Below are positions 1 through 53,703 of a stretch of 53,703 nt of DNA, one piece after another (within the stretch, counting starts at the first letter, position 1; the number at the start of each line of letters is the position of its first letter). A program made the translations under genes and the position numbers. Source of the DNA: an uncultured Thermoleophilia bacterium (GTDB taxonomy: Bacteria; Actinomycetota; Thermoleophilia; Miltoncostaeales; Miltoncostaeaceae); assembly GCA_938017905.1 (NCBI GenBank), contig CALIKX010000053.1, positions 1 to 53,703 of the forward strand, written 5' to 3'. The notes under the pieces were generated by a model. It had not been told where the DNA came from. It worked only from the letters and a program-made list of their open reading frames with translations, and ran no database searches.

Positions 1-9
1 GCCCATCGC

Positions 10-426
10 GTGGCGGGCGCCGAGCGCGCCGAGGGGCACCAGCCCCGGGGCTGCCCCTCCTGCGGGTTCGGGTTCGTGTTCGAGTTGATGGACGACTACT
101 ACGCCGGTCCGCTGACAGCGCTCGTCTGCTGCGACCGCGACCGCCGGGTGCTGGTGGCCGGTCACGCCGCCACGACCGTCACGGGGTGGGCCGAGGGCGA
201 CCTGATCGGCCGCGAGGTTGCGGAAGCGCTCGGCCTGTCGTTTCCCGCGAGCGCTGACGACCCCATCGCGCGTGCCCTCGAATGGGGCGTGCGCGTGCTG
301 GAGGAGCCGTGCGCCTTCCGCCCCCTCGGGCTCGACGCGGACCGCGCGGCGGTCGCCGACATCTTCCCGGCGTACGATGACGACGGAGGGCTGCTGATCG
401 CCCTCACCCCCGCGACGAAGGGATAG
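10..426 (+). CDS. PAS-like domain protein with N-terminal zinc-knuckle motif
   Basis: Small soluble protein of 138 residues from the GTG at 10. The frame stays open to the window edge, so the gene may begin further upstream. A CPSCGFGF motif near residue 15 is followed by a segment (FELMDDYY, then VCCDRDRRVLVAG, TGWAEGDLIGREV) with the usual layout of a PAS sensor fold: a beta-strand start and a 'GYxxxELIG'-like helix. No kinase, cyclase or DNA-binding domain is attached, so it would be a stand-alone sensor or adaptor. The ligand cannot be told from sequence. It ends 2 bp before the aldo/keto reductase start, so the two are probably co-transcribed. Family level is reasonably sure; function is unknown. 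Confidence 0.6.
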   Translation: MAGAERAEGHQPRGCPSCGFGFVFELMDDYYAGPLTALVCCDRDRRVLVAGHAATTVTGWAEGDLIGREVAEALGLSFPASADDPIARALEWGVRVLEEPCAFRPLGLDADRAAVADIFPAYDDDGGLLIALTPATKG

Positions 427-428
427 CG

Positions 429-1430
429 ATGGAGACCCGGCGCCTCGGGAATTCGGACCTCGACCTCACCGTCATCGGCCTCGGCACATGGCAATTCGGC
501 GGCCGCTGGGGCGGTGCCGACGACGCCGACAGCGTGGCGGCGTGCCACGCGGCGCTGGATGCCGGGGTCAACTGGATCGACACCGCCGACATCTATGGCC
601 AGGGCCGCGCGGAGCGGGTGGTGGGACGCGTGGTGCGCGAGCGGCGCGAGGACGTGATCGTCGCGACCAAGGGGGGCGTGGCGTGGGAGGCCGGGCCGGG
701 CGGCCTGCGCATCTGGCGCGAGGCCTCGGGCGCATACCTGCGACAGGCGCTTGAGCGGTCGCTCACGGCGCTGGGCATGGACGGCGTTGACCTGTACCAG
801 GTGCACTGGCCCGTGGATGGCGTCCCTGCCGACGACACCTTCGCCGAGCTCGTCCGGATGCGCGACGAGGGCATGATCCGCTGGATCGGGGTGTCGAACT
901 ACCACCTGGCCGACCTCGAGGCCGCCGCTGCGGCGGCCCCCATCACGTCGTTCCAGGTGGGCTACCACGTGATGCGCCGGCAGGTGGAGGAGGCCGAGTT
1001 GCCGTGGTGCCGCGACCATGGCGTGGGCGTGCTGGCCTACGGACCACTGGCCCATGGGCTGCTGACGGGGCGGATGGATGAGTCCACCGTCTTCCCGGAG
1101 AACGACTGGCGTGCGCAGAGCGAGCTGTTCGCGGATGAGCACTTCGGCGAGCGCATCGCGGTGGTGCGGCGCCTGCAGGAGATCGCGGCGCAGTCGGGGC
1201 GCCCCGGCGGTGTGGCCGAACTGGCCGTGGCCTGGGTGCTGCGGCGCCCCGAGGTGACCGCGGCCATCGTGGGGGCGCGTGACGAGGCGCAGGCCCGCGG
1301 CGCGGCGGCGCTGGCCCGGGCGCCTCTGTCCGCGGACGAGGAGGCCGCCATCGACGCCGTGCTGGCCGAGTACCCGTCAGCGTCGCGCGAGTACGGCCAC
1401 GGCGAGCCGCCGCCGCGCGCGTCCGCCTAG
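429..1430 (+). CDS. Aldo/keto reductase
   Basis: NAD(P)H-dependent oxidoreductase of the aldo/keto reductase superfamily, 333 residues, TIM-barrel. The catalytic tetrad is visible: Asp and Tyr in DTADIYG, Lys in ATKGG, His in QVHWP. The C-terminal cofactor region (PEVTAAIVGARDEAQ) matches bacterial members that use small aldehydes or ketones. The ATG at 429 follows the upstream PAS-like gene by 2 bp. The stop lies in a CTAG tetranucleotide shared with the stop of the convergent DUF4234 gene. The physiological substrate cannot be inferred. Confidence 0.92.
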   Translation: METRRLGNSDLDLTVIGLGTWQFGGRWGGADDADSVAACHAALDAGVNWIDTADIYGQGRAERVVGRVVRERREDVIVATKGGVAWEAGPGGLRIWREASGAYLRQALERSLTALGMDGVDLYQVHWPVDGVPADDTFAELVRMRDEGMIRWIGVSNYHLADLEAAAAAAPITSFQVGYHVMRRQVEEAELPWCRDHGVGVLAYGPLAHGLLTGRMDESTVFPENDWRAQSELFADEHFGERIAVVRRLQEIAAQSGRPGGVAELAVAWVLRRPEVTAAIVGARDEAQARGAAALARAPLSADEEAAIDAVLAEYPSASREYGHGEPPPRASA

Positions 1431-1843
1431 GCCCGCTCGGCCCCCGCCAGATCGTAGGTGGCGTTCAGCGACGCCTGCAGGTACGGGTGGTTGAGCCCGT
1501 AGATGAATCCCAGCAGCACGGCGAGCGGCACGGATGTCACCTCGCCCGGGCGCCCGTCGAGTGCCATCACCCGCAGATCCCGGGCGCGCCGTGCCGTGGT
1601 GACCCATGTCCAGATGGCGGGGACGACCAGGATGCCGCCGGGGAAGAGCGCCAGCACGCTCATGCCGGGTGCGTTCCCGAACGGGGTCCCCATCGCCGCG
1701 GACACATCGCGCATCTCGCGGTTGATGTAGTACCAGTGGAACAGGCCGTAGATGCCGAGCGTCACCACCAGGAGGAGCCAGGTGATCACCGGCCCCCGCG
1801 TCCTCGCCCGCACCCCGCGCACCATGATGTCCGCCACCGCCAC
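1427..1843 (-). CDS. DUF4234-family membrane protein
   Basis: Small integral membrane protein of 138 residues from a GTG at 1843; an ATG seven codons in, at 1825, is an alternative start. Three or four hydrophobic segments are visible (about residues 18-40, 62-84, 105-122). The pattern of a first helix ending in LGIYGLFHWYYINREM, with an aromatic cluster before a basic loop, is typical of DUF4234. The function of that family is unknown. It converges on the aldo/keto reductase and their stop codons share CTAG at 1427-1430, so the mRNAs are antisense at their 3' ends. Confidence 0.75.
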   Translation of the reverse strand: MAVADIMVRGVRARTRGPVITWLLLVVTLGIYGLFHWYYINREMRDVSAAMGTPFGNAPGMSVLALFPGGILVVPAIWTWVTTARRARDLRVMALDGRPGEVTSVPLAVLLGFIYGLNHPYLQASLNATYDLAGAERA

Positions 1844-1887
1844 CGTTTGCCTCCCGTTCCCGTTGGCGGGGAGGGTGCCACACGCGG

Positions 1888-1893
1888 CATGAT
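1888..1893 (+). promoter_or_regulatory. -10-like hexamer for a leaderless start (CATGAT-N6-ATG)
   Basis: CATGAT lies 6 nt before the ATG at 1900, with no Shine-Dalgarno in between. The polysaccharide deacetylase at 23058 has the same CATGAT-N6-ATG layout on the other strand. Inferred to be the -10 box of a leaderless mRNA. Confidence 0.4.
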
Positions 1894-1899
1894 GGGGTC

Positions 1900-2793
1900 A
1901 TGAAGGTTGCGATCACCGGCGCGACGGGCCTGATCGGCCGGCACCTCGCCCGGCGCCTGCTGCAGCGCGGGGATCAGGTGGTGCCCCTCTCCCGCGCACA
2001 TGGCCAGGTGGAGGGGGTGCAGGCCGTCGCATGGGACCCGGTGTTCGATGACCTGCCCCGGGCGGCAACGGACGGGGTGGATGCGGTGGTCAACCTGGCC
2101 GGTGCATCCGTGGCCGACGGACGATGGACCCGCGAGCGCCGGAAGCTCATCCGCGACAGCCGCGTCATCACCACGACCCGCGTGGCAGAGGCCCTTGTCG
2201 GCGGCGCCGGCCCCGGGGTCCTGGTGAGCGGCAGCGCCACGGGGTACTACGGCAACCGCGGGGATGAGGTGCTCGACGAGGCCTCCGCCCCGGGCGACGA
2301 CTTCCTCGCCCGAACCGCCGTGGAATGGGAGGCCGCCGCCATGGCCGCCGCGACGGGTGGCGTGCGCGTGGCGGTGACGCGCACGGGGATGGTGTTCGCG
2401 TCCGACGGCGGGGTGATCCCCCGCCTTGCCAAGCTTGCCCGCGCCGGGCTGGCCGGGCCCATCGCCGGGGGCAGGCAATGGGTTCCCTGGGTGGACATCG
2501 ATGATGTAACGGGGATGATCCTGGCGGCGCTGGACGACGGCGCCTGGACCGGCCCGTTCAACAACGTGGCGCCCGAGCCAAGGCGGCAGGCGGACGTCGC
2601 GCGTGCCTTCGGGAAGGCAGTGGGCCGGCCCGCCGCCGTGCCCACGCCGGCGATGGCCATCCGGCTGACCATGGGCGAGGCCGCGGTGCTGGTGACCGAT
2701 GGCCAGCGCTGCCTGCCGCGCGCGGCCGAGGCGCGCGGCTACGCCTGGGAGCACCCGGCCATCGACGCCTCGCTGGCGGCCCGCATCCCCTAG
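1900..2793 (+). CDS. TIGR01777-family NAD-dependent epimerase-like protein
   Basis: Atypical short-chain dehydrogenase of 297 residues, the bacterial YfcH / human SDR39U1 type. The N-terminus has the Rossmann dinucleotide motif ITGATGLIGRHL. A conserved SGSATGYYGNRGDE segment follows near residue 115, and the DUF1731-like C-terminal domain is recognisable by PTPAMAIRLTMGEAA. The natural substrate of the family is not established; it is often linked to envelope or division phenotypes. A CATGAT hexamer 6 nt upstream and the absence of a ribosome binding site suggest a leaderless transcript. The stop codon interlocks through CTAG with that of the next convergent gene. Confidence 0.9.
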   Translation: MKVAITGATGLIGRHLARRLLQRGDQVVPLSRAHGQVEGVQAVAWDPVFDDLPRAATDGVDAVVNLAGASVADGRWTRERRKLIRDSRVITTTRVAEALVGGAGPGVLVSGSATGYYGNRGDEVLDEASAPGDDFLARTAVEWEAAAMAAATGGVRVAVTRTGMVFASDGGVIPRLAKLARAGLAGPIAGGRQWVPWVDIDDVTGMILAALDDGAWTGPFNNVAPEPRRQADVARAFGKAVGRPAAVPTPAMAIRLTMGEAAVLVTDGQRCLPRAAEARGYAWEHPAIDASLAARIP

Positions 2794-3062
2794 GGGTCGT
2801 CCCGCTCGATGCCCGACTGCTCGGGCATGAGGCGCGCGACGTCGGCCTGCAGCATCAGCCACGTCTCGCGCAGGTGCGTGGTGAGCACCTGGTACCGGCC
2901 CCCGGGCAGCCCCGAGACGACCCGGTACAGCTCATCGGCCCCCTGCTCGTCGGCCTCGAACACCATCTGGCGGTACTGGGCGATGAGGTCCGCCAGATCG
3001 CGGTGGTGGTCCTGCTGCACCTGGAGCAACTGGTCGATGCGGGCGAGCGCCTCGTCGGACAT
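2790..3062 (-). CDS. Hypothetical small soluble helical protein
   Basis: Protein of 90 residues, ATG at 3062, predicted almost entirely alpha-helical (for example DEALARIDQLLQVQQDHHRD and THLRETWLMLQADVARLMPE) with no membrane segment or cysteine. I do not recognise the family. It converges on the TIGR01777 epimerase with stops overlapping in CTAG at 2790-2793, and its 5' end lies 46 bp from tRNA-Ala on the other strand. High charge and regular heptad-like spacing suggest a small helical-bundle or coiled-coil protein. Coding is supported by codon-position GC bias and the clean fit between neighbours. Confidence 0.6.
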   Translation of the reverse strand: MSDEALARIDQLLQVQQDHHRDLADLIAQYRQMVFEADEQGADELYRVVSGLPGGRYQVLTTHLRETWLMLQADVARLMPEQSGIERDDP

Positions 3063-3108
3063 GGGTGCACGATACGCGCGCGGGCGGTGGTACCGTCCCG
3101 GGCGCCCC

Positions 3109-3181
3109 GGGGGATTAGCTCAGCTGGGAGAGCGCCTGCTTTGCAAGCAGGAGGTCACCGGTTCGATCCCGGTATCCTCCA
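3109..3181 (+). tRNA. tRNA-Ala (anticodon TGC)
   Basis: Full cloverleaf of 73 nt. Acceptor arms GGGGGAT and ATCCTCC pair with one G-U. The D stem begins at GCTC. The anticodon stem CCTGC/GCAGG encloses loop TTTGCAA with anticodon TGC at 3142-3144, and the T arm is ACCGG-TTCGATC-CCGGT. The discriminator is A at 3181 and CCA is not encoded. TACCGT at 3091-3096 could be the -10 box. Confidence 0.97.
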
Positions 3182-3194
3182 TCCGGTCCGTCGC

Positions 3195-3200
3195 TAGCCT
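3195..3200 (+). promoter_or_regulatory. -10-like TAGCCT 6 nt before the SRPBCC start
   Basis: TAGCCT-GTCCGC-ATG, with no ribosome binding site. The gene at 45520 on the minus strand has TAGCCT followed by GTCCGGG and ATG, nearly the same element. Inferred leaderless promoter, located just after tRNA-Ala. Confidence 0.4.
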
Positions 3201-3206
3201 GTCCGC

Positions 3207-3611
3207 ATGGCCAACGACTTCGAAGTCGGCATCGACGTGGACGTCCCGCCGTCCCGTGCCTGGCAGCTCGCGGGTGATCCGGTTGCGATCGCCGACTGGT
3301 TCGGGCCCGTCGCCCGCGTGGAGATGGATGGCGACCGGCGCATCGCCACCATGGGCAATGGCGCGGTGCTCGTGGAGCGCATCGTGGACCGCGACGACGC
3401 GGCGATGACGTACTCATACGAGGTACTCGAGGGAATCCCGGGGTTGACGAGCCACCGGGCCACCATCCGGGTGCTGGAGGCGCCCGGGGGCAGTCGCGTC
3501 CTCTGGCGGCAGGTCGCCACCTCGGACGTGGAGGGGTATGACATCGAGGCCCGCCTGGCGGGTGTCATGTCCGCGGGCCTTGCCGACCTCAAGGCCGTCC
3601 TCGAGGGCTGA
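3207..3611 (+). CDS. SRPBCC-family (START-like) protein
   Basis: Protein of 134 residues with the helix-grip fold signature of the polyketide cyclase/dehydrase-like SRPBCC superfamily. The N-terminal beta-strand EVGIDVDVPPSRAWQL with the PPSRAWQLAGDP helix, a central hydrophobic strand run (VLVERIVDRDDAAMTYSYEV), and a C-terminal amphipathic helix (ARLAGVMSAGLADLKAVLEG) would close the ligand cavity. Such proteins bind hydrophobic small molecules; the ligand is unknown. The start is fixed by the ATG at 3207, 6 nt after a TAGCCT box. The HAD gene follows immediately and may be translationally coupled. Confidence 0.8.
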   Translation: MANDFEVGIDVDVPPSRAWQLAGDPVAIADWFGPVARVEMDGDRRIATMGNGAVLVERIVDRDDAAMTYSYEVLEGIPGLTSHRATIRVLEAPGGSRVLWRQVATSDVEGYDIEARLAGVMSAGLADLKAVLEG

Positions 3612-4281
3612 GGTCCTCGTCCTCCTCGACATCGACGGGACGCTCCTGCATGGGCGACCCGAGGCCCACGGCCGCGCCATGGCCGAGGCGATGGCGCACG
3701 AGTGGGGCGTGCAGGTGACGGCGGACGACATCTGGGCCATCGATCCCGCGGGCCGGACCGATCGCGCCATTGCGCGCCTGGTGCTGCGCGGCAAGGGGCT
3801 CGAGGGGGAGGCCGTCGATCGGGGAATGCCATCGTGGATGGAGCAGGCGTCAGCGCGGCATGCGCGCCTGATGGCCGACTTCCCGGCTCCGGTGGCCGCC
3901 CCGGACGCCGATGACGTCGCCGTGGCGCTCGCCCACCGCGGCGTCGAGCTCGCATTGGTCACGGGCAACCTCGAGCCCATCGGGCGCGCGAAGGTGGCTG
4001 CCGCCGGGCTCGGACATCACTTCGGCCCCGGTGGCGGCTTCGGCGGTGATTCCGAGGAGCGCGCCGACCTGGTGCGCGTGGCGCGCACGCGCGCTGCGGC
4101 CGAACATGCCGATGCGGATGTCGTGGTGGTGGGGGACACGCCGCGTGACATCGCGGCGGCACGCGCGGCGGGCGTACGCGTGCTTGCGGTGACCACCGGG
4201 GCCCACGATGCCCACGCCCTGCGCGGGGCGGATCAGGTGGTGCCGGACCTCGCGACCGCTGCGGAGATCCTTCTGGCCTGA
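3580..4281 (+). CDS. HAD-family hydrolase (phosphoglycolate phosphatase-like)
   Basis: Haloacid dehalogenase-type phosphatase of about 225-233 residues. Motif I LLDIDGTLL carries the nucleophile Asp and the acid/base Asp; motif II is ALVTGN; a Lys follows in IGRAKVAAAGL; motif III/IV is VVVGDTPRDIAAA. The cap is the four-helix C1 type, as in Gph. The start is uncertain. The TTG at 3580, used here, overlaps the SRPBCC gene by 32 bp and has no ribosome binding site. Other choices are a GTG at 3562, or a non-canonical GTC at 3613 that has GAGGG 5 nt upstream and would give the N-terminus typical of the family. A hairpin at 4295 follows the stop. Confidence 0.85.
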   Translation: MPTSRPSSRAEVLVLLDIDGTLLHGRPEAHGRAMAEAMAHEWGVQVTADDIWAIDPAGRTDRAIARLVLRGKGLEGEAVDRGMPSWMEQASARHARLMADFPAPVAAPDADDVAVALAHRGVELALVTGNLEPIGRAKVAAAGLGHHFGPGGGFGGDSEERADLVRVARTRAAAEHADADVVVVGDTPRDIAAARAAGVRVLAVTTGAHDAHALRGADQVVPDLATAAEILLA

Positions 4282-4294
4282 GGGCGAACGCCCG

Positions 4295-4316
4295 GCGCGG
4301 GGTTTCATCCCCGCGC
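4295..4316 (+). terminator. GC-rich hairpin after the HAD gene
   Basis: GCGCGGGG and CCCCGCGC form a perfect 8-bp stem with loop TTTCAT. It lies 13 bp after the HAD stop and before amt. No U tract follows. A smaller hairpin (GGGCG-AA-CGCCC) sits at 4282-4293. Confidence 0.45.
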
Positions 4317-4403
4317 ACAAGGAGTCGCGCGCGGCGCCTTCATAGCCTCGGAGGCGCAATGGGGGGCAACCACCTCCCCGTCCTCTACCAAGGAGTCTCA
4401 TCC

Positions 4404-5822
4404 ATGCGTCTCAGGTCCCTATGGACCGTCGCGGCGGCCGGCGTGCTGCTGCTCGGCGTCCCAGGCCTGGCGGCTGCGCAGGACGGGAGCCTCGTCGAGA
4501 CCGACATCGCGCTCAACACGCTGTGGGTCGTACTCGGCGGCGTCCTCGTCCTCTTCATGCAGGCCGGCTTCCTGCTCCTGGAGACCGGCCTCTCCCGCAT
4601 GAAGAACGCGGGAGCGGTTGCAGGCAAAGTCATCATGAACCTCGCCATTGCGTTCCTGATGTTCTGGGCGACAGGTTTTGCACTCGGATTCGGCGAGGGC
4701 AACAACTTCCTCGGCTCGGCCGGGTGGTTCCTCGACCTCGGCGGGATTGACTACGGCGCGGGCGGGGGAACGGAGGCGTTCTTCTTCTTCCAGGCCGTGT
4801 TCGCCGCGGTGTCGCTGGCGATCGTCTACGGCACGATGCTCGACCGCACGAAGTTCGCGGCGTACATCGTGTTCGGCATCGTCTACATCGGCGTCATCTA
4901 CCCGATCGTCGCGCACTGGACGTGGGGCGGCGGCTGGCTTGCGCAGGACGGGTTCCTGGACTTCGCCGGTTCGTCGATCGTCCACCTCCAGGGTGCACTC
5001 GCTGCCCTCACCGGCACGCTGGTGCTCGGACCGCGCCTCCTGAAGTTCAGGAACGGCAAGGCACAGCCCATCCCGGGTCACTCGATCCCGCTGTTCATGC
5101 TCGGCGTGATCATCCTGTGGGTCGGCTGGATGGGCTTCAACGGCGCATCCACCCTGGCGGCAGTCGGCCAGAACTTCGCCGACGTGATCGTCAACACCAA
5201 CCTGGCTGCAGCCGGGGGCGTCATCGGCGCATCGATCGGATCGCTGATCATGTTCCGCACGCTCGACGTGTCGCAGATGGGCAACGGCGCGATCGCTGCA
5301 CTCGTCGGCATCACCGCGGGTTGCGCGTTCGTGGACCCATGGGCAGCGGTTGTCATCGGCTTCATCGCCGGGCTCATCGCACCGCCCATCGTCGTCCTGC
5401 TCGACAAGATGAAGATCGACGACCCGATCGGCGCGATTCCCGTGCACGGCATCGCCGGAATCTGGGGCACTCTCGCCATCGGCTTGTTCGCGCCGGCGGC
5501 GCGGACGGTGGACGCCGATCTGGGCGTGAGCGCCGGCCTGTTCTACGGCGGCGGCGGCGAGCAGCTGTGGGTGCAGTTCTACGGCATCGCGGCGACCATC
5601 GCGTTCACCGGTGTCCTCACGCTCATCCTGTGGCTCGTGATCAAGTGGACCGTCGGCCTTCGCGTCAGCGAGGACCAGGAGATGGCGGGCCTCGACATCT
5701 CGGAGCACGGGATGTACGGGTACCCCGAGCAGTTCATCGAGGTTCCGGGCGCATTCCCGGAGTCGACCCGTCACAGCGCGGGCATGGCATCCCTTGCCAG
5801 GCCCTCGACAATGTCCGACTAG
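4404..5822 (+). CDS. amt: Ammonium transporter AmtB
   Basis: Amt/Mep/Rh family ammonium channel of 472 residues in the cytoplasmic membrane. The start is the ATG at 4404, preceded by AAGGAG, and gives a clean signal peptide ending AAAQDG. Eleven hydrophobic helices follow. Family hallmarks are ETGLSRMKNAGAV near residue 60, the first pore histidine in SIVHLQGALAAL and the second in AIPVHGIAGIWGTL, plus WVGWMGFNGAS. The cytoplasmic C-terminal tail is long and contains VSEDQEMAGLDISEHGMYGYPE, the segment that couples to PII proteins. glnK follows 12 bp downstream after AGGAGG, the classic amt-glnK arrangement in which PII binds and blocks the channel when nitrogen is ample. Confidence 0.97.
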   Translation: MRLRSLWTVAAAGVLLLGVPGLAAAQDGSLVETDIALNTLWVVLGGVLVLFMQAGFLLLETGLSRMKNAGAVAGKVIMNLAIAFLMFWATGFALGFGEGNNFLGSAGWFLDLGGIDYGAGGGTEAFFFFQAVFAAVSLAIVYGTMLDRTKFAAYIVFGIVYIGVIYPIVAHWTWGGGWLAQDGFLDFAGSSIVHLQGALAALTGTLVLGPRLLKFRNGKAQPIPGHSIPLFMLGVIILWVGWMGFNGASTLAAVGQNFADVIVNTNLAAAGGVIGASIGSLIMFRTLDVSQMGNGAIAALVGITAGCAFVDPWAAVVIGFIAGLIAPPIVVLLDKMKIDDPIGAIPVHGIAGIWGTLAIGLFAPAARTVDADLGVSAGLFYGGGGEQLWVQFYGIAATIAFTGVLTLILWLVIKWTVGLRVSEDQEMAGLDISEHGMYGYPEQFIEVPGAFPESTRHSAGMASLARPSTMSD

Positions 5823-5834
5823 GAGGATCCGAAC

Positions 5835-6197
5835 GTGAAGAAGATCGAGGCGTTCATCCGCCACGAATCGTTCGATGCGATCCGCGCCAAGCTGGCGGAC
5901 ATGGGGCTTCCCTCCATGTCGATCAGCGAGGTGAAGGGGTCCGGTCGCCAGGGTGGCTACACCGAGAGCTACCGGGGTGCCAAGACCACCATCTTCATGC
6001 GTCCCAAGCTGAAGCTGGAGATGGTGGTGGACGACGCCGACCTGGATCGCGCAGTGGATGTCATCCTCGAGCTCGCCCACACGGGCGAGCCCGGGGACGG
6101 CAAGATCTTCATCATCCCGGTGGAGGACGCCGTGCGCGTCCGCACCGGCGAGCGCGGAGACATCGTGCTCGCCTCCCATCCGGATGACGGGCCGTAG
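5835..6197 (+). CDS. glnK: P-II family nitrogen regulatory protein lacking Tyr51
   Basis: Trimeric PII signal protein of 120 residues, GTG start at 5835 with AGGAGG 9 nt upstream. The N-terminal strand (MKKIEAFIRHES), the T-loop (GSGRQGGYTESYRGAKTT, about residues 35-52), the Lys58-containing RPKLKLE and the C-terminal signature TGEPGDGKIFIIPVEDAVRVRTGE are intact, so ATP/ADP and 2-oxoglutarate binding should be kept. Tyr46 is present, but position 51, the tyrosine that is uridylylated in proteobacteria and adenylylated in actinobacteria, is Thr. The next residues (TTIFMRPK) also differ from the usual YxVDFxPK. It probably controls the adjacent Amt without covalent modification. Confidence 0.95.
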   Translation: MKKIEAFIRHESFDAIRAKLADMGLPSMSISEVKGSGRQGGYTESYRGAKTTIFMRPKLKLEMVVDDADLDRAVDVILELAHTGEPGDGKIFIIPVEDAVRVRTGERGDIVLASHPDDGP

Positions 6198-6201
6198 GGC
6201 G

Positions 6202-7716
6202 CTAGCCCGCGGTCACAGGTGAAGCATCCGGGGAGCCCCCGTCCGAATCGGGCGGGGGCTCCCCGTCGTTCCGGGCGGGTGCCTCGGCCGGCAGCAGGAG
6301 CGTGAAGCACGCGCCGCCCGCCGCGGCGTCGGACACGCCCAGGTCGCCGCCCAGCGTGCGTGCGAGCTGCCGCGCGATCGCGAGGCCGAGTCCGGACCCC
6401 ACGTGCCCGTCCGGGGCCTCTAATGACCGGAAGGGCTCGAACACCGCCTCGCGCATGGCCGGCTCGATACCCGGACCCGTGTCGCGCACCTCGGCGATGA
6501 TGCCCCCGCCGGGGCGCTCCCGGGCGCTCACCGCCACGGTGCCGCCGGGGGGTGTCCAGCGGATGGCGTTCCCGAGCAGGTTGCCGATGATCTGCTGGAC
6601 CCGGTCGGGGTCGGTCACGACCACGGGCAGGTCGCCGAGATCGGTGACGAGCGCGATGCCCTCGGCCTCGGCGGTGGATGACATCGCATCGGCCGCGGCG
6701 CGCAGGGGTTCGGTGCCCTCCACGCGGGTCAGGTTCATGCGGAAGCGGTCGGCGTCCAGGCGGGCCAGGTCGAGCAGGTCGGTCACGAGCCCCTCGAGCC
6801 GGTTCGCCTCGGAGGCGATGGCGCCGAGGGACCGGGGAACGGCGTCATCGGGCACAACCCCGTCGGCGAGCGCGAGGGCGTGTCCCCGGATCGCCGTGAG
6901 GGGCGTGCGGAGGTCATGGGTGACGCGCATGAGGAACTCACGTGCGACGCGATCGCGCCGGGCCAGTTGACGCACCATGGCATTGAACGACCGGGCGACG
7001 GCGTCGAGTTCCTCGGCGCCGCCCTCGTGCACCTCTGCGGCGAGGTCACCCTCGGCCACGCGCCGCGCCGCCTGCTCCAGATCACGCAGGGGTCGTGTGG
7101 CACGGCGCGTGATCCACAGCACCAGCGCGACCGCCACGAGCAGGCCGAGTGCCACCGCGAGGAGGACGGACCCGAGCACATCGCCCCACGAGGCACTGAC
7201 CTCCGCCTGCGGGCGCGTCAGCACCACCGCGCCCAGGTAGCGATTGCTCACGATGACGGGCGCTGCCGCAGCGAAGGTGGGGGTGGTGGCGCCGGGCGGT
7301 GTGAATGCGAACTCCTGCGATCCCTCGCGTACGAGGACCGTGGGGTCGATGTCGCGCCCGACGGTTCCGGGGAGGCCTCCAGTGGGATCATCCGCACCCG
7401 GGGTGAGGGCGAGCCCTACGTAATAGAGGCGCGTGCCGGGCCCGGCGAGCTCCTCGAGGTTGCCGATGGGCTCGCGTGTGGAGAACGCCGCTCCGGTGGA
7501 CAGCGCGGTCGCCGCTCTCTCGGAGACCAGCCCCGCAACGGCACGGGACTGGCGGTCCAGCTCGCCGCGTGCCTGGTCGGTCGCCTCGCCGCGGATCAGT
7601 GACACCGCGATGGCGGCGAACAGCACGGCGGCCACCACGAGCCCCGCCATCGCGCCCAGCGCGATCCGGCCCGACAGGCTGGCCCACGGCCGCCGGCGGG
7701 CCGGCGGCACGTTCAC
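6202..7716 (-). CDS. Sensor histidine kinase
   Basis: Membrane sensor kinase of 504 residues. TM1 is about residues 17-40, an extracytoplasmic domain spans about 41-178, and TM2 about 180-202. HAMP (about 203-255) ends in ARSFNAMVRQLARRD. HisKA carries the phosphorylated His267 in MRVTHDLRTP, and the HATPase_c domain shows N (QIIGNLLGNAIRW), G1 (EVRDTGPGIEP) and G2 (GSGLGLAIARQLA) boxes. The ATG at 7716 overlaps the response regulator stop by 4 bp (ATGA), so translation is coupled. The signal sensed is unknown. The tail after residue 475 is low-complexity (PPPDSDGG) and its DNA doubles as a hairpin for the convergent amt-glnK operon. Confidence 0.95.
   Translation of the reverse strand: MNVPPARRRPWASLSGRIALGAMAGLVVAAVLFAAIAVSLIRGEATDQARGELDRQSRAVAGLVSERAATALSTGAAFSTREPIGNLEELAGPGTRLYYVGLALTPGADDPTGGLPGTVGRDIDPTVLVREGSQEFAFTPPGATTPTFAAAAPVIVSNRYLGAVVLTRPQAEVSASWGDVLGSVLLAVALGLLVAVALVLWITRRATRPLRDLEQAARRVAEGDLAAEVHEGGAEELDAVARSFNAMVRQLARRDRVAREFLMRVTHDLRTPLTAIRGHALALADGVVPDDAVPRSLGAIASEANRLEGLVTDLLDLARLDADRFRMNLTRVEGTEPLRAAADAMSSTAEAEGIALVTDLGDLPVVVTDPDRVQQIIGNLLGNAIRWTPPGGTVAVSARERPGGGIIAEVRDTGPGIEPAMREAVFEPFRSLEAPDGHVGSGLGLAIARQLARTLGGDLGVSDAAAGGACFTLLLPAEAPARNDGEPPPDSDGGSPDASPVTAG
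6229..6265 (+). terminator. Strong hairpin after glnK, inside the end of the convergent kinase gene
   Basis: GGGGAGCCCCCG (6230-6241) pairs perfectly with CGGGGGCTCCCC (6253-6264) around an 11-nt loop, about 32 bp after the glnK stop. It falls within the last codons of the histidine kinase on the other strand, where it encodes the Pro/Asp/Gly-rich tail. A short T-containing stretch (TCGTT) follows. It probably terminates amt-glnK. Confidence 0.5.
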
Positions 7717-8420
7717 CGCCTGGCCGGGACCTTGTAGCCCGTGCCCCAGACGGTCTCGATGGGGCAGGCCTCACCGAGCTTGCGGCGCAACTGGCGCACG
7801 TGCACGTCGATGGTCCGGCTGTCGCCCAGGAAGGTGTAGCCCCATACCTTCTCGAGCAACTGCTCGCGGCTCAGCACCAGGCCCCGGGCCTGGACGAGCG
7901 CGGTGAGCAGGTCGAACTCCTTGGGCGTGAGGGCCACCTCGTCGCCATCAACGAACGCCTCACGCGGCCCCACCTCGATCCGCAGGCGGTCCACTTCAAG
8001 CACTGGCGGGAGGTCCGGATCGTCCGGCTCCACCCGGGCGTCGGTGCGTCGCATCACCGCCCGTACACGCGCCACCAGCTCACGTGGATCGAAGGGCTTG
8101 GTCACGTAGTCGTCGGCGCCCAGCTCGAGGCCCACCACCTTGTCCACGGCGTCATCGCGTGCCGTGAGCATGAGGATCGGCATCCCCCCGCCGCCCTGGC
8201 GGATGCGCCGGGTCACCTCGAAGCCGTCGACCCCCGGCAGGTTCAGGTCGAGCAGCAGCAGGTCGGGCCGTTCGGCCTCGATCCGGTCGAGGGCGTCATC
8301 GCCGCGCTCGGCGATCTCCACGCGGAAGCCCGCGGCCTCAAGGTACATCTTCGCGAAGGAGGCGATGTTGGGTTCATCCTCGGCGATGAGGATGAATGGC
8401 TGTTCATCGGAGGAGCCCAT
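7713..8420 (-). CDS. OmpR/PhoB-family response regulator
   Basis: DNA-binding response regulator of 235 residues. The receiver domain (about 8-125) has acidic pocket residues in IAEDEP, phospho-acceptor Asp58 in LLLLDLNLPG, Thr in MLTARDD and Lys in YVTKPFDP. The winged-helix trans_reg_C domain (about 140-232) has LTPKEFDLLTALVQARGLVLSREQLL and RTIDVHVRQLRRKLGE. It is the first gene of the operon and overlaps the kinase start by 4 bp. A TAACCT hexamer lies 12 nt before the ATG. Regulon unknown. Confidence 0.96.
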   Translation of the reverse strand: MGSSDEQPFILIAEDEPNIASFAKMYLEAAGFRVEIAERGDDALDRIEAERPDLLLLDLNLPGVDGFEVTRRIRQGGGGMPILMLTARDDAVDKVVGLELGADDYVTKPFDPRELVARVRAVMRRTDARVEPDDPDLPPVLEVDRLRIEVGPREAFVDGDEVALTPKEFDLLTALVQARGLVLSREQLLEKVWGYTFLGDSRTIDVHVRQLRRKLGEACPIETVWGTGYKVPARR

Positions 8421-8435
8421 GGCGCCCTGCGCAGG

Positions 8436-9011
8436 TTACCCGCGGTCCCCCTGGGGCGTCGCCCGCAGGCGGACGCTGATCGGCTTCATCGGCCAGCTCT
8501 CCATCGGGCCCGCGGACACCTTGAAGGTACCCACGCCGTCCAGGCGCACACGGCCGATGCCGCTGATGGACAGCATCACGTTCCCATCGCCCCGGAAGGT
8601 CGCCCGCACCCGTCGCCCCATGATGCTGATGCGCTGCTCGGCACGCGGTCGCAGGCGGATGGTGCGCGCGCGGGAGCGGCGCGAGGACGCGGTGCGTGAC
8701 CGGGTGCGTGGGTTCATGACTGCGCGCCCGCGCAGGCACACCCGCGCATCGCCGGCGTAGTCGGTGATGCGCACGTTCATGCCGCTCACGTCGCCAAAGG
8801 CGAACACATTGCCCTGCACGAGCACGTCGCCGGCTCCGTCCACCTGCATCTGCTCGCCCACCACCACCGGGCCCTTGGGCATGGCCTTGATGGCGCAGCC
8901 GCCTGCTGTCCCCTTGCGGGCCATCGCGGACTGGTCACCGGGCGCGCCGATGGCGGGTGCCGCGGCGATGGCGGCGATGGCGAGTGCTGGTCCGATGATG
9001 CGTCGCACCAC
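8436..9011 (-). CDS. Hypothetical secreted protein
   Basis: Protein of 191 residues with a clear Sec signal peptide (MVRRIIGPALAIAAIAAAPAIGA, cleavage about residue 23). The mature part has a lone Cys pair (GGCAIKAMP and ARVCLRG), a beta-rich first half (VVVGEQMQVDGAGDVLVQGNV), a strongly basic Arg/Ser linker (residues about 103-122) and a second beta-rich half. I recognise no family; the pattern fits an exported, possibly cell-surface beta-sheet protein. CACCAT lies 7 nt before a GTG at 9008, the same -10-like element seen at PAC2 and MGMT, so the true start may be one codon inside. Confidence 0.6.
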   Translation of the reverse strand: MVRRIIGPALAIAAIAAAPAIGAPGDQSAMARKGTAGGCAIKAMPKGPVVVGEQMQVDGAGDVLVQGNVFAFGDVSGMNVRITDYAGDARVCLRGRAVMNPRTRSRTASSRRSRARTIRLRPRAEQRISIMGRRVRATFRGDGNVMLSISGIGRVRLDGVGTFKVSAGPMESWPMKPISVRLRATPQGDRG

Positions 9012-9079
9012 GCTAATGGTGCACGCCTTGCGTGGTCGACGGAAGGGGCGTGCGTAAGGGCTTTGTTAGCCCGTCTGCG

Positions 9080-9466
9080 TCACGGCTCGAGCTTGATGCC
9101 CTCTTCCACCTTCACCGGCTCCTGCACGGTGGGCTCGAGTGTCACCTGCTCCTCGGTGGCCGCGGCCGGCGGTGCCTCGGTGGCCTGTGCCGGGGCCGTC
9201 TCGCCCTCGGGGACAGGACGCGGACCATCGCCCATGTACGCCCAGATGATCTCACCGCAGTCGGGGCATGCCGGAAGCGTGCCACGGTTGTTGATGCGGA
9301 ACTGGCATGTGACGCACGCATAGATTCCGGGGACCTTCTGCCCCGCGTGGTAGCAGGGCTTGCCCAGCCGCTGCTCCGCCTGCTGGGCGCCCTGTGCGGG
9401 CGAGAGGTTCTTGCCCTGTGCGCCCGCGGTCTTCCCGGGCCCTCGAGTCGGTCCGCTGGTGCCCAT
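9080..9466 (-). CDS. Zinc-ribbon protein with acidic Pro/Glu/Ala tail
   Basis: Protein of 128 residues. The ATG at 9466 is preceded by GGGGGGACGAAG and is preferred over an in-frame start at 9496. The N-terminus is a Gly/Ser/Thr/Lys-rich flexible region. The core holds cysteines in KPCYHAGQKVPGIYACVTCQ and LPACPDCGEIIW, the rubredoxin/zinc-ribbon layout CxxC-x16-CxxC. The C-terminal ~45 residues are a low-complexity tail of Pro, Glu, Ala and Val. Likely a metal-binding adaptor; function unknown. It diverges from nadE and its 5' end is 97 bp away. Confidence 0.65.
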   Translation of the reverse strand: MGTSGPTRGPGKTAGAQGKNLSPAQGAQQAEQRLGKPCYHAGQKVPGIYACVTCQFRINNRGTLPACPDCGEIIWAYMGDGPRPVPEGETAPAQATEAPPAAATEEQVTLEPTVQEPVKVEEGIKLEP

Positions 9467-9562
9467 CTTCGTCCCCCCGTCACGTATAACCTGCAACCGG
9501 GCCTGATCCTACCGCGCGATCACCAGCCCATCGGTGTCGATGGCGCGGCCGGAGGTCTCCCC

Positions 9563-11272
9563 GTGCGGGTTGCATGTGCGCAGATCAACACCGTCGTCGG
9601 TGACATCGACGGCAATGCCGAGCGTGTTCTCGATGCCATCCGGCGCGGGCATGACCATGGCGCGGCGATCGTCCTCACGCCGGAACTCGCCATCACCGGG
9701 TACCCGCCCGAGGACCTGCTGCTCCGGCCCTCATTCGCCGATGCCTCGCGCGCGGCCCTTGAGGACCTGGCCCGCCAGGTCACCGCGGGGGTTGCGGTTA
9801 TCGGGTTCGTCGAGCACGACGAGGACGTCCATAATGCTGCCGCCGTGATCGCCGACGGCGAGGTGCAGGCCGTCTACCGCAAGCGATTCCTGCCGAACTA
9901 CGGGGTGTTCGACGAGGCGCGATACTTCCGCGCGGGCACTGAGCCGATCGTCCTCGACATCGCGGGCGCGCGCGTGGGCGTCGTGATCTGCGAGGACATC
10001 TGGTATTCCGCTCCGGTGGCCGGCGACCTGGCCGAGGCCCGGCTGGACCTGGTGGCGTGCATCTCGTCATCCCCGTTCCACCTGGCCAAGGGTGCGGGGC
10101 GCGAGCGCATGCTCCAGACCCGTGCGTACGACAGCTCCGCCGCGCTCGCCTACTGCAATCAGGTGGGTGGCCAGGACGATCTGGTGTTCGATGGCCGGTC
10201 GGCGGTGATCGATCCCGCCGGGGAGCTGATCGCGCGCTCGCCGGTGTTCGAGGAGGATCTCCTCATCGCCGACATCCCCCTCGACCTCGCGGCGGGACGG
10301 CGCCTGCGCGAGCCGCTCCTGCGGCGCCTGCCCACGAATGGCGACGCCGCGCCCATGCGGATCCGCACCGGGGCGCTGCCGACGCCCTCGGGCGAGGGCA
10401 GTGGCATCGCGCAGATGCCGTCGCCGGAGGGGGAGCTGTGGGCCGCGCTCGTCACGGGGGTCCGCGACTACGTCGGCAAGAACGGCTTCCCCGGCGTGGT
10501 CATCGGCCTGTCCGGGGGCATCGACTCGGCCCTGACGGCCGCGATCGCGGTGGACGCCCTCGGTGCGGACCGCGTGCGGGGGGTGGCCATGCCATCGGTC
10601 TTCACCAGCGGGCAGAGCACCGGGGACGCCCAGGCGCTTGCCGATTCCCTGGGCATCCGCATGGACATCATCCCGATCGCCCCGGTGGTGGATGCGTTCG
10701 AGGCGCAGCTCGCCGACGTGTTCGAGGGGCGCCCCCGGGATGTCGCCGAGGAGAACCTGCAGGCCCGCGTGCGCGGCACCCTCCTCATGGCCATCAGCAA
10801 CAAGCACGGCGACATGGTGCTGGCCACCGGCAACAAGAGCGAGATGTCGGTCGGGTACTCCACCATCTATGGCGACATGGCCGGTGGGTTCGCCCCCATC
10901 CGCGATGTGTCGAAGACCTGGGTGTACCGGCTGTCGTCGTGGCGGAACCAGGATGCCGGTAGGGAGGTCATCCCGGAGGCCACCATTGTCCGACCACCCA
11001 CCGCCGAGCTCCGCCCCGATCAACTCGATTCGGACTCGCTCCCCGACTACGGAGTGCTCGATCCCATCCTCGAGGCCTACATCGAGCGCGACCTGCCCCC
11101 CGAGGCGCTCGTCGAGCGCGGGTTCCCCGCCGATGCCGTTGCCCGGGTCGCCGCGCTCGTCGACCGGGCCGAGTACAAGCGGCGACAGGGGCCGCCCGGC
11201 ATCAAGACCACCCCGCGCGCATTCGGACGCGACCGCCGCATGCCCATCACGAACCGCTTCGGTGCCCGGTAG
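9563..11272 (+). CDS. nadE: Glutamine-dependent NAD+ synthetase
   Basis: Two-domain enzyme of 569 residues that makes NAD+ from deamido-NAD+, ATP and glutamine. The GTG at 9563 has GGAGG 7 nt upstream; the frame is open further 5' but lacks family sequence there. The N-terminal nitrilase-type glutaminase shows the Glu-Lys-Cys triad in PELAITGYPPED, YRKRFLPNYGVF and VVICEDIW. The C-terminal synthetase has the PP-loop GLSGGIDSALTAAIAVDALG, then ATGNKSEMSVGYSTIYGDM and the adenine-binding RPPTAELRPDQ. Length and domain order match bacterial glutamine-dependent NadE. The subtilase gene downstream overlaps it by 11 bp. Confidence 0.96.
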   Translation: MRVACAQINTVVGDIDGNAERVLDAIRRGHDHGAAIVLTPELAITGYPPEDLLLRPSFADASRAALEDLARQVTAGVAVIGFVEHDEDVHNAAAVIADGEVQAVYRKRFLPNYGVFDEARYFRAGTEPIVLDIAGARVGVVICEDIWYSAPVAGDLAEARLDLVACISSSPFHLAKGAGRERMLQTRAYDSSAALAYCNQVGGQDDLVFDGRSAVIDPAGELIARSPVFEEDLLIADIPLDLAAGRRLREPLLRRLPTNGDAAPMRIRTGALPTPSGEGSGIAQMPSPEGELWAALVTGVRDYVGKNGFPGVVIGLSGGIDSALTAAIAVDALGADRVRGVAMPSVFTSGQSTGDAQALADSLGIRMDIIPIAPVVDAFEAQLADVFEGRPRDVAEENLQARVRGTLLMAISNKHGDMVLATGNKSEMSVGYSTIYGDMAGGFAPIRDVSKTWVYRLSSWRNQDAGREVIPEATIVRPPTAELRPDQLDSDSLPDYGVLDPILEAYIERDLPPEALVERGFPADAVARVAALVDRAEYKRRQGPPGIKTTPRAFGRDRRMPITNRFGAR

Positions 11273-12959
11273 GAGCAGGCGCGCGCGCCCGGTGCGCGCG
11301 CTGGCCGCCGCTCTTGCGGTGGCGCTCCTCCCGGCGGCGGCCACGGCGGCGGATCCGCCCCGGGTCGCCACGGCCGACGGCTTGGGCACGCTGCTGGTGT
11401 CGTTCCCCGGTGCGCCGGATGCCGGTGAAGTGCACGCGGCGATCGGGCGGTTCGGCGAACCGCGCGCCGTGGCGCCCGAGGCGGGCATCTGGTCGGTGCG
11501 CGCGCCCGCCGACGCCGGCCTGCGCGACCGGGTCCTCCGTGCGCCCGGTGTGCGATCGGCCGAATGGTCGCTGGTGCGCCGCGTGGATGAGCGGGCGCGC
11601 CAGGCCCAGGCGCCCGCGGCGCCCCTGCCGCTTACCCCGGTCGGGCCGCCGACGGACGAGTACTACGCCAACGGGCGCCAGTGGTCGCTGTTTCCCCCGG
11701 CGACCACATGGGGGGTGGACCTCACCGGCACCCCGGCGCGGCCACGCATCGCCATCCTCGACAGCGGCATCGACTCGACCCACCCCGAGTGGAGCGGGCC
11801 TGCGTCACCACTGGTGGCCCCCTACAGCGCATGGACCCGCCGGCAGTCCGCGGAGGATTGGGGACGGACCGGCCACGGCACGCACGTCGCCGGTATCGCC
11901 GCCGCGCCCATCAACGGCATCGGGGTCGTGGGAGTGGCCCCCGGGGCCCGGGGCGTCGCCGAGGTCATGCCGGTGCAGATCTCCGATCGCGACGGCTACT
12001 CCACGGACGAGACGATGATCCGCGGCATCCGCTGGGCGGTCCGCAACGGCGCGAAGGTGGTCAACATCTCGGCCGGGGGAGTGGGATCGTCGCCCGCGTT
12101 CCAGCGGGTGGTCGACTGGGCGTTCTCGTCCGGGGCGCTCACGGTGGTGTCGGTGGGAAATGACGGGCAGGACTACGGCGCGGTCAACTACCCGGCCGGG
12201 TACCGCGGGGTGCTCGGCGTGGCGGCGCAGTGCTCCGGCGCTGTCACCGCCCCCGACTGCCCGACCCCCTACGGGCTCGCGCGCTTCAGCAACCGCAACC
12301 CCTCGGTGGACGTCGTGGCGCCCGGGGCGGACATCATCTCGTCGGTGCCCCCGTGGGTGCGGCAGGGGATGGTGTCCCCGGGGTACGCCGTGAAGGAGGG
12401 CACCTCGATGGCCGCGCCCTTCGTCGCGGGCGTCGCCGCGCTGGTGTTCGCGGCGAATCCCGGTGCCACGCCCAGCCAGGTACTGCGGCAGATCAAGAAC
12501 ACCGCCACCGACATGGGGCCGCGGGGCCGCGACGCATCCACCGGGCACGGCCTCGTGAATCCCCGTGCCGCGGTCACCCTGCCCCTTCCTGTCGACGATC
12601 CCCATGAGGCCAACTCCGACATCGCCGCGGTGCGGCGCGTCGCCGCCATCGTGCCCCCGGCGACGCTGGGCGCCTTCATTGACGTGGATGACGACCCCGT
12701 CGACGTGTACCCGGTGACCGTCCGCGCGGGGCAGGTGCTGCGGATGTCGGCGCGGTCGTCCTCGGCGCGCCTGCGCATCTCGTACTGGCCCCCCGGCACC
12801 CGGACCATCACCTCCGGCCGGCCCGCCGCCACCACCCGGCGCGCATCGGGTGCGCCATCGCTGGCGGTCACGGCGTCCCGGTCGGGGCGCGGCTACGTGG
12901 TGGTGCGGGCCGCTGCCGGGCGTGGCGCCTACCGACTCATCCTGCGGCGCTCGCGGTGA
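11262..12959 (+). CDS. Secreted subtilisin-like S8 serine peptidase
   Basis: Extracellular protease of 565 residues. From the GTG at 11262 the protein starts with a basic n-region and signal peptide ending LLPAAATA (about residue 29); a second GTG at 11292 would shorten the n-region. A short prodomain-like segment (about 40-110) precedes the catalytic domain: Asp167 in AILDSGID, His205 in GHGTHVAG, Asn300 in VGNDG, Ser382 in EGTSMAAPFVAG. The C-terminal ~120 residues form a beta-rich domain (FIDVDDDPVDVYPVTVRAG) like the pre-peptidase C-terminal domain of secreted proteases. It overlaps nadE by 11 bp and the SDR by 4 bp (GTGA). Confidence 0.93.
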   Translation: MPGRSRRARPVRALAAALAVALLPAAATAADPPRVATADGLGTLLVSFPGAPDAGEVHAAIGRFGEPRAVAPEAGIWSVRAPADAGLRDRVLRAPGVRSAEWSLVRRVDERARQAQAPAAPLPLTPVGPPTDEYYANGRQWSLFPPATTWGVDLTGTPARPRIAILDSGIDSTHPEWSGPASPLVAPYSAWTRRQSAEDWGRTGHGTHVAGIAAAPINGIGVVGVAPGARGVAEVMPVQISDRDGYSTDETMIRGIRWAVRNGAKVVNISAGGVGSSPAFQRVVDWAFSSGALTVVSVGNDGQDYGAVNYPAGYRGVLGVAAQCSGAVTAPDCPTPYGLARFSNRNPSVDVVAPGADIISSVPPWVRQGMVSPGYAVKEGTSMAAPFVAGVAALVFAANPGATPSQVLRQIKNTATDMGPRGRDASTGHGLVNPRAAVTLPLPVDDPHEANSDIAAVRRVAAIVPPATLGAFIDVDDDPVDVYPVTVRAGQVLRMSARSSSARLRISYWPPGTRTITSGRPAATTRRASGAPSLAVTASRSGRGYVVVRAAAGRGAYRLILRRSR

Positions 12960-13645
12960 ACGCACCCGTGATGGTCATCACGGGTGCGTCGGACGGCATC
13001 GGCGCGGCCGTCGCGCGCGCCGCGGTGGCCGATGGCTGGCGGGTGGTGCTGGCGGCGCGCCGCACGCACATGCTGGAGGCGCTGGCCGATGAGCTCGGCG
13101 GCCCCGCCGTGGCCCTGCCCGTCACCTGCGACGTGACCGAGTGGGATCAGGTGGAGGCCATGGCCGCAGCTGCCGTGCGGGAGTACGGGCGCATCGACGC
13201 AGTCATCGCGAATGCGGGGTTCGGCGCGCGGCGCGGCCTGCTCGGGGAGACCCCCGCGTTCTGGCGCGAGATGATCCTCACCAATGTGTACGGGGCCGCC
13301 ATCACCCTGCGCGCCTGCGTTCCGGCTCTGCGCGAATCCCGCGGGCACGCGGTGCTGATGGGGTCGATCTCCGGCCGGCAGGTGGGCACCGGGTCGATGT
13401 ACTCATCGACCAAGTGGGCGGTGACCGCGATGGCCGAGGCCGCGCGGAAGGACCTCCTGGGCACCGGGGTGCGCGTCACGCTCATCGCGCCGGGCGTCGT
13501 GGACACGGCCTTCTACGACGATCCGCCGGGAGGGGAACCGCTCGTGGTGGACGATGTCGCACGGGCCGTGATGTTCGCGCTGGGGCAGCCGTCCCATGTG
13601 AGCGTCAGCGAGATCTACATGCGCCCCACCGGGCAGGAGTTCTAG
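12956..13645 (+). CDS. Short-chain dehydrogenase/reductase (SDR)
   Basis: Classical SDR of 229 residues, GTG start overlapping the protease stop by 4 bp. Cofactor motif ITGASDGIGAAVA at the N-terminus (Arg in LAARRT suggests NADP(H)), NAG at VIANAGFG, catalytic Ser in LMGSISG and YxxxK in MYSSTKWA. Followed by APGVVDTAFYDD. Overall close to YdfG-like 3-hydroxy-acid dehydrogenases, but substrate assignment is not safe. The stop codon TAG is also the start of a TAGGCT hexamer for the next gene. Confidence 0.9.
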   Translation: MNAPVMVITGASDGIGAAVARAAVADGWRVVLAARRTHMLEALADELGGPAVALPVTCDVTEWDQVEAMAAAAVREYGRIDAVIANAGFGARRGLLGETPAFWREMILTNVYGAAITLRACVPALRESRGHAVLMGSISGRQVGTGSMYSSTKWAVTAMAEAARKDLLGTGVRVTLIAPGVVDTAFYDDPPGGEPLVVDDVARAVMFALGQPSHVSVSEIYMRPTGQEF

Positions 13646-13648
13646 GCT
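13643..13648 (+). promoter_or_regulatory. -10-like TAGGCT overlapping the SDR stop codon
   Basis: TAGGCT-GCGCCC-GTG: the hexamer begins with the SDR stop codon and lies 6 nt before the GTG at 13655. Inferred leaderless promoter for the next gene. Confidence 0.35.
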
Positions 13649-13654
13649 GCGCCC

Positions 13655-14677
13655 GTGACCGATCGCGCCGTGCGACTGCGCCTGGACGTGGACATCCGGG
13701 GCGACGACGTGGGCCTGGGCGCCCTGCGATCGGGCCCCCCGGGCCCGCCGGTCCGTGACGGCGAACTCGCCGTGGTCCTGGGTACCGAACTCGCGCGCGT
13801 CGCGCTGGCCGCGCTGCCCGACGGGCGTCGTGTCCCGGTTGCCCGAGACCTGGCCGGGCTCACCGCGGGTGCGGCGGCCGCCGACCTGGCGGCGGGCCGG
13901 GTGCCCGGCGCGACGGTGCAGGTGCTGCGCGGGGAAGAGCAGGTGGGTGCCCGTGGGTGGTGCGCACGCGCCGTGCTGGCCGAGGGCCTTCCGCCTGCGC
14001 AGGCCCTGATGGCCGTCGATGCCATACGCCTCCCCCCGGACCCCATTGCCGGGGAGTGGGCCGCCCGCGTGCCGTGGATGGTGCCGGCGCTCGTGCGCGG
14101 TGCCGTGGGGCACTCGCCCGACGCGCTCGCGCGTGCCGTGCTGGCGCTCCGCGAGCTCGGCCGGGTTGTGGGCGAGGATCCCGGTCGCGCCGCGGATCCC
14201 GCGACGGCGTCCGCGGCCGTGAGTGTTGCGCTCGCGGCAGTACGCCCGGTGCCCGGGGCGGCGTCGTTCGCCCCGCCGGCGCCCGCACCCGGGGACGCCG
14301 CCGTCACGGAGCCCGTCGTCCGCACCGCGGCCCCGCCCGTCGCGCCGCCGCCGGCCCGTCCAGCGCCCCCCGACCGCCGCCTTCTCGCCGCCATCGCCGC
14401 GTCGGTGGGCGCGGCGGTCCTGGCGCTCGTGCTGGTATTCGCCATCATCGCGTCCCCGGGGACCTTCGGGCTCGCGAGCGCATCGGACGTGAACGACCGC
14501 GTTGCGGTCATCGAGGCCGGCACCGGACAGCTGCGGTCCGACGTCGCGGCCCTCGCGCGCGAGGTCCAGTCCGGCGCGGGAACGCCTGCGGCGGCGCTGC
14601 GGCGCGTGGAGGAGGCGCTCGACGACCTGGAGCAGCAGGTACGCGGCCTGTGCTCGGTCGTGCCCGTGGTCTGCTAA
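13655..14677 (+). CDS. Hypothetical protein with a single membrane anchor
   Basis: Protein of 340 residues, not recognised. The N-terminal ~190 residues are soluble and Ala/Arg/Val-rich. A Pro/Ala-rich linker (about 195-245) leads to one transmembrane helix (about 247-268, LLAAIAASVGAAVLALVLVFAII). A C-terminal segment predicted as coiled coil (VIEAGTGQLRSDVAALAREV, then LRRVEEALDDLEQQVRGLC) ends in two cysteines, CSVVPVVC. The layout suggests a cytoplasmic domain tethered to the membrane with an external helical stalk. TAGGCT lies 6 nt before the GTG. Confidence 0.65.
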   Translation: MTDRAVRLRLDVDIRGDDVGLGALRSGPPGPPVRDGELAVVLGTELARVALAALPDGRRVPVARDLAGLTAGAAAADLAAGRVPGATVQVLRGEEQVGARGWCARAVLAEGLPPAQALMAVDAIRLPPDPIAGEWAARVPWMVPALVRGAVGHSPDALARAVLALRELGRVVGEDPGRAADPATASAAVSVALAAVRPVPGAASFAPPAPAPGDAAVTEPVVRTAAPPVAPPPARPAPPDRRLLAAIAASVGAAVLALVLVFAIIASPGTFGLASASDVNDRVAVIEAGTGQLRSDVAALAREVQSGAGTPAAALRRVEEALDDLEQQVRGLCSVVPVVC

Positions 14678-14687
14678 CCCTCCCGGC

Positions 14688-15845
14688 ATGGGAGTCGTCG
14701 CCTTCGTCGATCGGCAGGGTCTGTCCGGGTATGACCTGGGCACCGATCACCCGCTCGCCCCGGTCAACCGCGAGCTGGCCATCGACCTCATCCGTGCATA
14801 CGGCATGCTCGACCGCCCCGATGTCACGGTGCTGCAGCCGGCTCCGGGTGACGAGGACCTCATCGGCCGGGTGCACACGGCCGCCTACATGGCGGCCGTC
14901 CGGCGCTACAGCGCCACCCCGCAGCTCGCCGCGGCGTTCGAGGCGGGCATGTGGGGGCTCGCGCACGGCGGAGATACCCCGGCCTTCGCGGGGATGCACG
15001 AGGCCGCCGTGGCGGTGTGCGGGTCGTCGGTCACCGCGGCCCGCGCGGTGTGGGAGGGGCGTGCAGACCGCGTGCTGTCGGTCGCGGGTGGCCTGCACCA
15101 CGCTTTCGCGAACAAGGCGAATGGCTTCTGCATCTACAACGACCCGGCCGTGGCCATCCGGTGGCTTCTCGAGAACGGGGCCGAGCGGGTGGCATACGTG
15201 GACGTGGACGTCCACCACGGCGACGGCACGCAGTTCATCTTCTACGACGACCCCCGCGTGCTCACGTGCTCGGTGCACGAGAGCGGCCGGTACCTCTTCC
15301 CGGGCACGGGGGCCATCTCCGAGCGCGGGATCGGTGCGGGGGAGGGGTACTCGGTGAACGTGCCGCTGCCGGCCTTCTCCGGCGACGGCCCGTACCTGCG
15401 CGCGATCGACGAGGTCATCGCCCCGGCGGTCACGACCTTCCGGCCGGATGTCCTCGTCACCCAGGACGGCGTGGACCCGCACCACCAGGACCCGCTGGCC
15501 CACCTGCAGGTGCGCATGGCCACCTTCCCGGCGGTGTGGCGGTCGCTGCACCGCCTGGCGGACGATGCCGCAGGCGGCAGGTGGATCGCCCTGGGTGGGG
15601 GTGGCTACAACGTGGACGTGCTGCCGCGCGCCTGGGCGCTGCTGTTCGCCGAGATGACGGGAACGGACCTGCCGGACGTGGTGCCGGCGGACTGGCTGGC
15701 CCTCGCCGCCGAGCGCACGGACCGCACCGACCTCACCCCGCTGCTGATGGGTGACCCCGACCCGGAGGTCGCGGCCGACGAGCGTGCCCGGGCCGATTTC
15801 GAGGGCGATGAGGTGGTGCACGAGGCCATCCGGACGCTCCTGTGA
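14688..15845 (+). CDS. acuC: AcuC-like deacetylase (histone deacetylase superfamily)
   Basis: Zinc-dependent class I histone-deacetylase-like amidohydrolase of 385 residues. In bacilli AcuC removes the acetyl group from acetyl-CoA synthetase and so activates it. The ATG at 14688 gives an N-terminus matching the family. Active-site motifs: GGLHHAFANKANGFCIYND (His pair), YVDVDVHHGDGTQ (zinc Asp and His), TQDGVDPHHQDPLAHL and GGGGYN. It is the first of three tightly packed genes, overlapping the HD gene by 4 bp. No acs or acuA is nearby, so the target here is inferred only from the family. Confidence 0.88.
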   Translation: MGVVAFVDRQGLSGYDLGTDHPLAPVNRELAIDLIRAYGMLDRPDVTVLQPAPGDEDLIGRVHTAAYMAAVRRYSATPQLAAAFEAGMWGLAHGGDTPAFAGMHEAAVAVCGSSVTAARAVWEGRADRVLSVAGGLHHAFANKANGFCIYNDPAVAIRWLLENGAERVAYVDVDVHHGDGTQFIFYDDPRVLTCSVHESGRYLFPGTGAISERGIGAGEGYSVNVPLPAFSGDGPYLRAIDEVIAPAVTTFRPDVLVTQDGVDPHHQDPLAHLQVRMATFPAVWRSLHRLADDAAGGRWIALGGGGYNVDVLPRAWALLFAEMTGTDLPDVVPADWLALAAERTDRTDLTPLLMGDPDPEVAADERARADFEGDEVVHEAIRTLL

Positions 15846-16423
15846 GCACGGCGCTCTGGCGCGGCGCGGGCGACCCGCGCGGAGCCCATGCGCTGTGTGA
15901 GGCGGTGTCCTCCGCCCGTCGGTACGCGCACTCCCGGGGCGTCGCGCAGCAGGCGGCCCGCGCGGCACGTGCCAGGGCACTGGATCCCGATGCACGCCGA
16001 CGCCTGCTCACGGCGGCATGGGTGCACGACATCGGATACGCGCTGCCGGGATCCTTCCACGCGCGGGATGGCGCGCGGGCGCTCCGGCGCGCGGGCCACG
16101 AGGACGTCGCACGGATGGTCGCGCATCACTCGAACGCCGCCGCGCGTGCCCACGCGGCCGGCATTGCACCGATCGACGGCGAGTTCCCGCGCCCGGCGGG
16201 CCGCGATGCCGCGCTCCTCGCGCTGCTCGACGTGGCCGACCTCCTCACGGGTGCGGATGGCGAGAGGGTCGATCCCGCGGGCCGGCTGGCGGGGCTCGTC
16301 GAGCGGCGTGGTCCCCGCAGCCCGTCCGTGCGCGCGCTGGTGGACAACGTGAACCGGCTCGGGGCGGATCCCGTCACCCGCTCCCTGATCGAGCAGCTGT
16401 CGGCGCCCGGGGTCTCGGCGTGA
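15842..16423 (+). CDS. HD-domain phosphohydrolase-like protein
   Basis: Protein of 193 residues with a metal-dependent HD fold: His in YAHSRGVA, the HD doublet in AAWVHDIGYAL, His in DVARMVAHHSNAA and Asp in LLDVADLLTGADGE. Length fits small stand-alone HD proteins. Its GTG overlaps acuC and its stop overlaps the next gene (each 4 bp), so the three are translated as a unit. The substrate (nucleotide or other phosphate) is not evident. Confidence 0.82.
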   Translation: MSTALWRGAGDPRGAHALCEAVSSARRYAHSRGVAQQAARAARARALDPDARRRLLTAAWVHDIGYALPGSFHARDGARALRRAGHEDVARMVAHHSNAAARAHAAGIAPIDGEFPRPAGRDAALLALLDVADLLTGADGERVDPAGRLAGLVERRGPRSPSVRALVDNVNRLGADPVTRSLIEQLSAPGVSA

Positions 16424-16956
16424 GCGGCCGTGTGGTCGCGGTCTTCGGCTCGTCGCGCATCGGGCCGGAGCATCCCGCATATGCGGATGCCGAGCGCCTC
16501 GGGCGGTTGCTGGGGCGCGCGGGATGGGTCGTGGCCACGGGTGGGCACGACGGCGCCATGGCCGCGGTCTCGCGCGGCGCGCGGGATGCCGGTGCGCATG
16601 TGATCGGCGTCACGCTGCCCGGCCCGGGCGGACGTCGTCGTCCGAACGACTGGGTGGTGGAGGAGCGGCCGGCCGACGACCTGTTCGCCCGCCTCGCCCT
16701 GCTGCTCGACGCCGATGCGTGGGTGGCCGTCGCCGGCGGCGTCGGCACGCTCGCGGAGATCACCGTGGCGTGGAACCTCATGCAGAACGCCCACGTCGCC
16801 CCCCGTCCGCTGATCGTGGTGGGTCCGGGCTGGGATGCGGTGCTCGACGCCCTCGTCGATGGGCACCTGGTGGACGGGGCCGACCTCGCGCTGGTCACGG
16901 CCGTGCCGGATGTGGACGCGGCGATGGCCGCGCTCGGCCGGCGCCTGTCGGGCTAG
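16420..16956 (+). CDS. LOG-family / TIGR00725-like Rossmann protein
   Basis: Protein of 178 residues from the GTG at 16420. It has the lysine-decarboxylase-like (LOG) Rossmann fold: VAVFGSSRIGPEHP at the N-terminus, ATGGHDGAMAAVSRGARDAG and VAVAGGVGTLAEITVAWN. Cytokinin-activating LOG phosphoribohydrolases have PGGxGTxxE; here Pro is replaced by Ala, as in the TIGR00725 branch, which has no assigned reaction. It may hydrolyse nucleotide 5'-monophosphates or bind molybdenum cofactor-like ligands, but neither can be chosen from sequence. Its stop shares CTAG with the stop of pgi. Confidence 0.8.
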   Translation: MSGRVVAVFGSSRIGPEHPAYADAERLGRLLGRAGWVVATGGHDGAMAAVSRGARDAGAHVIGVTLPGPGGRRRPNDWVVEERPADDLFARLALLLDADAWVAVAGGVGTLAEITVAWNLMQNAHVAPRPLIVVGPGWDAVLDALVDGHLVDGADLALVTAVPDVDAAMAALGRRLSG

Positions 16957-18539
16957 GGGGCCTCTGCCGCGCCGATGGCGGCGGCGGCGCGCTGCAGTCC
17001 GGCGTGCGGGTCGGGGCCGAGGTCGATCCGCACCAGCCTGCGCCCGGCGGTCTCGAGTGCCTGTGCATCGCCGATGGCCTGCGCGCGCAGCAGCTCTCCG
17101 AAGGTGTGATCCTGGCCCGGGATCGCCAGGTCGGGCGACCCGGGCCCGAGGAACTGCACGAACACCCCGGACCCGGGGCCGCCCTTGTGCAACTGTCCGG
17201 TCGAGTGCAGGAACCGCGGTCCCCAGCCTGCTGTCGTCGCCACCCGGGTGCGGCGCCGCACGGCGGCACGCATGGCGCCCATCAGCCGGTCCCCCGCCGG
17301 CGTGGGCGTGGAGAAGCAGAGGAGCGACAGGTAGTCACCCTGCTCGAGCATGTCGAGCGCCCGCACGATGTCCTCGGGCTCCCCGCGGTCATCGCGGGGG
17401 ATCCCCGCGGCGGCCAGCGCACGGTTCGCGGCCTCCTTGGCCGCCTGGACATCCGGTTGGTCAAAGGGGTTCACGCCCAGTTCCGCGCCCGCGGCGGCCA
17501 CTGCGAGCTCCAGCCCCATGTAGAGGCCGGCCACGTCCAGGGGCGTGCGGATGTCCATGACGAAGACGGGGATCCCCGTGGCGCCGATCGCGGCGACGTC
17601 GGCATCGTGCTCGCCCGTCATGCGCACATGCAGCACCACCCGGTCCGACGCGTACTCGCCGGGGTCACCGATGGGCTCATCGGCGATGGGGATGATCCCC
17701 TGCCCATCCTTGCCCAGGCTCTCGGCGATGAGCTGCTCCGCCCAGAGGCCGAACGAACCGACCCCCGGGTCGGCGATGATCGTCAGCTTGTCGCGCCCCG
17801 CGCGGGCCAGCGCCGCCAGCGCCACCCCCATGCGAACCGGTTCCGGGTCCATGCGCGCCGACCCGGCCAGGTCCAGCAGGGGCATCAACGGCACGCCCGC
17901 GAACGCCATCGGCACCAGTCCGAACAGGGTGAGGGCCGAGAAGCGCCCGCCGACATCGGCCGGGTTCGCCAGGGCCAGGCGCCAGCCCTCGGCCGTGGCG
18001 CGCTCGGCGAGGGGCGTGCCGGGGTCGGTGATGGCGATCAGGCGGTCCCGCGCGGCGTCCCCGAGCGCGTCATCCAGGAACTGGCCCACCTGCGCGAGGA
18101 ACGCCAGTGGTTCGGCGGTCGTCCCGCTCTTGGAGGCCGTGATGGCAAGGCACCGGGCGGGGTCGACCCCGTCGGTCGCATCCTGCACGGCCACGGGGTC
18201 GGTGGAGTCCAGCACCCGCAGCTCGATCCCGGCGCCGTGCCCGAAGGTCCGCCGGGTCACCTCGGGCGACAGGCTGGACCCACCCATCCCGAGCACGAGC
18301 ACGTGGCGGATGCCGTCCTCGCGCGCCCGGGCCACGAGGGCGTCGAGCGCCGGGACGTGGGCGCGCATGTCCTCCGGTGCGCGCAGCCAGCCTGTCCAGT
18401 CCCGCGCCGCGTCCGCATGGTCCCCCCACGCCGAGGGGTCCCCGGCCAGCAGGCGGCCCACCGCCCCGCGCGCCTCGGCATCCGCGATCGCGTCCTCGAT
18501 GAGGCCGGCCGCGGGGCCGGGGCGCACGTGGATCCTCAT
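16953..18539 (-). CDS. pgi: Glucose-6-phosphate isomerase (isomerase half of Tal/Pgi type)
   Basis: Phosphoglucose isomerase of 528 residues, ATG at 18539. It interconverts glucose-6-P and fructose-6-P. Tandem SIS sugar-binding folds show LGMGGSSLSPEV, ITASKSGTTAEPLAF and QLHKGGPGSGVFVQFL. These match the isomerase half of bifunctional transaldolase/Pgi proteins more than canonical E. coli Pgi; the transaldolase half is not present here. The start codon overlaps the transketolase stop by 4 bp (ATGA), so the two pentose phosphate and glycolysis enzymes are coupled. A longer upstream open frame only shadows transketolase. Confidence 0.9.
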   Translation of the reverse strand: MRIHVRPGPAAGLIEDAIADAEARGAVGRLLAGDPSAWGDHADAARDWTGWLRAPEDMRAHVPALDALVARAREDGIRHVLVLGMGGSSLSPEVTRRTFGHGAGIELRVLDSTDPVAVQDATDGVDPARCLAITASKSGTTAEPLAFLAQVGQFLDDALGDAARDRLIAITDPGTPLAERATAEGWRLALANPADVGGRFSALTLFGLVPMAFAGVPLMPLLDLAGSARMDPEPVRMGVALAALARAGRDKLTIIADPGVGSFGLWAEQLIAESLGKDGQGIIPIADEPIGDPGEYASDRVVLHVRMTGEHDADVAAIGATGIPVFVMDIRTPLDVAGLYMGLELAVAAAGAELGVNPFDQPDVQAAKEAANRALAAAGIPRDDRGEPEDIVRALDMLEQGDYLSLLCFSTPTPAGDRLMGAMRAAVRRRTRVATTAGWGPRFLHSTGQLHKGGPGSGVFVQFLGPGSPDLAIPGQDHTFGELLRAQAIGDAQALETAGRRLVRIDLGPDPHAGLQRAAAAIGAAEAP

Positions 18540-20530
18540 CGCGTCCGCGTCGCCGCCAGGCTCTCCGCCGCCGCCCGGGCAACCGCCTCGGGCGTCACGC
18601 CCAGGCGGCTCATCACGAGGCCCCCGGGCGCGGACTCGCCGAAGCGATCGATCGCGACGATGCGGCCATCCGTGCCCGTCCAGCGCTCCCAGCCAAACGG
18701 TGATGCGGCCTCGACGCCCACGCGGGCCGGCATCGAGGGTGGCAGGACCCCATCGCGGTACTCCGCGGGCTGGGCCCCGAACAGCTCCCACGAGGGCATG
18801 CTGATCACGCGGGCGGAGATTCCCTCCGCGGCCAGCAGTTCGCGGGCGGTCAGCGCCAGCGACACCTCGGAGCCCGTCGCCACCAGTGCGCAGTCATCCC
18901 CGTCGGCCACCACGTACCCGCCGCGGTCCACCGGCGGGTCGGTCATCGGCAGCACGGGCAGCGCCTGGCGGGTGAGCACGAGCGCCGTCGGGCCCTCCAG
19001 ACGCCCGATGGCGATGCGCCACGCCGCCGCGGTCTCGCGGGCATCCGCCGGACGCAGCGTCACGAGTCCGGGAATCGACCGGAGCGCCGCGAGCTGTTCC
19101 ACCGGCTGGTGGGTGGGGCCGTCCTCGCCGACCGCGATCGAATCATGGGTGAACACCAGGATCGCGGGCAGGCGCTGCAGGGCGGCCATGCGGATCGCGT
19201 TCTTCATGTAGTCCGAGAACGTCATGAACGTCGATCCGTAGGCCCGGAACCCGCCGTGGGCCACCATCCCGTTCACCGCGGCGGCCATGCCGAACTCACG
19301 CACGCCGAAGTGGATGTTCCGGCCCGCGAACGCGTGCGGCGCGATGTCGCCGCCATCCCGGATGACCGTGCCGGTGGACGACGCCAGGTCGGCGGCCCCG
19401 CCCACCAGTTCCGGCACGGATGCGGCGAAGGCGTTGAGTGCGGTGGTGGACGCCACGCGCGTGGCCAGCGCGTCGCCATCATCGAACGCCGGTGCGGCGT
19501 CCTGCCAGCCGTCGGGCAGGTCCCCCGCGAGCCGCCTGCGCAGCTCACGGGCCTCCGCCGGGAACGCCTGCGCGTAGGCCTCCATGCGGTCGTCCCACTC
19601 GGCCATCAGGCCCGCCCCACGCTCGCGCAGGGCACCGGCCCATGCGGCCACCTCATCGGGCACCAGGAAGGTGGCGTCCTCGGGCCACCCGTAGGCGGCC
19701 TTCGCCAGGCGTGCCTCGTCGGGGCCGAGGGGTGCGCCGTGCGCCTTGTTCGAGTCCTGCACGTTCGGGGCGCCGAAGCCGATGTGCGACCTGTACCGCA
19801 CCAGGGTCGGCCGGCCGTCATCCTCCCGCGCGGCGTCCAGCACCCGGCCGATCTCACCGATGTCGTTCGCATCGGTGATCTCCAGCACGCGCCAGCCGTA
19901 CGCCGTGAAGCGCATGGTGACGTCGTCGCCCGTGGACATCCCCGTGGGTCCGTCCAGGCTGATTCCGTTGTCGTCGAAGACCACGGTCAGCTTGCCGAGG
20001 CCGAGGAAGCCGGCGAGGGCGCAGGATTCGTGCGAGATGCCCTCCATGAGGTCGCCGTCGGAGGCGATGACCCACGTGCGGTGGTCCACCACGTCATGCC
20101 CGGGGCGGTTGAACTCGGCGGCCAGCATGGCCTCGGCCAGGGCGAGCCCCACCGCGTTGCCGAGCCCCTGCCCCAGCGGCCCCGTGGTCACCTCGACGCC
20201 GGGCACGTGCCCGCGCTCGGGGTGGCCGGGGGTCCGGCTGCCCCACTGGCGGAATGCGCGCAGGTCGTCCAGCGACAGGTCGTACCCCGACAGGTGGAGC
20301 AGCGCGTATTGCAGCATCGACGCGTGTCCGGCCGACAGCACGAACCGGTCGCGGTCCGGCCATGCGGGGTCGCCGGGCGCGTGGCGCATCTGCTGCGCGT
20401 AGAGGACCCAGCCCACCGGGGCGAGCCCCATGGGGGCGCCGGGGTGCCCGGAGTTAGCCTCCTGCACGGCGTCGATGGCGAGCGTGCGCACGGTTGCGAT
20501 GCAGGTGTCGGGCGGTGCCGGGGTGGTCAC
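18536..20530 (-). CDS. tkt: Transketolase
   Basis: Thiamine-diphosphate enzyme of 664 residues transferring two-carbon ketol units in the pentose phosphate pathway (and the Calvin cycle where present). The GTG at 20530 has GGAGA just upstream. N-terminal domain: QEANSGHPGAPMG, VSAGHAS region, GPLGQGLGNAVG and the ThDP motif ASDGDLMEGISHE...DDNGISLDG. Pyrimidine domain: GRNIHFGVREFGMAAAVNG, THDSIAVGEDGPTHQPVEQLA. C-terminal domain: VATGSEVSLAL and SMPSWELF. Length is standard. First gene of the tkt-pgi operon; diverges from the lipoprotein gene at 20616. Confidence 0.97.
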   Translation of the reverse strand: MTTPAPPDTCIATVRTLAIDAVQEANSGHPGAPMGLAPVGWVLYAQQMRHAPGDPAWPDRDRFVLSAGHASMLQYALLHLSGYDLSLDDLRAFRQWGSRTPGHPERGHVPGVEVTTGPLGQGLGNAVGLALAEAMLAAEFNRPGHDVVDHRTWVIASDGDLMEGISHESCALAGFLGLGKLTVVFDDNGISLDGPTGMSTGDDVTMRFTAYGWRVLEITDANDIGEIGRVLDAAREDDGRPTLVRYRSHIGFGAPNVQDSNKAHGAPLGPDEARLAKAAYGWPEDATFLVPDEVAAWAGALRERGAGLMAEWDDRMEAYAQAFPAEARELRRRLAGDLPDGWQDAAPAFDDGDALATRVASTTALNAFAASVPELVGGAADLASSTGTVIRDGGDIAPHAFAGRNIHFGVREFGMAAAVNGMVAHGGFRAYGSTFMTFSDYMKNAIRMAALQRLPAILVFTHDSIAVGEDGPTHQPVEQLAALRSIPGLVTLRPADARETAAAWRIAIGRLEGPTALVLTRQALPVLPMTDPPVDRGGYVVADGDDCALVATGSEVSLALTARELLAAEGISARVISMPSWELFGAQPAEYRDGVLPPSMPARVGVEAASPFGWERWTGTDGRIVAIDRFGESAPGGLVMSRLGVTPEAVARAAAESLAATRTR

Positions 20531-20602
20531 AGGTGTCTCCGGGTGGCTTGCGGGCGGCAGTCTACGATGCCCGGGCGCCGGGTTGGGCGCCACCGCGCCC
20601 CG

Positions 20603-20608
20603 TAGTGT
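20603..20608 (+). promoter_or_regulatory. -10-like TAGTGT before the lipoprotein gene
   Basis: TAGTGT followed by TACGCGC (7 nt) and GTG at 20616, with no ribosome binding site. Inferred leaderless promoter, divergent from tkt. Confidence 0.35.
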
Positions 20609-20615
20609 TACGCGC

Positions 20616-21062
20616 GTGGTGCGTCGTACGGTATCGGCGGGAGCCCTTGCGCTCGCCGCCCTCTTCGCGGCGGGGTGCGGCCCCGGGCAGGACCCCGTGC
20701 GCGTCGCGACCTCGCCCCCGGCGGAGTTCGTGGATGCCGTGCGCCAGCTGGTGCGCCCCGCGGAGCGCATGGGCGTGGTGTCGGCCTCCGCGGTCGATGC
20801 GACGGGCGCGCAGCCCTCGATGATCGAGGTGGACGGCCTGGTGGGCGACGCGGAGCGGGAGCTGCGCGAGTTCCGTGCCATGCGGTTCGGCGATCCGGCG
20901 CTGAGGGCGGAGCAGGCACGCCTGGTGCGGGCGATGCGGTCGATCGTCGCGCGCATGAAGGCCGTGCAGGCCACGCTGCGCTCCGGGGGCCGGGCCGGTC
21001 TTCCCGGGGCCACGACGTCGCTCCTCGGCGCCCTGGAGGGGCTCCCATCCGCCGCGCGCTGA
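20616..21062 (+). CDS. Predicted helical lipoprotein (first of a pair)
   Basis: Lipoprotein of 148 residues. The GTG at 20616 gives a short signal VVRRTVSAGALALAALFAAGC whose lipobox (FAAGC) places the lipidated Cys at residue 21. The mature protein is almost all helical and rich in Ala, Arg and Glu (ELREFRAMRFGDPALRAEQARL, broken by no obvious active site). I do not recognise a family. Layout, size and a similar 'DPALRAEQARL' helix suggest it is a distant duplicate of the lipoprotein encoded next. Probably tethered to the outer face of the cytoplasmic membrane. It diverges from transketolase. Confidence 0.6.
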   Translation: MVRRTVSAGALALAALFAAGCGPGQDPVRVATSPPAEFVDAVRQLVRPAERMGVVSASAVDATGAQPSMIEVDGLVGDAERELREFRAMRFGDPALRAEQARLVRAMRSIVARMKAVQATLRSGGRAGLPGATTSLLGALEGLPSAAR

Positions 21063-21538
21063 CCTGCATCGCGGGGTCGGCTGTGCTCGTGATGGGGCTC
21101 GCGGCATGCGGGGGCACGCCCGAGCCGGTCCCCACCGCGGAGGTGACCCCGGGTACAACCGTCAGCCCGCCGCGGTACATGGCCCTGGTGCGCGAGGCGG
21201 TCGCCGCGGCCCGTGCGGCAGCCATCCGCCTCGATGCCCTGCCCGATGCCCCCACGGCCGAGCAGGCCCGGGCGGCCGCGCCCGGACTGGTGGCCGCGGC
21301 GGCGCGCAGCGAGGTGGCCGCCCGGCAGATCGCGGCGGCGCGCCTGGATGACCGGCGGCTGGAGGCCCAGCGGCGGGAGATCGGCCCGCTCTACGTGGCG
21401 CTCGCATCCGGGCTCCGTCGTGCAGCCCGTGCGGCCGCCGACGGCGACGTGCCCGCCATGCGCGAGTCGGTGGCGGCCGTCGCCGTGCAGGCCGGCCGCA
21501 TCCACGAGGCCACGGGGCCGGAGGGTGGTACCTCCTGA
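21047..21538 (+). CDS. Predicted helical lipoprotein with probable ATC start
   Basis: Lipoprotein of 163 residues. The only start giving a complete signal peptide is the ATC at 21047 (IRRALTCIAGSAVLVMGLAAC, lipidated Cys at residue 21), with GGAGGGG 5 nt upstream. No ATG, GTG or TTG occurs in frame until GTG at 21083, which would cut the signal peptide down to a few residues, and none in the preceding ~300 bp that would not shadow the upstream lipoprotein. The mature part is Ala-rich and helical (SEVAARQIAAARLDDRRLEAQR). It overlaps the first lipoprotein gene by 16 bp. Function unknown. A sequencing error changing ATG to ATC is the alternative. Confidence 0.6.
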   Translation: MRRALTCIAGSAVLVMGLAACGGTPEPVPTAEVTPGTTVSPPRYMALVREAVAAARAAAIRLDALPDAPTAEQARAAAPGLVAAAARSEVAARQIAAARLDDRRLEAQRREIGPLYVALASGLRRAARAAADGDVPAMRESVAAVAVQAGRIHEATGPEGGTS

Positions 21539-22119
21539 GGCCGCGCATCGGCCTGGATGCCGGTGGCGTGCTGGTGGAGTCGCTGATGCCCGGCTTCCCC
21601 GCCCGCGCGGCGGAGCGCACCGGGGCGGATCCCGGGCGCGTACGGCGCGTGCTCACCGACGACTCCTTCCGACGCGCGTACTGGGGGGGCGACCTGCCCG
21701 AGGTCGCCTTCTGGCAGGCGGCGGGCATTCCGGTACCGGATCCGGAGCGGCGCGCGGCGGTGCTGGAGCTGCGCCCGGTCGTCGTGCCGGCGCGCATTGC
21801 CCGGTGGCGGCAGGTCGCCGACATCTGGGTGGTCTCGAACCATCGCCATGAGTGGCTGCTGCCCGTGCTCGACGCAGCGGGATTCACCGCGGTGGTCGAC
21901 CGCATCGAGGTGTCGAGCCTGACCGGCCGGGTCAAGCCCGACCCCGCTGCATGGGAGGCCCTGCTTGCCGACGGCACGTCCCCGGAGCGGGTGGCGGTCG
22001 TGGACGACCAGCAGCCGAACCTGGATTCCGCGCACGCCCTCGGCTTCACCGCACTGCGCGCGGACGGGGGAACCAGGTGGGCGGATCAGGTGGATGCCTG
22101 GCTCGCCTCCACCGCCTGA
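21535..22119 (+). CDS. HAD-superfamily hydrolase with probable CTG start
   Basis: HAD subfamily IA hydrolase of about 194 residues. Motif I is IGLDAGGVLVES (the D-x-GGVL variant), followed by a helical cap, motif II IWVVSNHRHEW, Lys in LTGRVKPDPAAWEALL and motif III/IV AVVDDQQPNLDSAHALG. The first canonical start, GTG at 21568, lies inside motif I and would remove the nucleophile Asp. A CTG at 21535 gives the full motif, overlaps the upstream lipoprotein stop by 4 bp (CTGA) and has GGAGGG 9 nt before it. Substrate unknown. Confidence 0.72.
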   Translation: MRPRIGLDAGGVLVESLMPGFPARAAERTGADPGRVRRVLTDDSFRRAYWGGDLPEVAFWQAAGIPVPDPERRAAVLELRPVVVPARIARWRQVADIWVVSNHRHEWLLPVLDAAGFTAVVDRIEVSSLTGRVKPDPAAWEALLADGTSPERVAVVDDQQPNLDSAHALGFTALRADGGTRWADQVDAWLASTA

Positions 22120-22122
22120 GGC

Positions 22123-23058
22123 CTACTGCTGCGTGCTCCGGGAGTCCGACGACATGTCGTCGCTGCCTGGCGGATCCGAGATGACGAGGTCGCCGACCGT
22201 TGCGAACTCGTAGCCCTTGGCGCGCAGTTGCGACACGATCTTCGGGATGGCGGCGACCGTGGATGCCCGGTTGCCACCGCCATCGTGCATGAGGATGATT
22301 GACCCCGGGCCGGCGTTCGCGACGGCGGTCTGCACGATCTGCTCGGTGCTCGGCCGGGTCCAGTCGACGGTGTCGACATCCCACAGGACCGAGAGCAGCT
22401 TGGCGTCCTCGGCGCGCTTCAGCACGGCGGGGTTCACCGATCCGTAGGGGGCACGGAACAGGCGGCTGGCCACTCCGGTCACGGCGACGATCTCACCCGC
22501 CGTGGACGCGATCTCGGCTTCCTGCTCCTTCGGCGTGAGGGTGGTGAGGTCCGGGTGGTTCCACGTGTGCACGCCGATCTCGTGGCCGGCCGCGACGACC
22601 TGATTCAGGGTCTGCGGGTTCGCCTTCACGTTGCGCCCGGTCACGAAGAACGTGGCCGGCACATCGAGCTTCTTGAGCTCGGCGAGCACTGCGGGCGTGT
22701 CCGGCCCGGGGCCGTCGTCGAAGGTGAGGGCCACGTACTTGCGCGCCCCGCCCGCGCGGTTGATGCTGACGCCCGTCTCGCCGATGCTCACGAGCTCCTG
22801 ATCGCGCGGGCCGAGCTGCTGCGCCGCCGCCGCGATGTCCTCCTCGCTGATGGCGGGGATGACGGGCTCGGCCGCCGCCACCGAGGCCACGGGCTCGTCG
22901 TCGCCGCGGGCGACGAGGGCGATGATGCCGATCACCACCACGACGGCGATGATCGCCAGCGCGGCAGGCGGCACCCTGCGGCGCGGGCGACGCCGACGTG
23001 GTGCGGGCACCCGGCCGCGCGGATCGCGGCGTCCCGGGGGTGTCCTTCGCGCGGCCAT
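22123..23058 (-). CDS. Membrane-anchored polysaccharide deacetylase
   Basis: NodB-type carbohydrate esterase 4 of 311 residues, likely acting on peptidoglycan or another N-acetylated envelope glycan. ATG at 23058, 6 nt after CATGAT. A very basic cytoplasmic N-terminus (about 1-33) precedes one membrane anchor (about 34-52, ALAIIAVVVVIGIIALVA), then a linker. The catalytic domain shows LTFDDGPGP (Asp base and metal Asp), HTWNHPDLT (metal His pair), RAPYGSVNP and ILMHDGGGNR. The tail is Ser/Asp-rich. The open frame extends 11 codons further but lacks promoter or ribosome binding site there. Confidence 0.92.
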   Translation of the reverse strand: MAARRTPPGRRDPRGRVPAPRRRRPRRRVPPAALAIIAVVVVIGIIALVARGDDEPVASVAAAEPVIPAISEEDIAAAAQQLGPRDQELVSIGETGVSINRAGGARKYVALTFDDGPGPDTPAVLAELKKLDVPATFFVTGRNVKANPQTLNQVVAAGHEIGVHTWNHPDLTTLTPKEQEAEIASTAGEIVAVTGVASRLFRAPYGSVNPAVLKRAEDAKLLSVLWDVDTVDWTRPSTEQIVQTAVANAGPGSIILMHDGGGNRASTVAAIPKIVSQLRAKGYEFATVGDLVISDPPGSDDMSSDSRSTQQ

Positions 23059-23127
23059 CACCCAATCATGCCCCACGGACCGGTCGCGCATGCGGCGCGC
23101 CGGTTCCGCGGGGCATGACGTGGGGCG

Positions 23128-23859
23128 TCAGCCGGCCAGTGCGGGGGCCTGCGGCATCGCGTTCATGGCATCCCAGGGGATGGTGATGGAGCGACCCTCC
23201 ATCACGACCTCGCCGGCCGACCGGAGCTTGCCGAAGGCGGTGGTGACCGCCTCGCGCGATGCGCCGATCAGTGATGCCCACTGCGCGTGCGTGAGGTCCA
23301 GCCCGATGCGCACGCCCTCGGGCGCCGCGGTGCCGATCTGCTCGGCGATCTGGTGCAGGCGCCTGCGCAGGCGGTCCTCCACGCGCATCTCCGAGACGAT
23401 CGCGACGGTCTGGTGCAGGTTGGCGAGGCGCCCGGTGAGCGCCACCGCCAGATTGACGCCGAAGCGCGGGTACCGCGTGATGAGCGCCTCGATGGCGTGC
23501 ACGGGGAGGGGCGTGACGGCGCTCGCCTCGAGCGCGACGGCCGGCGGCGCCGACTCGAGCCCGAGGGACGAGTAGACGGCGCCCGCCTCCACGATGGTCG
23601 TGGTGACGTCCTGCCCCTCGCTGGTGACATCACCGAGGGCGATCCGGCCCTGCCGGACGATGTAGACCTGGTCACCGCGGGTGAGGGACGCCGGGGCGTC
23701 GGCCTCCCGGGGCCAGCGGACGAGCGGCAGGCGCGCGTCCAGCAGGTCCAGGTCGCGGCGGGGAATGCCGTCGAACAGGTCCAGGCGGGCGAGCGCGGGG
23801 CGCGTGACCTCGCTGGAGCCGGTCGACGGGATGCTGGGAAGTGGTGTGAGAGTGGCCAT
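23128..23859 (-). CDS. Crp/Fnr-family transcriptional regulator
   Basis: Protein of 243 residues. An N-terminal cyclic-nucleotide-binding-like beta-roll (about 20-145, VYIVRQGRIALGDVTSEGQ, then AGAVYSSLGL) is followed by a long dimerisation helix and a C-terminal helix-turn-helix (about 165-230, LTHAQWASLIGASREAVTTAFGKLRSAGEVV). The arginine and glutamate that bind cAMP in true CRP are not obvious and there is no N-terminal FNR cysteine cluster, so the effector is unknown. It sits alone; the ~230 bp upstream (23860-24087) show no convincing gene and probably hold its promoter. Confidence 0.88.
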   Translation of the reverse strand: MATLTPLPSIPSTGSSEVTRPALARLDLFDGIPRRDLDLLDARLPLVRWPREADAPASLTRGDQVYIVRQGRIALGDVTSEGQDVTTTIVEAGAVYSSLGLESAPPAVALEASAVTPLPVHAIEALITRYPRFGVNLAVALTGRLANLHQTVAIVSEMRVEDRLRRRLHQIAEQIGTAAPEGVRIGLDLTHAQWASLIGASREAVTTAFGKLRSAGEVVMEGRSITIPWDAMNAMPQAPALAG

Positions 23860-24087
23860 GCGGTCACCCTCGCAGGGGGTTGTAAGAGACCTTTGAGGTC
23901 CCCGGTAACGCTCGGTGACGGCACCGTTGAGGTATTGCGGCGCGCCGGTTGCGACGTGGTCGCCCGAGGGGCCCTATCGCCAGTCCCCATGCGGCGATTC
24001 GCAATTGTTAAGAAGTATGTGGCCGTGCGGTCCCCGCATCCATCGTTGCACGCCGGATTGCCCGTGCGGGCCGGGGGTGTCGCCCCG

Positions 24088-24840
24088 TTACCGCCCGCGC
24101 GGCCCGGGCAGGCGCCCGTCCACCCGCAGCACGCGGTCGGCGTACAGCAGGGCGATGGCGATGAGCGCGAAGGGCTGCGTCACCACCTGGGTCAGCGTGC
24201 TCCAGATGCCCTCGCCCCAGGCGAGCGCGGTGCCATCGAGGGGGCTCAGGATCACCGCGCCCACGATGCCGATGGCCAGCTGCGCGATGGCCGTGACGAC
24301 CTGGATGAGGATCCAGGCCAGGAAGACCGTCCACCACGCGCCGCGCACCAGGTCCTGGCTGCGCCGCAGTGCGTCCCGCACGCCGGTGTCCTCGATGACC
24401 ACCGCCTGCCCGGCGAACAGCCAGAGGATCGCCAGGAAGATGCCCGGCAGGACGAGGGCGAAGAGTCCGACGATCACGCCGAGCGTCACCAGGACGAGCG
24501 CCCCGAAGAGGATCCAGAACCGCACGCCCACCTTCTCGAGCGCGGCGCCCGCGGTGACGGCATCGCCGTCGAGGCGACGCACCGTGGCGATCGCCACCGC
24601 GGCCCCGCTCACGGGCAGCAGCAGGATGGCGGGGATGAGCGCGATGCCCACGATGGCCCCCGCCCGCGCGATGTCCCCGGCTCCCGACGCCGCGTTCGTG
24701 GCGATGGCGGAGAGGATGCCCACCGGCACCACGGTGACCGCCGTGAGCAGCAGGAAAAGCCACGGCTCGCGGCGGTACATCTCCCACGCGCGCCCGAGCA
24801 GTTCGCCGAACGTGAATGGGCCGGGTTCGGGCGTCGGCAC
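24088..24840 (-). CDS. Polytopic membrane protein
   Basis: Protein of 250 residues, GTG start at 24840. It resembles the membrane domain family found in glycerophosphodiester phosphodiesterase-associated and YciC-like proteins: an N-terminal FGELLGRAWEMYRREPWLFLLLTAVTVVP, then about six hydrophobic segments with a conserved LFALVLPGIFLAILWLFAGQAVVIEDTGVRDALRRS region. No transport signature or enzymatic residues stand out. It is the last of three minus-strand genes (MqnD-like, zinc protein, this) with 1-4 bp spacing, so it is part of that operon. Function unknown. Confidence 0.72.
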   Translation of the reverse strand: MPTPEPGPFTFGELLGRAWEMYRREPWLFLLLTAVTVVPVGILSAIATNAASGAGDIARAGAIVGIALIPAILLLPVSGAAVAIATVRRLDGDAVTAGAALEKVGVRFWILFGALVLVTLGVIVGLFALVLPGIFLAILWLFAGQAVVIEDTGVRDALRRSQDLVRGAWWTVFLAWILIQVVTAIAQLAIGIVGAVILSPLDGTALAWGEGIWSTLTQVVTQPFALIAIALLYADRVLRVDGRLPGPRGR

Positions 24841-24841
24841 G

Positions 24842-25273
24842 TCAGTCCACCGGCTCGAAGGGAACCGCGTCGCGCACGAGGTCGCCGGCGTCGAGGCCCA
24901 CGCTCTGCATGTAGAAGGGGGTGAGGAGGTTCAGGGTGTGCCGGCAGGCGGGGCAGATGGGCAGGGGCGGCGGGGGCGGCACGCCGGGCGTGTCGCCCGT
25001 CAGTGAGTACGGTGAGCCCGAGTACCGCGCGCACGCGCCGCACTCCTCGCCGCGCGTGTCCAGCCGCACCAGGTCCCATCCCTGCGCGGCGATCTGGTCC
25101 ACCCAGCCCCGGTGGCGCGCGGTGTAGGCCGCGCAGTCCTCGGCCAGCGCGCGCCGGGCGACCGGATCCCATCCATCGCGGATCGCCGCGGCGAACACCG
25201 GCGGCGGGTCCGGGATGTGCCGGAAGCGCTCGGTCCAGGCGTCGATCTCCGCCTCCCAGTCCCGGTCCGCCAC
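24842..25273 (-). CDS. Hypothetical protein with two CxxC motifs
   Basis: Protein of 143 residues from the GTG at 25273, which has GAGGA about 8 nt upstream; the frame is open 12 codons further. The first half is helical (WEAEIDAWTERFRHIPDPPPVF). The second half has EECGACARYSGS and LPICPACRHTLNLL, i.e. two CxxC pairs about 24 residues apart around a PPPPPLP linker, a probable zinc-binding knuckle. The Cys-containing 'C..C...G' segment faintly recalls phage minor head proteins, but no phage gene is near. It sits 4 bp after the MqnD-like gene and 1 bp before the membrane protein. Confidence 0.55.
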   Translation of the reverse strand: MADRDWEAEIDAWTERFRHIPDPPPVFAAAIRDGWDPVARRALAEDCAAYTARHRGWVDQIAAQGWDLVRLDTRGEECGACARYSGSPYSLTGDTPGVPPPPPLPICPACRHTLNLLTPFYMQSVGLDAGDLVRDAVPFEPVD

Positions 25274-25277
25274 GCGA

Positions 25278-26117
25278 TCAGTCCTCGACGAAGTCGACGG
25301 GGACCTCATGCCCGATGAGCCCCGCCTCGACGCCGCGCCGCAGCAGCTCGCGCACCGCCTCGCGGCCGTCCTCGCCGTAGTCGAGGGTGCGCTCGTTCAC
25401 GTACATGCCGACGAAGCGGTCGTTCAGGTCGTCGTCGAGCCCGCGCCCGTACTCGGCGGCGTACTGCAGCGCGCCGGCCCGATGCTCCAGGCTGTACCGG
25501 ATGCTCTCGCGCAGGATGTGCGACAGGTCCACCATCGCCTGCTCCCCCAGGTCGCGGCGCACCACGTTGCCGCCGAGCGGCAGGGGAAGGCCGCCGGTGA
25601 GCTCATGCCACCACGTGCCGAGGTCCAGCACGTTCACCAGGCCCTGCGCTTCGTAGGTCAGCTGGCCCTCGTGGATCACCAGTCCGGCGTCGGCGGTGCC
25701 ATCGGCCACGACGTCCAGGATCCGGTCGAACGGCACGATGAGCGGGTTCTCGATGCGCCCCGCGGCCAGCTGCAGCTCGAGGAACGCGCTCGTCAGGGTG
25801 CCGGGGATCGCCACGGTCATGCGCGGCAGGTCGGCGGGGTCCAGCGGCTCGCGCGCGACGACCATGGGGCCGTACTGCTCGCCCATGGACGCACCGTGCG
25901 GCAGCAGGCGGTACCGGTCGGCCACGGTGGAGTACGCGTGGATCGAGATGGCCGACACCTCCAGGCGCCCCTCCATGGCCCACCGGTTCAGGGTCTCGAT
26001 ATCCCGCAGCAGGTGCTCGAACTCGAACTCCCCGGTGGGGATGAGGTCCTTCGCCAGCGCGTAGAACATGAACGCGTCATCGGGGTCCGGGCTGTGACCC
26101 AGGCGGATCAGCGTCAT
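25278..26117 (-). CDS. mqnD: MqnA/MqnD-family menaquinone biosynthesis protein (MqnD-like)
   Basis: Protein of 279 residues with the periplasmic-binding-protein-like fold of the futalosine menaquinone pathway. ATG at 26117 with GGAGGA 8 nt upstream. The opening LGHSPDPDDAFMFYAL matches the CPNDTFIFYAL signature of MqnD, 1,4-dihydroxy-6-naphthoate synthase, although the usual Cys is replaced by Asp. Later IPGTLTSAFLELQL and DAGLVIHEGQLTYEAQGL are typical, with the catalytic His in VIHEGQ. Family placement is firm. The choice of MqnD over a related MqnA/SBP paralogue is less so, because no other mqn gene is in the window. First gene of a three-gene operon. Confidence 0.78.
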   Translation of the reverse strand: MTLIRLGHSPDPDDAFMFYALAKDLIPTGEFEFEHLLRDIETLNRWAMEGRLEVSAISIHAYSTVADRYRLLPHGASMGEQYGPMVVAREPLDPADLPRMTVAIPGTLTSAFLELQLAAGRIENPLIVPFDRILDVVADGTADAGLVIHEGQLTYEAQGLVNVLDLGTWWHELTGGLPLPLGGNVVRRDLGEQAMVDLSHILRESIRYSLEHRAGALQYAAEYGRGLDDDLNDRFVGMYVNERTLDYGEDGREAVRELLRRGVEAGLIGHEVPVDFVED

Positions 26118-26169
26118 GCGGTGGTTCCTCCGGTCGGTGTTCGGGCCGGGCAACCCTAGCGCCGACGGG

Positions 26170-26604
26170 CTACTCCGGGCGCGGGGAATCGTCGCGCAGC
26201 ACGCACATGCCCTCGCCCTCGGCCACCAGCACGTCGCCCGAGTGCACGCTGACCACTGCGCGGAAGCCCCGTCCGCTGGATTGCACCAGGCGCCCGCGCA
26301 GCGTCAGCTCCACGCCCTCGAGCGGCACGGGCTTGCGCAGCCAGTAGCGGACCTTGGCGGTCATACCCCACAGGCCGTGCGGTGCCCCTGCGTACACCAG
26401 CATCTCGTCCACGAGCAGCCCGATGATGCCGCCGTGCAGGCGGTCGGCCCATCCCTGGAACCGCTCGTCGGGTACCCATGTGGCCACGGCATCGGTGCCG
26501 TCCCGGAAGACGTGCAGGCCCAGGCCCGACGGGTTGTCCGACCCGCAGACGAAGCAGTGGGTGATCTCGGGGGGATTGAGCAGGTCGGCGCCGTCGGAAC
26601 TCAT
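26170..26604 (-). CDS. PaaI-like hotdog-fold thioesterase
   Basis: Protein of 144 residues of the 4HBT/PaaI hotdog family, which hydrolyses acyl- or aryl-CoA thioesters. Conserved features are the N-terminal HCFVCGSDNPSGLGL (a Cys motif usual in this subgroup), FQGWADRLHGGIIGLLVDEMLVYAG carrying the HGG catalytic region, and VRYWLRKPVPLEGVELTLRG. The ATG at 26604 lies in a perfect palindrome with the divergent MGMT start 14 bp away; CACCAT lies 6 nt upstream on this strand. Substrate unknown. Confidence 0.85.
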   Translation of the reverse strand: MSSDGADLLNPPEITHCFVCGSDNPSGLGLHVFRDGTDAVATWVPDERFQGWADRLHGGIIGLLVDEMLVYAGAPHGLWGMTAKVRYWLRKPVPLEGVELTLRGRLVQSSGRGFRAVVSVHSGDVLVAEGEGMCVLRDDSPRPE

Positions 26605-26623
26605 GCCACCATGGTGGCATGAG
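26600..26623. promoter_or_regulatory. 24-bp perfect palindrome with mirror-image -10 boxes and both start codons
   Basis: The half-site CTCATGCCACCA is followed by its exact reverse complement. Each strand then reads CACCAT-GGTGGC-ATG: a -10-like hexamer, 6 nt, and a start codon. The thioesterase ATG (26604, minus) and the MGMT ATG (26619, plus) are in the two arms. Consistent with a symmetric bidirectional leaderless promoter; it could also be an operator or an mRNA hairpin. Confidence 0.55.
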
Positions 26624-27110
26624 CGGCTGGGTGGCGCAGGTGGCCAGCGTGCCGACCGGGCACGGGGCGTGGTGGGTGGCCTGGGGGGATGGCGGGCTGG
26701 TGGCCGCTGCGCGCACGCGGGGCGGGGCGGTGCGCCGCGCCCGGGATGCCGGTGCGGTCCGCGTGGCGGCGGGGGACCCCGGCGCCGCACCCGTGGACCC
26801 GGACTGGTCGCGCCTCCCCCGTGGCTTCCGCGGGCGGGCGCTCAGGGCATGCCATGCCCTGCGCTGCGGGGAGGTGATCACCTATGCCGAGTTGGCCGCG
26901 CGGGCGGGGAGCCCGGGCGCAGCGCGGGCCGCCGGCTCGGCCATGGCCGCCAACCCGCTGCCCGTGGTGATCCCGTGCCACCGCGTGGTGAGGGCCGATG
27001 GTGCGTCCGGCGGCTACTCGGCGGGGGGCACCGCGGCCAAGGCCCGGATGCTGCGCGCGGAGGGCGCGCTCCGGCCGGGCGCGGATCGCTGCTACTCTGG
27101 CGCGCCGTGA
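26619..27110 (+). CDS. ogt: Methylated-DNA--protein-cysteine methyltransferase (MGMT/Ogt)
   Basis: DNA repair suicide alkyltransferase of 163 residues that moves the methyl group from O6-methylguanine to its own cysteine. The signature PVVIPCHRVVRADGASGGY places the acceptor at Cys120. Upstream, GEVITYAELAARAGSPGAARAAGSAMAANP is the recognition helix with the arginine finger. The N-terminal domain is shorter and more divergent than in Ada or Ogt. ATG at 26619 within the palindrome shared with the thioesterase. secG overlaps its stop by 4 bp. Confidence 0.93.
   Translation: MSGWVAQVASVPTGHGAWWVAWGDGGLVAAARTRGGAVRRARDAGAVRVAAGDPGAAPVDPDWSRLPRGFRGRALRACHALRCGEVITYAELAARAGSPGAARAAGSAMAANPLPVVIPCHRVVRADGASGGYSAGGTAAKARMLRAEGALRPGADRCYSGAP
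27093..27098 (+). promoter_or_regulatory. -10-like TACTCT for secG
   Basis: TACTCT, then 8 nt, then GTG at 27107, inside the last codons of the MGMT gene. It may allow secG to be transcribed on its own as a leaderless mRNA besides read-through from MGMT. Confidence 0.3.
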
Positions 27111-27340
27111 TCGCGCTCCTGGTCGTCATACACGTCATCCTCTGCGTCATGCTGGTCGCCCTCGTGCTGATGCACAGCGGGAAGGACTCCGGCCTGTCCG
27201 GGGCCTTCGGGGTTGGCGGTGGCGCGAGCGCCTATGGCGGGTCCTCTGCCATCGTCGAGAAGAACCTGACCCGCATCACCGTGCTGGTGGCGGTCCTGTT
27301 CTTCCTGATGACGTACGTGCTCGGCCGTGCCCTCGCCTAG
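27107..27340 (+). CDS. secG: Preprotein translocase subunit SecG
   Basis: Small membrane component of the SecYEG channel, 77 residues, GTG at 27107. Two transmembrane helices (about 2-22 and 54-74) flank the cytoplasmic loop with the family signature LMHSGKDSGLSGAFGVGGG and YGGSSAIVEKNLTRIT. It usually lies near tpiA/rnr, but here it follows MGMT. Followed by three small GC hairpins at 27350-27407. Confidence 0.93.
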   Translation: MIALLVVIHVILCVMLVALVLMHSGKDSGLSGAFGVGGGASAYGGSSAIVEKNLTRITVLVAVLFFLMTYVLGRALA

Positions 27341-27349
27341 CGGCCCCGC

Positions 27350-27407
27350 GCCCCACTGGGGACACTCATCCCCCGCATGGGGAACGGCCTTCCCCCCGTG
27401 CCGGGGG
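27350..27407 (+). other. Three consecutive CCCC/GGGG hairpins
   Basis: Three short perfect stems follow one another: CCCC-ACT-GGGG at 27350-27360, CCCC-GCAT-GGGG at 27371-27382, and CCCCC-GTGCC-GGGGG at 27393-27407. Their centres are about 21-24 nt apart. They separate secG from a small membrane gene and may end secG transcription or form a leader structure. No U tract. Confidence 0.4.
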
Positions 27408-27420
27408 TAGAGTTCTCTCC

Positions 27421-27573
27421 GTGGATACTTCAGTCATGCGCTCACTGCCGGTCAAGTTCGTCGGCGCGTTCATCGCGCTCATCGGCGCCGGCATCGCCCT
27501 CTACCTCATCGGGGTCATCTCGATGTACATGATCGCGTGGGTCGTCTGGGCGATCCAGGCCATCTTCGGGTAG
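27421..27573 (+). CDS. Small hydrophobic membrane protein (50 aa)
   Basis: Very short gene. From the GTG at 27421 it encodes 50 residues; an ATG at 27436 would give 45. TAGAGT lies 7 nt before the GTG, fitting the leaderless pattern. After a short N-terminus (VDTSVMRSLPVKF) the rest is one or two hydrophobic helices (VGAFIALIGAGIALYLIGVI, then SMYMIAWVVWAIQAIFG) with an aromatic end. No family recognised. A strong terminator follows 23 bp after the stop, which supports it being a real transcription unit. Confidence 0.55.
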   Translation: MDTSVMRSLPVKFVGAFIALIGAGIALYLIGVISMYMIAWVVWAIQAIFG

Positions 27574-27596
27574 CGGCACCGGACACACGCGGAACG

Positions 27597-27628
27597 ACGA
27601 AGGGCCGCCCCGAGGGGCGGCCCTTCGT
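27597..27628. terminator. Long perfect hairpin terminator between small ORF and tRNA-Leu
   Basis: The arms (ACGAAGGGCCGCCC and its complement, closed by a CGAG loop) pair over 14 bp. It sits between the small plus-strand gene and the minus-strand tRNA-Leu, so it can serve both strands. Confidence 0.7.
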
Positions 27629-27638
27629 GCTTCCGGAG

Positions 27639-27723
<85 letters not shown>

Positions 27724-27793
27724 AGATCGGTGCCGCCCATCGCGTGAACGGCGCGGGGCAATGTAGCAGCACGGGCGCGGCAGGAGACCCTGC

Positions 27794-27799
27794 TAGCAT
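27794..27799 (+). promoter_or_regulatory. -10-like TAGCAT of the lexA promoter
   Basis: TAGCAT lies 2 nt before the LexA box, so the transcription start (about 27805) would fall inside the operator. The ATG hidden in it (27798) is in frame with lexA but is probably not the start. Confidence 0.45.
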
Positions 27800-27801
27800 G
27801 G

Positions 27802-27815
27802 CGAACACCAGTTCG
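27802..27815. promoter_or_regulatory. LexA (SOS) box
   Basis: CGAACACCAGTTCG: both half-sites CGAAC and GTTCG are perfect, with a 4-nt spacer, matching the Gram-positive/actinobacterial SOS box. It lies 28 bp before the chosen lexA ATG and directly after the -10-like TAGCAT, as expected for autorepression. Confidence 0.85.
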
Positions 27816-27842
27816 ACATCTCCGACACCGGGGGCATTGCGG

Positions 27843-28445
27843 ATGGCGACGGCACCGACCGGCAGGCAGGCCGAGATCCTGGCCTTCATCGAGGACCACG
27901 TGGAGCGCAACGGCTACCCGCCGACGGTGCGCGAGATCGGGCAGGGCGTGGGGCTGGCCTCCCCATCCACGGTGCATCGGCACCTGGAGAAGCTGGAGGC
28001 GTCGGGGCATCTGCGACGTGATCCGTCGAAGCCCCGGGCGATGCTGGTGGGCGTGCAGGGTGGCCGTGCCGCGTCGTCCGACGCCGGTCCCATGACCCTG
28101 CCGCTGGTGGGCGCCGTGGCGGCGGGAGCGCCCATCCTCGCCGACGAGCACGTGGAAGACCACGTGGCAGCGCCGTTCCGAGCTGACTACCTGCTGCGCG
28201 TGAAGGGCGACTCGATGATCGAGGCGGGCATCCTGGATGGTGACCTGGTGGCGGTGAAGCAGCAGGACACCGCCCGTGACGGCGAGATCGTGGTGGCGCT
28301 CCTCGGCGATGAGGCCACGGTGAAGCGCGTCTTCCGGGAGCCGGGCGGTGTGCGCCTCGAGGCCGAGAACGCGGCGTACGAACCCATCCGCGGCACGGAT
28401 ATCTCGGTGATCGGCCGGGTTGTCGGGGTGATGCGCGACCTCTAG
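27843..28445 (+). CDS. lexA: LexA repressor
   Basis: SOS-response repressor of 200 residues. N-terminal winged helix with YPPTVREIGQGVGLASPSTVHRHLEKLE. The C-terminal peptidase domain has the Ala94-Gly95 self-cleavage site (GAVAAGAPI) and the Ser124 (KGDSMIEAGI) / Lys139 (VAVKQ) dyad. The ATG at 27843 was chosen because an in-frame ATG at 27798 lies inside the promoter and upstream of the LexA box. Activated RecA would trigger cleavage and derepression. MGMT upstream and photolyase further on lack this box, so the SOS link here is only to lexA itself. Confidence 0.96.
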   Translation: MATAPTGRQAEILAFIEDHVERNGYPPTVREIGQGVGLASPSTVHRHLEKLEASGHLRRDPSKPRAMLVGVQGGRAASSDAGPMTLPLVGAVAAGAPILADEHVEDHVAAPFRADYLLRVKGDSMIEAGILDGDLVAVKQQDTARDGEIVVALLGDEATVKRVFREPGGVRLEAENAAYEPIRGTDISVIGRVVGVMRDL

Positions 28446-28470
28446 GCCGCCCGGGTCGCGGTATCCTTGG

Positions 28471-28810
28471 CGGGCGAGACAGGCAGTCGCGGGGCCTCCG
28501 TGGCCTCGAGGAAAGTCCGGACACCGCAGAGCAGGGTGCTGGCTAACGGCCAGCCGGGGAAACCCGAGGGAAAGTGCCACAGAAACGAAACCGCCTCGTC
28601 GAGCGATCGCGAGGTAAGGGTGAAAAGGTGCGGTAAGAGCGCACCAGCGGTCCGGTGACGGGCCGGCTGGGTAAACCCCACCTGGTGCAAGGCCAAATCG
28701 GGGCGTCACGGGTTGCTCGCCCAGTCCCAGGTAGGCCGCATGAGGCGCCCGGCAACGGGCGTCCCAGATGGATGACTGCCCACGACAGAATCCGGCTTAC
28801 GGCTCGCTGA
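28471..28810 (+). ncRNA. rnpB: RNase P RNA, bacterial type A
   Basis: Catalytic RNA that matures tRNA 5' ends. Conserved blocks are present in order: GAGGAAAGTCCGGAC near 28509, CAGGGTGCTGGCTAACGGCC, AGGGAAAGTGCCACAGAAA, GGTAAGGGTGAAAAGGTG, TAAACCCCACC and the 3' ACAGAATCCGGCTTAC. The ends are estimated from P1 pairing (GGCGAG near 28473 with CTCGCT near 28803). TATCCT at 28463-28468 is a fitting -10 box. A perfect hairpin follows at 28812. Confidence 0.95.
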
Positions 28811-28811
28811 C

Positions 28812-28837
28812 CCAGGGGCCCCGCAAGGGGCCCCTGG
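28812..28837 (+). terminator. Terminator hairpin after rnpB
   Basis: CCAGGGGCCCC and GGGGCCCCTGG form a perfect 11-bp stem closed by the stable GCAA tetraloop, directly after the RNase P RNA. No U tract. Confidence 0.7.
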
Positions 28838-28849
28838 CATTGCCGGGGC

Positions 28850-29554
28850 CTAGTCGCCGGCGGCGTCCCCGCGCAGCGCCATGCCTGTCGCGAGCGCGGC
28901 AGTGACGTGCTCGGTCAGGGCCCGCAGGATCGCGACCCCGTCGGGCTCGATGGCAGTCCCGTCCCGCTCCGCATCTGTGGCCTCATCGATGACGGCAGCG
29001 GCGAGGCGCCGGTCGGTCACGACCACCTCCACGTGCCGGCCGTCGACGATGGCGCGGGCTCCGAGCGCCTGCGCGCGTCCGGTGGCCTCGCCGGCGCGGC
29101 CCGTGGCCAGCGCGCGTGCGAGCGGTCGGACATAGCGACGCGACTCCCGGAGCGCCGCCGTGGCCCCGGGGCGCGGCACCGGGCCCGGTGTGCCCCCGGG
29201 GGTGCGCGCCAGGTGCCGCGCAATTGCCTCCGTGCGGCCGACCAGCATGGTCGCGAGAGCCGGGCAGGGCGGGAACTCCATGGCGGCCGGTGGTGCCCGC
29301 ACCGCTCCGGGAAGCGCGGCGTCGGCGTCCTGGAGCCAGGCGCGCAATTCGTCCAGTTCGAACCTGCGGTGACCGCCCGGGGTGCGGTGGACGGGAAGGC
29401 GCCCCGCATCCGACCATGCCCGGACGGTCGGTACGCTCACGCCCAGCAGCGCTGCGGCCTCGGAGGTGGTGAGCGACCGACGTCCCGGGGACAACGGGCG
29501 TTCGCGGATGCCCATCCAGCGGCGCGGGCTGCCCGCGCCGGGCTCGCGGGTCAC
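28850..29554 (-). CDS. MerR/BldC-type helix-turn-helix protein
   Basis: Protein of 234 residues, GTG at 29554 (an ATG at 29515 is an alternative start; neither has a clear ribosome binding site). Near residues 29-75 there is an excisionase/MerR-type DNA-binding domain: TTSEAAALLGVSVPTVRAWSDAGRLPVHRTPGGHRRF followed by DELRAWL. The remaining ~150 residues are helical, Arg/Ala-rich and not recognised; they may bind a ligand or oligomerise. Located 8 bp after a small membrane gene on the same strand, convergent with rnpB. Confidence 0.8.
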   Translation of the reverse strand: MTREPGAGSPRRWMGIRERPLSPGRRSLTTSEAAALLGVSVPTVRAWSDAGRLPVHRTPGGHRRFELDELRAWLQDADAALPGAVRAPPAAMEFPPCPALATMLVGRTEAIARHLARTPGGTPGPVPRPGATAALRESRRYVRPLARALATGRAGEATGRAQALGARAIVDGRHVEVVVTDRRLAAAVIDEATDAERDGTAIEPDGVAILRALTEHVTAALATGMALRGDAAGD

Positions 29555-29561
29555 GCTGCCG

Positions 29562-29765
29562 TCAGGCGCCGTCGCGGAACGAGCGCCCGCGGGCGTCGAT
29601 CAGCAGCGCCACCACGATGACCACGACCATGAGGCCGACACCCAGGGTGAGGGCAGCGCCCAGGCGTGCCCCGCCCGCCCAGGCGATGGCCGTGGCGATG
29701 ATGCCCGTGGCGAGGGCGACTGCCCATGCGAGCGCGTCCGCGCGGCTGAATCCGAGAGGCCACAT
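29562..29765 (-). CDS. Small two-helix membrane protein
   Basis: Protein of 67 residues with two hydrophobic helices (about 12-30, ALAWAVALATGIIATAIAW, and 38-57, LTLGVGLMVVVIVVALLID) and a basic cytoplasmic end ARGRSFRDG. No family recognised. TATCCT lies 6 nt before the ATG, fitting the leaderless pattern. It probably forms a transcript with the helix-turn-helix gene 7 bp downstream. Confidence 0.6.
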   Translation of the reverse strand: MWPLGFSRADALAWAVALATGIIATAIAWAGGARLGAALTLGVGLMVVVIVVALLIDARGRSFRDGA

Positions 29766-29786
29766 GCGGCGAGGATAGCCCGCCCG

Positions 29787-30662
29787 TCAGGCAGCGACCG
29801 CATCGGCTGCCCCGTTGCGCGCGACGCCGGGCATCGCCGACGAGGCGATGGCCCCGATGGCGTCCAGCGACTCGGCGATGACGCGCAGGGGATCGGCCGC
29901 CAGGGCCTCCCGTGCGGCCGGCGAACCCAGACGCGCTGCCGTGGCCCGGGCCAGCGCGAGCGGGCCGGAATCCACCGAGCCCCGGCGGGACAGGGCGAAC
30001 ATCGCCCCCGCCACGGTCTCCAGCGAGTGCGCCACGGACATCGGCAGGGCGTCATCCGTCATCAGGGCCGGCAGCACGTCCTCGGGGCGCGTGCCGCAGG
30101 CGCCCGGCGGGCCACCGGCCACCAGCGCCGCGGCGTGCCAGGTGGCCGGTGCGGCCCCGGGGTCCTCGCGCACCACGCGCCCGCACGCCAGCAGCAGGGC
30201 GCTCATCCATGCTGCGCGCGGGAGGTGGGTTCCGAGGCGCAGCCGGTGCCAGGCATCGTCCCGTGGCATCGCGTGCGCGGCGAGCCCGCGTACCGCGGCG
30301 ACCTCGCGCTGGACGACGACGGCCACGCCGCGCGGGTCCAGCGCCGCCGCCCCGCCTGCATGGTCGCCTGCCACGGCGGCCGCGTACGACACGCAGTCGG
30401 CGACATCAGGCGGGAGGAGCGGACCGGCTGCGGCGGCGGCCAGCGCGGCCTGCTCCAGGTGCCGCGCGGCGAGCGCGCCCCCGGTGCCGACCGCGGGTAC
30501 AAGGCCCTCGGGTCCTGCGGTGGCGAGGGCCGAGAACGCCGCCGCCGGGCCCTCGCCGTCACGCGCCGCGCGGGCCCGGGCGCCGAGCACCCGTGCCGAG
30601 GCATCGGCACGCTCGAGCGCCGCCGCCATTCCGTGGATCGCCGCCATGTGGCTGCCGGACAT
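29787..30662 (-). CDS. Alpha-E domain (DUF403)-like protein
   Basis: Helical protein of 291 residues from the ATG at 30662, which lies 6 nt after TACCGT. The N-terminal ALERADASARVLGARARAARDG resembles the opening of alpha-E proteins (RYVERAENTARLL), and ALMTDDALPMSVAHSLETVAGAMFALSRR near residue 200 resembles their conserved 'D..PRSV..CL' helix. Alpha-E proteins usually sit with a circularly permuted ATP-grasp and a transglutaminase-like protease, but neither is here, and several conserved residues are replaced. Treat the family call as tentative. The frame is open 31 codons further upstream. Confidence 0.5.
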   Translation of the reverse strand: MSGSHMAAIHGMAAALERADASARVLGARARAARDGEGPAAAFSALATAGPEGLVPAVGTGGALAARHLEQAALAAAAAGPLLPPDVADCVSYAAAVAGDHAGGAAALDPRGVAVVVQREVAAVRGLAAHAMPRDDAWHRLRLGTHLPRAAWMSALLLACGRVVREDPGAAPATWHAAALVAGGPPGACGTRPEDVLPALMTDDALPMSVAHSLETVAGAMFALSRRGSVDSGPLALARATAARLGSPAAREALAADPLRVIAESLDAIGAIASSAMPGVARNGAADAVAA

Positions 30663-30818
30663 GTCCCCACGGTATGCCGCCGCCGCCGGACGGTCCTCAT
30701 ACCGGTGGACAAGATGGCGCGCGTGGCCTTGCGCCCCCGGGAGCATCCCGCTCACCCGGGAATCCGCACCCGGATCCCGTAGCGTGGGTTACCCGTCACC
30801 ACGCCCCAGGAGATCGCC

Positions 30819-31280
30819 GTGGCCCGACTCGAGGTTGGACAGCCCGCCCCGGATTTCACCCTTCCCTCCGACGGCGGTGATGACGTGACGTTGTCGTCGC
30901 TGCGCGGCGGCCCGGTGGTGCTGGTGTTCTATCCCAAGGCGATGACCTCGGGGTGCACGCAGCAGGCGTGCGGCTACCGCGACGCCCTCGCCGGGTTCGG
31001 CGATCTCGGGGCGACCGTGCTGGCGATCAGCCCGGACCCCGTGGCGCGGCTTGCGAAGTTCCGCGACAAGGAGGGGCTCACGTTCCCCCTGCTGTCCGAC
31101 GAGTCGCACGACGTGCTGGAGGCGTACGGAGTGTGGGTCGAGAAGTCCATGTACGGGCGCACGTACATGGGGGTGGAGCGCAGCACGTTCGTCGTCGGGC
31201 CGGACGGCGCGCTGCTTCACGCCGATTACAAGGTCAAGGCAGTGGGGGACGCCGCGCGGGTGCTGGCCCTGCTGGGCTGA
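30819..31280 (+). CDS. bcp: Thiol peroxidase, Bcp/PrxQ type
   Basis: Peroxiredoxin of 153 residues that reduces hydrogen peroxide and organic peroxides with thioredoxin as usual reductant. GTG at 30819, AGGAGA 6 nt upstream. N-terminal GQPAPDFTLPSDGG, then peroxidatic Cys46 and resolving Cys51 in MTSGCTQQACGYRD, the CxxxxC arrangement of atypical 2-Cys Bcp. ERSTFVVGPDG is also conserved. The nitroreductase follows 44 bp later. Family and mechanism are secure. Confidence 0.95.
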   Translation: MARLEVGQPAPDFTLPSDGGDDVTLSSLRGGPVVLVFYPKAMTSGCTQQACGYRDALAGFGDLGATVLAISPDPVARLAKFRDKEGLTFPLLSDESHDVLEAYGVWVEKSMYGRTYMGVERSTFVVGPDGALLHADYKVKAVGDAARVLALLG

Positions 31281-31324
31281 GCACCGGGTACGCTCCCGCG
31301 CGACGAGGCTCACCGGAGGATCAG

Positions 31325-31981
31325 ATGGACGTATTCGAGGCCATTCGACGGCGCAAGGCCGTGCGCACCTACACGGACCGCCCCATTCCCGACGAGGTGG
31401 TCGACCGGGTGCTGCGCGCGGCGCTGCAGGCACCGACCGGCAGTGGATCCCAGGCCTGGAGCCTGCTGGTGGTGCGCGACGACGCCCGGCGCCGCGAGGT
31501 GGCCGACCTGGTCATCGCCGGCGGCGCGCGGTACTTCGCCGCGATGCGTCCGCGGCGTGATGCGACGCCCGAGGAGCACGAGGCGGAGTGCGTGGCGTAC
31601 GCGGAGAAGATCCTGGCCACCTACCGCATCGCACCGGTCTGGGTGATGGGCCTGCTGGTACCCCGGCACAACTACCCCGAGAGCATGGAGGAGGGCGGTT
31701 ACGTCGATGACCTCCTGTCGGTGGCGTTCGCGATGGAGAACCTGTTCCTCGCGGCGCGGGCCGAGGGCCTCGGCACCGTGCCGACATCGGCGTTCCAGCG
31801 GTTCGAGAAGGACCGCCTGAGGTCCATCGTGGGCCTTCCCGACGAGGTCGATCCCGTCCTCGTGACCCCGCTCGGCTACCCCGAGTCATTTCCCGAGGGT
31901 CTTCCCCCGGCGCTCAAGCGCACCTTCCGCGGCTGGCGGTCGCTGGTGCACGACGACGCCTGGGGCAGCACCCGCGACTGA
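31325..31981 (+). CDS. Nitroreductase-family flavoprotein
   Basis: FMN-dependent nitroreductase-like protein of 218 residues. ATG at 31325 preceded by GGAGGATC. The opening AIRRRKAVRTYTDRPIPDEVVDRVLRAALQAPTGSGSQAW is the FMN-binding signature, followed by ENLFLAARAEGLGTVP and PLGYPES near the C-terminus. The middle (about 75-125) is longer than in minimal members. Could act on quinones, nitroaromatics or flavins; not decidable. Same strand and close to bcp and the rhodanese gene, so a redox-stress operon is plausible. Confidence 0.9.
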   Translation: MDVFEAIRRRKAVRTYTDRPIPDEVVDRVLRAALQAPTGSGSQAWSLLVVRDDARRREVADLVIAGGARYFAAMRPRRDATPEEHEAECVAYAEKILATYRIAPVWVMGLLVPRHNYPESMEEGGYVDDLLSVAFAMENLFLAARAEGLGTVPTSAFQRFEKDRLRSIVGLPDEVDPVLVTPLGYPESFPEGLPPALKRTFRGWRSLVHDDAWGSTRD

Positions 31982-31999
31982 ACCCCGGAGGACCTCTCA

Positions 32000-32341
32000 A
32001 TGGCATGGGATGACATCGCGCAGTGGCAGCCGCAGGACCTCTTCGCGTCGCTGCGGATGGGAGACAACGTGCAGCCCGTGGACTGCCGCGAGCTGACGTG
32101 GCGCGAGGCGGACACCAAGGTGCGGAATGCCATCCGCATCGACCCCATGTCCTTCACCTCGGAGATCGACACGCTGCCGAAGGAGAAGGAACTGGTCTTC
32201 TACTGCGATCGGCCGGGTGAGGCCACCAGCATGAAGATCGCCCTCACGGCGTTCGACAAGGGGTACTCGCGGGTGGGGGTGCTGGTCGGCGGCTTCGATG
32301 CCTGGGCTGCGGCGGACTACCCGGTGGAGCCGAAGGAGTAG
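32000..32341 (+). CDS. Rhodanese-like domain protein
   Basis: Single-domain sulfurtransferase-like protein of 113 residues. ATG at 32000 with GGAGG 7 nt upstream. Opening QPVDCRELTWREADTKVRNAIRI fits the CH2A region. The active-site loop is FYCDRPGEATS with Cys69, and GFDAWAAADYPVE matches the end of the fold. The loop sequence lacks the Arg/Lys-rich pattern of classical thiosulfate sulfurtransferases, so the sulfur donor is unknown. Third in a run with bcp and the nitroreductase. Confidence 0.85.
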   Translation: MAWDDIAQWQPQDLFASLRMGDNVQPVDCRELTWREADTKVRNAIRIDPMSFTSEIDTLPKEKELVFYCDRPGEATSMKIALTAFDKGYSRVGVLVGGFDAWAAADYPVEPKE

Positions 32342-32360
32342 CCCGCCGCGGAAGCCCGCG

Positions 32361-32675
32361 CTACTTGGGGGTGAGGCCGTACCGCTGCTCGAGCCACTCC
32401 GGCAGCAGCGCGGCCAGCGCCCGGATGAGCAGCTCGCGCTCGGAGATGGCGACGCGCGCGGCGACCGACATCACGAGCTGGCCCTCGTCGGACCGCACGC
32501 CCTGGACGCCCGAGACCATGTTGTCGCCCTCGGCCTTGTTGTAGACCATCGAGCGGGCGGCCATGGGCCAGTGCTCGCGGGTCCACTCGATGAGCGCCTC
32601 CTCGAGGTCCGTGGGCGTGTACTCCAGCAGGGCGCGCTGGAGTTCGTTGGGCATGCCGTCACTATCGCGCTGCAT
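32361..32675 (-). CDS. Hypothetical soluble protein
   Basis: Protein of 104 residues; the ATG at 32675 has AAAGGA 6 nt upstream and is preferred to the ATG at 32654. Sequence is mixed alpha/beta: helical start (ELQRALLEYTPTDLEEALIEW), central beta-like GDNMVSGVQGVRSDEGQLVMSVAARVA and helical end. No motif, cysteine or membrane segment. Not recognised. Lies alone between the convergent rhodanese gene and the divergent membrane gene at 32726. Confidence 0.55.
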   Translation of the reverse strand: MQRDSDGMPNELQRALLEYTPTDLEEALIEWTREHWPMAARSMVYNKAEGDNMVSGVQGVRSDEGQLVMSVAARVAISERELLIRALAALLPEWLEQRYGLTPK

Positions 32676-32725
32676 CTGACGTCCTTTGAGGGGCCGCTTG
32701 CGGGATCGCCCGGCAGGATAGCCAC

Positions 32726-33277
32726 GTGAGCGACCTGACCGGCACCGAGGGCGGCGGACACCGCGGGCGGCTGGTGCTGCTCGCGGCGGGCGTCGCGGCG
32801 TGCATCGCCGTGGTCATCGGCACCGGGCTGGAGTGGGGTCGCCTGCTGGTGAACGGCCGCCTGGTGGTGGCCGAGGGCGGCCTGTCGCTGTGGCAGGGCG
32901 TCGTCGCGCTGGTCGCCGCGGCCATCGCCGCGGCGGCGATGGGGGTGCTGGTGGCATCCGGCCGTGGTCGCCCGGCAGCCGCGGTGGCCCTGCTGGCGGG
33001 TGCGGTGGTGACCGCCGTCACGGCCCAGGCACTCGTTTGGCTGGTGTCGCGGCCCGGCGACATCGCTGATCAGGTGAAGGCGGGTGCCGAGTCGATTCCC
33101 CTGCAGGGCTACGTGGTGCCGGCCATCCGCAGCGTCGTGGGGCCGGGCACCTGGATCACGCTCATCGGGGGCGTGGCACTCGCGCTGGTGGGCGTGCTGG
33201 GGCTCGTGCTACCGGTGTGGCGGGGGCGCCGGCGGGGCGGTGGGGCGCGTGCGGGTAGACTCGCCACCGGCCCATGA
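32726..33277 (+). CDS. Four-helix membrane protein (Trp-associated membrane protein-like)
   Basis: Protein of 183 residues with about four transmembrane helices (about 15-33, 53-74, 84-105, 142-164). An extracytoplasmic loop after helix 1 holds LEWGRLLVNG, and the topology and pattern resemble the actinobacterial Trp-biosynthesis-associated membrane protein family, but no trp gene is near, so this is tentative. Basic C-terminal tail. GTG start at 32726. It overlaps the GYD gene by 4 bp. Confidence 0.55.
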   Translation: MSDLTGTEGGGHRGRLVLLAAGVAACIAVVIGTGLEWGRLLVNGRLVVAEGGLSLWQGVVALVAAAIAAAAMGVLVASGRGRPAAAVALLAGAVVTAVTAQALVWLVSRPGDIADQVKAGAESIPLQGYVVPAIRSVVGPGTWITLIGGVALALVGVLGLVLPVWRGRRRGGGARAGRLATGP

Positions 33278-33549
33278 AGACCTTCATCCTCCTCGCCACG
33301 CTCAGCCCCCAGGGGCTGCAGACCCTCCGATTCACGCCCGAGCGCCTGCTCGAGGTGAACCGCGAGATCGAGGACCTGGGCGGGCGCGTGCTGCAGCAGT
33401 GGGCGGTGCTCGGCTACTACGACTTCATCAGCGTGATCGAGGCACCGGACGAGGAGGTGGCCGGGAACATGGTGGCGGAACTCTCCGCCCGTGGCAGCGC
33501 CACCTTCGACACCCTCACCGTGATGGACCCCGACGACCTGATGGGGTAG
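33274..33549 (+). CDS. GYD-domain protein
   Basis: Small dimeric alpha/beta-barrel-type protein of 91 residues. The family name motif is present as LGYYDFISVIEAPDEEVA, followed by the alternating helix and strand to TLTVMDPDDL. GYD proteins have no established activity; some relate to stress or metal genes. ATG overlaps the upstream membrane gene by 4 bp (ATGA), so the two are coupled. Ends 3 bp before the convergent zinc-ribbon gene. Confidence 0.88.
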   Translation: MKTFILLATLSPQGLQTLRFTPERLLEVNREIEDLGGRVLQQWAVLGYYDFISVIEAPDEEVAGNMVAELSARGSATFDTLTVMDPDDLMG

Positions 33550-33552
33550 GGG

Positions 33553-33729
33553 TCAGGCACCGACGCGCCGCCACGACTCGGAGTGGCACAGGGGGCAGGA
33601 CGGGAGCACGAGGACCCCGTCGCTCTCGGTGGGCGACGTGATGAGGAGATCGCACTCGGCGCACCGGAAGGAGCCCGTCACCTCGTCGCCCACGTGGAGG
33701 ATGTCGGACTGGTCGGGGGCCTCTGGCAT
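33553..33729 (-). CDS. Small zinc-ribbon protein (58 aa)
   Basis: Short gene on the minus strand, ATG at 33729 with GGGAGGA 7 nt upstream. The 58-residue product has two CxxC pairs, FRCAECDLLIT near residue 23 and PSCPLCHSESW near residue 45, about 19 residues apart, as in a minimal zinc ribbon. Its DILHVGDEVTGSFRC start resembles small actinobacterial zinc-ribbon proteins. Function unknown. A second CxxC protein is encoded just upstream on the same strand. Confidence 0.7.
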   Translation of the reverse strand: MPEAPDQSDILHVGDEVTGSFRCAECDLLITSPTESDGVLVLPSCPLCHSESWRRVGA

Positions 33730-33783
33730 GTGTGTTCCTCCCGCGCCGGGCGCGTGGATCGGTGGTCGGGGACGCCCCGGCGG

Positions 33784-34056
33784 CTAGATCGCGAGGGCGG
33801 CTACGAGGCTGGCCGCCGCGATGATGGCGAACAGCACGAAGCCGACGGCGAGCACCCGCGTCTCGGTGATGCGCGGCTCGCGGGGCACGGCGTCCGCGGA
33901 CGGGCGCCAGCGCAGGATCCGGGCGATGCGGCCCTCATGGATCGAGCGCTCACAGTAGGGGCAGAACGTCGCGGTCTCGAGAAGGGGGAGACCGCACCGG
34001 TGGCACCCGGGTGCGTCCGCGGGGTGATGATGCTGGAGATCGGACTCCGTCCGCAC
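33784..34056 (-). CDS. Zinc-ribbon protein with C-terminal membrane helix
   Basis: Protein of 90 residues, GTG at 34056 with GAGGAG about 7 nt upstream. CHRCGLPLLETATFCPYCERS near residues 18-36 is a compact zinc ribbon (CxxC-x11-CxxC). One transmembrane helix follows (about 68-88, RVLAVGFVLFAIIAAASLVAALA). This tail-anchored zinc-ribbon layout is common in actinobacteria, but the role is not known. It is 54 bp upstream of the 58-aa zinc-ribbon gene, likely one transcript. Confidence 0.65.
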   Translation of the reverse strand: MRTESDLQHHHPADAPGCHRCGLPLLETATFCPYCERSIHEGRIARILRWRPSADAVPREPRITETRVLAVGFVLFAIIAAASLVAALAI

Positions 34057-34149
34057 GAGCTGCTCCTCGTCTGCGACTGCTTCCGCAGCATAGCCCGGCG
34101 GGAAGGAATTCGTGCGCCGGCGTCGACGGACGCCCGCGTCATGCCGGTA

Positions 34150-34464
34150 TCAGTCGTCGTCGGCCAGCATCGGGAATGCGGTGGCGACGTCGTGCGACGG
34201 CGCGTCGGCATCGTCGGGACCCCCTGCCGCGGCCAGGTCCGCCAGCCGCGCATCAACCTCCGCGATCTCCGCGGCCAGCGCGCCCGCCGGTATGTCGCCG
34301 TCGCGGGCCAGGACGTGCGCGCGGGCGCCCAGCGCGGCCAGCGCTCGGCGGTGGCGGCGCTCCAGCACCCTGCGCTCGCCCTCGATGCGTGCGCGGTGCA
34401 CCGATGAGCGCATGTCATGGGCCACGCGGCCCGCGGTGGACGCGACGGACGAGATGATGGACAT
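34150..34464 (-). CDS. Hypothetical coiled-coil protein
   Basis: Protein of 104 residues from the ATG at 34464, 6 nt after TACGCT. Nearly all helical, with a basic first half (MRSSVHRARIEGERRVLERRHR) and a second half EIAEVDARLADLAAAGG with heptad spacing, then a disordered acidic end. No family recognised. It is divergent from the pilin-like gene at 34560, and both starts show the leaderless box. Confidence 0.5.
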   Translation of the reverse strand: MSIISSVASTAGRVAHDMRSSVHRARIEGERRVLERRHRRALAALGARAHVLARDGDIPAGALAAEIAEVDARLADLAAAGGPDDADAPSHDVATAFPMLADDD

Positions 34465-34470
34465 GGACCC

Positions 34471-34476
34471 AGCGTA
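34471..34476 (-). promoter_or_regulatory. -10-like TACGCT 6 nt before the coiled-coil gene
   Basis: On the minus strand TACGCT-GGGTCC-ATG. It is one of a facing pair of such boxes with 34548-34553 on the plus strand, about 70 bp apart. Confidence 0.4.
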
Positions 34477-34547
34477 GCGATGCCGGTTGTGGCGGGCGCG
34501 GGGGCCATGCGTGACGCCGCGGCGCACACGTGCGCGGCGGTCGCTCA

Positions 34548-34553
34548 TACGGT
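34548..34553 (+). promoter_or_regulatory. -10-like TACGGT 6 nt before the pilin-like gene
   Basis: TACGGT-CGCGCC-ATG at 34560, no ribosome binding site. Partner of the divergent box at 34471-34476. Confidence 0.4.
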
Positions 34554-34559
34554 CGCGCC

Positions 34560-35207
34560 ATGTCCGGACTGGCGCAGCGACGATGGGATGCGGGTCAGGC
34601 AACCGTGGAGCACGTGGGCCTGGCGCTGGTCGTGGCGTTGCTGTTCGGGGCACTCGCCATGGTGATGGCCCGCGGCCCCTGGCCGGGGGCGCCATCCGTG
34701 GCCCCGAAGGTGATCGCCCACGTGGCGGCGCCGCTGGGTGGTGAACCCGCGGGCGCGGTGCGCCAGTCCGCGCAGGCCGCAGCACCACCGGCGCGCACGG
34801 CGCGCGCCATGGAGCGGATGGCGTCCATGGAGGCGACGGGTGGCGCAGCCGGGGCGCTGCGGCAGGCGTGGGATGGCCTGCTGTGGTGGGGCCTGCTGAA
34901 CGTGGACGGGCAGATCGAGGCCGGCAGGGGGTTCCTGGATCAGGTGGGGGTGCGGGCGGAGGACCTGGTGAAGGACCCCGTCAAGACGATTGAGGGCGCC
35001 GTGGACCGGTTGTCCCGTCCGCCTGTGACGGGCACCGCGGACAGGGTGGCCAACATCGTTGGGGTGCTCGCGACCCTGGGCCAGCGGCCGTTCCGCGACT
35101 CGTTCCTGGACATCTCGCGCGATCTGGGCGGGCTGGGAGCGGACTGGCTCATCTCGCGGTTCGCGCGCGGGGCCGGGGCCCTGCTGGAACGCCTCCTGCC
35201 CGGTTGA
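34560..35207 (+). CDS. Flp/TadE-type pilin-like protein with long C-terminal domain
   Basis: Protein of 215 residues. A short basic leader (MSGLAQRRWDAGQATVEH) runs into a hydrophobic helix VGLALVVALLFGALAMVMA. G-Q-A-T-V-E-H matches the Flp/TadE prepilin processing site, with Glu at +5 after the Gly. The remaining ~165 residues, Ala-rich then with amphipathic helices (WDGLLWWGLLNVDGQIEAG), are not recognised and are far longer than in a true Flp pilin. A pseudopilin or TadE/F-like anchor is possible. The next gene carries the same motif. No tad secretion gene is in the window. Confidence 0.6.
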   Translation: MSGLAQRRWDAGQATVEHVGLALVVALLFGALAMVMARGPWPGAPSVAPKVIAHVAAPLGGEPAGAVRQSAQAAAPPARTARAMERMASMEATGGAAGALRQAWDGLLWWGLLNVDGQIEAGRGFLDQVGVRAEDLVKDPVKTIEGAVDRLSRPPVTGTADRVANIVGVLATLGQRPFRDSFLDISRDLGGLGADWLISRFARGAGALLERLLPG

Positions 35208-35239
35208 TGCACGACGACAGACAGAGGGGGACCGAGGTG

Positions 35240-35467
35240 ATGGATGCGATGGCGGCACGCCTGCATGCGTGGGCGGCCACGGCCTGGTGGCGGGCGCGTG
35301 ATGCCCGCGGCCAGGGAACGGTGGAATACGTGGGGATGGTGGTGATGGTGACCCTGCTGGTGGCCGCGGTGGCGGTGGCGGCCAAGGGCTGGGCACCCGA
35401 CGTGGGGAACTCGCTGAAGAAGGCGCTGACCGGGGCGGTGAAGCACCTGACCGACGGCTTCGGGTGA
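35240..35467 (+). CDS. Flp-type pilin-like small protein
   Basis: Protein of 75 residues; ATG at 35240 follows GGGGGACCGAGG. Leader MDAMAARLHAWAATAWWRARDARG, then QGTVEYVGMVVMVTLLVAAVAVAAKG. G^Q-G-T-V-E-Y with Glu at +5 and Tyr at +6 is the Flp prepilin signature, so it would be cut by a TadV-like peptidase and kept in the membrane or assembled. Length fits a Flp pilin. It follows the longer pilin-like gene by 32 bp; a longer frame from TTG at 35204 would overlap it. Confidence 0.68.
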   Translation: MDAMAARLHAWAATAWWRARDARGQGTVEYVGMVVMVTLLVAAVAVAAKGWAPDVGNSLKKALTGAVKHLTDGFG

Positions 35468-35493
35468 GCCCCGGGGGCCGCGGTGGGCGCCCG

Positions 35494-36489
35494 CTACGGG
35501 ATGATCACCGCGGCCCCATCCACCTCTCCCGAGGCGATGCGCTGCAGGGCCCGGTTCGCGTCGGCCAGGGCGTGCTCCTCGACTGTGGTGATGATGGGGA
35601 TCTCCGCCGCGAGCGCCAGGTAGTCGCGGGCATCCACCCGCGTGACGTTGGCCACGGAGCGGATGGAGCGCTCCCACCAGAGGTCGGCGTAGTCCATGGG
35701 GGGCAGTCCGTCGAGGTGGATGGCGTTGATGGCGACGGTGCCGCCGCGGTCGAGGGCGGCGAGCGCGCGTGGCACCACCGCGCCCACCGGGGCGAAGGTG
35801 ACGGCCAGGTCGAGGGCGAACGGGGGCGGGTCGTCGTACCCCCCCGCCCACTCGGCTCCCATCTGGAGCGCCCGTGCCTGCTCCTGCGCGTTGCGGGTGG
35901 CGACGGCGACGCGGCATCCCATGTGGCGGGCCACCTGCAGTGCCTGCAGCGCCGATGCCCCGAACCCGTACAGGCCCACGCGCGCCCCGGGAGCGATGCC
36001 CGCCACCCGTAGTGCGCGGAACCCGATGATCCCCCCGCACAGGAGCGGCGCGAGCGCGGTGGCGTCAGGACCCTCGGGCAGGGGGACGACGACATCGGCG
36101 CGCGCGCTCGTGAACTCGGCGAAGCCGCCGTGCCGGTCCCAGCCGGTGAATACCGCGTGGGGGCAGAGGTTCTCGCGCCCGGATGTGCAGAAGGCGCATT
36201 CCCCGCAGGTGCCCGCGAGCCATGTGAGGCCCGCGCGGTCTCCTTCCGCCCAACCCGTGACCCCCGGCCCGACCTTGGCGATGCGCCCCACCACCTGGTG
36301 GCCGGGGATGATGGGCAGCACGCGGGCCGCCAGGTCGCCCTCGCACAGTTGAAGGTCGGTGCGGCATGCCGCGCAGGCATCGACCCGGATGACCACCTCG
36401 CCCGCGCCCGCCACCGGATCCGGGAAGGTGGCGAACCTCAGGGGCTTGGCACGGATGCCCGCCGGTGCGGTGAGGACCATTGCCCGCAT
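35494..36489 (-). CDS. Zinc-dependent alcohol dehydrogenase
   Basis: Medium-chain dehydrogenase of 331 residues. ATG at 36489. Catalytic zinc: Cys in DACAACRTD and His in IIPGHQVVGR. Structural zinc: four Cys in TCGECAFCTSGRENLC. Rossmann region GLYGFGASALQALQVARHMG binds NAD(P). Layout resembles AdhP/AdhA-like propanol-preferring or alcohol dehydrogenases with a shortened middle. Substrate uncertain. It diverges from the gene at 36501; the two starts are only 11 bp apart. Confidence 0.9.
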   Translation of the reverse strand: MRAMVLTAPAGIRAKPLRFATFPDPVAGAGEVVIRVDACAACRTDLQLCEGDLAARVLPIIPGHQVVGRIAKVGPGVTGWAEGDRAGLTWLAGTCGECAFCTSGRENLCPHAVFTGWDRHGGFAEFTSARADVVVPLPEGPDATALAPLLCGGIIGFRALRVAGIAPGARVGLYGFGASALQALQVARHMGCRVAVATRNAQEQARALQMGAEWAGGYDDPPPFALDLAVTFAPVGAVVPRALAALDRGGTVAINAIHLDGLPPMDYADLWWERSIRSVANVTRVDARDYLALAAEIPIITTVEEHALADANRALQRIASGEVDGAAVIIP

Positions 36490-36494
36490 ATGCT
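36489..36494 (+). promoter_or_regulatory. -10-like TATGCT between divergent ADH and hypothetical gene
   Basis: TATGCT-GGGAGC-GTG gives a leaderless start at 36501. It overlaps the ADH start codon on the other strand, where a CACGCT box lies 8 nt from the ATG. Confidence 0.35.
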
Positions 36495-36500
36495 GGGAGC

Positions 36501-37001
36501 GTGGCACGGATGCGGGCAACGCGCGTGGACAGCGCCCCGATGTCGGGTGGTGATCCCTCGCGGGTGCACGGCGTGGACGACGGCACGCGCGTGCTGCTGC
36601 CCGGCCTGACCCGGCCCGAGGCCGAGGCCGCCTGCGGGTGGCTCGCCGCGCTCGATGCGTCCGACCTGCCGCTGGCGCTGGCCGAGGTGGTGCTGCCCGT
36701 GGTGCTGACGGGCGGTGCCGGTCCCTATCTGCTGGATGCGGACGGGGCGCTGATGCTGGCCTTGGCGGAACACCCCGCCCTGCCCGACGCGCGGGTGGTG
36801 ATGGGCGCGATACCCGGCGGGAGCGCAGTGGGCGCAGCGCGCCCGGTGTCTGGATTCGGATGGGCGTGGCTGGTGCGCGCGCGGGTGGACGACGCCGACC
36901 GCGTGCGCGCGCTGGACGAACTGGACGATGCGCGCACGGCGACGGACCTGCGGCAGTGGGCCGACCGGTGGGGCGGGCTTGCGTCTACGCTGGTCGCGTG
37001 A
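36501..37001 (+). CDS. Hypothetical protein
   Basis: Protein of 166 residues. The GTG at 36501 is chosen because TATGCT lies 6 nt before it; ATGs at 36510 and 36540 are alternatives. The sequence is Ala/Asp-rich with a hydrophobic middle (LALAEVVLPVVLTGGAGPYLLDADGALML) and helical end. No motif, anchor or cysteine pair. Not recognised. The next gene overlaps it by 4 bp, with a TACGCT box of its own inside this gene's end. Confidence 0.5.
   Translation: MARMRATRVDSAPMSGGDPSRVHGVDDGTRVLLPGLTRPEAEAACGWLAALDASDLPLALAEVVLPVVLTGGAGPYLLDADGALMLALAEHPALPDARVVMGAIPGGSAVGAARPVSGFGWAWLVRARVDDADRVRALDELDDARTATDLRQWADRWGGLASTLVA
36986..36991 (+). promoter_or_regulatory. -10-like TACGCT for the 100-aa gene
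   Basis: TACGCT-GGTCGC-GTG at 36998, within the last codons of the upstream gene. A possible internal leaderless promoter. Confidence 0.3.
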
Positions 37002-37300
37002 GTCAGTACCTCATCCGCTTCACGGCAGAGAACCCCGAGGAACTCGATGCCGGGTCCACCGCGCGCCTGGCCGAGGCCTCGCAGGCCATGCCCGGCACGC
37101 GCCCCGTGGGGTCGGTGCGCGTGGACCCGGTGCGCCGGCGCATCGAGGCCGCATTCGCAATCGGCGTGGAGCAGGCCATGGCGGAGGCCGCCCGTGACGG
37201 CGGCAGGCTCGCGAAGGAGATGCTGCTCACGGCGCGGATGCCCGACGCCCGGCTGGTCGAGATGACCGTGCGGCTGACGGATGACGTCAGCACGGACTGA
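36998..37300 (+). CDS. Hypothetical ferredoxin-like-size protein
   Basis: Protein of 100 residues, GTG at 36998 overlapping the upstream stop by 4 bp. Predicted alternating strands and helices: YLIRFTAENPEELDAG, GSVRVDPVRRRIEAAFAIG, VEQAMAEAARDGGRLAKEML, ARLVEMTVRLTDDV. This beta-alpha-beta order suggests a small dimeric alpha/beta-barrel fold, but no cofactor residues are seen and I do not recognise the family. Confidence 0.55.
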   Translation: MSQYLIRFTAENPEELDAGSTARLAEASQAMPGTRPVGSVRVDPVRRRIEAAFAIGVEQAMAEAARDGGRLAKEMLLTARMPDARLVEMTVRLTDDVSTD

Positions 37301-37445
37301 CACCGGGAGGCCCCTCCTCCACGGGGCGTGAACCCCGCCTGCGGCCGTTCCCCCGAATCAGCGCCGGGGAGGAGGGTGGCCGTACGGGATGCGCGCACTG
37401 CCGTTGTGCCCTCGCGCGGGGGTCAATAGGGGCCACAATGGGCTT

Positions 37446-38873
37446 GTGAGTGATCGCCCCGCCACGGTGATGTGGTTCCGCAGGGACCTTCGCGTGGACG
37501 ACCATCCCGCCCTCGCGCACGCTGCGGCACGCGGTGATGTCGTGGCGCTGTGGGTGGCGGACCCCGCACTCCTCGCCACGCCGCACCACCGGGCCCCGTT
37601 GCGCCTGCGGTTCCTGCGTGCCTGCCTGGAGGCCCTGGATGCCGAGTTGCGCGCCCGGGGGATACCGCTGGTGGTGCGCGCCGGTGCGCCTGCGGACGTA
37701 GTGCCCGAGGTCGTGCGCGAGGCACGCGCCGATGCGGTCTGCGTCACGGGGGATGTGACGCCGTACTCCCGGCGCCGCGATGCGGGGGTCTCGCGTGCCC
37801 TGGCCGCGGACGGGGTCACGATGCACGAGGTGGGCGGTCCGTGGAGGGTGGCCCCCGAGGACCTCGCCGGCTCGAGCGGCCGCGGGTACCTGGTGTTCAC
37901 ACCCTTCTGGCGGGCATGGGAGCAGGTGCCGCTGGCGCAGCGCATCGCCCCGCCCCCGGCGCTGTCGGGCCCGTCGCTCGTGTCCGATGGCCTGGATGCC
38001 CTGCCCGGGGGTGCGCCGCCGCTCGTGGCGGGTCCGGCGGCGGCGCGGGCCCGCTTGGAGCAATTCATCCGCGGCGGTGCCGCGGACCGCTACCCCGATG
38101 ACCGCGACCTGCCCGCCGCGGACGGGACCTCCCACCTGTCGGCTGACCTGCGCATGGGGGTGCTGTCGCCGTCCCAGGTGGGGCGTGCCATCGCCGGTTC
38201 CCGGGGAATGGATGCGGCGCGGGAGGGCTTCTGGCGGCAACTGGCCTGGCGCGACTTCTACGCGCATCACATGGCGCGGTACCCGGACGTGGCATCACGG
38301 GCCCTCAAGCCCGCGTACCGTGGCATCACCTGGGACGACGACGAGGCCCTGTTCGCCGCGTGGTGCGAGGGGCGCACGGGGTTCCCGCTGTGTGATGCCG
38401 GGATGCGCCAGATGCGCGCGACCGGGTGGATGCACAATCGTGCGCGGATGGTGGCCGCGAGCGTGCTGGTGAAGGACCTGCTGATCGACTGGCGATGGGG
38501 GGAGGCAGAGTTCATGCGGCATCTGGTGGATGGGGACCCGGCGAACAACAACGGCGGCTGGCAGTGGACGGCGGGGACGGGCACCGACGCCGCCCCCTAC
38601 TTCCGCGTGTTCAACCCCGTGCTGCAGGCGAAGCGCTTCGACCCCACAGGCGCCTACGTGCGGGAATGGATACCGGAGCTCCGGTCCGTGCCCGACCGGT
38701 TCATCCACGAGCCGTGGAAGATGGATGCCGGGGCCCAGGACGAGGCGGGATGCCTGATGGGCCGGGACTACCCCATGCCGGTGGTGGACCACTCCGTGCG
38801 CCGCCACGAGGCGATCGCCCGCTACAAGGACGCTGATGCGCGCTATGCCGCGATGACCGGGGGTGCCGCATGA
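37446..38873 (+). CDS. phrB: Deoxyribodipyrimidine photolyase
   Basis: FAD-dependent DNA photolyase of the cryptochrome/photolyase family, 475 residues, repairing UV pyrimidine dimers in blue light. GTG at 37446. N-terminal antenna domain VMWFRRDLRVDDHPAL. C-terminal FAD domain with FWRQLAWRDFYAHHM, GRTGFPLCDAGMRQMRATGWMHNRARM, DWRWGEAEFMRHLVDGDPANNNGGWQW, and FRVFNPVLQAKRFDPTG. All Trp and Asn residues expected for class I CPD photolyase seem present. First of a three-gene unit with the DUF2867 SDR and renalase-like oxidase, each overlapping by 4 bp. Confidence 0.96.
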   Translation: MSDRPATVMWFRRDLRVDDHPALAHAAARGDVVALWVADPALLATPHHRAPLRLRFLRACLEALDAELRARGIPLVVRAGAPADVVPEVVREARADAVCVTGDVTPYSRRRDAGVSRALAADGVTMHEVGGPWRVAPEDLAGSSGRGYLVFTPFWRAWEQVPLAQRIAPPPALSGPSLVSDGLDALPGGAPPLVAGPAAARARLEQFIRGGAADRYPDDRDLPAADGTSHLSADLRMGVLSPSQVGRAIAGSRGMDAAREGFWRQLAWRDFYAHHMARYPDVASRALKPAYRGITWDDDEALFAAWCEGRTGFPLCDAGMRQMRATGWMHNRARMVAASVLVKDLLIDWRWGEAEFMRHLVDGDPANNNGGWQWTAGTGTDAAPYFRVFNPVLQAKRFDPTGAYVREWIPELRSVPDRFIHEPWKMDAGAQDEAGCLMGRDYPMPVVDHSVRRHEAIARYKDADARYAAMTGGAA

Positions 38874-40339
38874 GCCGCGCCGTGCTGATCACCGGCGCGA
38901 CCGGCTACGTGGGGGGGCGCCTGCTGCACCGCCTGGAGGAGCGGGGCGATGACATCACCTGCCTGGCGCGCACCCCGGACAACCTTGAGCCGCGGTGCCG
39001 TCCCACCACGCGGATCGTGAAGGGCGACGTGATCACCGGCGAGGGGCTGGACGACGCCATGCGCGGCGTGGAGGTGGCCTACTTCCTTGTGCACTCGATG
39101 GGCGCGAGCGGCAACTACCACCGCGCCGAGCGGACGGCCGCGCGGAACTTCGCGGACGCCGCGGCGCGCGCGGGCGTCGGGCGCATCGTCTACCTGGGCG
39201 CGCTCGGGCACGGTCCGCATATGTCCACGCACCTCGAGAGCCGGCAGGAGGTAGGGCGGATACTGCGGGCGGGCCCCGTTCCGGTGATCGAGTTCCGGTC
39301 GTCGGTCATCATCGGCTCGGGCAGCCTGTCGTTCGAGATGGTGCGTGCGCTGGTGGACCGCCTGCCGGTGATGGTGTGGCCCAAGTGGGTGGACACCCCC
39401 ACGCAGCCCATCGGCATCGAGGATGTCATCGAGTACCTGGTGGAGGCAGCGGATATCCCGCTGGACGGCAGCGAGGTGGTGGGGATCGGCGGCACCGACC
39501 GGGTCTCCTACGGGCAGCTGCTGGTGGAGTACGGCCGCGCCCGGGGACTGCGGCGGTTCTTCATCCGCGTGCCGGTGCTGACCCCCCGGCTGTCCAGCCT
39601 GTGGCTGGGTCTCGTGACGCCGGTGTACGCGCGCGTGGGGCGGGAGCTGGTGGAGGGCCTGCGGGCCGAGACGGTGGTGACCGATGACGCCCCGGCACGC
39701 CGGTTCGGCGTGCGCCCTCGGGGGATGCGCGAGCAGATCGCGCGCGCGCTGGCGAACGAGGACCGCGAATTCGCTGAGACCAAGTGGTCGGATGCGGTCT
39801 CATCGCGGGGGCAGGAGCGCATGCGCTGGGGTGGCGCGCGCAAGGGCGCCCGGCTGGTGGACTCGCGCTCGGCATTCGTGCCCGTGCCGCCCGAGGCGGC
39901 ATTCGCGCCCATCGCACGCATCGGCGGCGATGCGGGCTGGTACCACGCCGATTGGATATGGGACATCCGCGGTGCCCTGGACCTGCCCTTCGGCGGCGCC
40001 GGCACCCGCCGCGGGCGCCGGGACCCCGAGCACGTGGCGGTGGGCGACACCGTGGACTTCTGGCGCGTGGAGGAGGTGGAGCCGGGCTACCTCCTGCGCA
40101 TGAAGGCCGAGATGGCCCTGCCGGGGCGCGCCTGGCTGCAGTACGAGGTACGGGAGGTGCCGTCGGGATCGATGATCCACCAGACGGCGCTCTTCGACCC
40201 GACGGGGGTCTTCGGGCGGGCATACTGGTACGCCATGTGGCCCTTCCACCAGTACGTGTTCGGCGGCACGCTCCGGAGCATCTGCCGCCTGGCGCGCGAG
40301 GAGGGGCGCGAGCGCGAGGCAGCGGCGGCCCGGGGATGA
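38870..40339 (+). CDS. NAD(P)-binding SDR fused to DUF2867
   Basis: Two-domain protein of 489 residues. The N-terminal atypical SDR (about 1-290) has ITGATGYVGGRLLHRLEERG and YFLVHSMGASGNYHRAE. The C-terminal DUF2867 domain (about 310-480) has GWYHADWIWDIRGALD, VGDTVDFWRVEEVEPGYLLRMKAEM and FDPTGVFGRAYWYAMWPFHQYVF. Members are often found next to photolyase and light-induced genes. The reaction is not known. ATG overlaps the photolyase stop (ATGA), and its own stop overlaps the next start, so the three are translated together. Confidence 0.92.
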   Translation: MSRAVLITGATGYVGGRLLHRLEERGDDITCLARTPDNLEPRCRPTTRIVKGDVITGEGLDDAMRGVEVAYFLVHSMGASGNYHRAERTAARNFADAAARAGVGRIVYLGALGHGPHMSTHLESRQEVGRILRAGPVPVIEFRSSVIIGSGSLSFEMVRALVDRLPVMVWPKWVDTPTQPIGIEDVIEYLVEAADIPLDGSEVVGIGGTDRVSYGQLLVEYGRARGLRRFFIRVPVLTPRLSSLWLGLVTPVYARVGRELVEGLRAETVVTDDAPARRFGVRPRGMREQIARALANEDREFAETKWSDAVSSRGQERMRWGGARKGARLVDSRSAFVPVPPEAAFAPIARIGGDAGWYHADWIWDIRGALDLPFGGAGTRRGRRDPEHVAVGDTVDFWRVEEVEPGYLLRMKAEMALPGRAWLQYEVREVPSGSMIHQTALFDPTGVFGRAYWYAMWPFHQYVFGGTLRSICRLAREEGREREAAAARG

Positions 40340-41310
40340 GGGTTGCCGTGATCGGCGCGGGGATCGCCGGGCTCGTGGCGGCCCGCGACCTGCGCGGTGC
40401 CGGGCATGAGGTGGTGGTGCTCGAGAAGAGTCGCGGGGTGGGGGGGCGCATGGCCGCCCGCCGGGTGGAGGGCACCGTGGTGGACCACGGACTGCCCCTG
40501 CTGGACGTGCCCCGTGACGGGGTCCTGGCGGAGTTCGTGGTGGACCTCGCCACCGATGACGTGATCGAGGTGGAGGGGCCCGGTGACCCCTCGCCCGGGC
40601 GCATCATCGATGGTGCGCCACGGCTCGCCTGGCCAAATGGGATGACGCGGCTGCCGAAGGCCCTCGCGGAAGGCCTGGAGGTTGTCACCGACGTCCGCGT
40701 CGCGGGCATCCGGCAGGACGGTGACCTACTGGAGGTGGCGCAGGACCAGGGGAACTCGCTGGGGGGCTTCGACTGGGTGGTGATCACCGCGCCCGGTGCC
40801 CAGGCCGCCGACCTGCTGGATGCCAGCCCCCGTGGCGCGGTGCGGGCCTCCGACATGCGGGCGGTCGCCTACGACCCCGCCGTGATGCTGCTGGCGGGAG
40901 TCGCCCTTGATGCCCCGGAGTGGTTTGCGCACCGCCCGCTCACCGGTCCCATCGCCTACGTGACGAACGAGATGGCCAAGGGGCGCCCGCCGGTGGACGG
41001 CGTGGTGCCGTTCGTGGTGCGCCTGGACGCCGACGTGAGCGAGGCGCTGATGGAGGCATCGGATCGGGCGGTGCTGGCGGAGGCGCTCCCCGCGCTGGCG
41101 AAGGTGCTGGGGCGTCCGGCGGCGTCGCCCGCGTGGGCGCAGGTGAAGCGCTGGCGCTACGCGACCGCGCGGGAGCGCCTGGACCAGGACGCCATCAACC
41201 CGGAGTGGACGCGGGTGATCGTGGCGGGCGACGCGGTGGCGGCGGGCCCGCACATGGAGGATGTTGCGGCGACGGGCCGCTGGGCGGCCCGTCGCATCTG
41301 CGAGGCCTAG
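40336..41310 (+). CDS. Renalase-like FAD-dependent oxidoreductase
   Basis: Flavoprotein of 324 residues in the amine oxidase / renalase superfamily. N-terminal FAD motif VAVIGAGIAGLVAARDLRGAGHEVVVLEKSRGVGGRMAARR; the C-terminal FAD segment is VIVAGDAVAAGPHMEDVAATG. Bacterial renalases oxidise off-pathway dihydro-NAD(P) isomers, but the family is broad and this member could differ. Closing gene of the photolyase operon. Its stop interlocks through CTAG with the stop of the convergent J-domain-like gene. Confidence 0.88.
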   Translation: MRVAVIGAGIAGLVAARDLRGAGHEVVVLEKSRGVGGRMAARRVEGTVVDHGLPLLDVPRDGVLAEFVVDLATDDVIEVEGPGDPSPGRIIDGAPRLAWPNGMTRLPKALAEGLEVVTDVRVAGIRQDGDLLEVAQDQGNSLGGFDWVVITAPGAQAADLLDASPRGAVRASDMRAVAYDPAVMLLAGVALDAPEWFAHRPLTGPIAYVTNEMAKGRPPVDGVVPFVVRLDADVSEALMEASDRAVLAEALPALAKVLGRPAASPAWAQVKRWRYATARERLDQDAINPEWTRVIVAGDAVAAGPHMEDVAATGRWAARRICEA

Positions 41311-42035
41311 GCCTGCGGCGCCTCGCCGGGCTCGTCGAGGACGGCATCCACCTCGACCACCTCGGTGACCTCGACCCCGCCGTCGGCGTCGCCGGTGACG
41401 GTGACGGTGTCGGTGACCTCGACGGCCTCCACGTGGCCATCGGGGGTGATGACGGCCTCCACGACGTCCACGGTGTCGGTGACCTGGACGCCGGTCTCGC
41501 CCTCGGTGACGGTGACGGTCTCGGTGACGTCGGTGATGACCGTTCCCGCGGGCGTCTCGGTGACCTCGACCACCTCATCCACCTCCACGGCCACCACCTC
41601 GGGTCCCGCGCCCGCGGGGGCGTCATCGGCGGCGGAGCGCCGCGGGGTGGCGGCCTTCTTCGGCGCCTCGACCGGCACGGAGCGCTCGGCCTCACGCCGG
41701 GCCAGTTGGTCGCGTGCCACGCGCAGCCGTCGCACGCGCTGGCGTGCCTCCACGGCGCGCTCCTCGGCGGCGGCCTTGCGCTCGAGCGCGGCGTCGTACT
41801 CGGCCCGGATTTCCGGGTCGCGCACCAGTGCGCGCTCCGCCCACGCCAGCCAGTGCATCTCCGCCTCGCGGTCGGCGTGGCGCATGGGCGTCTCCTCCAC
41901 CCACTCGGTGCGCCGCGCGATGGCGGCGAGGATCTCCTCGTCACCGGCGTCGCGCGGGACGTCCAGCATCTCGTAGAGGTCGCGCTCCATGAGCGCCCTC
42001 ACCAGTGCCGCGCGCTTCGGGTCAACGGTCGCCAT
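41307..42035 (-). CDS. Degenerate J-domain protein with Val/Thr-rich repeat tail
   Basis: Protein of 242 residues, ATG at 42035 with GAGGAG 5 nt upstream. The first ~85 residues look like a J domain: RDLYEMLDVPRDAGDEEI, then a helix, and ERALVRDPEIRAEYDAAL. The HPD motif is HAD (residues 53-55), so Hsp70 stimulation may be lost. A charged helical segment (about 85-115) follows, then an acidic C-terminal half made of imperfect repeats such as VTETVTVTEGETGV and VTDTVTVTGDADGGV, probably beta-rich or disordered. No close family known to me. Convergent with the renalase-like gene. Confidence 0.65.
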   Translation of the reverse strand: MATVDPKRAALVRALMERDLYEMLDVPRDAGDEEILAAIARRTEWVEETPMRHADREAEMHWLAWAERALVRDPEIRAEYDAALERKAAAEERAVEARQRVRRLRVARDQLARREAERSVPVEAPKKAATPRRSAADDAPAGAGPEVVAVEVDEVVEVTETPAGTVITDVTETVTVTEGETGVQVTDTVDVVEAVITPDGHVEAVEVTDTVTVTGDADGGVEVTEVVEVDAVLDEPGEAPQA

Positions 42036-42186
42036 GCCCACTCCTCGCCCTTCGTCCGGAAGGTGACGGCACCCGCCGGACGGTTCTTGATGATGAACTT
42101 CCGCGTGCAGGGCCTGCGCGTCGTGCAGCGGTGCTGGTGGTGCGTCCCACGTGCAGGCGTCCTCCGGTCGATTCCGGAGCGGGATG

Positions 42187-43395
42187 CTAGGTGAGGCGGC
42201 GCCCGCGGTGTCCGTCGGGGTCGCGGGGGAGCATGACGGCGCATGCCACGGTGCCGACGGCGACGATGCCCGCGACCACCAGTGCCACCCCCCGGAAGTC
42301 CAGCACCAGGTGGAGTCCGCCGCCGATGAGCGGGCCGATCGTGTAGCCCAGGGAGTACACGGCGACCATCGATGCCGCGCTCAGCCCGTAGGAGCCGGCA
42401 TGGCCCATGTTGTCCACGGCCTCGGTGAAGAGCGGCCCGGATGGCGCGGCCAGCACCGCGGCGGCACCCAGGCACACGGCCAGGACCAGCGTGACCCACC
42501 AGGGCGGACCGACGGCGACGAACGGCAGCGTGAGCGCGGTGACGGCTCCCCCGACCAGCAGGGGGCGCCGGCGCCCCGCGTGGTCCGACCACCACCCCCC
42601 GAGGGGCGACCCCAGGAATACGGCCGCAGTGCCGAGGGCCAGCACCAGTCCGATGCCCGCGGACGAGAGGCCGAGCCGGTCGGCGAGATCCAGCGGCAGC
42701 AGCGGTTCCAGCATGGCCTCGACCAGCGCGAGGAGGATGAGCGCGAGGCCGCCGGCGCGCGCCCCCGGCGACCGGGCCACCCCGCGCAGCCCCTGCAGCA
42801 CCGAGGGCGGGGTGGGTGACGGCCGGGCGGTCTCGGGGATCAGTGCGACGGCAGCCGCGAGCACCAGGGGAACGACGGAGATGAGGAGGAACGTCTCGCG
42901 CACGCCGATGGCATCGATCAGCACGCCGGAGAGCAGGGGTCCGAGCAGCCCGACGCCGCCACCGGCCGTCTCGGCCAGCCCCAGCCGGAAGCCCAGTTGG
43001 TCTACCGGATACACATCGCTGACGGCCGCGAGGGCCCCGGTCCACGTGAGTGCCGCTGCGCCGCCCTGCACGGCGCGGGCGATGGCGAGGGTGATGGGTT
43101 CGGTGGTAAACGCGAACGCAACCCCCGATGCGAACAGCAGCAGGGCCCCCGCCATCAGCGCGGTGCGCCGCCCGGCGCGGTCCACCCACCGTGGCAGCAG
43201 GAGCGCGGTGATGAGTTGTGCGATCGGGAAGGCGGCGAACAGCAGGGCCACCTGCGTGTCGGAGATGCCCATCTCGCGCTGATACACAGGCAGCGCGGGC
43301 ACGATTGCGCTGAACAGCAGCGTGTCGACCGCGATGGCGGCGGTTGCCAGCGTGAACACCCTGCGGCGGGCGGGGTGGGGGGCCGTGGTGCTCAC
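42187..43395 (-). CDS. MFS transporter (DHA1-like)
   Basis: Major facilitator protein of 402 residues with 12 hydrophobic helices, probably a drug or metabolite exporter by proton antiport. The GTG at 43395 is chosen because TAGCGT lies 7 nt upstream. The motif A loop after TM2 is RWVDRAGRRTALM, with a second copy GGWWSDHAGRRRPLL between TM8 and TM9. TM5 has the antiporter-like GLAETAGGGVGLLGPLLSG. Substrate unknown. It is divergent from the PAC2 gene. The ~145 bp upstream of the J-domain gene hold only short frames. Confidence 0.88.
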   Translation of the reverse strand: MSTTAPHPARRRVFTLATAAIAVDTLLFSAIVPALPVYQREMGISDTQVALLFAAFPIAQLITALLLPRWVDRAGRRTALMAGALLLFASGVAFAFTTEPITLAIARAVQGGAAALTWTGALAAVSDVYPVDQLGFRLGLAETAGGGVGLLGPLLSGVLIDAIGVRETFLLISVVPLVLAAAVALIPETARPSPTPPSVLQGLRGVARSPGARAGGLALILLALVEAMLEPLLPLDLADRLGLSSAGIGLVLALGTAAVFLGSPLGGWWSDHAGRRRPLLVGGAVTALTLPFVAVGPPWWVTLVLAVCLGAAAVLAAPSGPLFTEAVDNMGHAGSYGLSAASMVAVYSLGYTIGPLIGGGLHLVLDFRGVALVVAGIVAVGTVACAVMLPRDPDGHRGRRLT

Positions 43396-43450
43396 GGTGC
43401 TCACGCTACCCCGTGGTGCCGAACGCGCGGCCGCGCGGGCGATCACCTGT

Positions 43451-43456
43451 CACCAT
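43451..43456 (+). promoter_or_regulatory. -10-like CACCAT 6 nt before the PAC2 gene
   Basis: CACCAT-GCAGTC-ATG, the same hexamer as in the MGMT/thioesterase palindrome. A TAGCGT box for the divergent MFS gene lies 43 bp away at 43403-43408 on the minus strand. Confidence 0.35.
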
Positions 43457-43462
43457 GCAGTC

Positions 43463-44344
43463 ATGGCCGGAATGCTCTCCATCACCCCGCCCGACCCGCC
43501 GCTGCGCGATCCCATCGTGGTCGTGGCCTTCCGCGGCTGGAATGATGCCGCCAGCGCGGCGACCGCCACCATCGCCACGATCGCGGAGCAACGGGACGCG
43601 GAGCGCATCGGCTCGGTGGACCCGGAGGAGTTCTACGACTTCCAGGTGACCCGGCCGATCATCGACCTGACCGGACCCGATCCCGCGCTCACCTGGCCGG
43701 AAGTGGAGATCACGGCCATCCGGTGCCCCGATTCCGCGCATGACCTGGTGCTGGTGGTGGGCGGTGAGCCATCGATGAAGTGGCCCACGTTCTGCCGCCT
43801 GCTGCTGGACGCCGTGGAGGCCCTGGGCGTGCGGCGGTTCGTGACCCTGGGCGCGCTCCTGGCCGACGTGCCGCACACCCGCGACGTGATGCTCACCGTC
43901 ATGGCCACCGAGGAGGGGCTGGTGGAGGGCATGGACACGCGTCCTCCCGGCTACCGGGGCCCCACCGGCATCGTGGGCGTGCTGCACCTTCTGGCGGCCG
44001 AGCGCGGCATGGAGGCCGTGTCGCTGTGGGCTCCGGCATCCCACTACGCCGCCGGGGTGATCAACCACAAGGCGGAACTCGCGCTGCTCGAGGGGGTCAC
44101 CACCGCGACAGGCGTTCCGTTCGACACCACCGGCGTGCGTGCGAACGCGCGCGAGTTCGAGGAGCAGGTGGACCAGGTGGTGGCCGCCGACCCGCGCCTG
44201 CAGCAGCTGGTGGAGCAACTGGAGCAGGCGGCGGACGACGACCGCCTGGAGGCGCAGGACCTGCCCTCCGGCGACGAGCTGGTGGCGGAGCTCGAGCGCT
44301 TCCTGCGCGAGCGGCAGGACCCGCCCCCGCCGCAGGGCGTCTAG
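43463..44344 (+). CDS. PAC2-family (proteasome assembly chaperone-like) protein
   Basis: Protein of 293 residues in the PAC2 (DUF75) family, common in actinobacteria and archaea. Opening VVVAFRGWNDAASAATATIATI, then PRPIIDLTG-like start-of-core (VTRPIIDLTGPDP), VLVVGGEPSMKWPTFCRLLLD, FVTLGALLADVPHTRD and GPTGIVGVLH are typical. The C-terminal ~50 residues are an acidic coiled coil (QQLVEQLEQAADDDRL). In eukaryotes PAC2 assists proteasome assembly; the bacterial role is unproven, although a link with actinobacterial proteasome genes is often inferred. No proteasome gene is in the window. Confidence 0.88.
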   Translation: MAGMLSITPPDPPLRDPIVVVAFRGWNDAASAATATIATIAEQRDAERIGSVDPEEFYDFQVTRPIIDLTGPDPALTWPEVEITAIRCPDSAHDLVLVVGGEPSMKWPTFCRLLLDAVEALGVRRFVTLGALLADVPHTRDVMLTVMATEEGLVEGMDTRPPGYRGPTGIVGVLHLLAAERGMEAVSLWAPASHYAAGVINHKAELALLEGVTTATGVPFDTTGVRANAREFEEQVDQVVAADPRLQQLVEQLEQAADDDRLEAQDLPSGDELVAELERFLRERQDPPPPQGV

Positions 44345-44354
44345 GGGGCCGCGC

Positions 44355-45020
44355 TCAGAACGCGCCGCGGCTGACGCAGGCGTTCACCAGGGGGCATTCG
44401 TCGCAGCGGGGCCGCCGCGCGGTGCACACCTCGCGGCCGTGCATGATCAGGCGCAGGCCTGTGTCGGCCCACATCTGCCGCGGCCAGACCTCCTTCAGGT
44501 CGGCCTCCACGCGCACCGGGTCGTCGGATTCGCTCAGGCCCAGCCGCCTCGACAGGCGCAGCACGTGGGTGTCCACGGCGATTGCGGGCTCGTCGAACCA
44601 GTGCCCCAGGATGACGCTGGCGGTCTTGCGGCCCACGCCGGGCAATGTGACCAGCTCGGCCATGGTGCCGGGCACCTGGCCACCGAAGTGCTCCTCGACC
44701 GCCGCCGCCATACCGATGAGCGACCGGGTCTTGGCGCGGTAGAAGCCGGTGGGGCGGATGATCTCCTCGAGTTCGGCGGGATCCGCCGCGGCCAGCGCGG
44801 CAGGTGACGGGTAGCGGGCGAACAGCGCCGGCGTGACGCGGTTCACCATGACGTCGGTGCACTGCGCCGAGAGGATCGTGGCCGCCAGCAGCTCGTAGGC
44901 GTTCCGGTGATCGAGGGGCACGGGCACCACGGGCCGCTCCTCGGCGAGCACCTCGGCCACCACGCGCCCGCGCCCCCGGGGGGATCGCGGCCGCCGTTCG
45001 CGCGCGGGCAGCGCGCGCAT
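44355..45020 (-). CDS. nth: Endonuclease III (DNA glycosylase/AP lyase)
   Basis: Base-excision repair enzyme of 221 residues removing oxidised pyrimidines. Helix-hairpin-helix LVTLPGVGRKTASVILG with catalytic Lys132, Asp150 in AVDTHVLRLS, and the [4Fe-4S] cluster motif CTARRPRCDECPLVNAC (C-x6-C-x2-C-x5-C). ATG at 45020 forms TGATG with the stop of the membrane protein upstream, so translation is coupled. Length standard. Confidence 0.97.
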   Translation of the reverse strand: MRALPARERRPRSPRGRGRVVAEVLAEERPVVPVPLDHRNAYELLAATILSAQCTDVMVNRVTPALFARYPSPAALAAADPAELEEIIRPTGFYRAKTRSLIGMAAAVEEHFGGQVPGTMAELVTLPGVGRKTASVILGHWFDEPAIAVDTHVLRLSRRLGLSESDDPVRVEADLKEVWPRQMWADTGLRLIMHGREVCTARRPRCDECPLVNACVSRGAF

Positions 45021-45520
45021 CAATGGTAGGTCTTGAGGACGATGATGATGACCCCGATCAGGGCGCTCACGACGACGGCCCCGACGGTCCGGGGTAGCGA
45101 TCCACCCCTCTGACGGGCTGCGATTCCACCCCAGACGCCCAGTGCCACCACGGCAACGAGAAGCATGAGCAGCACCGATGCGGCCTCGCTGAGGATGCCG
45201 ACCGCACCGAGTAGCAGCGGGATCCCGAGGGGGACGATGGGCTCGAGTACGGGCCAGTTCTCGTCGGCAGCGCGCCGAAAGCGCGTTCGCAGGGGGTCGT
45301 CGCCCATATCCCCGAGAACATCCGAGTAGACCTCCGCGATCCACAGGACCACCAGCGTGACGATGAGGGTCACGAGGAAGTCGCCGCTGTTCCACTCCTC
45401 GATTGCCGCATCGGTCCCGGCGATGATCGCTGTGGCGACGATGGTCCCGTACACGGCACGGGAGGTGTGCGAGAGGAACCGGTGTCGCCAGCGATGGTCG
45501 CGATCCGCACGTGGTTGCAT
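45020..45520 (-). CDS. Membrane protein, unknown family
   Basis: Protein of 166 residues from the ATG at 45520, chosen because TAGCCT lies 7 nt upstream. After a basic N-terminus (MQPRADRDHRWRHRFLSHTSRAV) there are about four transmembrane helices (about 24-40, 48-64, 98-128, 146-162). The cytoplasmic loop GDMGDDPLRTRFRRAADENWP lies between the pairs. Base use is a little less GC-biased than neighbours. Not recognised. Coupled to nth by a TGATG overlap. Confidence 0.6.
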   Translation of the reverse strand: MQPRADRDHRWRHRFLSHTSRAVYGTIVATAIIAGTDAAIEEWNSGDFLVTLIVTLVVLWIAEVYSDVLGDMGDDPLRTRFRRAADENWPVLEPIVPLGIPLLLGAVGILSEAASVLLMLLVAVVALGVWGGIAARQRGGSLPRTVGAVVVSALIGVIIIVLKTYH

Positions 45521-45595
45521 CCCGGACAGGCTACGGGTGCCGTGCCTCGGTGTCATTCCGGATCGCGCGGCCGCTGTGTCCCCGCGCCCGGAGCC

Positions 45596-46960
45596 CTAGA
45601 CGCCTGCCTCCGCCACGACGCGGCCGTCGTGGATGGCCTGCTCCAGCGCGGCGTGGTCGGCGATGGACTGCGCCGCGTAGTCGCGGGCGAAGTCCGCCAT
45701 GGCCTCCTCGAACCGGGTGCCCGACCCCAGGTAGCCGGTGATCACGCAGGCGTCGCCGCCCCGCGCGTGGCCGTGCGCAAGGGTGCCCCCGCACAGCCGC
45801 GCGTAGTCGGCCAGCCACTTCGCGTCCATCGCCGCGACATCGGCGGAGCCCTTCATGTCGCGCAGCTGCCGCACGTAGTACTGGCGTCGGTTGCCCCCCG
45901 TGGACCAGCCCAGGAATATGTCGCTGGCCGCCTGCATGAGGCGCTGGCCCTCCACCACCCGGTGGCCCTGGTGGCGGTACGGGCTGCCGCCCGCGTACGG
46001 CGCAAGCACCGATGCGCGGGCCTCCTTCAGCTGGAGGAACAGCGGGTCGGCGTCGTCGCGGCCCACGAACAGAGCGATGCGGGCATCCAGGCCCACGGAG
46101 CCCACGCCCACCACCTTGCGCGCGCTGTCGGTGAACCGGTACCGGTCGAACAGGTGGCGGCGGTCATCGGCCAGGGTGTCGCGGTAGCGCTCCGTCACGC
46201 GCGCGACCACCTCCTGCTCGTCCCCCTCCAGCGGAACGTGCGTGAGGAGGGGCGGCTGGTCCACGATGTGCAGATCGCCGTCCGCATTGGCGGTGGCGAG
46301 CTTGCCGAGCGCGTGCAGGTTGTCGCGCCGCCGGGCCTTCTCCACGCCCTTCCGGAACCGCCGGCGTTGGGCCGCCCTGGTGATGAGCGGTTCGATGGCG
46401 TCGATGTCGATGCGCGCGTACCAGACCTCGAGCTCGGTCATGGCCGCCAGCCGGGCCATCACCTGCCGGTACGCCGACATAGCGGCGAGCACGGCGGTGC
46501 GGGCACCGTCCGCGGAGATGCCCTTGCCCAGTGCGGCGACGTGGATGCTGGCCGCGAGCCGCTTGGTGTCCCACTCGAACGGGGCCTGCAGGGTCTCGTC
46601 GAAGTCGTTGACGTCGAAGACCAGGTTGCGCTCGGGGGTGGCGTAGGCCCCGAAGTTGAGCAGGTGGCAGTCGCCGCAGCACTGCGTGCGAATCCCGGTG
46701 GAGGGCTGGCCGGCGATGTCGCGCGCCATCACCGCCGCGGCGCCGCGCAGGAATGCGAATGGCGAGGCGGCCATGCGCCCGTGCCGGATGGGCACCAGCT
46801 CGGGGATGCGCACGCGATCCTGCGCGGCGAGCACCCCGATCGGGTCAAACCGCCGGCGCGACGGTGTGAAGCCGGCGAGGGATGAGCGAGGGATGACCTT
46901 GCGCAGCGCCCGCCCGGCCTCGCGGCGCTCGTCGGGGGTGGGACGCGGGGCGGTGCGCAT
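45596..46960 (-). CDS. DUF2252 family protein
   Basis: Protein of 454 residues. Conserved DUF2252 features are FAFLRGAAAVMARD, TQCCGDCHLLNFGAYATPERNLVFDVNDFDET and WDTKRLAASIHVAA near residues 70-150, then VVGVGSVGLDARIALFVG, KEARASVL and VVEGQRLMQAASDIFLGW. The pattern (GDCHLxNFG, DVNDFDE) recalls the catalytic and metal residues of kinase-like phosphotransferases, so a small-molecule or protein kinase-like fold is plausible, but activity is unproven. ATG at 46960 lies only 5 bp after the T-tract side of the aceA terminator, and no ribosome binding site is seen. Confidence 0.88.
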   Translation of the reverse strand: MRTAPRPTPDERREAGRALRKVIPRSSLAGFTPSRRRFDPIGVLAAQDRVRIPELVPIRHGRMAASPFAFLRGAAAVMARDIAGQPSTGIRTQCCGDCHLLNFGAYATPERNLVFDVNDFDETLQAPFEWDTKRLAASIHVAALGKGISADGARTAVLAAMSAYRQVMARLAAMTELEVWYARIDIDAIEPLITRAAQRRRFRKGVEKARRRDNLHALGKLATANADGDLHIVDQPPLLTHVPLEGDEQEVVARVTERYRDTLADDRRHLFDRYRFTDSARKVVGVGSVGLDARIALFVGRDDADPLFLQLKEARASVLAPYAGGSPYRHQGHRVVEGQRLMQAASDIFLGWSTGGNRRQYYVRQLRDMKGSADVAAMDAKWLADYARLCGGTLAHGHARGGDACVITGYLGSGTRFEEAMADFARDYAAQSIADHAALEQAIHDGRVVAEAGV

Positions 46961-46964
46961 GCGG

Positions 46965-47006
46965 AAAAAGTAGCGCCCCCGCCCCGGCGGGACCGGGACG
47001 GGGGCG
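46965..47006 (-). terminator. Intrinsic terminator of aceA
   Basis: On the minus strand a 13-bp GC stem with one unpaired base (CGCCCCCGTCCCGG against its partner) is followed after four bases by TTTTT. It lies 30 bp after the aceA stop and just before the DUF2252 ATG. The best intrinsic terminator in the window. Confidence 0.8.
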
Positions 47007-47035
47007 CGGGCACTCACTGCCGATGCGCGTGGGCG

Positions 47036-49300
47036 CTACTTGCTGCCGCCGCCCTCGATGAGGGCCTGGCGACCGGCCGAGTCGGGTGCGACCCAGTCGG
47101 CCACCGTGTCGGCGTTGATGTCGGCCACGATGATGTCGCCGACCTCGTCATGCGCGTTGGTGAACAGCCCACGGCGCACCAGGGCGTCGGCGGCGTTCTT
47201 GTTGTCCTCGGTGGGCGTGAGGTAGTGGATCGACTTCGCCTTGTACCGGTGGATCAGGAACAGGTGCAGCAGCGTCATGAGGCGCTTGCGGCGCAGGTTC
47301 AGGTCGAACGTGTTCTGGTCACGCACCGACAGGAACACGCGACCGGCGCGGTCCTCCATGACGTTGAAGACGATGTTCGCGACCTTCTCGCCCTCGGCGT
47401 TCTTGATGGAGAGCTCGAGGATCTGCGAACCCGGCGTGTGGGGGCGCAGCGACACCGTGAGGTCCTCGGCGATGCCGTTGTGCTCCTTCCACGGGCCGAT
47501 CCACTCGGCCAGCACCTTCGGCGGGACCTCCGTCTGCACCAGGTGCTGGTGCTGGGTGGAACCCGCGCCCATGGCCTTGGTGGTGGCCGTCTGGCCGGTG
47601 ACCGCCGCCAGCGCAGCGTCGCCGCGTGGGCCGCCCACGAGGGTCTGCGGCGTGCGGTAGGGCGACTCCAGCAGCCGGAAGCGGCGCTGCAGGCGCGCCA
47701 GCGCGAGCATGCCGTCCTCCTTCAGCGACTGCGAGAACTCCGCGGCGGCAAGGCCGTCGATCTGGTGGCCGCCGTAGGTGATGAAGTTGAACACGAAGCC
47801 CATCTTCCCGATCTCCGCCGGGAAGGCGCGCATCTCGTCGTCGTTCATCCCCGTGGTGTCCCAGTTGAACGAGGGCGACAGGTTGTACGCCAGCATCTGG
47901 TTCGGGAACACCGCGTGGATGGCGTCGGCGAACTCCTTCGCGTCGGCCAGGTCGGCCGTCTTGGTCTCCATCCAGAGGATGTCGGCGTAGGGTGCCACGG
48001 CCAGCGACTTGGCTACCGCGTACGGAATGCCACCGCGGATCTGGAAGTAGCCCTCGGGCGTCTTCGCGCGGTCGGCGCTCCAGTCGGTCTCGATGCCCAT
48101 CTCGCGGGCCTTCTCGCGGATCTGGTACCAGCCCGCGCGGTGCGAGAACTCGTTCCACTGCTCGACGGTCATGCCGACGTCGGTACCCTCGTCGATGCGG
48201 AACTGGATGGCGTCGGCCACGGCCTCGGCCAGCGTGGACAGCTTGGCGCCGGCCTCCCACTCGGCCAGGAACGCGTCGGCGGCGGCGTCGAGGGTGTCCT
48301 CGGGCAGCGCGTCGGCGTCGCCAAGGTGGGCCTTGGCGATCTCGGCCACCTTGGCGGCCACGCCGGAACCTGCGAGCCACGTGTCGGCCTCTGCCTGCTC
48401 CTCGGGCGACACCGCGTAAAGCAGGTGCCCGTTCAGCTCGGAGATGCCGGCGTCGTGCAGCTGCTTGATGACGCCCAGGAACGCGGCGCGGTAGGCCGGC
48501 ACGGCCGTGCCGTTGACGCCCAGGATGAACGGCTGGTCGCGCTCGTCGCCACAGCCGTCCAGCAGGTTGGCCGCCTCAGCGTCGGTGCGGCACACGATGA
48601 TGCCGGGCACGCCCATGACGTCCAGCTGGAAGCGGGCCGCCGAGGCGCGCTTGATCTGCTCGTCGCTCGGCACCAGGACCTTGCCGCCCTGGTGGCCGCA
48701 CTTCTTAGCACCCGGCTTCTGGTCCTCGATGTGGTACCCGGGCACGCCCACCTCGGCGAACCGCCGGATGAGGTTGCGCACGTGGGCGTCACCGCCGTGG
48801 CCGGTGTCGGCGTCGGCGATGATGAACGGGCGGAAGTCGACCTCGGGGGTGGCGGCGCGCTCGGCCTCGCTCATGTGGGCGCGCATGTAGGTCTGGTTCC
48901 TGTCCGCCGTGAGCAGCGCGCGGACGATGGCCGCGGCCTCGTCCGGCACCTGGCTCAGCGGGTACGAGGCGAGGTCGGGCCCCGGGTCCTCGTTGATGGA
49001 GCCCTTGGCGCTGGTGGCCCAGCCGCCCAGGTAGATGCCCTCGATGCCGGCGCGCTTCTGGGCGACCGCCTGGCCCGGCGAGTACGGCCCGTACGTGGTG
49101 ATGGACTTGCCCTCGGCGAACAGCTCGCGCAGCCGGGCATAGAAGCCCTCTGCGGCCTGTCGGGCCACGGTGTAGTCCTGGTCGATGGTGCCCTTCTGCT
49201 CGGCCACCATGCGCGCGGAGTAGATGCGGGTGATGTCCGCGAAGCGCGGAGACCCCATGTACTCCTTGGTCTGCGTGACCTCGGCGTCGAATGCCGACAT
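47036..49300 (-). CDS. aceA: Isocitrate lyase, long AceA2/ICL2 type
   Basis: Glyoxylate-shunt enzyme of 754 residues cleaving isocitrate to glyoxylate and succinate. ATG at 49300 with AAGGGAAGG upstream. The barrel carries [25 protein letters not shown] (metal Asp), [13 protein letters not shown] with catalytic Cys201, and [13 protein letters not shown]. Unlike ~430-residue ICL1, it has an insert and a C-terminal domain (about 600-754) as in mycobacterial ICL2, where that domain binds acetyl-CoA and activates the enzyme; regulation here is inferred. No malate synthase gene is in the window. A strong terminator follows. Confidence 0.95.
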
Positions 49301-49434
49301 GAACCTTCCCTTGTCTCGGACTGCAGGGGACCGGGCATTCTAAGCAGGGACGCGCCCCCTCTGGCCGCAGCTCGTGCACTGCTCAGCGTGGCCTGCGATT
49401 GAAAAGGGCCGTATGTACCGGAACTGGTGGGCTC

Positions 49435-49440
49435 TACACT
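49435..49440 (+). promoter_or_regulatory. -10-like TACACT before the formylglycine enzyme gene
   Basis: TACACT, 8 nt, then ATG at 49449, giving a leaderless start. It competes with an upstream in-frame ATG at 49413 that has AAAAGGG 4 nt before it. Confidence 0.35.
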
Positions 49441-49448
49441 CGGGCGCA

Positions 49449-50306
49449 ATGACGGGGGCCGGAGAGCAGCCAGTGCAGTGGAATGACCTTGTCGACATCC
49501 CATCGGGTGAGCTGCTCATGGGTTCCGCGATGACCTTCTACCCCGAAGAGTTCCCCCAGAGGCGCGTGGAGGTGAGCGCCTTCCAGATCGGGCGTGGACC
49601 CGTCACGAACGCGCAGTTCGCTGAATTCTGCCGTGCGTCGGGTTATGTGACGGTCGCCGAGCACGGCGCCGAGCCAGGGTCGCTGGTCTTTGTGGAAACC
49701 CCGGGCCCGGTGGCACTCGATGAGTGGAGACAGTGGTGGCGTTGGGTGCCGGGGGCATCGTGGCGGGCTCCTGAGGGGCCAGGAACCACCATGGACGGGC
49801 GCGAGAACCACCCCGTAGTTCACATCGCATACTCCGATGCCCTTGCCTATGCCCGGTGGAGTGAGGGAGATCTTCCCACCGAGGCCGAGTGGGAATGGGC
49901 AGCGCGTGGTGGGCTGGTGGGCGCAACGTACGCGTGGGGGGAGGAGCCCAATCGCTACGAGCGCCTCCATGCCAATACGTGGCAAGGGGATTTTCCGTTT
50001 GATAACCATGGGGCACATGGGTGGCGAGGCACCTCACCGGTGGGTGAGTTTCCCCCGAATGGATACGGCCTGGCAGACGTGACGGGAAATGTCTGGGAGT
50101 GGACGCGAACAGTGTGGGCGGGGTCGCCCGGTGAGGGGCCGTGCTGCTCGGGCGCGCCGGCGCATGACGGGGACCTCAAGGTAATAAAGGGCGGATCTCA
50201 CCTGTGCTCACCGCAGTACTGCCTTCGTTACCGACCAGCAGCCCGGTCTCCGCAGGAGGTAGCCGCCTCGACCTCCCATATCGGTTTTCGCATCTGTCGC
50301 CGCTAG
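49449..50306 (+). CDS. Formylglycine-generating enzyme (sulfatase-activating)
   Basis: FGE/SUMF1-type oxidase of 285 residues that converts the Cys of a sulfatase CxPxR motif to formylglycine. Opening VDIPSGELLMGS, FYPEEFPQRRVEVSAFQIGRGPVTNAQFAEF; middle LPTEAEWEWAARGG and GNVWEWT; end VIKGGSHLCSPQYCLRYRPAARS with both catalytic cysteines (Cys253, Cys258) and HIGFRICRR. An ATG at 49413 is an alternative start. Its probable client, the type I sulfatase, is encoded convergently next to it. GC content is clearly lower than in surrounding genes. Confidence 0.95.
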   Translation: MTGAGEQPVQWNDLVDIPSGELLMGSAMTFYPEEFPQRRVEVSAFQIGRGPVTNAQFAEFCRASGYVTVAEHGAEPGSLVFVETPGPVALDEWRQWWRWVPGASWRAPEGPGTTMDGRENHPVVHIAYSDALAYARWSEGDLPTEAEWEWAARGGLVGATYAWGEEPNRYERLHANTWQGDFPFDNHGAHGWRGTSPVGEFPPNGYGLADVTGNVWEWTRTVWAGSPGEGPCCSGAPAHDGDLKVIKGGSHLCSPQYCLRYRPAARSPQEVAASTSHIGFRICRR

Positions 50307-50343
50307 GCGCGTGACGCCCGGGTTGATGCCGGGCGTCACGCGC
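50307..50343. terminator. Bidirectional hairpin between FGE and sulfatase genes
   Basis: GCGCGTGACGCCCGG and CCGGGCGTCACGCGC form a perfect 15-bp stem with a 7-nt loop, directly after the FGE stop and 10 bp before the sulfatase stop on the other strand. Confidence 0.8.
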
Positions 50344-50352
50344 AAGGCGGAT

Positions 50353-52716
50353 CTACTGAATCTTCATCGCAAGCCGGAAACGCTCCAGCGGGTCGACGTC
50401 ATGGTCCTTTGCGTCATCACCTACAGCGATCTCGACGTATTTGATGGTTGCATCGGTAAGGACGCTTTCGGCGATGGAGTACGACCCGACAGGGGTGCCA
50501 GCGTCGCGGCCGACGTTGGCGGTCTCCTCTGCGGACCAGATCATCGGGTGGGTCATCTCAACCCTGCCTCGGCCGACCTCCTCCCCGTCGACCTGGAGTG
50601 TGACGTCGCCACCTTTTCCGAGGCCACCGCCGTCGTAGTCAAACTGGAAAAGAACCTGGTGTTCGCCGGCCCCCATGGCGTGGTCAGCAAGCGTCTCGTA
50701 GAAGTGGATCCCAAGCGTGTTGTAGACGAAACCCAGCCGACCACTCGTGAGGTACACAGACCATCCCCCGAACTTACCGCCCTGGGCCATGATGACCCCG
50801 CTTGCGTCCTGCTTGTCGAGTGTGATGTGAGCCTCAAGGCTCCAGCTCTTGTTCTTGGTGTCGACAACGGAATGCTCCGAGAGCCGCCCCATGCTCGGGA
50901 AGAACATCTGCCGGTCGCCGTGGACCAGGGTTGGCCGACCGGCGGCTTCGGGAATCAAGCGTTCGGCTTTCCGGTCGTCGATCGGCAGGACGTTGTACTT
51001 CGTCGCCTCGATGAGGAAGAGCCGCTGTAGTTCAGCAAGCTTCTCAGGATTCTCAGCCGCGAGGTCTTTCGCCTGCGAGAAATCAACGCTGCCGTCGTAG
51101 AGCTCCCACGTGTCGTCATCGAGCGCAGGGGTATCGCCCGTCAACTTCCATGGCACTTCGTGAATAGTCACCGCGGACCATCCCCTGTGGTAGATGCCAC
51201 GGTTGCCAACCATCTCGAAGTACTGGAGGTCGTGCCGCTCGACGGCCTCTGGCTCGGAGAAGGTGTAGTTCATGCTTGTGCCCTCCATGGGGCTTTGCAT
51301 GATTCCGTCGACGAACTGCGGCTCAGGAATGCCCGCCGCCTCCAGGATTGTCGGCGCAACGTCGATGACGTGTGCGAATTGATCGCGTATCTCGCCCTTC
51401 GCAGCGATCCCGTCAGGCCAGTGGACGATCGTCGCGTTTCGCGTTCCTCCCCAGTGCGAGGCGATCTGCTTCGTCCACTGGTACGGGGTGCACATGGCGT
51501 GCGCCCAACCCGTTGAGTAGTGGTTGTATGAGTCGGGTCCACCGAACTGGTCGATCACCGTCTGCATAAACTCGGGCGTCTCGACGGCTGCCATTCCGTT
51601 GAAGTTGGCCATCTCATTGAAAGAGCCATTCATCGTGCCCTCAGCGGACGCTCCGTTGTCCCCGATGATGTAGTAGATCAGCGTGTTTTCAAGAGCGCCG
51701 ATTTCATCGATGTGGTTGATGACGCGGCCGACCTGATGGTCAGTGTGCTCAAGGAAGGCAGCGTAGATCTCCATCTGGCGCGCGAGGACGGGCTTCATTT
51801 CGTCGGGCATGTCATCCCAAGCCGGGATTTCTTCGGGACGTGCGGTCAACTCAGCGTGCTCGGGAATGATCCCGAGCTCCTTTTGGCGCGCGAAGGTCTG
51901 CTCGCGGATCGCGTCCCAGCCCGCATCGAACTGGCCCGCGTAGCGATCACGCCACGCCTCTGGCACATGGTGTGGCGCATGGGTCGCCCCGGGGGCGAAG
52001 TAGATGAAGAAGGGCTTGTCGGCCATCAGCGCCTTCTGCTGCTCAATCCACCCGATGGCCTTGTCGGCCAAGTCCTCAGTGAGGTGATAGCCCTCCTCCG
52101 GCGACTTCGGTGGATCGATGGGCGTCAGTCCCTCGTATAGCGCCGGGTCATATTGGTTCGCTTCGCCCGCGATGAAGCCATAGAAGTATTCGAATCCGCC
52201 GCCACCGGCAGGCCAGGCGTCGAAGGGGCCCATTGGGCTCGTGAGGTATGGGGCGACCTCGTGGCACTTACCGAACTGGGCGGTCGAGTAGCCGTTGTAC
52301 TTGAGCGTTTTTGCGAGTGGCGCTTTGGACTTCGGGATGATCGCGTTATTGCCTGGCGCAGAGGTGGCCATTTCGGTGATGCAACCGAAGCCAACGGAGT
52401 GGTGGTTGCGGCCGGTGAGCAAAGCGGCGCGGGTCGGGGCACAAAGGGCGGTGGTGTGAAAGCGGTTGTAGGAAAGCCCGCCACTGGCAAGGCGCTCCGC
52501 CGTAGGGGTGTGCGCTGGGCCCCCGAAAACGCTTGGCGCACCATAGCCAACGTCATCAAGCAGTATGACCAGGACGTTCGGGGCGCCCTCGGGCGGCCGA
52601 ATCGGCGTGATTGGGGGGTATGTGGAGTCCGGATGCTTTGCATCGAATGTGGTCAGCCCCGGTTTGGGGAGGTCGGGGATGGGGAGCACCTGCCGCGGCT
52701 GATCATCACCCTTCAT
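50353..52716 (-). CDS. Type I (formylglycine) arylsulfatase, AtsA-like
   Basis: Sulfate ester hydrolase of 787 residues without signal peptide, so cytoplasmic. ATG at 52716 with TAGGAG 7 nt upstream. Metal site LVILLDDVGYGAPSVFGG; the Cys92 to be modified is in LCAPTRAALLTGRNHHSVG (CxPxR). Also GYSTAQFGKCHE, FFIYFAPGATHAPHHVP and YIIGDNGASAEGTMNG. The last ~220 residues form a beta-rich jelly-roll-like domain (WSLEAHITLDKQDASGVIMAQGG). Length and layout resemble the long AtsA type of mycobacteria, which also pairs with an FGE gene. Lower GC than neighbours suggests transfer. Confidence 0.95.
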   Translation of the reverse strand: MKGDDQPRQVLPIPDLPKPGLTTFDAKHPDSTYPPITPIRPPEGAPNVLVILLDDVGYGAPSVFGGPAHTPTAERLASGGLSYNRFHTTALCAPTRAALLTGRNHHSVGFGCITEMATSAPGNNAIIPKSKAPLAKTLKYNGYSTAQFGKCHEVAPYLTSPMGPFDAWPAGGGGFEYFYGFIAGEANQYDPALYEGLTPIDPPKSPEEGYHLTEDLADKAIGWIEQQKALMADKPFFIYFAPGATHAPHHVPEAWRDRYAGQFDAGWDAIREQTFARQKELGIIPEHAELTARPEEIPAWDDMPDEMKPVLARQMEIYAAFLEHTDHQVGRVINHIDEIGALENTLIYYIIGDNGASAEGTMNGSFNEMANFNGMAAVETPEFMQTVIDQFGGPDSYNHYSTGWAHAMCTPYQWTKQIASHWGGTRNATIVHWPDGIAAKGEIRDQFAHVIDVAPTILEAAGIPEPQFVDGIMQSPMEGTSMNYTFSEPEAVERHDLQYFEMVGNRGIYHRGWSAVTIHEVPWKLTGDTPALDDDTWELYDGSVDFSQAKDLAAENPEKLAELQRLFLIEATKYNVLPIDDRKAERLIPEAAGRPTLVHGDRQMFFPSMGRLSEHSVVDTKNKSWSLEAHITLDKQDASGVIMAQGGKFGGWSVYLTSGRLGFVYNTLGIHFYETLADHAMGAGEHQVLFQFDYDGGGLGKGGDVTLQVDGEEVGRGRVEMTHPMIWSAEETANVGRDAGTPVGSYSIAESVLTDATIKYVEIAVGDDAKDHDVDPLERFRLAMKIQ

Positions 52717-52754
52717 AAGTCACTCCTAAATTGAACGTCGGTCTGGCCTTTGCT

Positions 52755-52768
52755 GCGCTTGTAAGCGC
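52755..52768. repeat. Inverted repeat upstream of the sulfatase gene
   Basis: GCGCTT-GT-AAGCGC, a perfect 6-bp inverted repeat 39 bp before the sulfatase ATG, in the intergenic region 52717-52906. Candidate operator; nothing else identifiable lies in that gap apart from the next gene's -10-like box. Confidence 0.3.
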
Positions 52769-52892
52769 GGCTCATATCCCGCCGTCGCAACGGGCATTAC
52801 GAGAGAAAGTATCACCGTGTGACGGAACGTCTGGGCGTTCGGGTGTCGGCGGCGCATCAGCCCTCGGGATGCGGCTCCGTACCCGCAGGGGA

Positions 52893-52898
52893 TACGCT
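52893..52898 (+). promoter_or_regulatory. -10-like TACGCT before the DUF5718 gene
   Basis: TACGCT, 8 nt, ATG at 52907, no ribosome binding site. Inferred leaderless promoter. Confidence 0.35.
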
Positions 52899-52906
52899 CG
52901 TAGTCG

Positions 52907-53703
52907 ATGATCGTCGTGAATCTCTCCGGCCTGCGCTCTGTGGCAGGGATCGGCGTGGCCGGGAACTTCGCCGGGCACCTCGAGCAGGCGGGCGAGGCGG
53001 TGGACTTCGCCAACGTGGTCCCCACGGCCGCCGAGGCTCCCAAGGGGATCTTCCCCTGGTACGTGCCCGGCCGCGACGACTTCCTCGGGGTGTTCCCGGT
53101 GACGCACGACCTGCTGCGCCTGCCCGACGAGCCCGGCGTGAGCCTGCAGATCGAGCCGGAGGCCGGCGTGCTCGCGCGGTTGTCCTATGACGCTTCCGGG
53201 TGGGTCAGCGCCGTCGCGCCCGAGGCCGTCGTGGCCTGGAACGACTGCAGCATCCGTCGCGAGGGCGCGCGGAAGATCAGCCACAAGAAGAACTGGGGCC
53301 CCGCGTCCAAGGGCGCGGCCGCCCATGGGTTTGCCGTGCACGACATCGACGCCGGTGGCGCCCTCGCGCCCCTGCGCATCGCGTCGTTCATGCGCCGTGA
53401 TGGGCGTGCGCATGCGTACGGGGTGGACAGCCCTGCGCGTGGGTACTCCTATGCGGGCACGGCACTCATCGACTGGATGATCGACCGGCTGCGCAATCAG
53501 GAGGGCGCCGACGACACGCCGCTCGAGCCCGTGGGCCGATACCTGGACGCCGCGGGTCGCCCGGACCACGCGCTAATCGGCATCGGCGCCACCCGCTATA
53601 CGGACTTCGGCGAGAGCACGTATCTGGTGCGGGGCGACGAGAGCATCGTGATCGTCTACGACGAGCGCGACTCCTCTCCGGAGGCCGTGGCGGCCGCGGT
53701 CGC
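52907..53703 (+). CDS. DUF5718-family protein (3' end outside window)
   Basis: Frame open from the ATG at 52907 to the window end, 265 codons visible. The N-terminus GLRSVAGIGVAGNFAGHLEQ, then APKGIFPWYVPG, FLGVFPVTHD, LQIEPEAGVLARLSYD, AWNDCSIRREGARKISHKKNWGPASKG are the conserved blocks of DUF5718. The acidic/His/Lys arrangement and 'NDCSIR...KNWG' recall fumarylacetoacetate hydrolase-like folds, but no reaction is established. Third-position GC bias returns to the high value of the bulk of the window, unlike the sulfatase genes just upstream. Confidence 0.85.
   Translation, partial: MIVVNLSGLRSVAGIGVAGNFAGHLEQAGEAVDFANVVPTAAEAPKGIFPWYVPGRDDFLGVFPVTHDLLRLPDEPGVSLQIEPEAGVLARLSYDASGWVSAVAPEAVVAWNDCSIRREGARKISHKKNWGPASKGAAAHGFAVHDIDAGGALAPLRIASFMRRDGRAHAYGVDSPARGYSYAGTALIDWMIDRLRNQEGADDTPLEPVGRYLDAAGRPDHALIGIGATRYTDFGESTYLVRGDESIVIVYDERDSSPEAVAAAV

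Follow-up and report, generated by a model that had tools for sequence, protein, structure and literature searches.

The divergent gene pair and its start codons

In the window (the whole stretch of 53,703 nucleotides analysed here), the genes for an O6-methylguanine-DNA methyltransferase (MGMT) and for a thioesterase-like protein diverge from a gap of 14 bp, and both start codons are carried by CTCATGCCACCATGGTGGCATGAG, a perfect 24-bp palindrome in which each strand reads CACCAT-GGTGGC-ATG (Table 1). An earlier note had described this arrangement, with the 14-bp spacing, the ATGs in the two palindrome arms and the same reading on each strand, and it is correct in both sequence and coordinates. 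Its gene calls also hold, that of MGMT by a match to Pfam family PF01035 and the PCHRV motif. The thioesterase matched neither Pfam nor NCBIfam and is identified by its profile match to a structure of the thioesterase superfamily. Both proteins begin with Met-Ser (ATGAG), which is why the arms of the palindrome run into the two coding regions, and the starts of both genes are conserved in relatives. The source genome is a Thermoleophilia (Miltoncostaeales-like) metagenome-assembled genome of 1.54 Mb in 89 contigs, with 71% G+C in the stretches that were sampled; three of the stretches of this genome (L079, L086 and L095) contain long runs of N, either gaps in the assembly or sequence that was withheld.

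Table 1. Coordinates of the genes and of the predicted promoter features in the window
Feature	Position	Strand	Remarks
Hotdog-fold thioesterase-like gene, 144 aa	26170..26604	-	Matches, by profile, PDB 2prx of the thioesterase superfamily, E 6.8e-13; predicted transcription start site 26604
Start codon (ATG) of the thioesterase gene	26604-26602	-	
Perfect 24-bp palindrome	26600..26623		Not conserved beyond close relatives
14-bp intergenic gap GCCACCATGGTGGC	26605..26618		Core of the predicted two-way leaderless promoter; with the flanking starts, CATG NN A NN AT NN T NN CATG
-10 hexamer CACCAT for MGMT	26607..26612	+	-12 to -7 of the ATG; register of the genome-wide leaderless peak
-10 hexamer CACCAT for the thioesterase	26611..26616	-	-12 to -7 of its ATG
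Self-complementary AT common to both hexamers	26611..26612		A-8 T-7 of each strand; invariant in 13 sequences
Start codon (ATG) of the MGMT gene	26619-26621	+	
MGMT gene, 163 aa, PCHRV active site	26619..27110	+	PF01035, E 5.6e-26; TIGR00589; predicted transcription start site A26619

Leaderless signals in the genome

Genome statistics were drawn from the window and 20 further stretches of the same genome, in which a simple gene caller found 288 genes. A TANNNT hexamer lies at -12, -13 or -14 in 48 of the 127 genes that head a directon (the first gene of a transcription unit), against about 1-2% at most other offsets, and this pile-up is absent or low at genes inside operons. The base at -1 is C in 38 of these 48 genes, as it is at both starts of the MGMT/thioesterase pair, and no -35 consensus is seen across the 48. 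In Actinobacteria, the TA-led genes, in which TANNNT stands about 12 bp before the start, are leaderless (PMC3160421), and the signature of the TANNNT genes found here matches theirs. As judged from these upstream motifs, leaderless genes are common in this genome, and the leaderless pattern that had been noted elsewhere in the window is borne out by 11 window genes with TANNNT at -12 to -14.

Outside the TANNNT genes, the looser hexamer [ACG]ANNAT is also enriched at -12, with seven cases where the background averages 1.5; the MGMT/thioesterase locus accounts for two of them. Among 38 scored divergent pairs without overlap, this locus has the shortest gap, the next measuring 20, 34 and 38 bp. 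A divergent gap of 20 bp also lies in the window (36480-36501); it has CATATG at its centre and carries TATGCT at -12 on the plus strand, with no clear -10 element on the minus strand.

A skeleton conserved in relatives

Relatives of the locus were gathered by protein search, in which the motif was no condition of entry, and this yielded 13 sequences from 12 genomes of the genus, the present one included. The gap measures 14 bp in all 13, and the pattern CATG-NN-A-NN-AT-NN-T-NN-CATG fits every one of them. Counted from each start, the only constant A/T positions of the gap are A-11, A-8 and T-7. By parsimony, gap columns 4, 7, 8 and 11 require no step, while the other ten require 12 (mean 1.2), and the third codon positions adjoining the gap show 1.9-2.4 changes each. 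The probability that four given columns all remain unchanged is about 0.003, an estimate that is based on 48 comparison columns and is uncorrected for the choice of columns. Being so conserved, the skeleton is, on this alignment, strongly non-random. In each genus genome it matches this locus alone, and a control pattern matches nowhere.

The hexamer NANNAT stands at -12 in all 26 directions of the 13 sequences, where it is the sole -10-like hexamer in leaderless register and the only feature constant in all relatives. The two hexamers overlap on opposite strands, so that at the level of sequence they form a shared -10 region. Each has the right register, with A-11 and T-7 in place (CACCAT in the window); T-12, the first base of TANNNT, is absent in both directions in all 13 sequences, and therefore each hexamer is a weak -10 element. 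Neither a -35 element 16-18 bp upstream of the hexamers nor an extended -10 was seen by eye in either direction. Across the same 26 directions, no Shine-Dalgarno-like motif was found at -22 to -5, and no TANNNT at a usable position within 120 bp upstream of either gene, the one case present being out of register. A mini-ORF, ATG GTG GCA TGA, that overlaps the MGMT start was also considered and set aside, since it is missing in most relatives.

Elsewhere in the genus and family, the two divergent genes stand farther apart or the methyltransferase is absent from this locus, and therefore the compact gap is probably, as far as these comparisons go, the derived state of one clade. In two loci (L110 and L111, of the genus genomes G001 and G002), the methyltransferase is gone and the thioesterase faces an apparent secG, an arrangement that suggests loss of the gene between. 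Three public records titled Bifidobacterium breve (L046, L053 and L056) carry close relatives of this Thermoleophilia locus and therefore look mislabelled.

The palindrome and its probable origin

The alignment of the gap in relatives, which the earlier note had named as a check able to refute its reading, gave a divided answer: the full symmetry is lost, while the promoter skeleton and the starts are kept. Palindrome length varies, at 32 bp (G005), 24 bp (the present genome) and 20 bp (G012); these three form one group in a longer alignment (support 92-96). Two gap pairs are mismatched in G004, G008 and G014, and the remaining seven sequences have mismatches at three or all four of the free pairs with the skeleton intact. 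As the free pairs mismatch while the skeleton stays, selection appears, from this comparison, to keep the skeleton and not the symmetry. With its length so variable and its free pairs broken in seven sequences, the perfect 24-bp palindrome is not supported as the functional unit.

Perfect palindromes of at least 24 bp occur three times in 269 kb of this genome and in none of eight Markov simulations; the other two are L082:5412-5441 (30 bp) and L084:4924-4947 (24 bp). With two ATGs and the A/T skeleton taken as fixed, chance alone would make the other four gap pairs match with p ~0.008, and for two gene starts to agree at bases 4-5, p is ~0.09; perfection on top of the skeleton is thus unlikely but not impossible. 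We think that the symmetry beyond the skeleton is probably functionless, and is the result either of mutation, such as quasipalindrome correction by template switching, or of chance together with the shared Met-Ser codons. The difference in length among close relatives and the over-representation of long palindromes in the genome both point this way, as does G005, where ATGAGCGGC opens both proteins and the changes, several and clustered, all run toward symmetry. According to excerpts of two reports, template switching is known to homogenise the arms of such sequences (PMC7202029, PMC8604942). Against this, the sequences are too few to tell which way the changes went, and the chance probabilities given above, for the gap pairs and for the outer two, do not separate mutation from chance. 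Such an origin concerns the perfection only and is compatible with a bidirectional leaderless promoter. A history of repeated conversion, suggested by a two-gene tree in which the perfect gap palindrome was paraphyletic, was dropped because the longer alignment groups its three carriers.

Recurrence at other gene pairs

The skeleton pattern was searched over 299 Thermoleophilia genomes and the loci were then read. Along with chance matches, many of them in A+T-richer genomes, this search returned two further conserved divergent pairs with a 14-bp gap. The first, RsgA/DUF3054 (L172-L183, family f8), was collected by protein search, again without the motif as a condition of entry, and has the same gap and skeleton in all 12 genomes of its genus that yielded the DUF3054 gene; A4, A7, T8 and T11 of the gap are invariant. 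The second, HisA/TrpR-like, belongs to another genus (family f3) and shows the same 14-bp layout in six of six genomes, with a full TANNAT on both strands; this set was found by the pattern, and when the genus was afterwards searched by protein it proved to consist of six genomes, the very ones already matched. The shared AT occupies the same position in the RsgA/DUF3054 gaps (12/12) and in the HisA/TrpR-like ones. The 14-bp skeleton thus stands between three unrelated gene pairs in three families of the class.

From these pairs we lean, by a small margin, towards a recurrent minimal architecture of the Thermoleophilia, CAT-NNN-A-NN-AT-NN-T-NNN-ATG, in which a 14-bp element and its flanking start codons would serve two genes at once, as promoter and as the starting point of both transcription and translation, and which would have arisen several times at unrelated pairs and impose mutually exclusive transcription.

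In the HisA/TrpR-like pairs (L153-L168), an 8-bp unit, CATGnTAG/A, recurs within the gap, with as many as three copies in L163, and therefore a tandem TrpR-type operator may, on the evidence of these repeats, overlap both -10 elements and the start codons there.

The proposed promoter and its rivals

We propose that the 14-bp gap is likely, as read from its sequence, a leaderless promoter working in both directions, with -10 elements that overlap and start sites predicted to lie 15 nt from each other. RNA polymerase carrying the housekeeping sigma factor would bind the gap in either orientation, one orientation being occupied at a time, and would use two -10 hexamers of the form NANNAT (-12 to -7 of each ATG) that overlap by their central self-complementary AT, the skeleton A-NN-AT-NN-T supplying A-11, A-8 and T-7 to each strand. 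Transcription would start at the A of each start codon, and two leaderless mRNAs would be translated straight from their 5' AUG. With a 14-bp gap and the leaderless -10 distance fixed, A-NN-AT-NN-T is the arrangement that gives both strands these three bases, which would account for their constancy. The perfect palindrome would then be this skeleton plus an extra symmetry specific to one lineage. The use of the gap by RNA polymerase, the start sites, the mutual exclusion and the sigma factor are what we infer. Of the earlier proposal that one short element fires leaderless transcription both ways, we thus retain the element, for which the skeleton, the gap length, the lack of a Shine-Dalgarno motif and the genome-wide use of leaderless starts all argue, and give up the perfect palindrome as its unit.

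A short gap could be conserved by gene compaction alone. Both genes might then be transcribed from promoters farther upstream, each inside the opposite gene, and would use 5' untranslated regions. The missing T-12 of the in-gap hexamers is in favour of such promoters, as is the presence, in some relatives, of NANNAT at -67 to -98 of the thioesterase. We nevertheless hold this unlikely, since the 26 directions offered neither an in-register upstream TANNNT nor a Shine-Dalgarno-like motif, and the in-register NANNAT alone is constant in all relatives. It is unlikely, too, that only one direction is active and the other hexamer fortuitous. The weakness of both -10 elements and the occupation of a single orientation at a time by RNA polymerase would suit such a one-sided promoter, but A-11 is equally invariant on both strands (columns 4 and 11), and the RsgA/DUF3054 and HisA/TrpR-like pairs also conserve it on both. 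A further reading makes the palindrome an operator for a dimeric regulator, with its symmetry under selection. In favour are its perfection over 24 bp, its 32 bp in the closest relative and the parallel of the operator-like 8-bp repeats beside a TrpR-family gene. This was abandoned as the main reading and is very unlikely, because the symmetry is not conserved between orthologous sites (three or four of four pairs off in seven sequences), a genome search for the pattern with up to three mismatches gave this copy alone, the genes on either side do not encode regulators and the outer arms follow second-codon choice.

Relation to known promoters

A bidirectional leaderless promoter of this overlapping -10 design would be a variation on known bidirectional promoters. 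Those described by Warman, Grainger and colleagues share -10 DNA and often drive divergent mRNAs; their commonest start spacing is 18 bp, at which A-11 and T-7 reciprocally coincide, and spacings of 10 and 23 are also common (PMC12825309, PMC10268837). As in these promoters, pseudo-symmetric -10 DNA would be read both ways in the MGMT/thioesterase gap, with A-11 and T-7 as key bases. Unlike in them, start sites are predicted at the start codons with a spacing of 15, and the hexamers have only A-8 and T-7 in common; the reciprocal 18-bp geometry, typical and not obligatory, is thus absent here. One criterion of the class is a distance of 7-25 bp between mapped start sites on opposite strands; the distance of 15 given here is a prediction from sequence. 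A T at -18 helps bidirectional promoters (PMC10268837); it is present both ways in the window and was discarded as a conserved aid because relatives do not keep it.

The likeness to the leaderless (TA-led) genes of Actinobacteria (PMC3160421), and of M. tuberculosis (PMC3898074), lies in a predicted -10 hexamer about 12 bp before the start and in the lack of a Shine-Dalgarno motif; the difference is that here two -10 elements overlap and both are without T-12. M. tuberculosis has many divergent promoters in close juxtaposition and also neighbouring divergent genes that are leaderless (PMC3898074). Among the latter, according to an excerpt of that study, are the divergent genes prpD (Rv1130) and Rv1129c, both with mapped leaderless start sites (PMC3898074), which the pair described here resembles, though with start sites that are predicted. 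In the open-licence literature we found no description of leaderless and bidirectional promoters in combination.

If start sites map to both ATGs, two protein genes would here be controlled from close to the least DNA that could suffice: both promoters would fit into 14 bp, the start codons would double as initiator sites, and the bidirectional rule would extend from the 18-bp to a 15-nt, AT-sharing geometry enabled by leaderless translation. With three gene pairs in three families, the pattern is a cross-species one that can be tested directly by RNA 5'-end mapping. The analysis also tells a real constraint, the -10 skeleton, apart from an eye-catching symmetry that is not conserved.

Two other spacings were tried as candidates and rejected. 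A 16-nt variant, TANANTNTA, gave three matches in 199 genomes, none of them with two convincing ORFs, and the 18-bp TANNNTA geometry gave two matches in 20 genomes of the genus, of which one looks real. This one (L128:1501-1523, CATCGCGCTACCGTAGGTGCATG), from a relative in the genus, separates a glutaredoxin gene from one for a periplasmic binding protein; it has the classic geometry and is apparently also leaderless.

Follow-up and report, generated by a model that had tools for sequence, protein, structure and literature searches.

A 3.56-kb segment that carries a gene for a formylglycine-generating enzyme (FGE) and, convergent with it, a sulfatase gene was very likely acquired horizontally, replacing approximately 85 bp, and probably serves as a self-sufficient cassette for drawing sulfate from organosulfates. 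The acquisition is supported by a pair-free site in relatives, by foreign composition and by incongruent gene trees; the original prediction of an acquired cassette is thus upheld as a whole by codon statistics and by a non-vertical pattern, with its coordinates refined. The event represents a cleanly bounded gain of a client enzyme together with its activating enzyme, beside a pathway able to use the product. The parts belong to known families; what gives the case its value is the clean insertion, the nearby sulfate-assimilation genes and the question that it opens regarding an older sulfatase.

Genomic setting and composition

The window, the 53,703-nucleotide stretch of DNA analyzed here, is the entire contig C53 of the assembly of its genome (G000; 1.54 Mb, 95% complete), which belongs to a small-genome, high-GC bacterium, possibly actinobacterial to judge by its GC and gene families; other G numbers designate the genomes of relatives, and L numbers designate fetched loci. 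The right end of the window reads aceA (-), FGE (+), a hairpin, sulfatase (-) and the 5' part of DUF5718 (+), so that the pair sits between aceA and DUF5718 as had been described, with PF00463 and PF18985 matches in the flanks on either side (Table 1).

Table 1. Features at the right end of the window
Feature	Coordinates	Strand	Basis
Isocitrate lyase gene aceA (754 aa), chromosomal flank on the left	47036..49300	-	PF00463, 384 bits; TIGR01346 above cut-off
Conserved DNA upstream of aceA, where host sequence ends at the left junction	49301..49349	.	G010 match
Segment, very likely acquired, 3,558 bp	49350..52907	.	blastn vs G010:C18; DUF5718-start alignment
Predicted FGE gene	49413..50306	+	PF03781; closest solved chains are formylglycine-generating enzymes; motif GGSHLCSPQYCLR
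Perfect 15-bp hairpin, 7-nt loop, between the convergent FGE and sulfatase genes	50308..50344	.	
Predicted sulfatase gene, 787 aa, CAPTR motif	50353..52716	-	PF00884; P. aeruginosa AtsA match
DUF5718 gene, 5' part, contig ends inside; right flank	52907..53703	+	PF18985, 249 bits

The FGE and sulfatase genes have the lowest GC of the window (0.646 and 0.613, respectively) and its least host-like codons. GC ranges from 0.606 to 0.642 in 1-kb windows lying wholly inside 49501-53000, versus a lowest value of 0.654 among 1-kb windows clear of the cassette. At third codon positions, GC3 is 0.711 for FGE and 0.770 for the sulfatase, against a mean of 0.894 (sd 0.036, minimum 0.810) for the 34 other ORFs, which were chosen by a simple script and are uncurated; a codon-adaptation-like score gives 0.443 and 0.495, against a mean of 0.714 (sd 0.068, minimum 0.541). 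The claim that the pair is richer in A/T and has odd third positions is therefore borne out within the window by GC, GC3 and codon score, and the departure of both genes from the other 34 ORFs favours acquisition.

Predicted functions of the two proteins

The FGE-sulfatase domain PF03781 extends across the whole of the first protein (243.8 bits, profile positions 3-254 of 255), and the GGSxxCxxxxCxR motif is kept both in the window protein (GGSHLCSPQYCLR) and in 34 of 34 rows of the FGE tree set; the CxxxxC cysteine pair of FGE is copper-binding. Identification as EgtB or as SenA was rejected, since the NCBIfam equivalog models score 88.7 bits against a cut-off of 360 and 83.1 bits against a cut-off of 420. 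Judged by its sequence, the protein is a formylglycine-generating enzyme, predicted to convert the CxPxR cysteine to formylglycine; in E. coli, a degree of such conversion can take place in the absence of FGE. The longest frame opens at GTG 49374; the start is probably ATG 49413 or 49449 instead, since no homology is seen before about residue 30-38 of that frame.

The second protein matches the sulfatase domain PF00884 over the full profile (198.4 bits), carries CxPxR with LTGR after it (CAPTRAALLTGR), and is matched by P. aeruginosa AtsA (1hdh) over residues 45-564 (E 9.7e-60); its C-terminus gives a weak concanavalin/laminin-G-like match, under Pfam's cut-off. These features identify it as an AtsA-type, FGly-dependent S1 sulfatase, with hydrolysis of a sulfate ester as its predicted reaction. 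No NCBIfam sulfatase equivalog model reaches its cut-off, and thus no substrate is assigned. The identities originally given to the pair, an FGE and a CAPTR-type sulfatase, hold by homology, PF03781, PF00884, GGSxxCxxxxCxR and CAPTR all being present. Inspection of both translations by eye revealed no signal stretch.

The two genes had been described as facing each other across a shared 15-bp terminator. The perfect 15-bp stem between convergent genes is confirmed, and the fold of 50300-50352 reaches -46.4 kcal/mol (z -8.6); the terminator role is weaker, because no T run flanks the hairpin on either side and a terminator scan does not list it. The hairpin could possibly act as a two-way terminator that has no T tract.

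Junctions and flanks

The extent of the foreign DNA, previously placed at 49374-52740, is revised by comparison with G010, in which aceA is 98% identical and DUF5718, 93% identical, adjoins it. The window matches G010 at 46510-49349 and 52908-53703, with 85 bp between the matches in G010 versus 3,558 in the window; blastn identity is 98.7% up to 49349, with no match beyond. The DUF5718-start alignment shows the first 38 bases of the right-hand match to be divergent, and the right end could therefore lie as far as 52946, giving a segment that begins near 49350 and ends at 52908, or at 52946 at the latest.

The earlier observation that the edges bear no repeat, tRNA or recombinase also stands. 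The edges 49301-49420 and 52717-52960 have no exact word longer than 8 nt in common, no repeat pair flanks the segment, no tRNA lies near it (the two tRNAs of the window are at 3109 and 27638), and no recombinase is found among the genes annotated around the edges; neither a mobility gene nor a target-site duplication was seen at the segment. The contig ends 0.8 kb to the right, and features farther out were judged only via contig C15 of the same genome and via relatives. An integrase- or transposon-borne island was rejected on the absence of a recombinase gene, a tRNA edge and flanking repeats.

Gene trees and source group

In the FGE tree, the window protein clusters with those of G043, G044 and G045 (100/100, 5 rows), apart from five FGEs of the host's own family; the set has 34 rows, three genes being entered twice (L010/L201, L014/L206, L043/L203). 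In the sulfatase tree, which includes 38 of 91 rows and in which several long family rows, L004 above all, are unsurely placed, the window protein clusters with L009-L013 (100/100, 6 rows), apart from ten family rows. L009-L013 are loci of genomes G042-G046, and L010, L011 and L012 are those of G043, G044 and G045; both trees therefore indicate one source group. The check by gene trees that had been proposed thus gives both proteins 100/100 sister groups outside the family's own copies.

AU tests, for which the groups were chosen after the trees had been seen, reject a union of the window FGE with the G027/G032/G035 clade (p 0.006), with G039 (p 0.0003) and with G040 (p 8e-15), and of the window sulfatase with G039a (p 3e-63) and with G033a plus G039b (p 0.003). 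Joining the window FGE with all five family FGEs gives p 1.6e-60, a non-specific result in that those five do not form one clade. In the family, FGE is detected at E <= 1e-40 in 6 of 42 genomes.

The source-group loci have a GC of 0.54-0.61. Their records carry varied titles (UBA7422, Nanopelagicales, Micrococcales and one 'Rubrivirga'), most often Actinobacteria, Nanopelagicales or Micrococcales; the contig titled 'Rubrivirga' shares about 92% DNA identity with L009 and L013 and has probably been misbinned. L013, in which a stop or unread codon stands in place of the CAPTR arginine, was retained as a row. Identity to the window proteins is 74-77% for the sulfatase and 62-66% for FGE, and with best values of only 77% and 66% none of the group is the donor itself. 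The seven genomes behind L009-L014 and L016 yielded no full-length aceA of the window type, with one weak partial match.

Viral and plasmid carriage were also considered and rejected. In viral contigs, none of the patterns of the sulfatase scan was matched, and the search for FGE found 6 distant loci that align with part of the protein at 31-41%. Related sulfatases occur in 287 plasmid records, 3 of them at 60-80% identity, including a 64% identical match in Mycolicibacterium alvei, and none is close enough to be the donor. The aceA of the window matches 227 plasmid records, each below 60% identity and none reaching 80% query coverage. Counted against the acquisition account are the lack of a donor with the same arrangement and that of a mobility gene or target-site duplication.

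One event or two

The pair is likely to have entered as one cassette in one event, because there is one pair of junctions, no host DNA lies between the genes and the same source group appears in both trees. Two separate acquisitions, of sulfatase and of FGE, meeting at the same variable site, would accord with the nearest loci, which do not hold both genes side by side: among L009-L013, FGE lies within the fetched flank only at L010, divergent and about 2.7 kb away; G044 and G045 carry it on another contig than the sulfatase; and none was found in G042 and G046 at E <= 1e-30. FGE lies inside the fetched flanks at at least 19 of the 80 kept loci, a lower bound because contig ends cut several of them, and is adjacent and convergent at 2 (L081, L082). 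A double entry would also suit the aceA-DUF5718 interval, a short site whose contents vary between congeners: 6 genomes have 133-138 bp there, 3 have 220-228 bp, 6 have 610-618 bp that include a small gene, and G000 has the cassette. The equally low GC of the two genes, their one source group and the lack of host DNA between them nevertheless render it improbable, and favour a single entry.

Distribution in the genus

Occupancy of the interval was judged in 20 genomes of the genus, one of them G000. For 15 of the 19 other congeners, both aceA and DUF5718 are found on the same contig with 133-618 bp between them, and neither FGE nor sulfatase occupies the interval in any of the 15; the remaining 4 could not be judged (G003 and G013 offer one flank each, G012 and G019 no usable flank). 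Sulfatase matches occur in 4 of 20 genomes (G000, 100%; G009, 97% across 159 residues where a contig ends; G012, 42%; G010, weak), and the weak matches at 28-30% in G000, G009 and G010 represent a different sulfatase. The FGE query finds matches in 19 of 20 genomes; besides the gene of G000 itself, all 19 further matches are at 31-37%, and the one tested, from G010, is an EgtB above cut-off. A close FGE was thus found only in G000 among the 20.

It is very improbable, given these data, that the pair is ancestral, lost across most of the genus and kept in G000 while its composition drifted. Related sulfatases and FGEs do exist in other genera of the family, but the family copies group apart from the window proteins, AU tests reject the joins tried, the codons are foreign, and the nearest relative, G010 (98% in aceA), has an empty interval. 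Vertical inheritance, named in the original prediction as what would overturn it, is unsupported by the trees, the empty interval and the scarcity of close homologues in the genus.

Evidence regarding the right-hand join comes from G009:C90 (3.9 kb), a contig that ends inside the sulfatase and holds its start, DUF5718 and cysHDN. Its sulfatase-DUF5718 join has 90% DNA identity to that of the window and a 52-bp length difference, and C90 is therefore a different sequence with the same join. Another contig of this bin, G009:C25, holds the aceA-DUF5718 pair free of the cassette, with a DUF5718 73% like that of the window, versus 95% on C90. G009 is listed as 5% contaminated, and C90 may be a foreign contig in the bin or a second locus; either way, the right-hand join is repeated. 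No FGE was seen in G009, where C90 ends inside the sulfatase, and the left join, between aceA and FGE, is seen solely in the window. An assembly or binning chimera, with the segment coming from another organism of the sample, could be suspected from its position within 1 kb of the contig end and from a second DUF5718 copy, at 95% DNA identity, that opens C15 and probably indicates more than one strain in the bin, but it is scarcely credible given that both flanks match G010 and that the sulfatase-DUF5718 join recurs on C90 in different sequence.

Sulfate-assimilation neighbourhood and proposed use

Horizontal acquisition would have placed the segment next to genes of sulfate assimilation. On both G000:C15 and G009:C90, DUF5718 is followed by cysH, cysD and cysN, which on C15 score above or near NCBIfam cut-offs. 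With the second DUF5718 copy at its start, C15 shares 758 bases with the end of the window at 95.3% identity and is a homologous continuation of it, probably from another strain. At least cysH lies behind DUF5718, within the stretch fetched, in 10 of 15 congeners; it did not appear in the early-ending contigs of G007, G011 and G015 or in the 3.5 and 5 kb read in G014 and G009:C25, respectively. In the source group, a sulfate permease gene lies beside the L011 sulfatase, and the sulfatase neighbours in L010, L012 and L013 include nothing on sulfur. In the open-access literature, no work was found that joins arylsulfatase, sulfate assimilation, horizontal transfer, Actinobacteria and gene cluster.

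The following sequence of events can be proposed. The donor lineage would have been a relative of the medium-GC MAGs of the source group (54-61% GC loci), and the segment would have come to stand between aceA and DUF5718, upstream of the host sulfate-assimilation genes, presumably with no integrase involved. FGE and sulfatase, both probably cytosolic, would then act in succession: FGE, by homology, would make formylglycine by oxidising the cysteine of CAPTR in the new sulfatase chain, and the matured sulfatase would hydrolyse a sulfate ester. The freed sulfate could enter the resident CysDN-CysH route, with sulfur supply as the suggested use.

An older sulfatase

G000 encodes a second PF00884 protein (G000:C75:4304-5857) that carries a CCPSR motif, has host-like codons (GC3 0.90) and opens with a signal-like stretch, and which is probably exported. 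It is also present, with its motif intact, in G010 (97%) and G009 (86%); these and G000 are the 3 genomes, out of the 42 of the family, with a match at E <= 1e-30. In G010 and G009, the FGE search gave only an EgtB-like match, and TIGR03942 (radical-SAM sulfatase maturase) gave none; within the genus, this model has weak matches in 8 of 20 genomes and reaches its cut-off in 0 of 20. It is conceivable, if rather doubtful, that the acquired FGE is a maturation switch for the genome, converting the older CCPSR sulfatase besides its own.

The lack of a maturase match, as judged by FGE and TIGR03942 in G009 and G010 and by FGE in G033, could reflect missing sequence, another kind of maturase, or idle sulfatases. 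If such orphan sulfatases are active without FGE, there would exist in the family either an undescribed formylglycine route or S1 enzymes that need none; G033 (98% complete), with two CxPxR sulfatases and no match in the FGE search, points in the same direction. The case thus brings up CxPxR sulfatases whose nearly complete genomes yielded no known maturase, and the need for FGE is directly testable.

Comparison with known systems

In mycobacterial AtsA/FGE, a sulfatase has its cognate FGE gene nearby, and the analogy with this system appears reasonably apt for the roles of the parts. The MAG group L009-L013 (G042-G046) is the sister group of the window proteins in both trees; it differs from the window in that the genes are not a convergent pair and that FGE was found in 3 of 5 genomes. 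Demequina maris and D. rhizosphaerae (L081, L082) resemble the window in that a convergent FGE immediately follows a sulfatase of 66% identity, whereas their FGE is only 50% identical and stands elsewhere in the tree. P. aeruginosa AtsA belongs by sequence to the same FGly-type S1 family over residues 45-564, and the window protein differs from it by about 220 extra C-terminal residues; this AtsA is placed in SulfAtlas subfamily S1_4 (PMC5066984). The acesulfame sulfatase of Shinella is plasmid-borne, formylglycine-dependent and was cloned in E. coli, and its authors place the FGEs on other host replicons (PMC11500405). By that account, transfer of formylglycine-dependent sulfatases was thus already known, and the Shinella enzyme resembles that of the window as a formylglycine-dependent sulfatase on mobile DNA; the Shinella sulfatase travels without FGE, whereas the window sulfatase and its FGE stand together in the chromosome.

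Sulfatases and the aceA-DUF5718 interval in related genomes

The interval between the aceA and DUF5718 genes, which in the window houses the acquired genes for the formylglycine-generating enzyme (FGE) and a sulfatase, is filled in other congeners by a small gene whose product begins with a signal-like stretch; parts of this gene are present in G003 and G013. Three species of the genus, G000 (the source of the window), G010 and G009, carry an older sulfatase with the motif CCPSR, which is probably exported; FGE was looked for in G009 and G010 and was not found. G033, another genome of the family (98% complete), encodes two CxPxR sulfatases, on C68 and C48 (L172, L180), and a search of it for FGE gave no match at E <= 0.001.

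Positions of the older sulfatase, the small interval gene and the two DUF5718 versions
Feature	Genome	Position	Locus	Remark
Older CCPSR sulfatase	G000	C75:4304-5857	L002, L209	
Older CCPSR sulfatase	G010	C102	L210	
Older CCPSR sulfatase	G009	C24	L211	
Small interval gene		3134-3739	L155	Same interval in G001, G006, G007, G008, G011
DUF5718	G000	Window 52946-53703		
DUF5718	G000	C15:1-758		

Contig assignment

Contig L010 (PBTV01000032.1) carries a Rubrivirga (Rhodothermota) label, shares about 92% DNA identity with actinobacterial MAG contigs, and was probably misbinned. The short contig C90 of G009 (L156) displays the order sulfatase-DUF5718-cysHDN (the latter being sulfate-assimilation genes), and its bin additionally holds its own cassette-free aceA-DUF5718 pair; C90 may be a foreign contig or a second locus. 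Finally, the two DUF5718 versions of G000, 95.3% identical in DNA, both sit at contig ends within a single bin. The beginning of C15 coincides with the end of the divergent DUF5718 start, a pattern resembling a mixture of strains that differ in upstream DNA.
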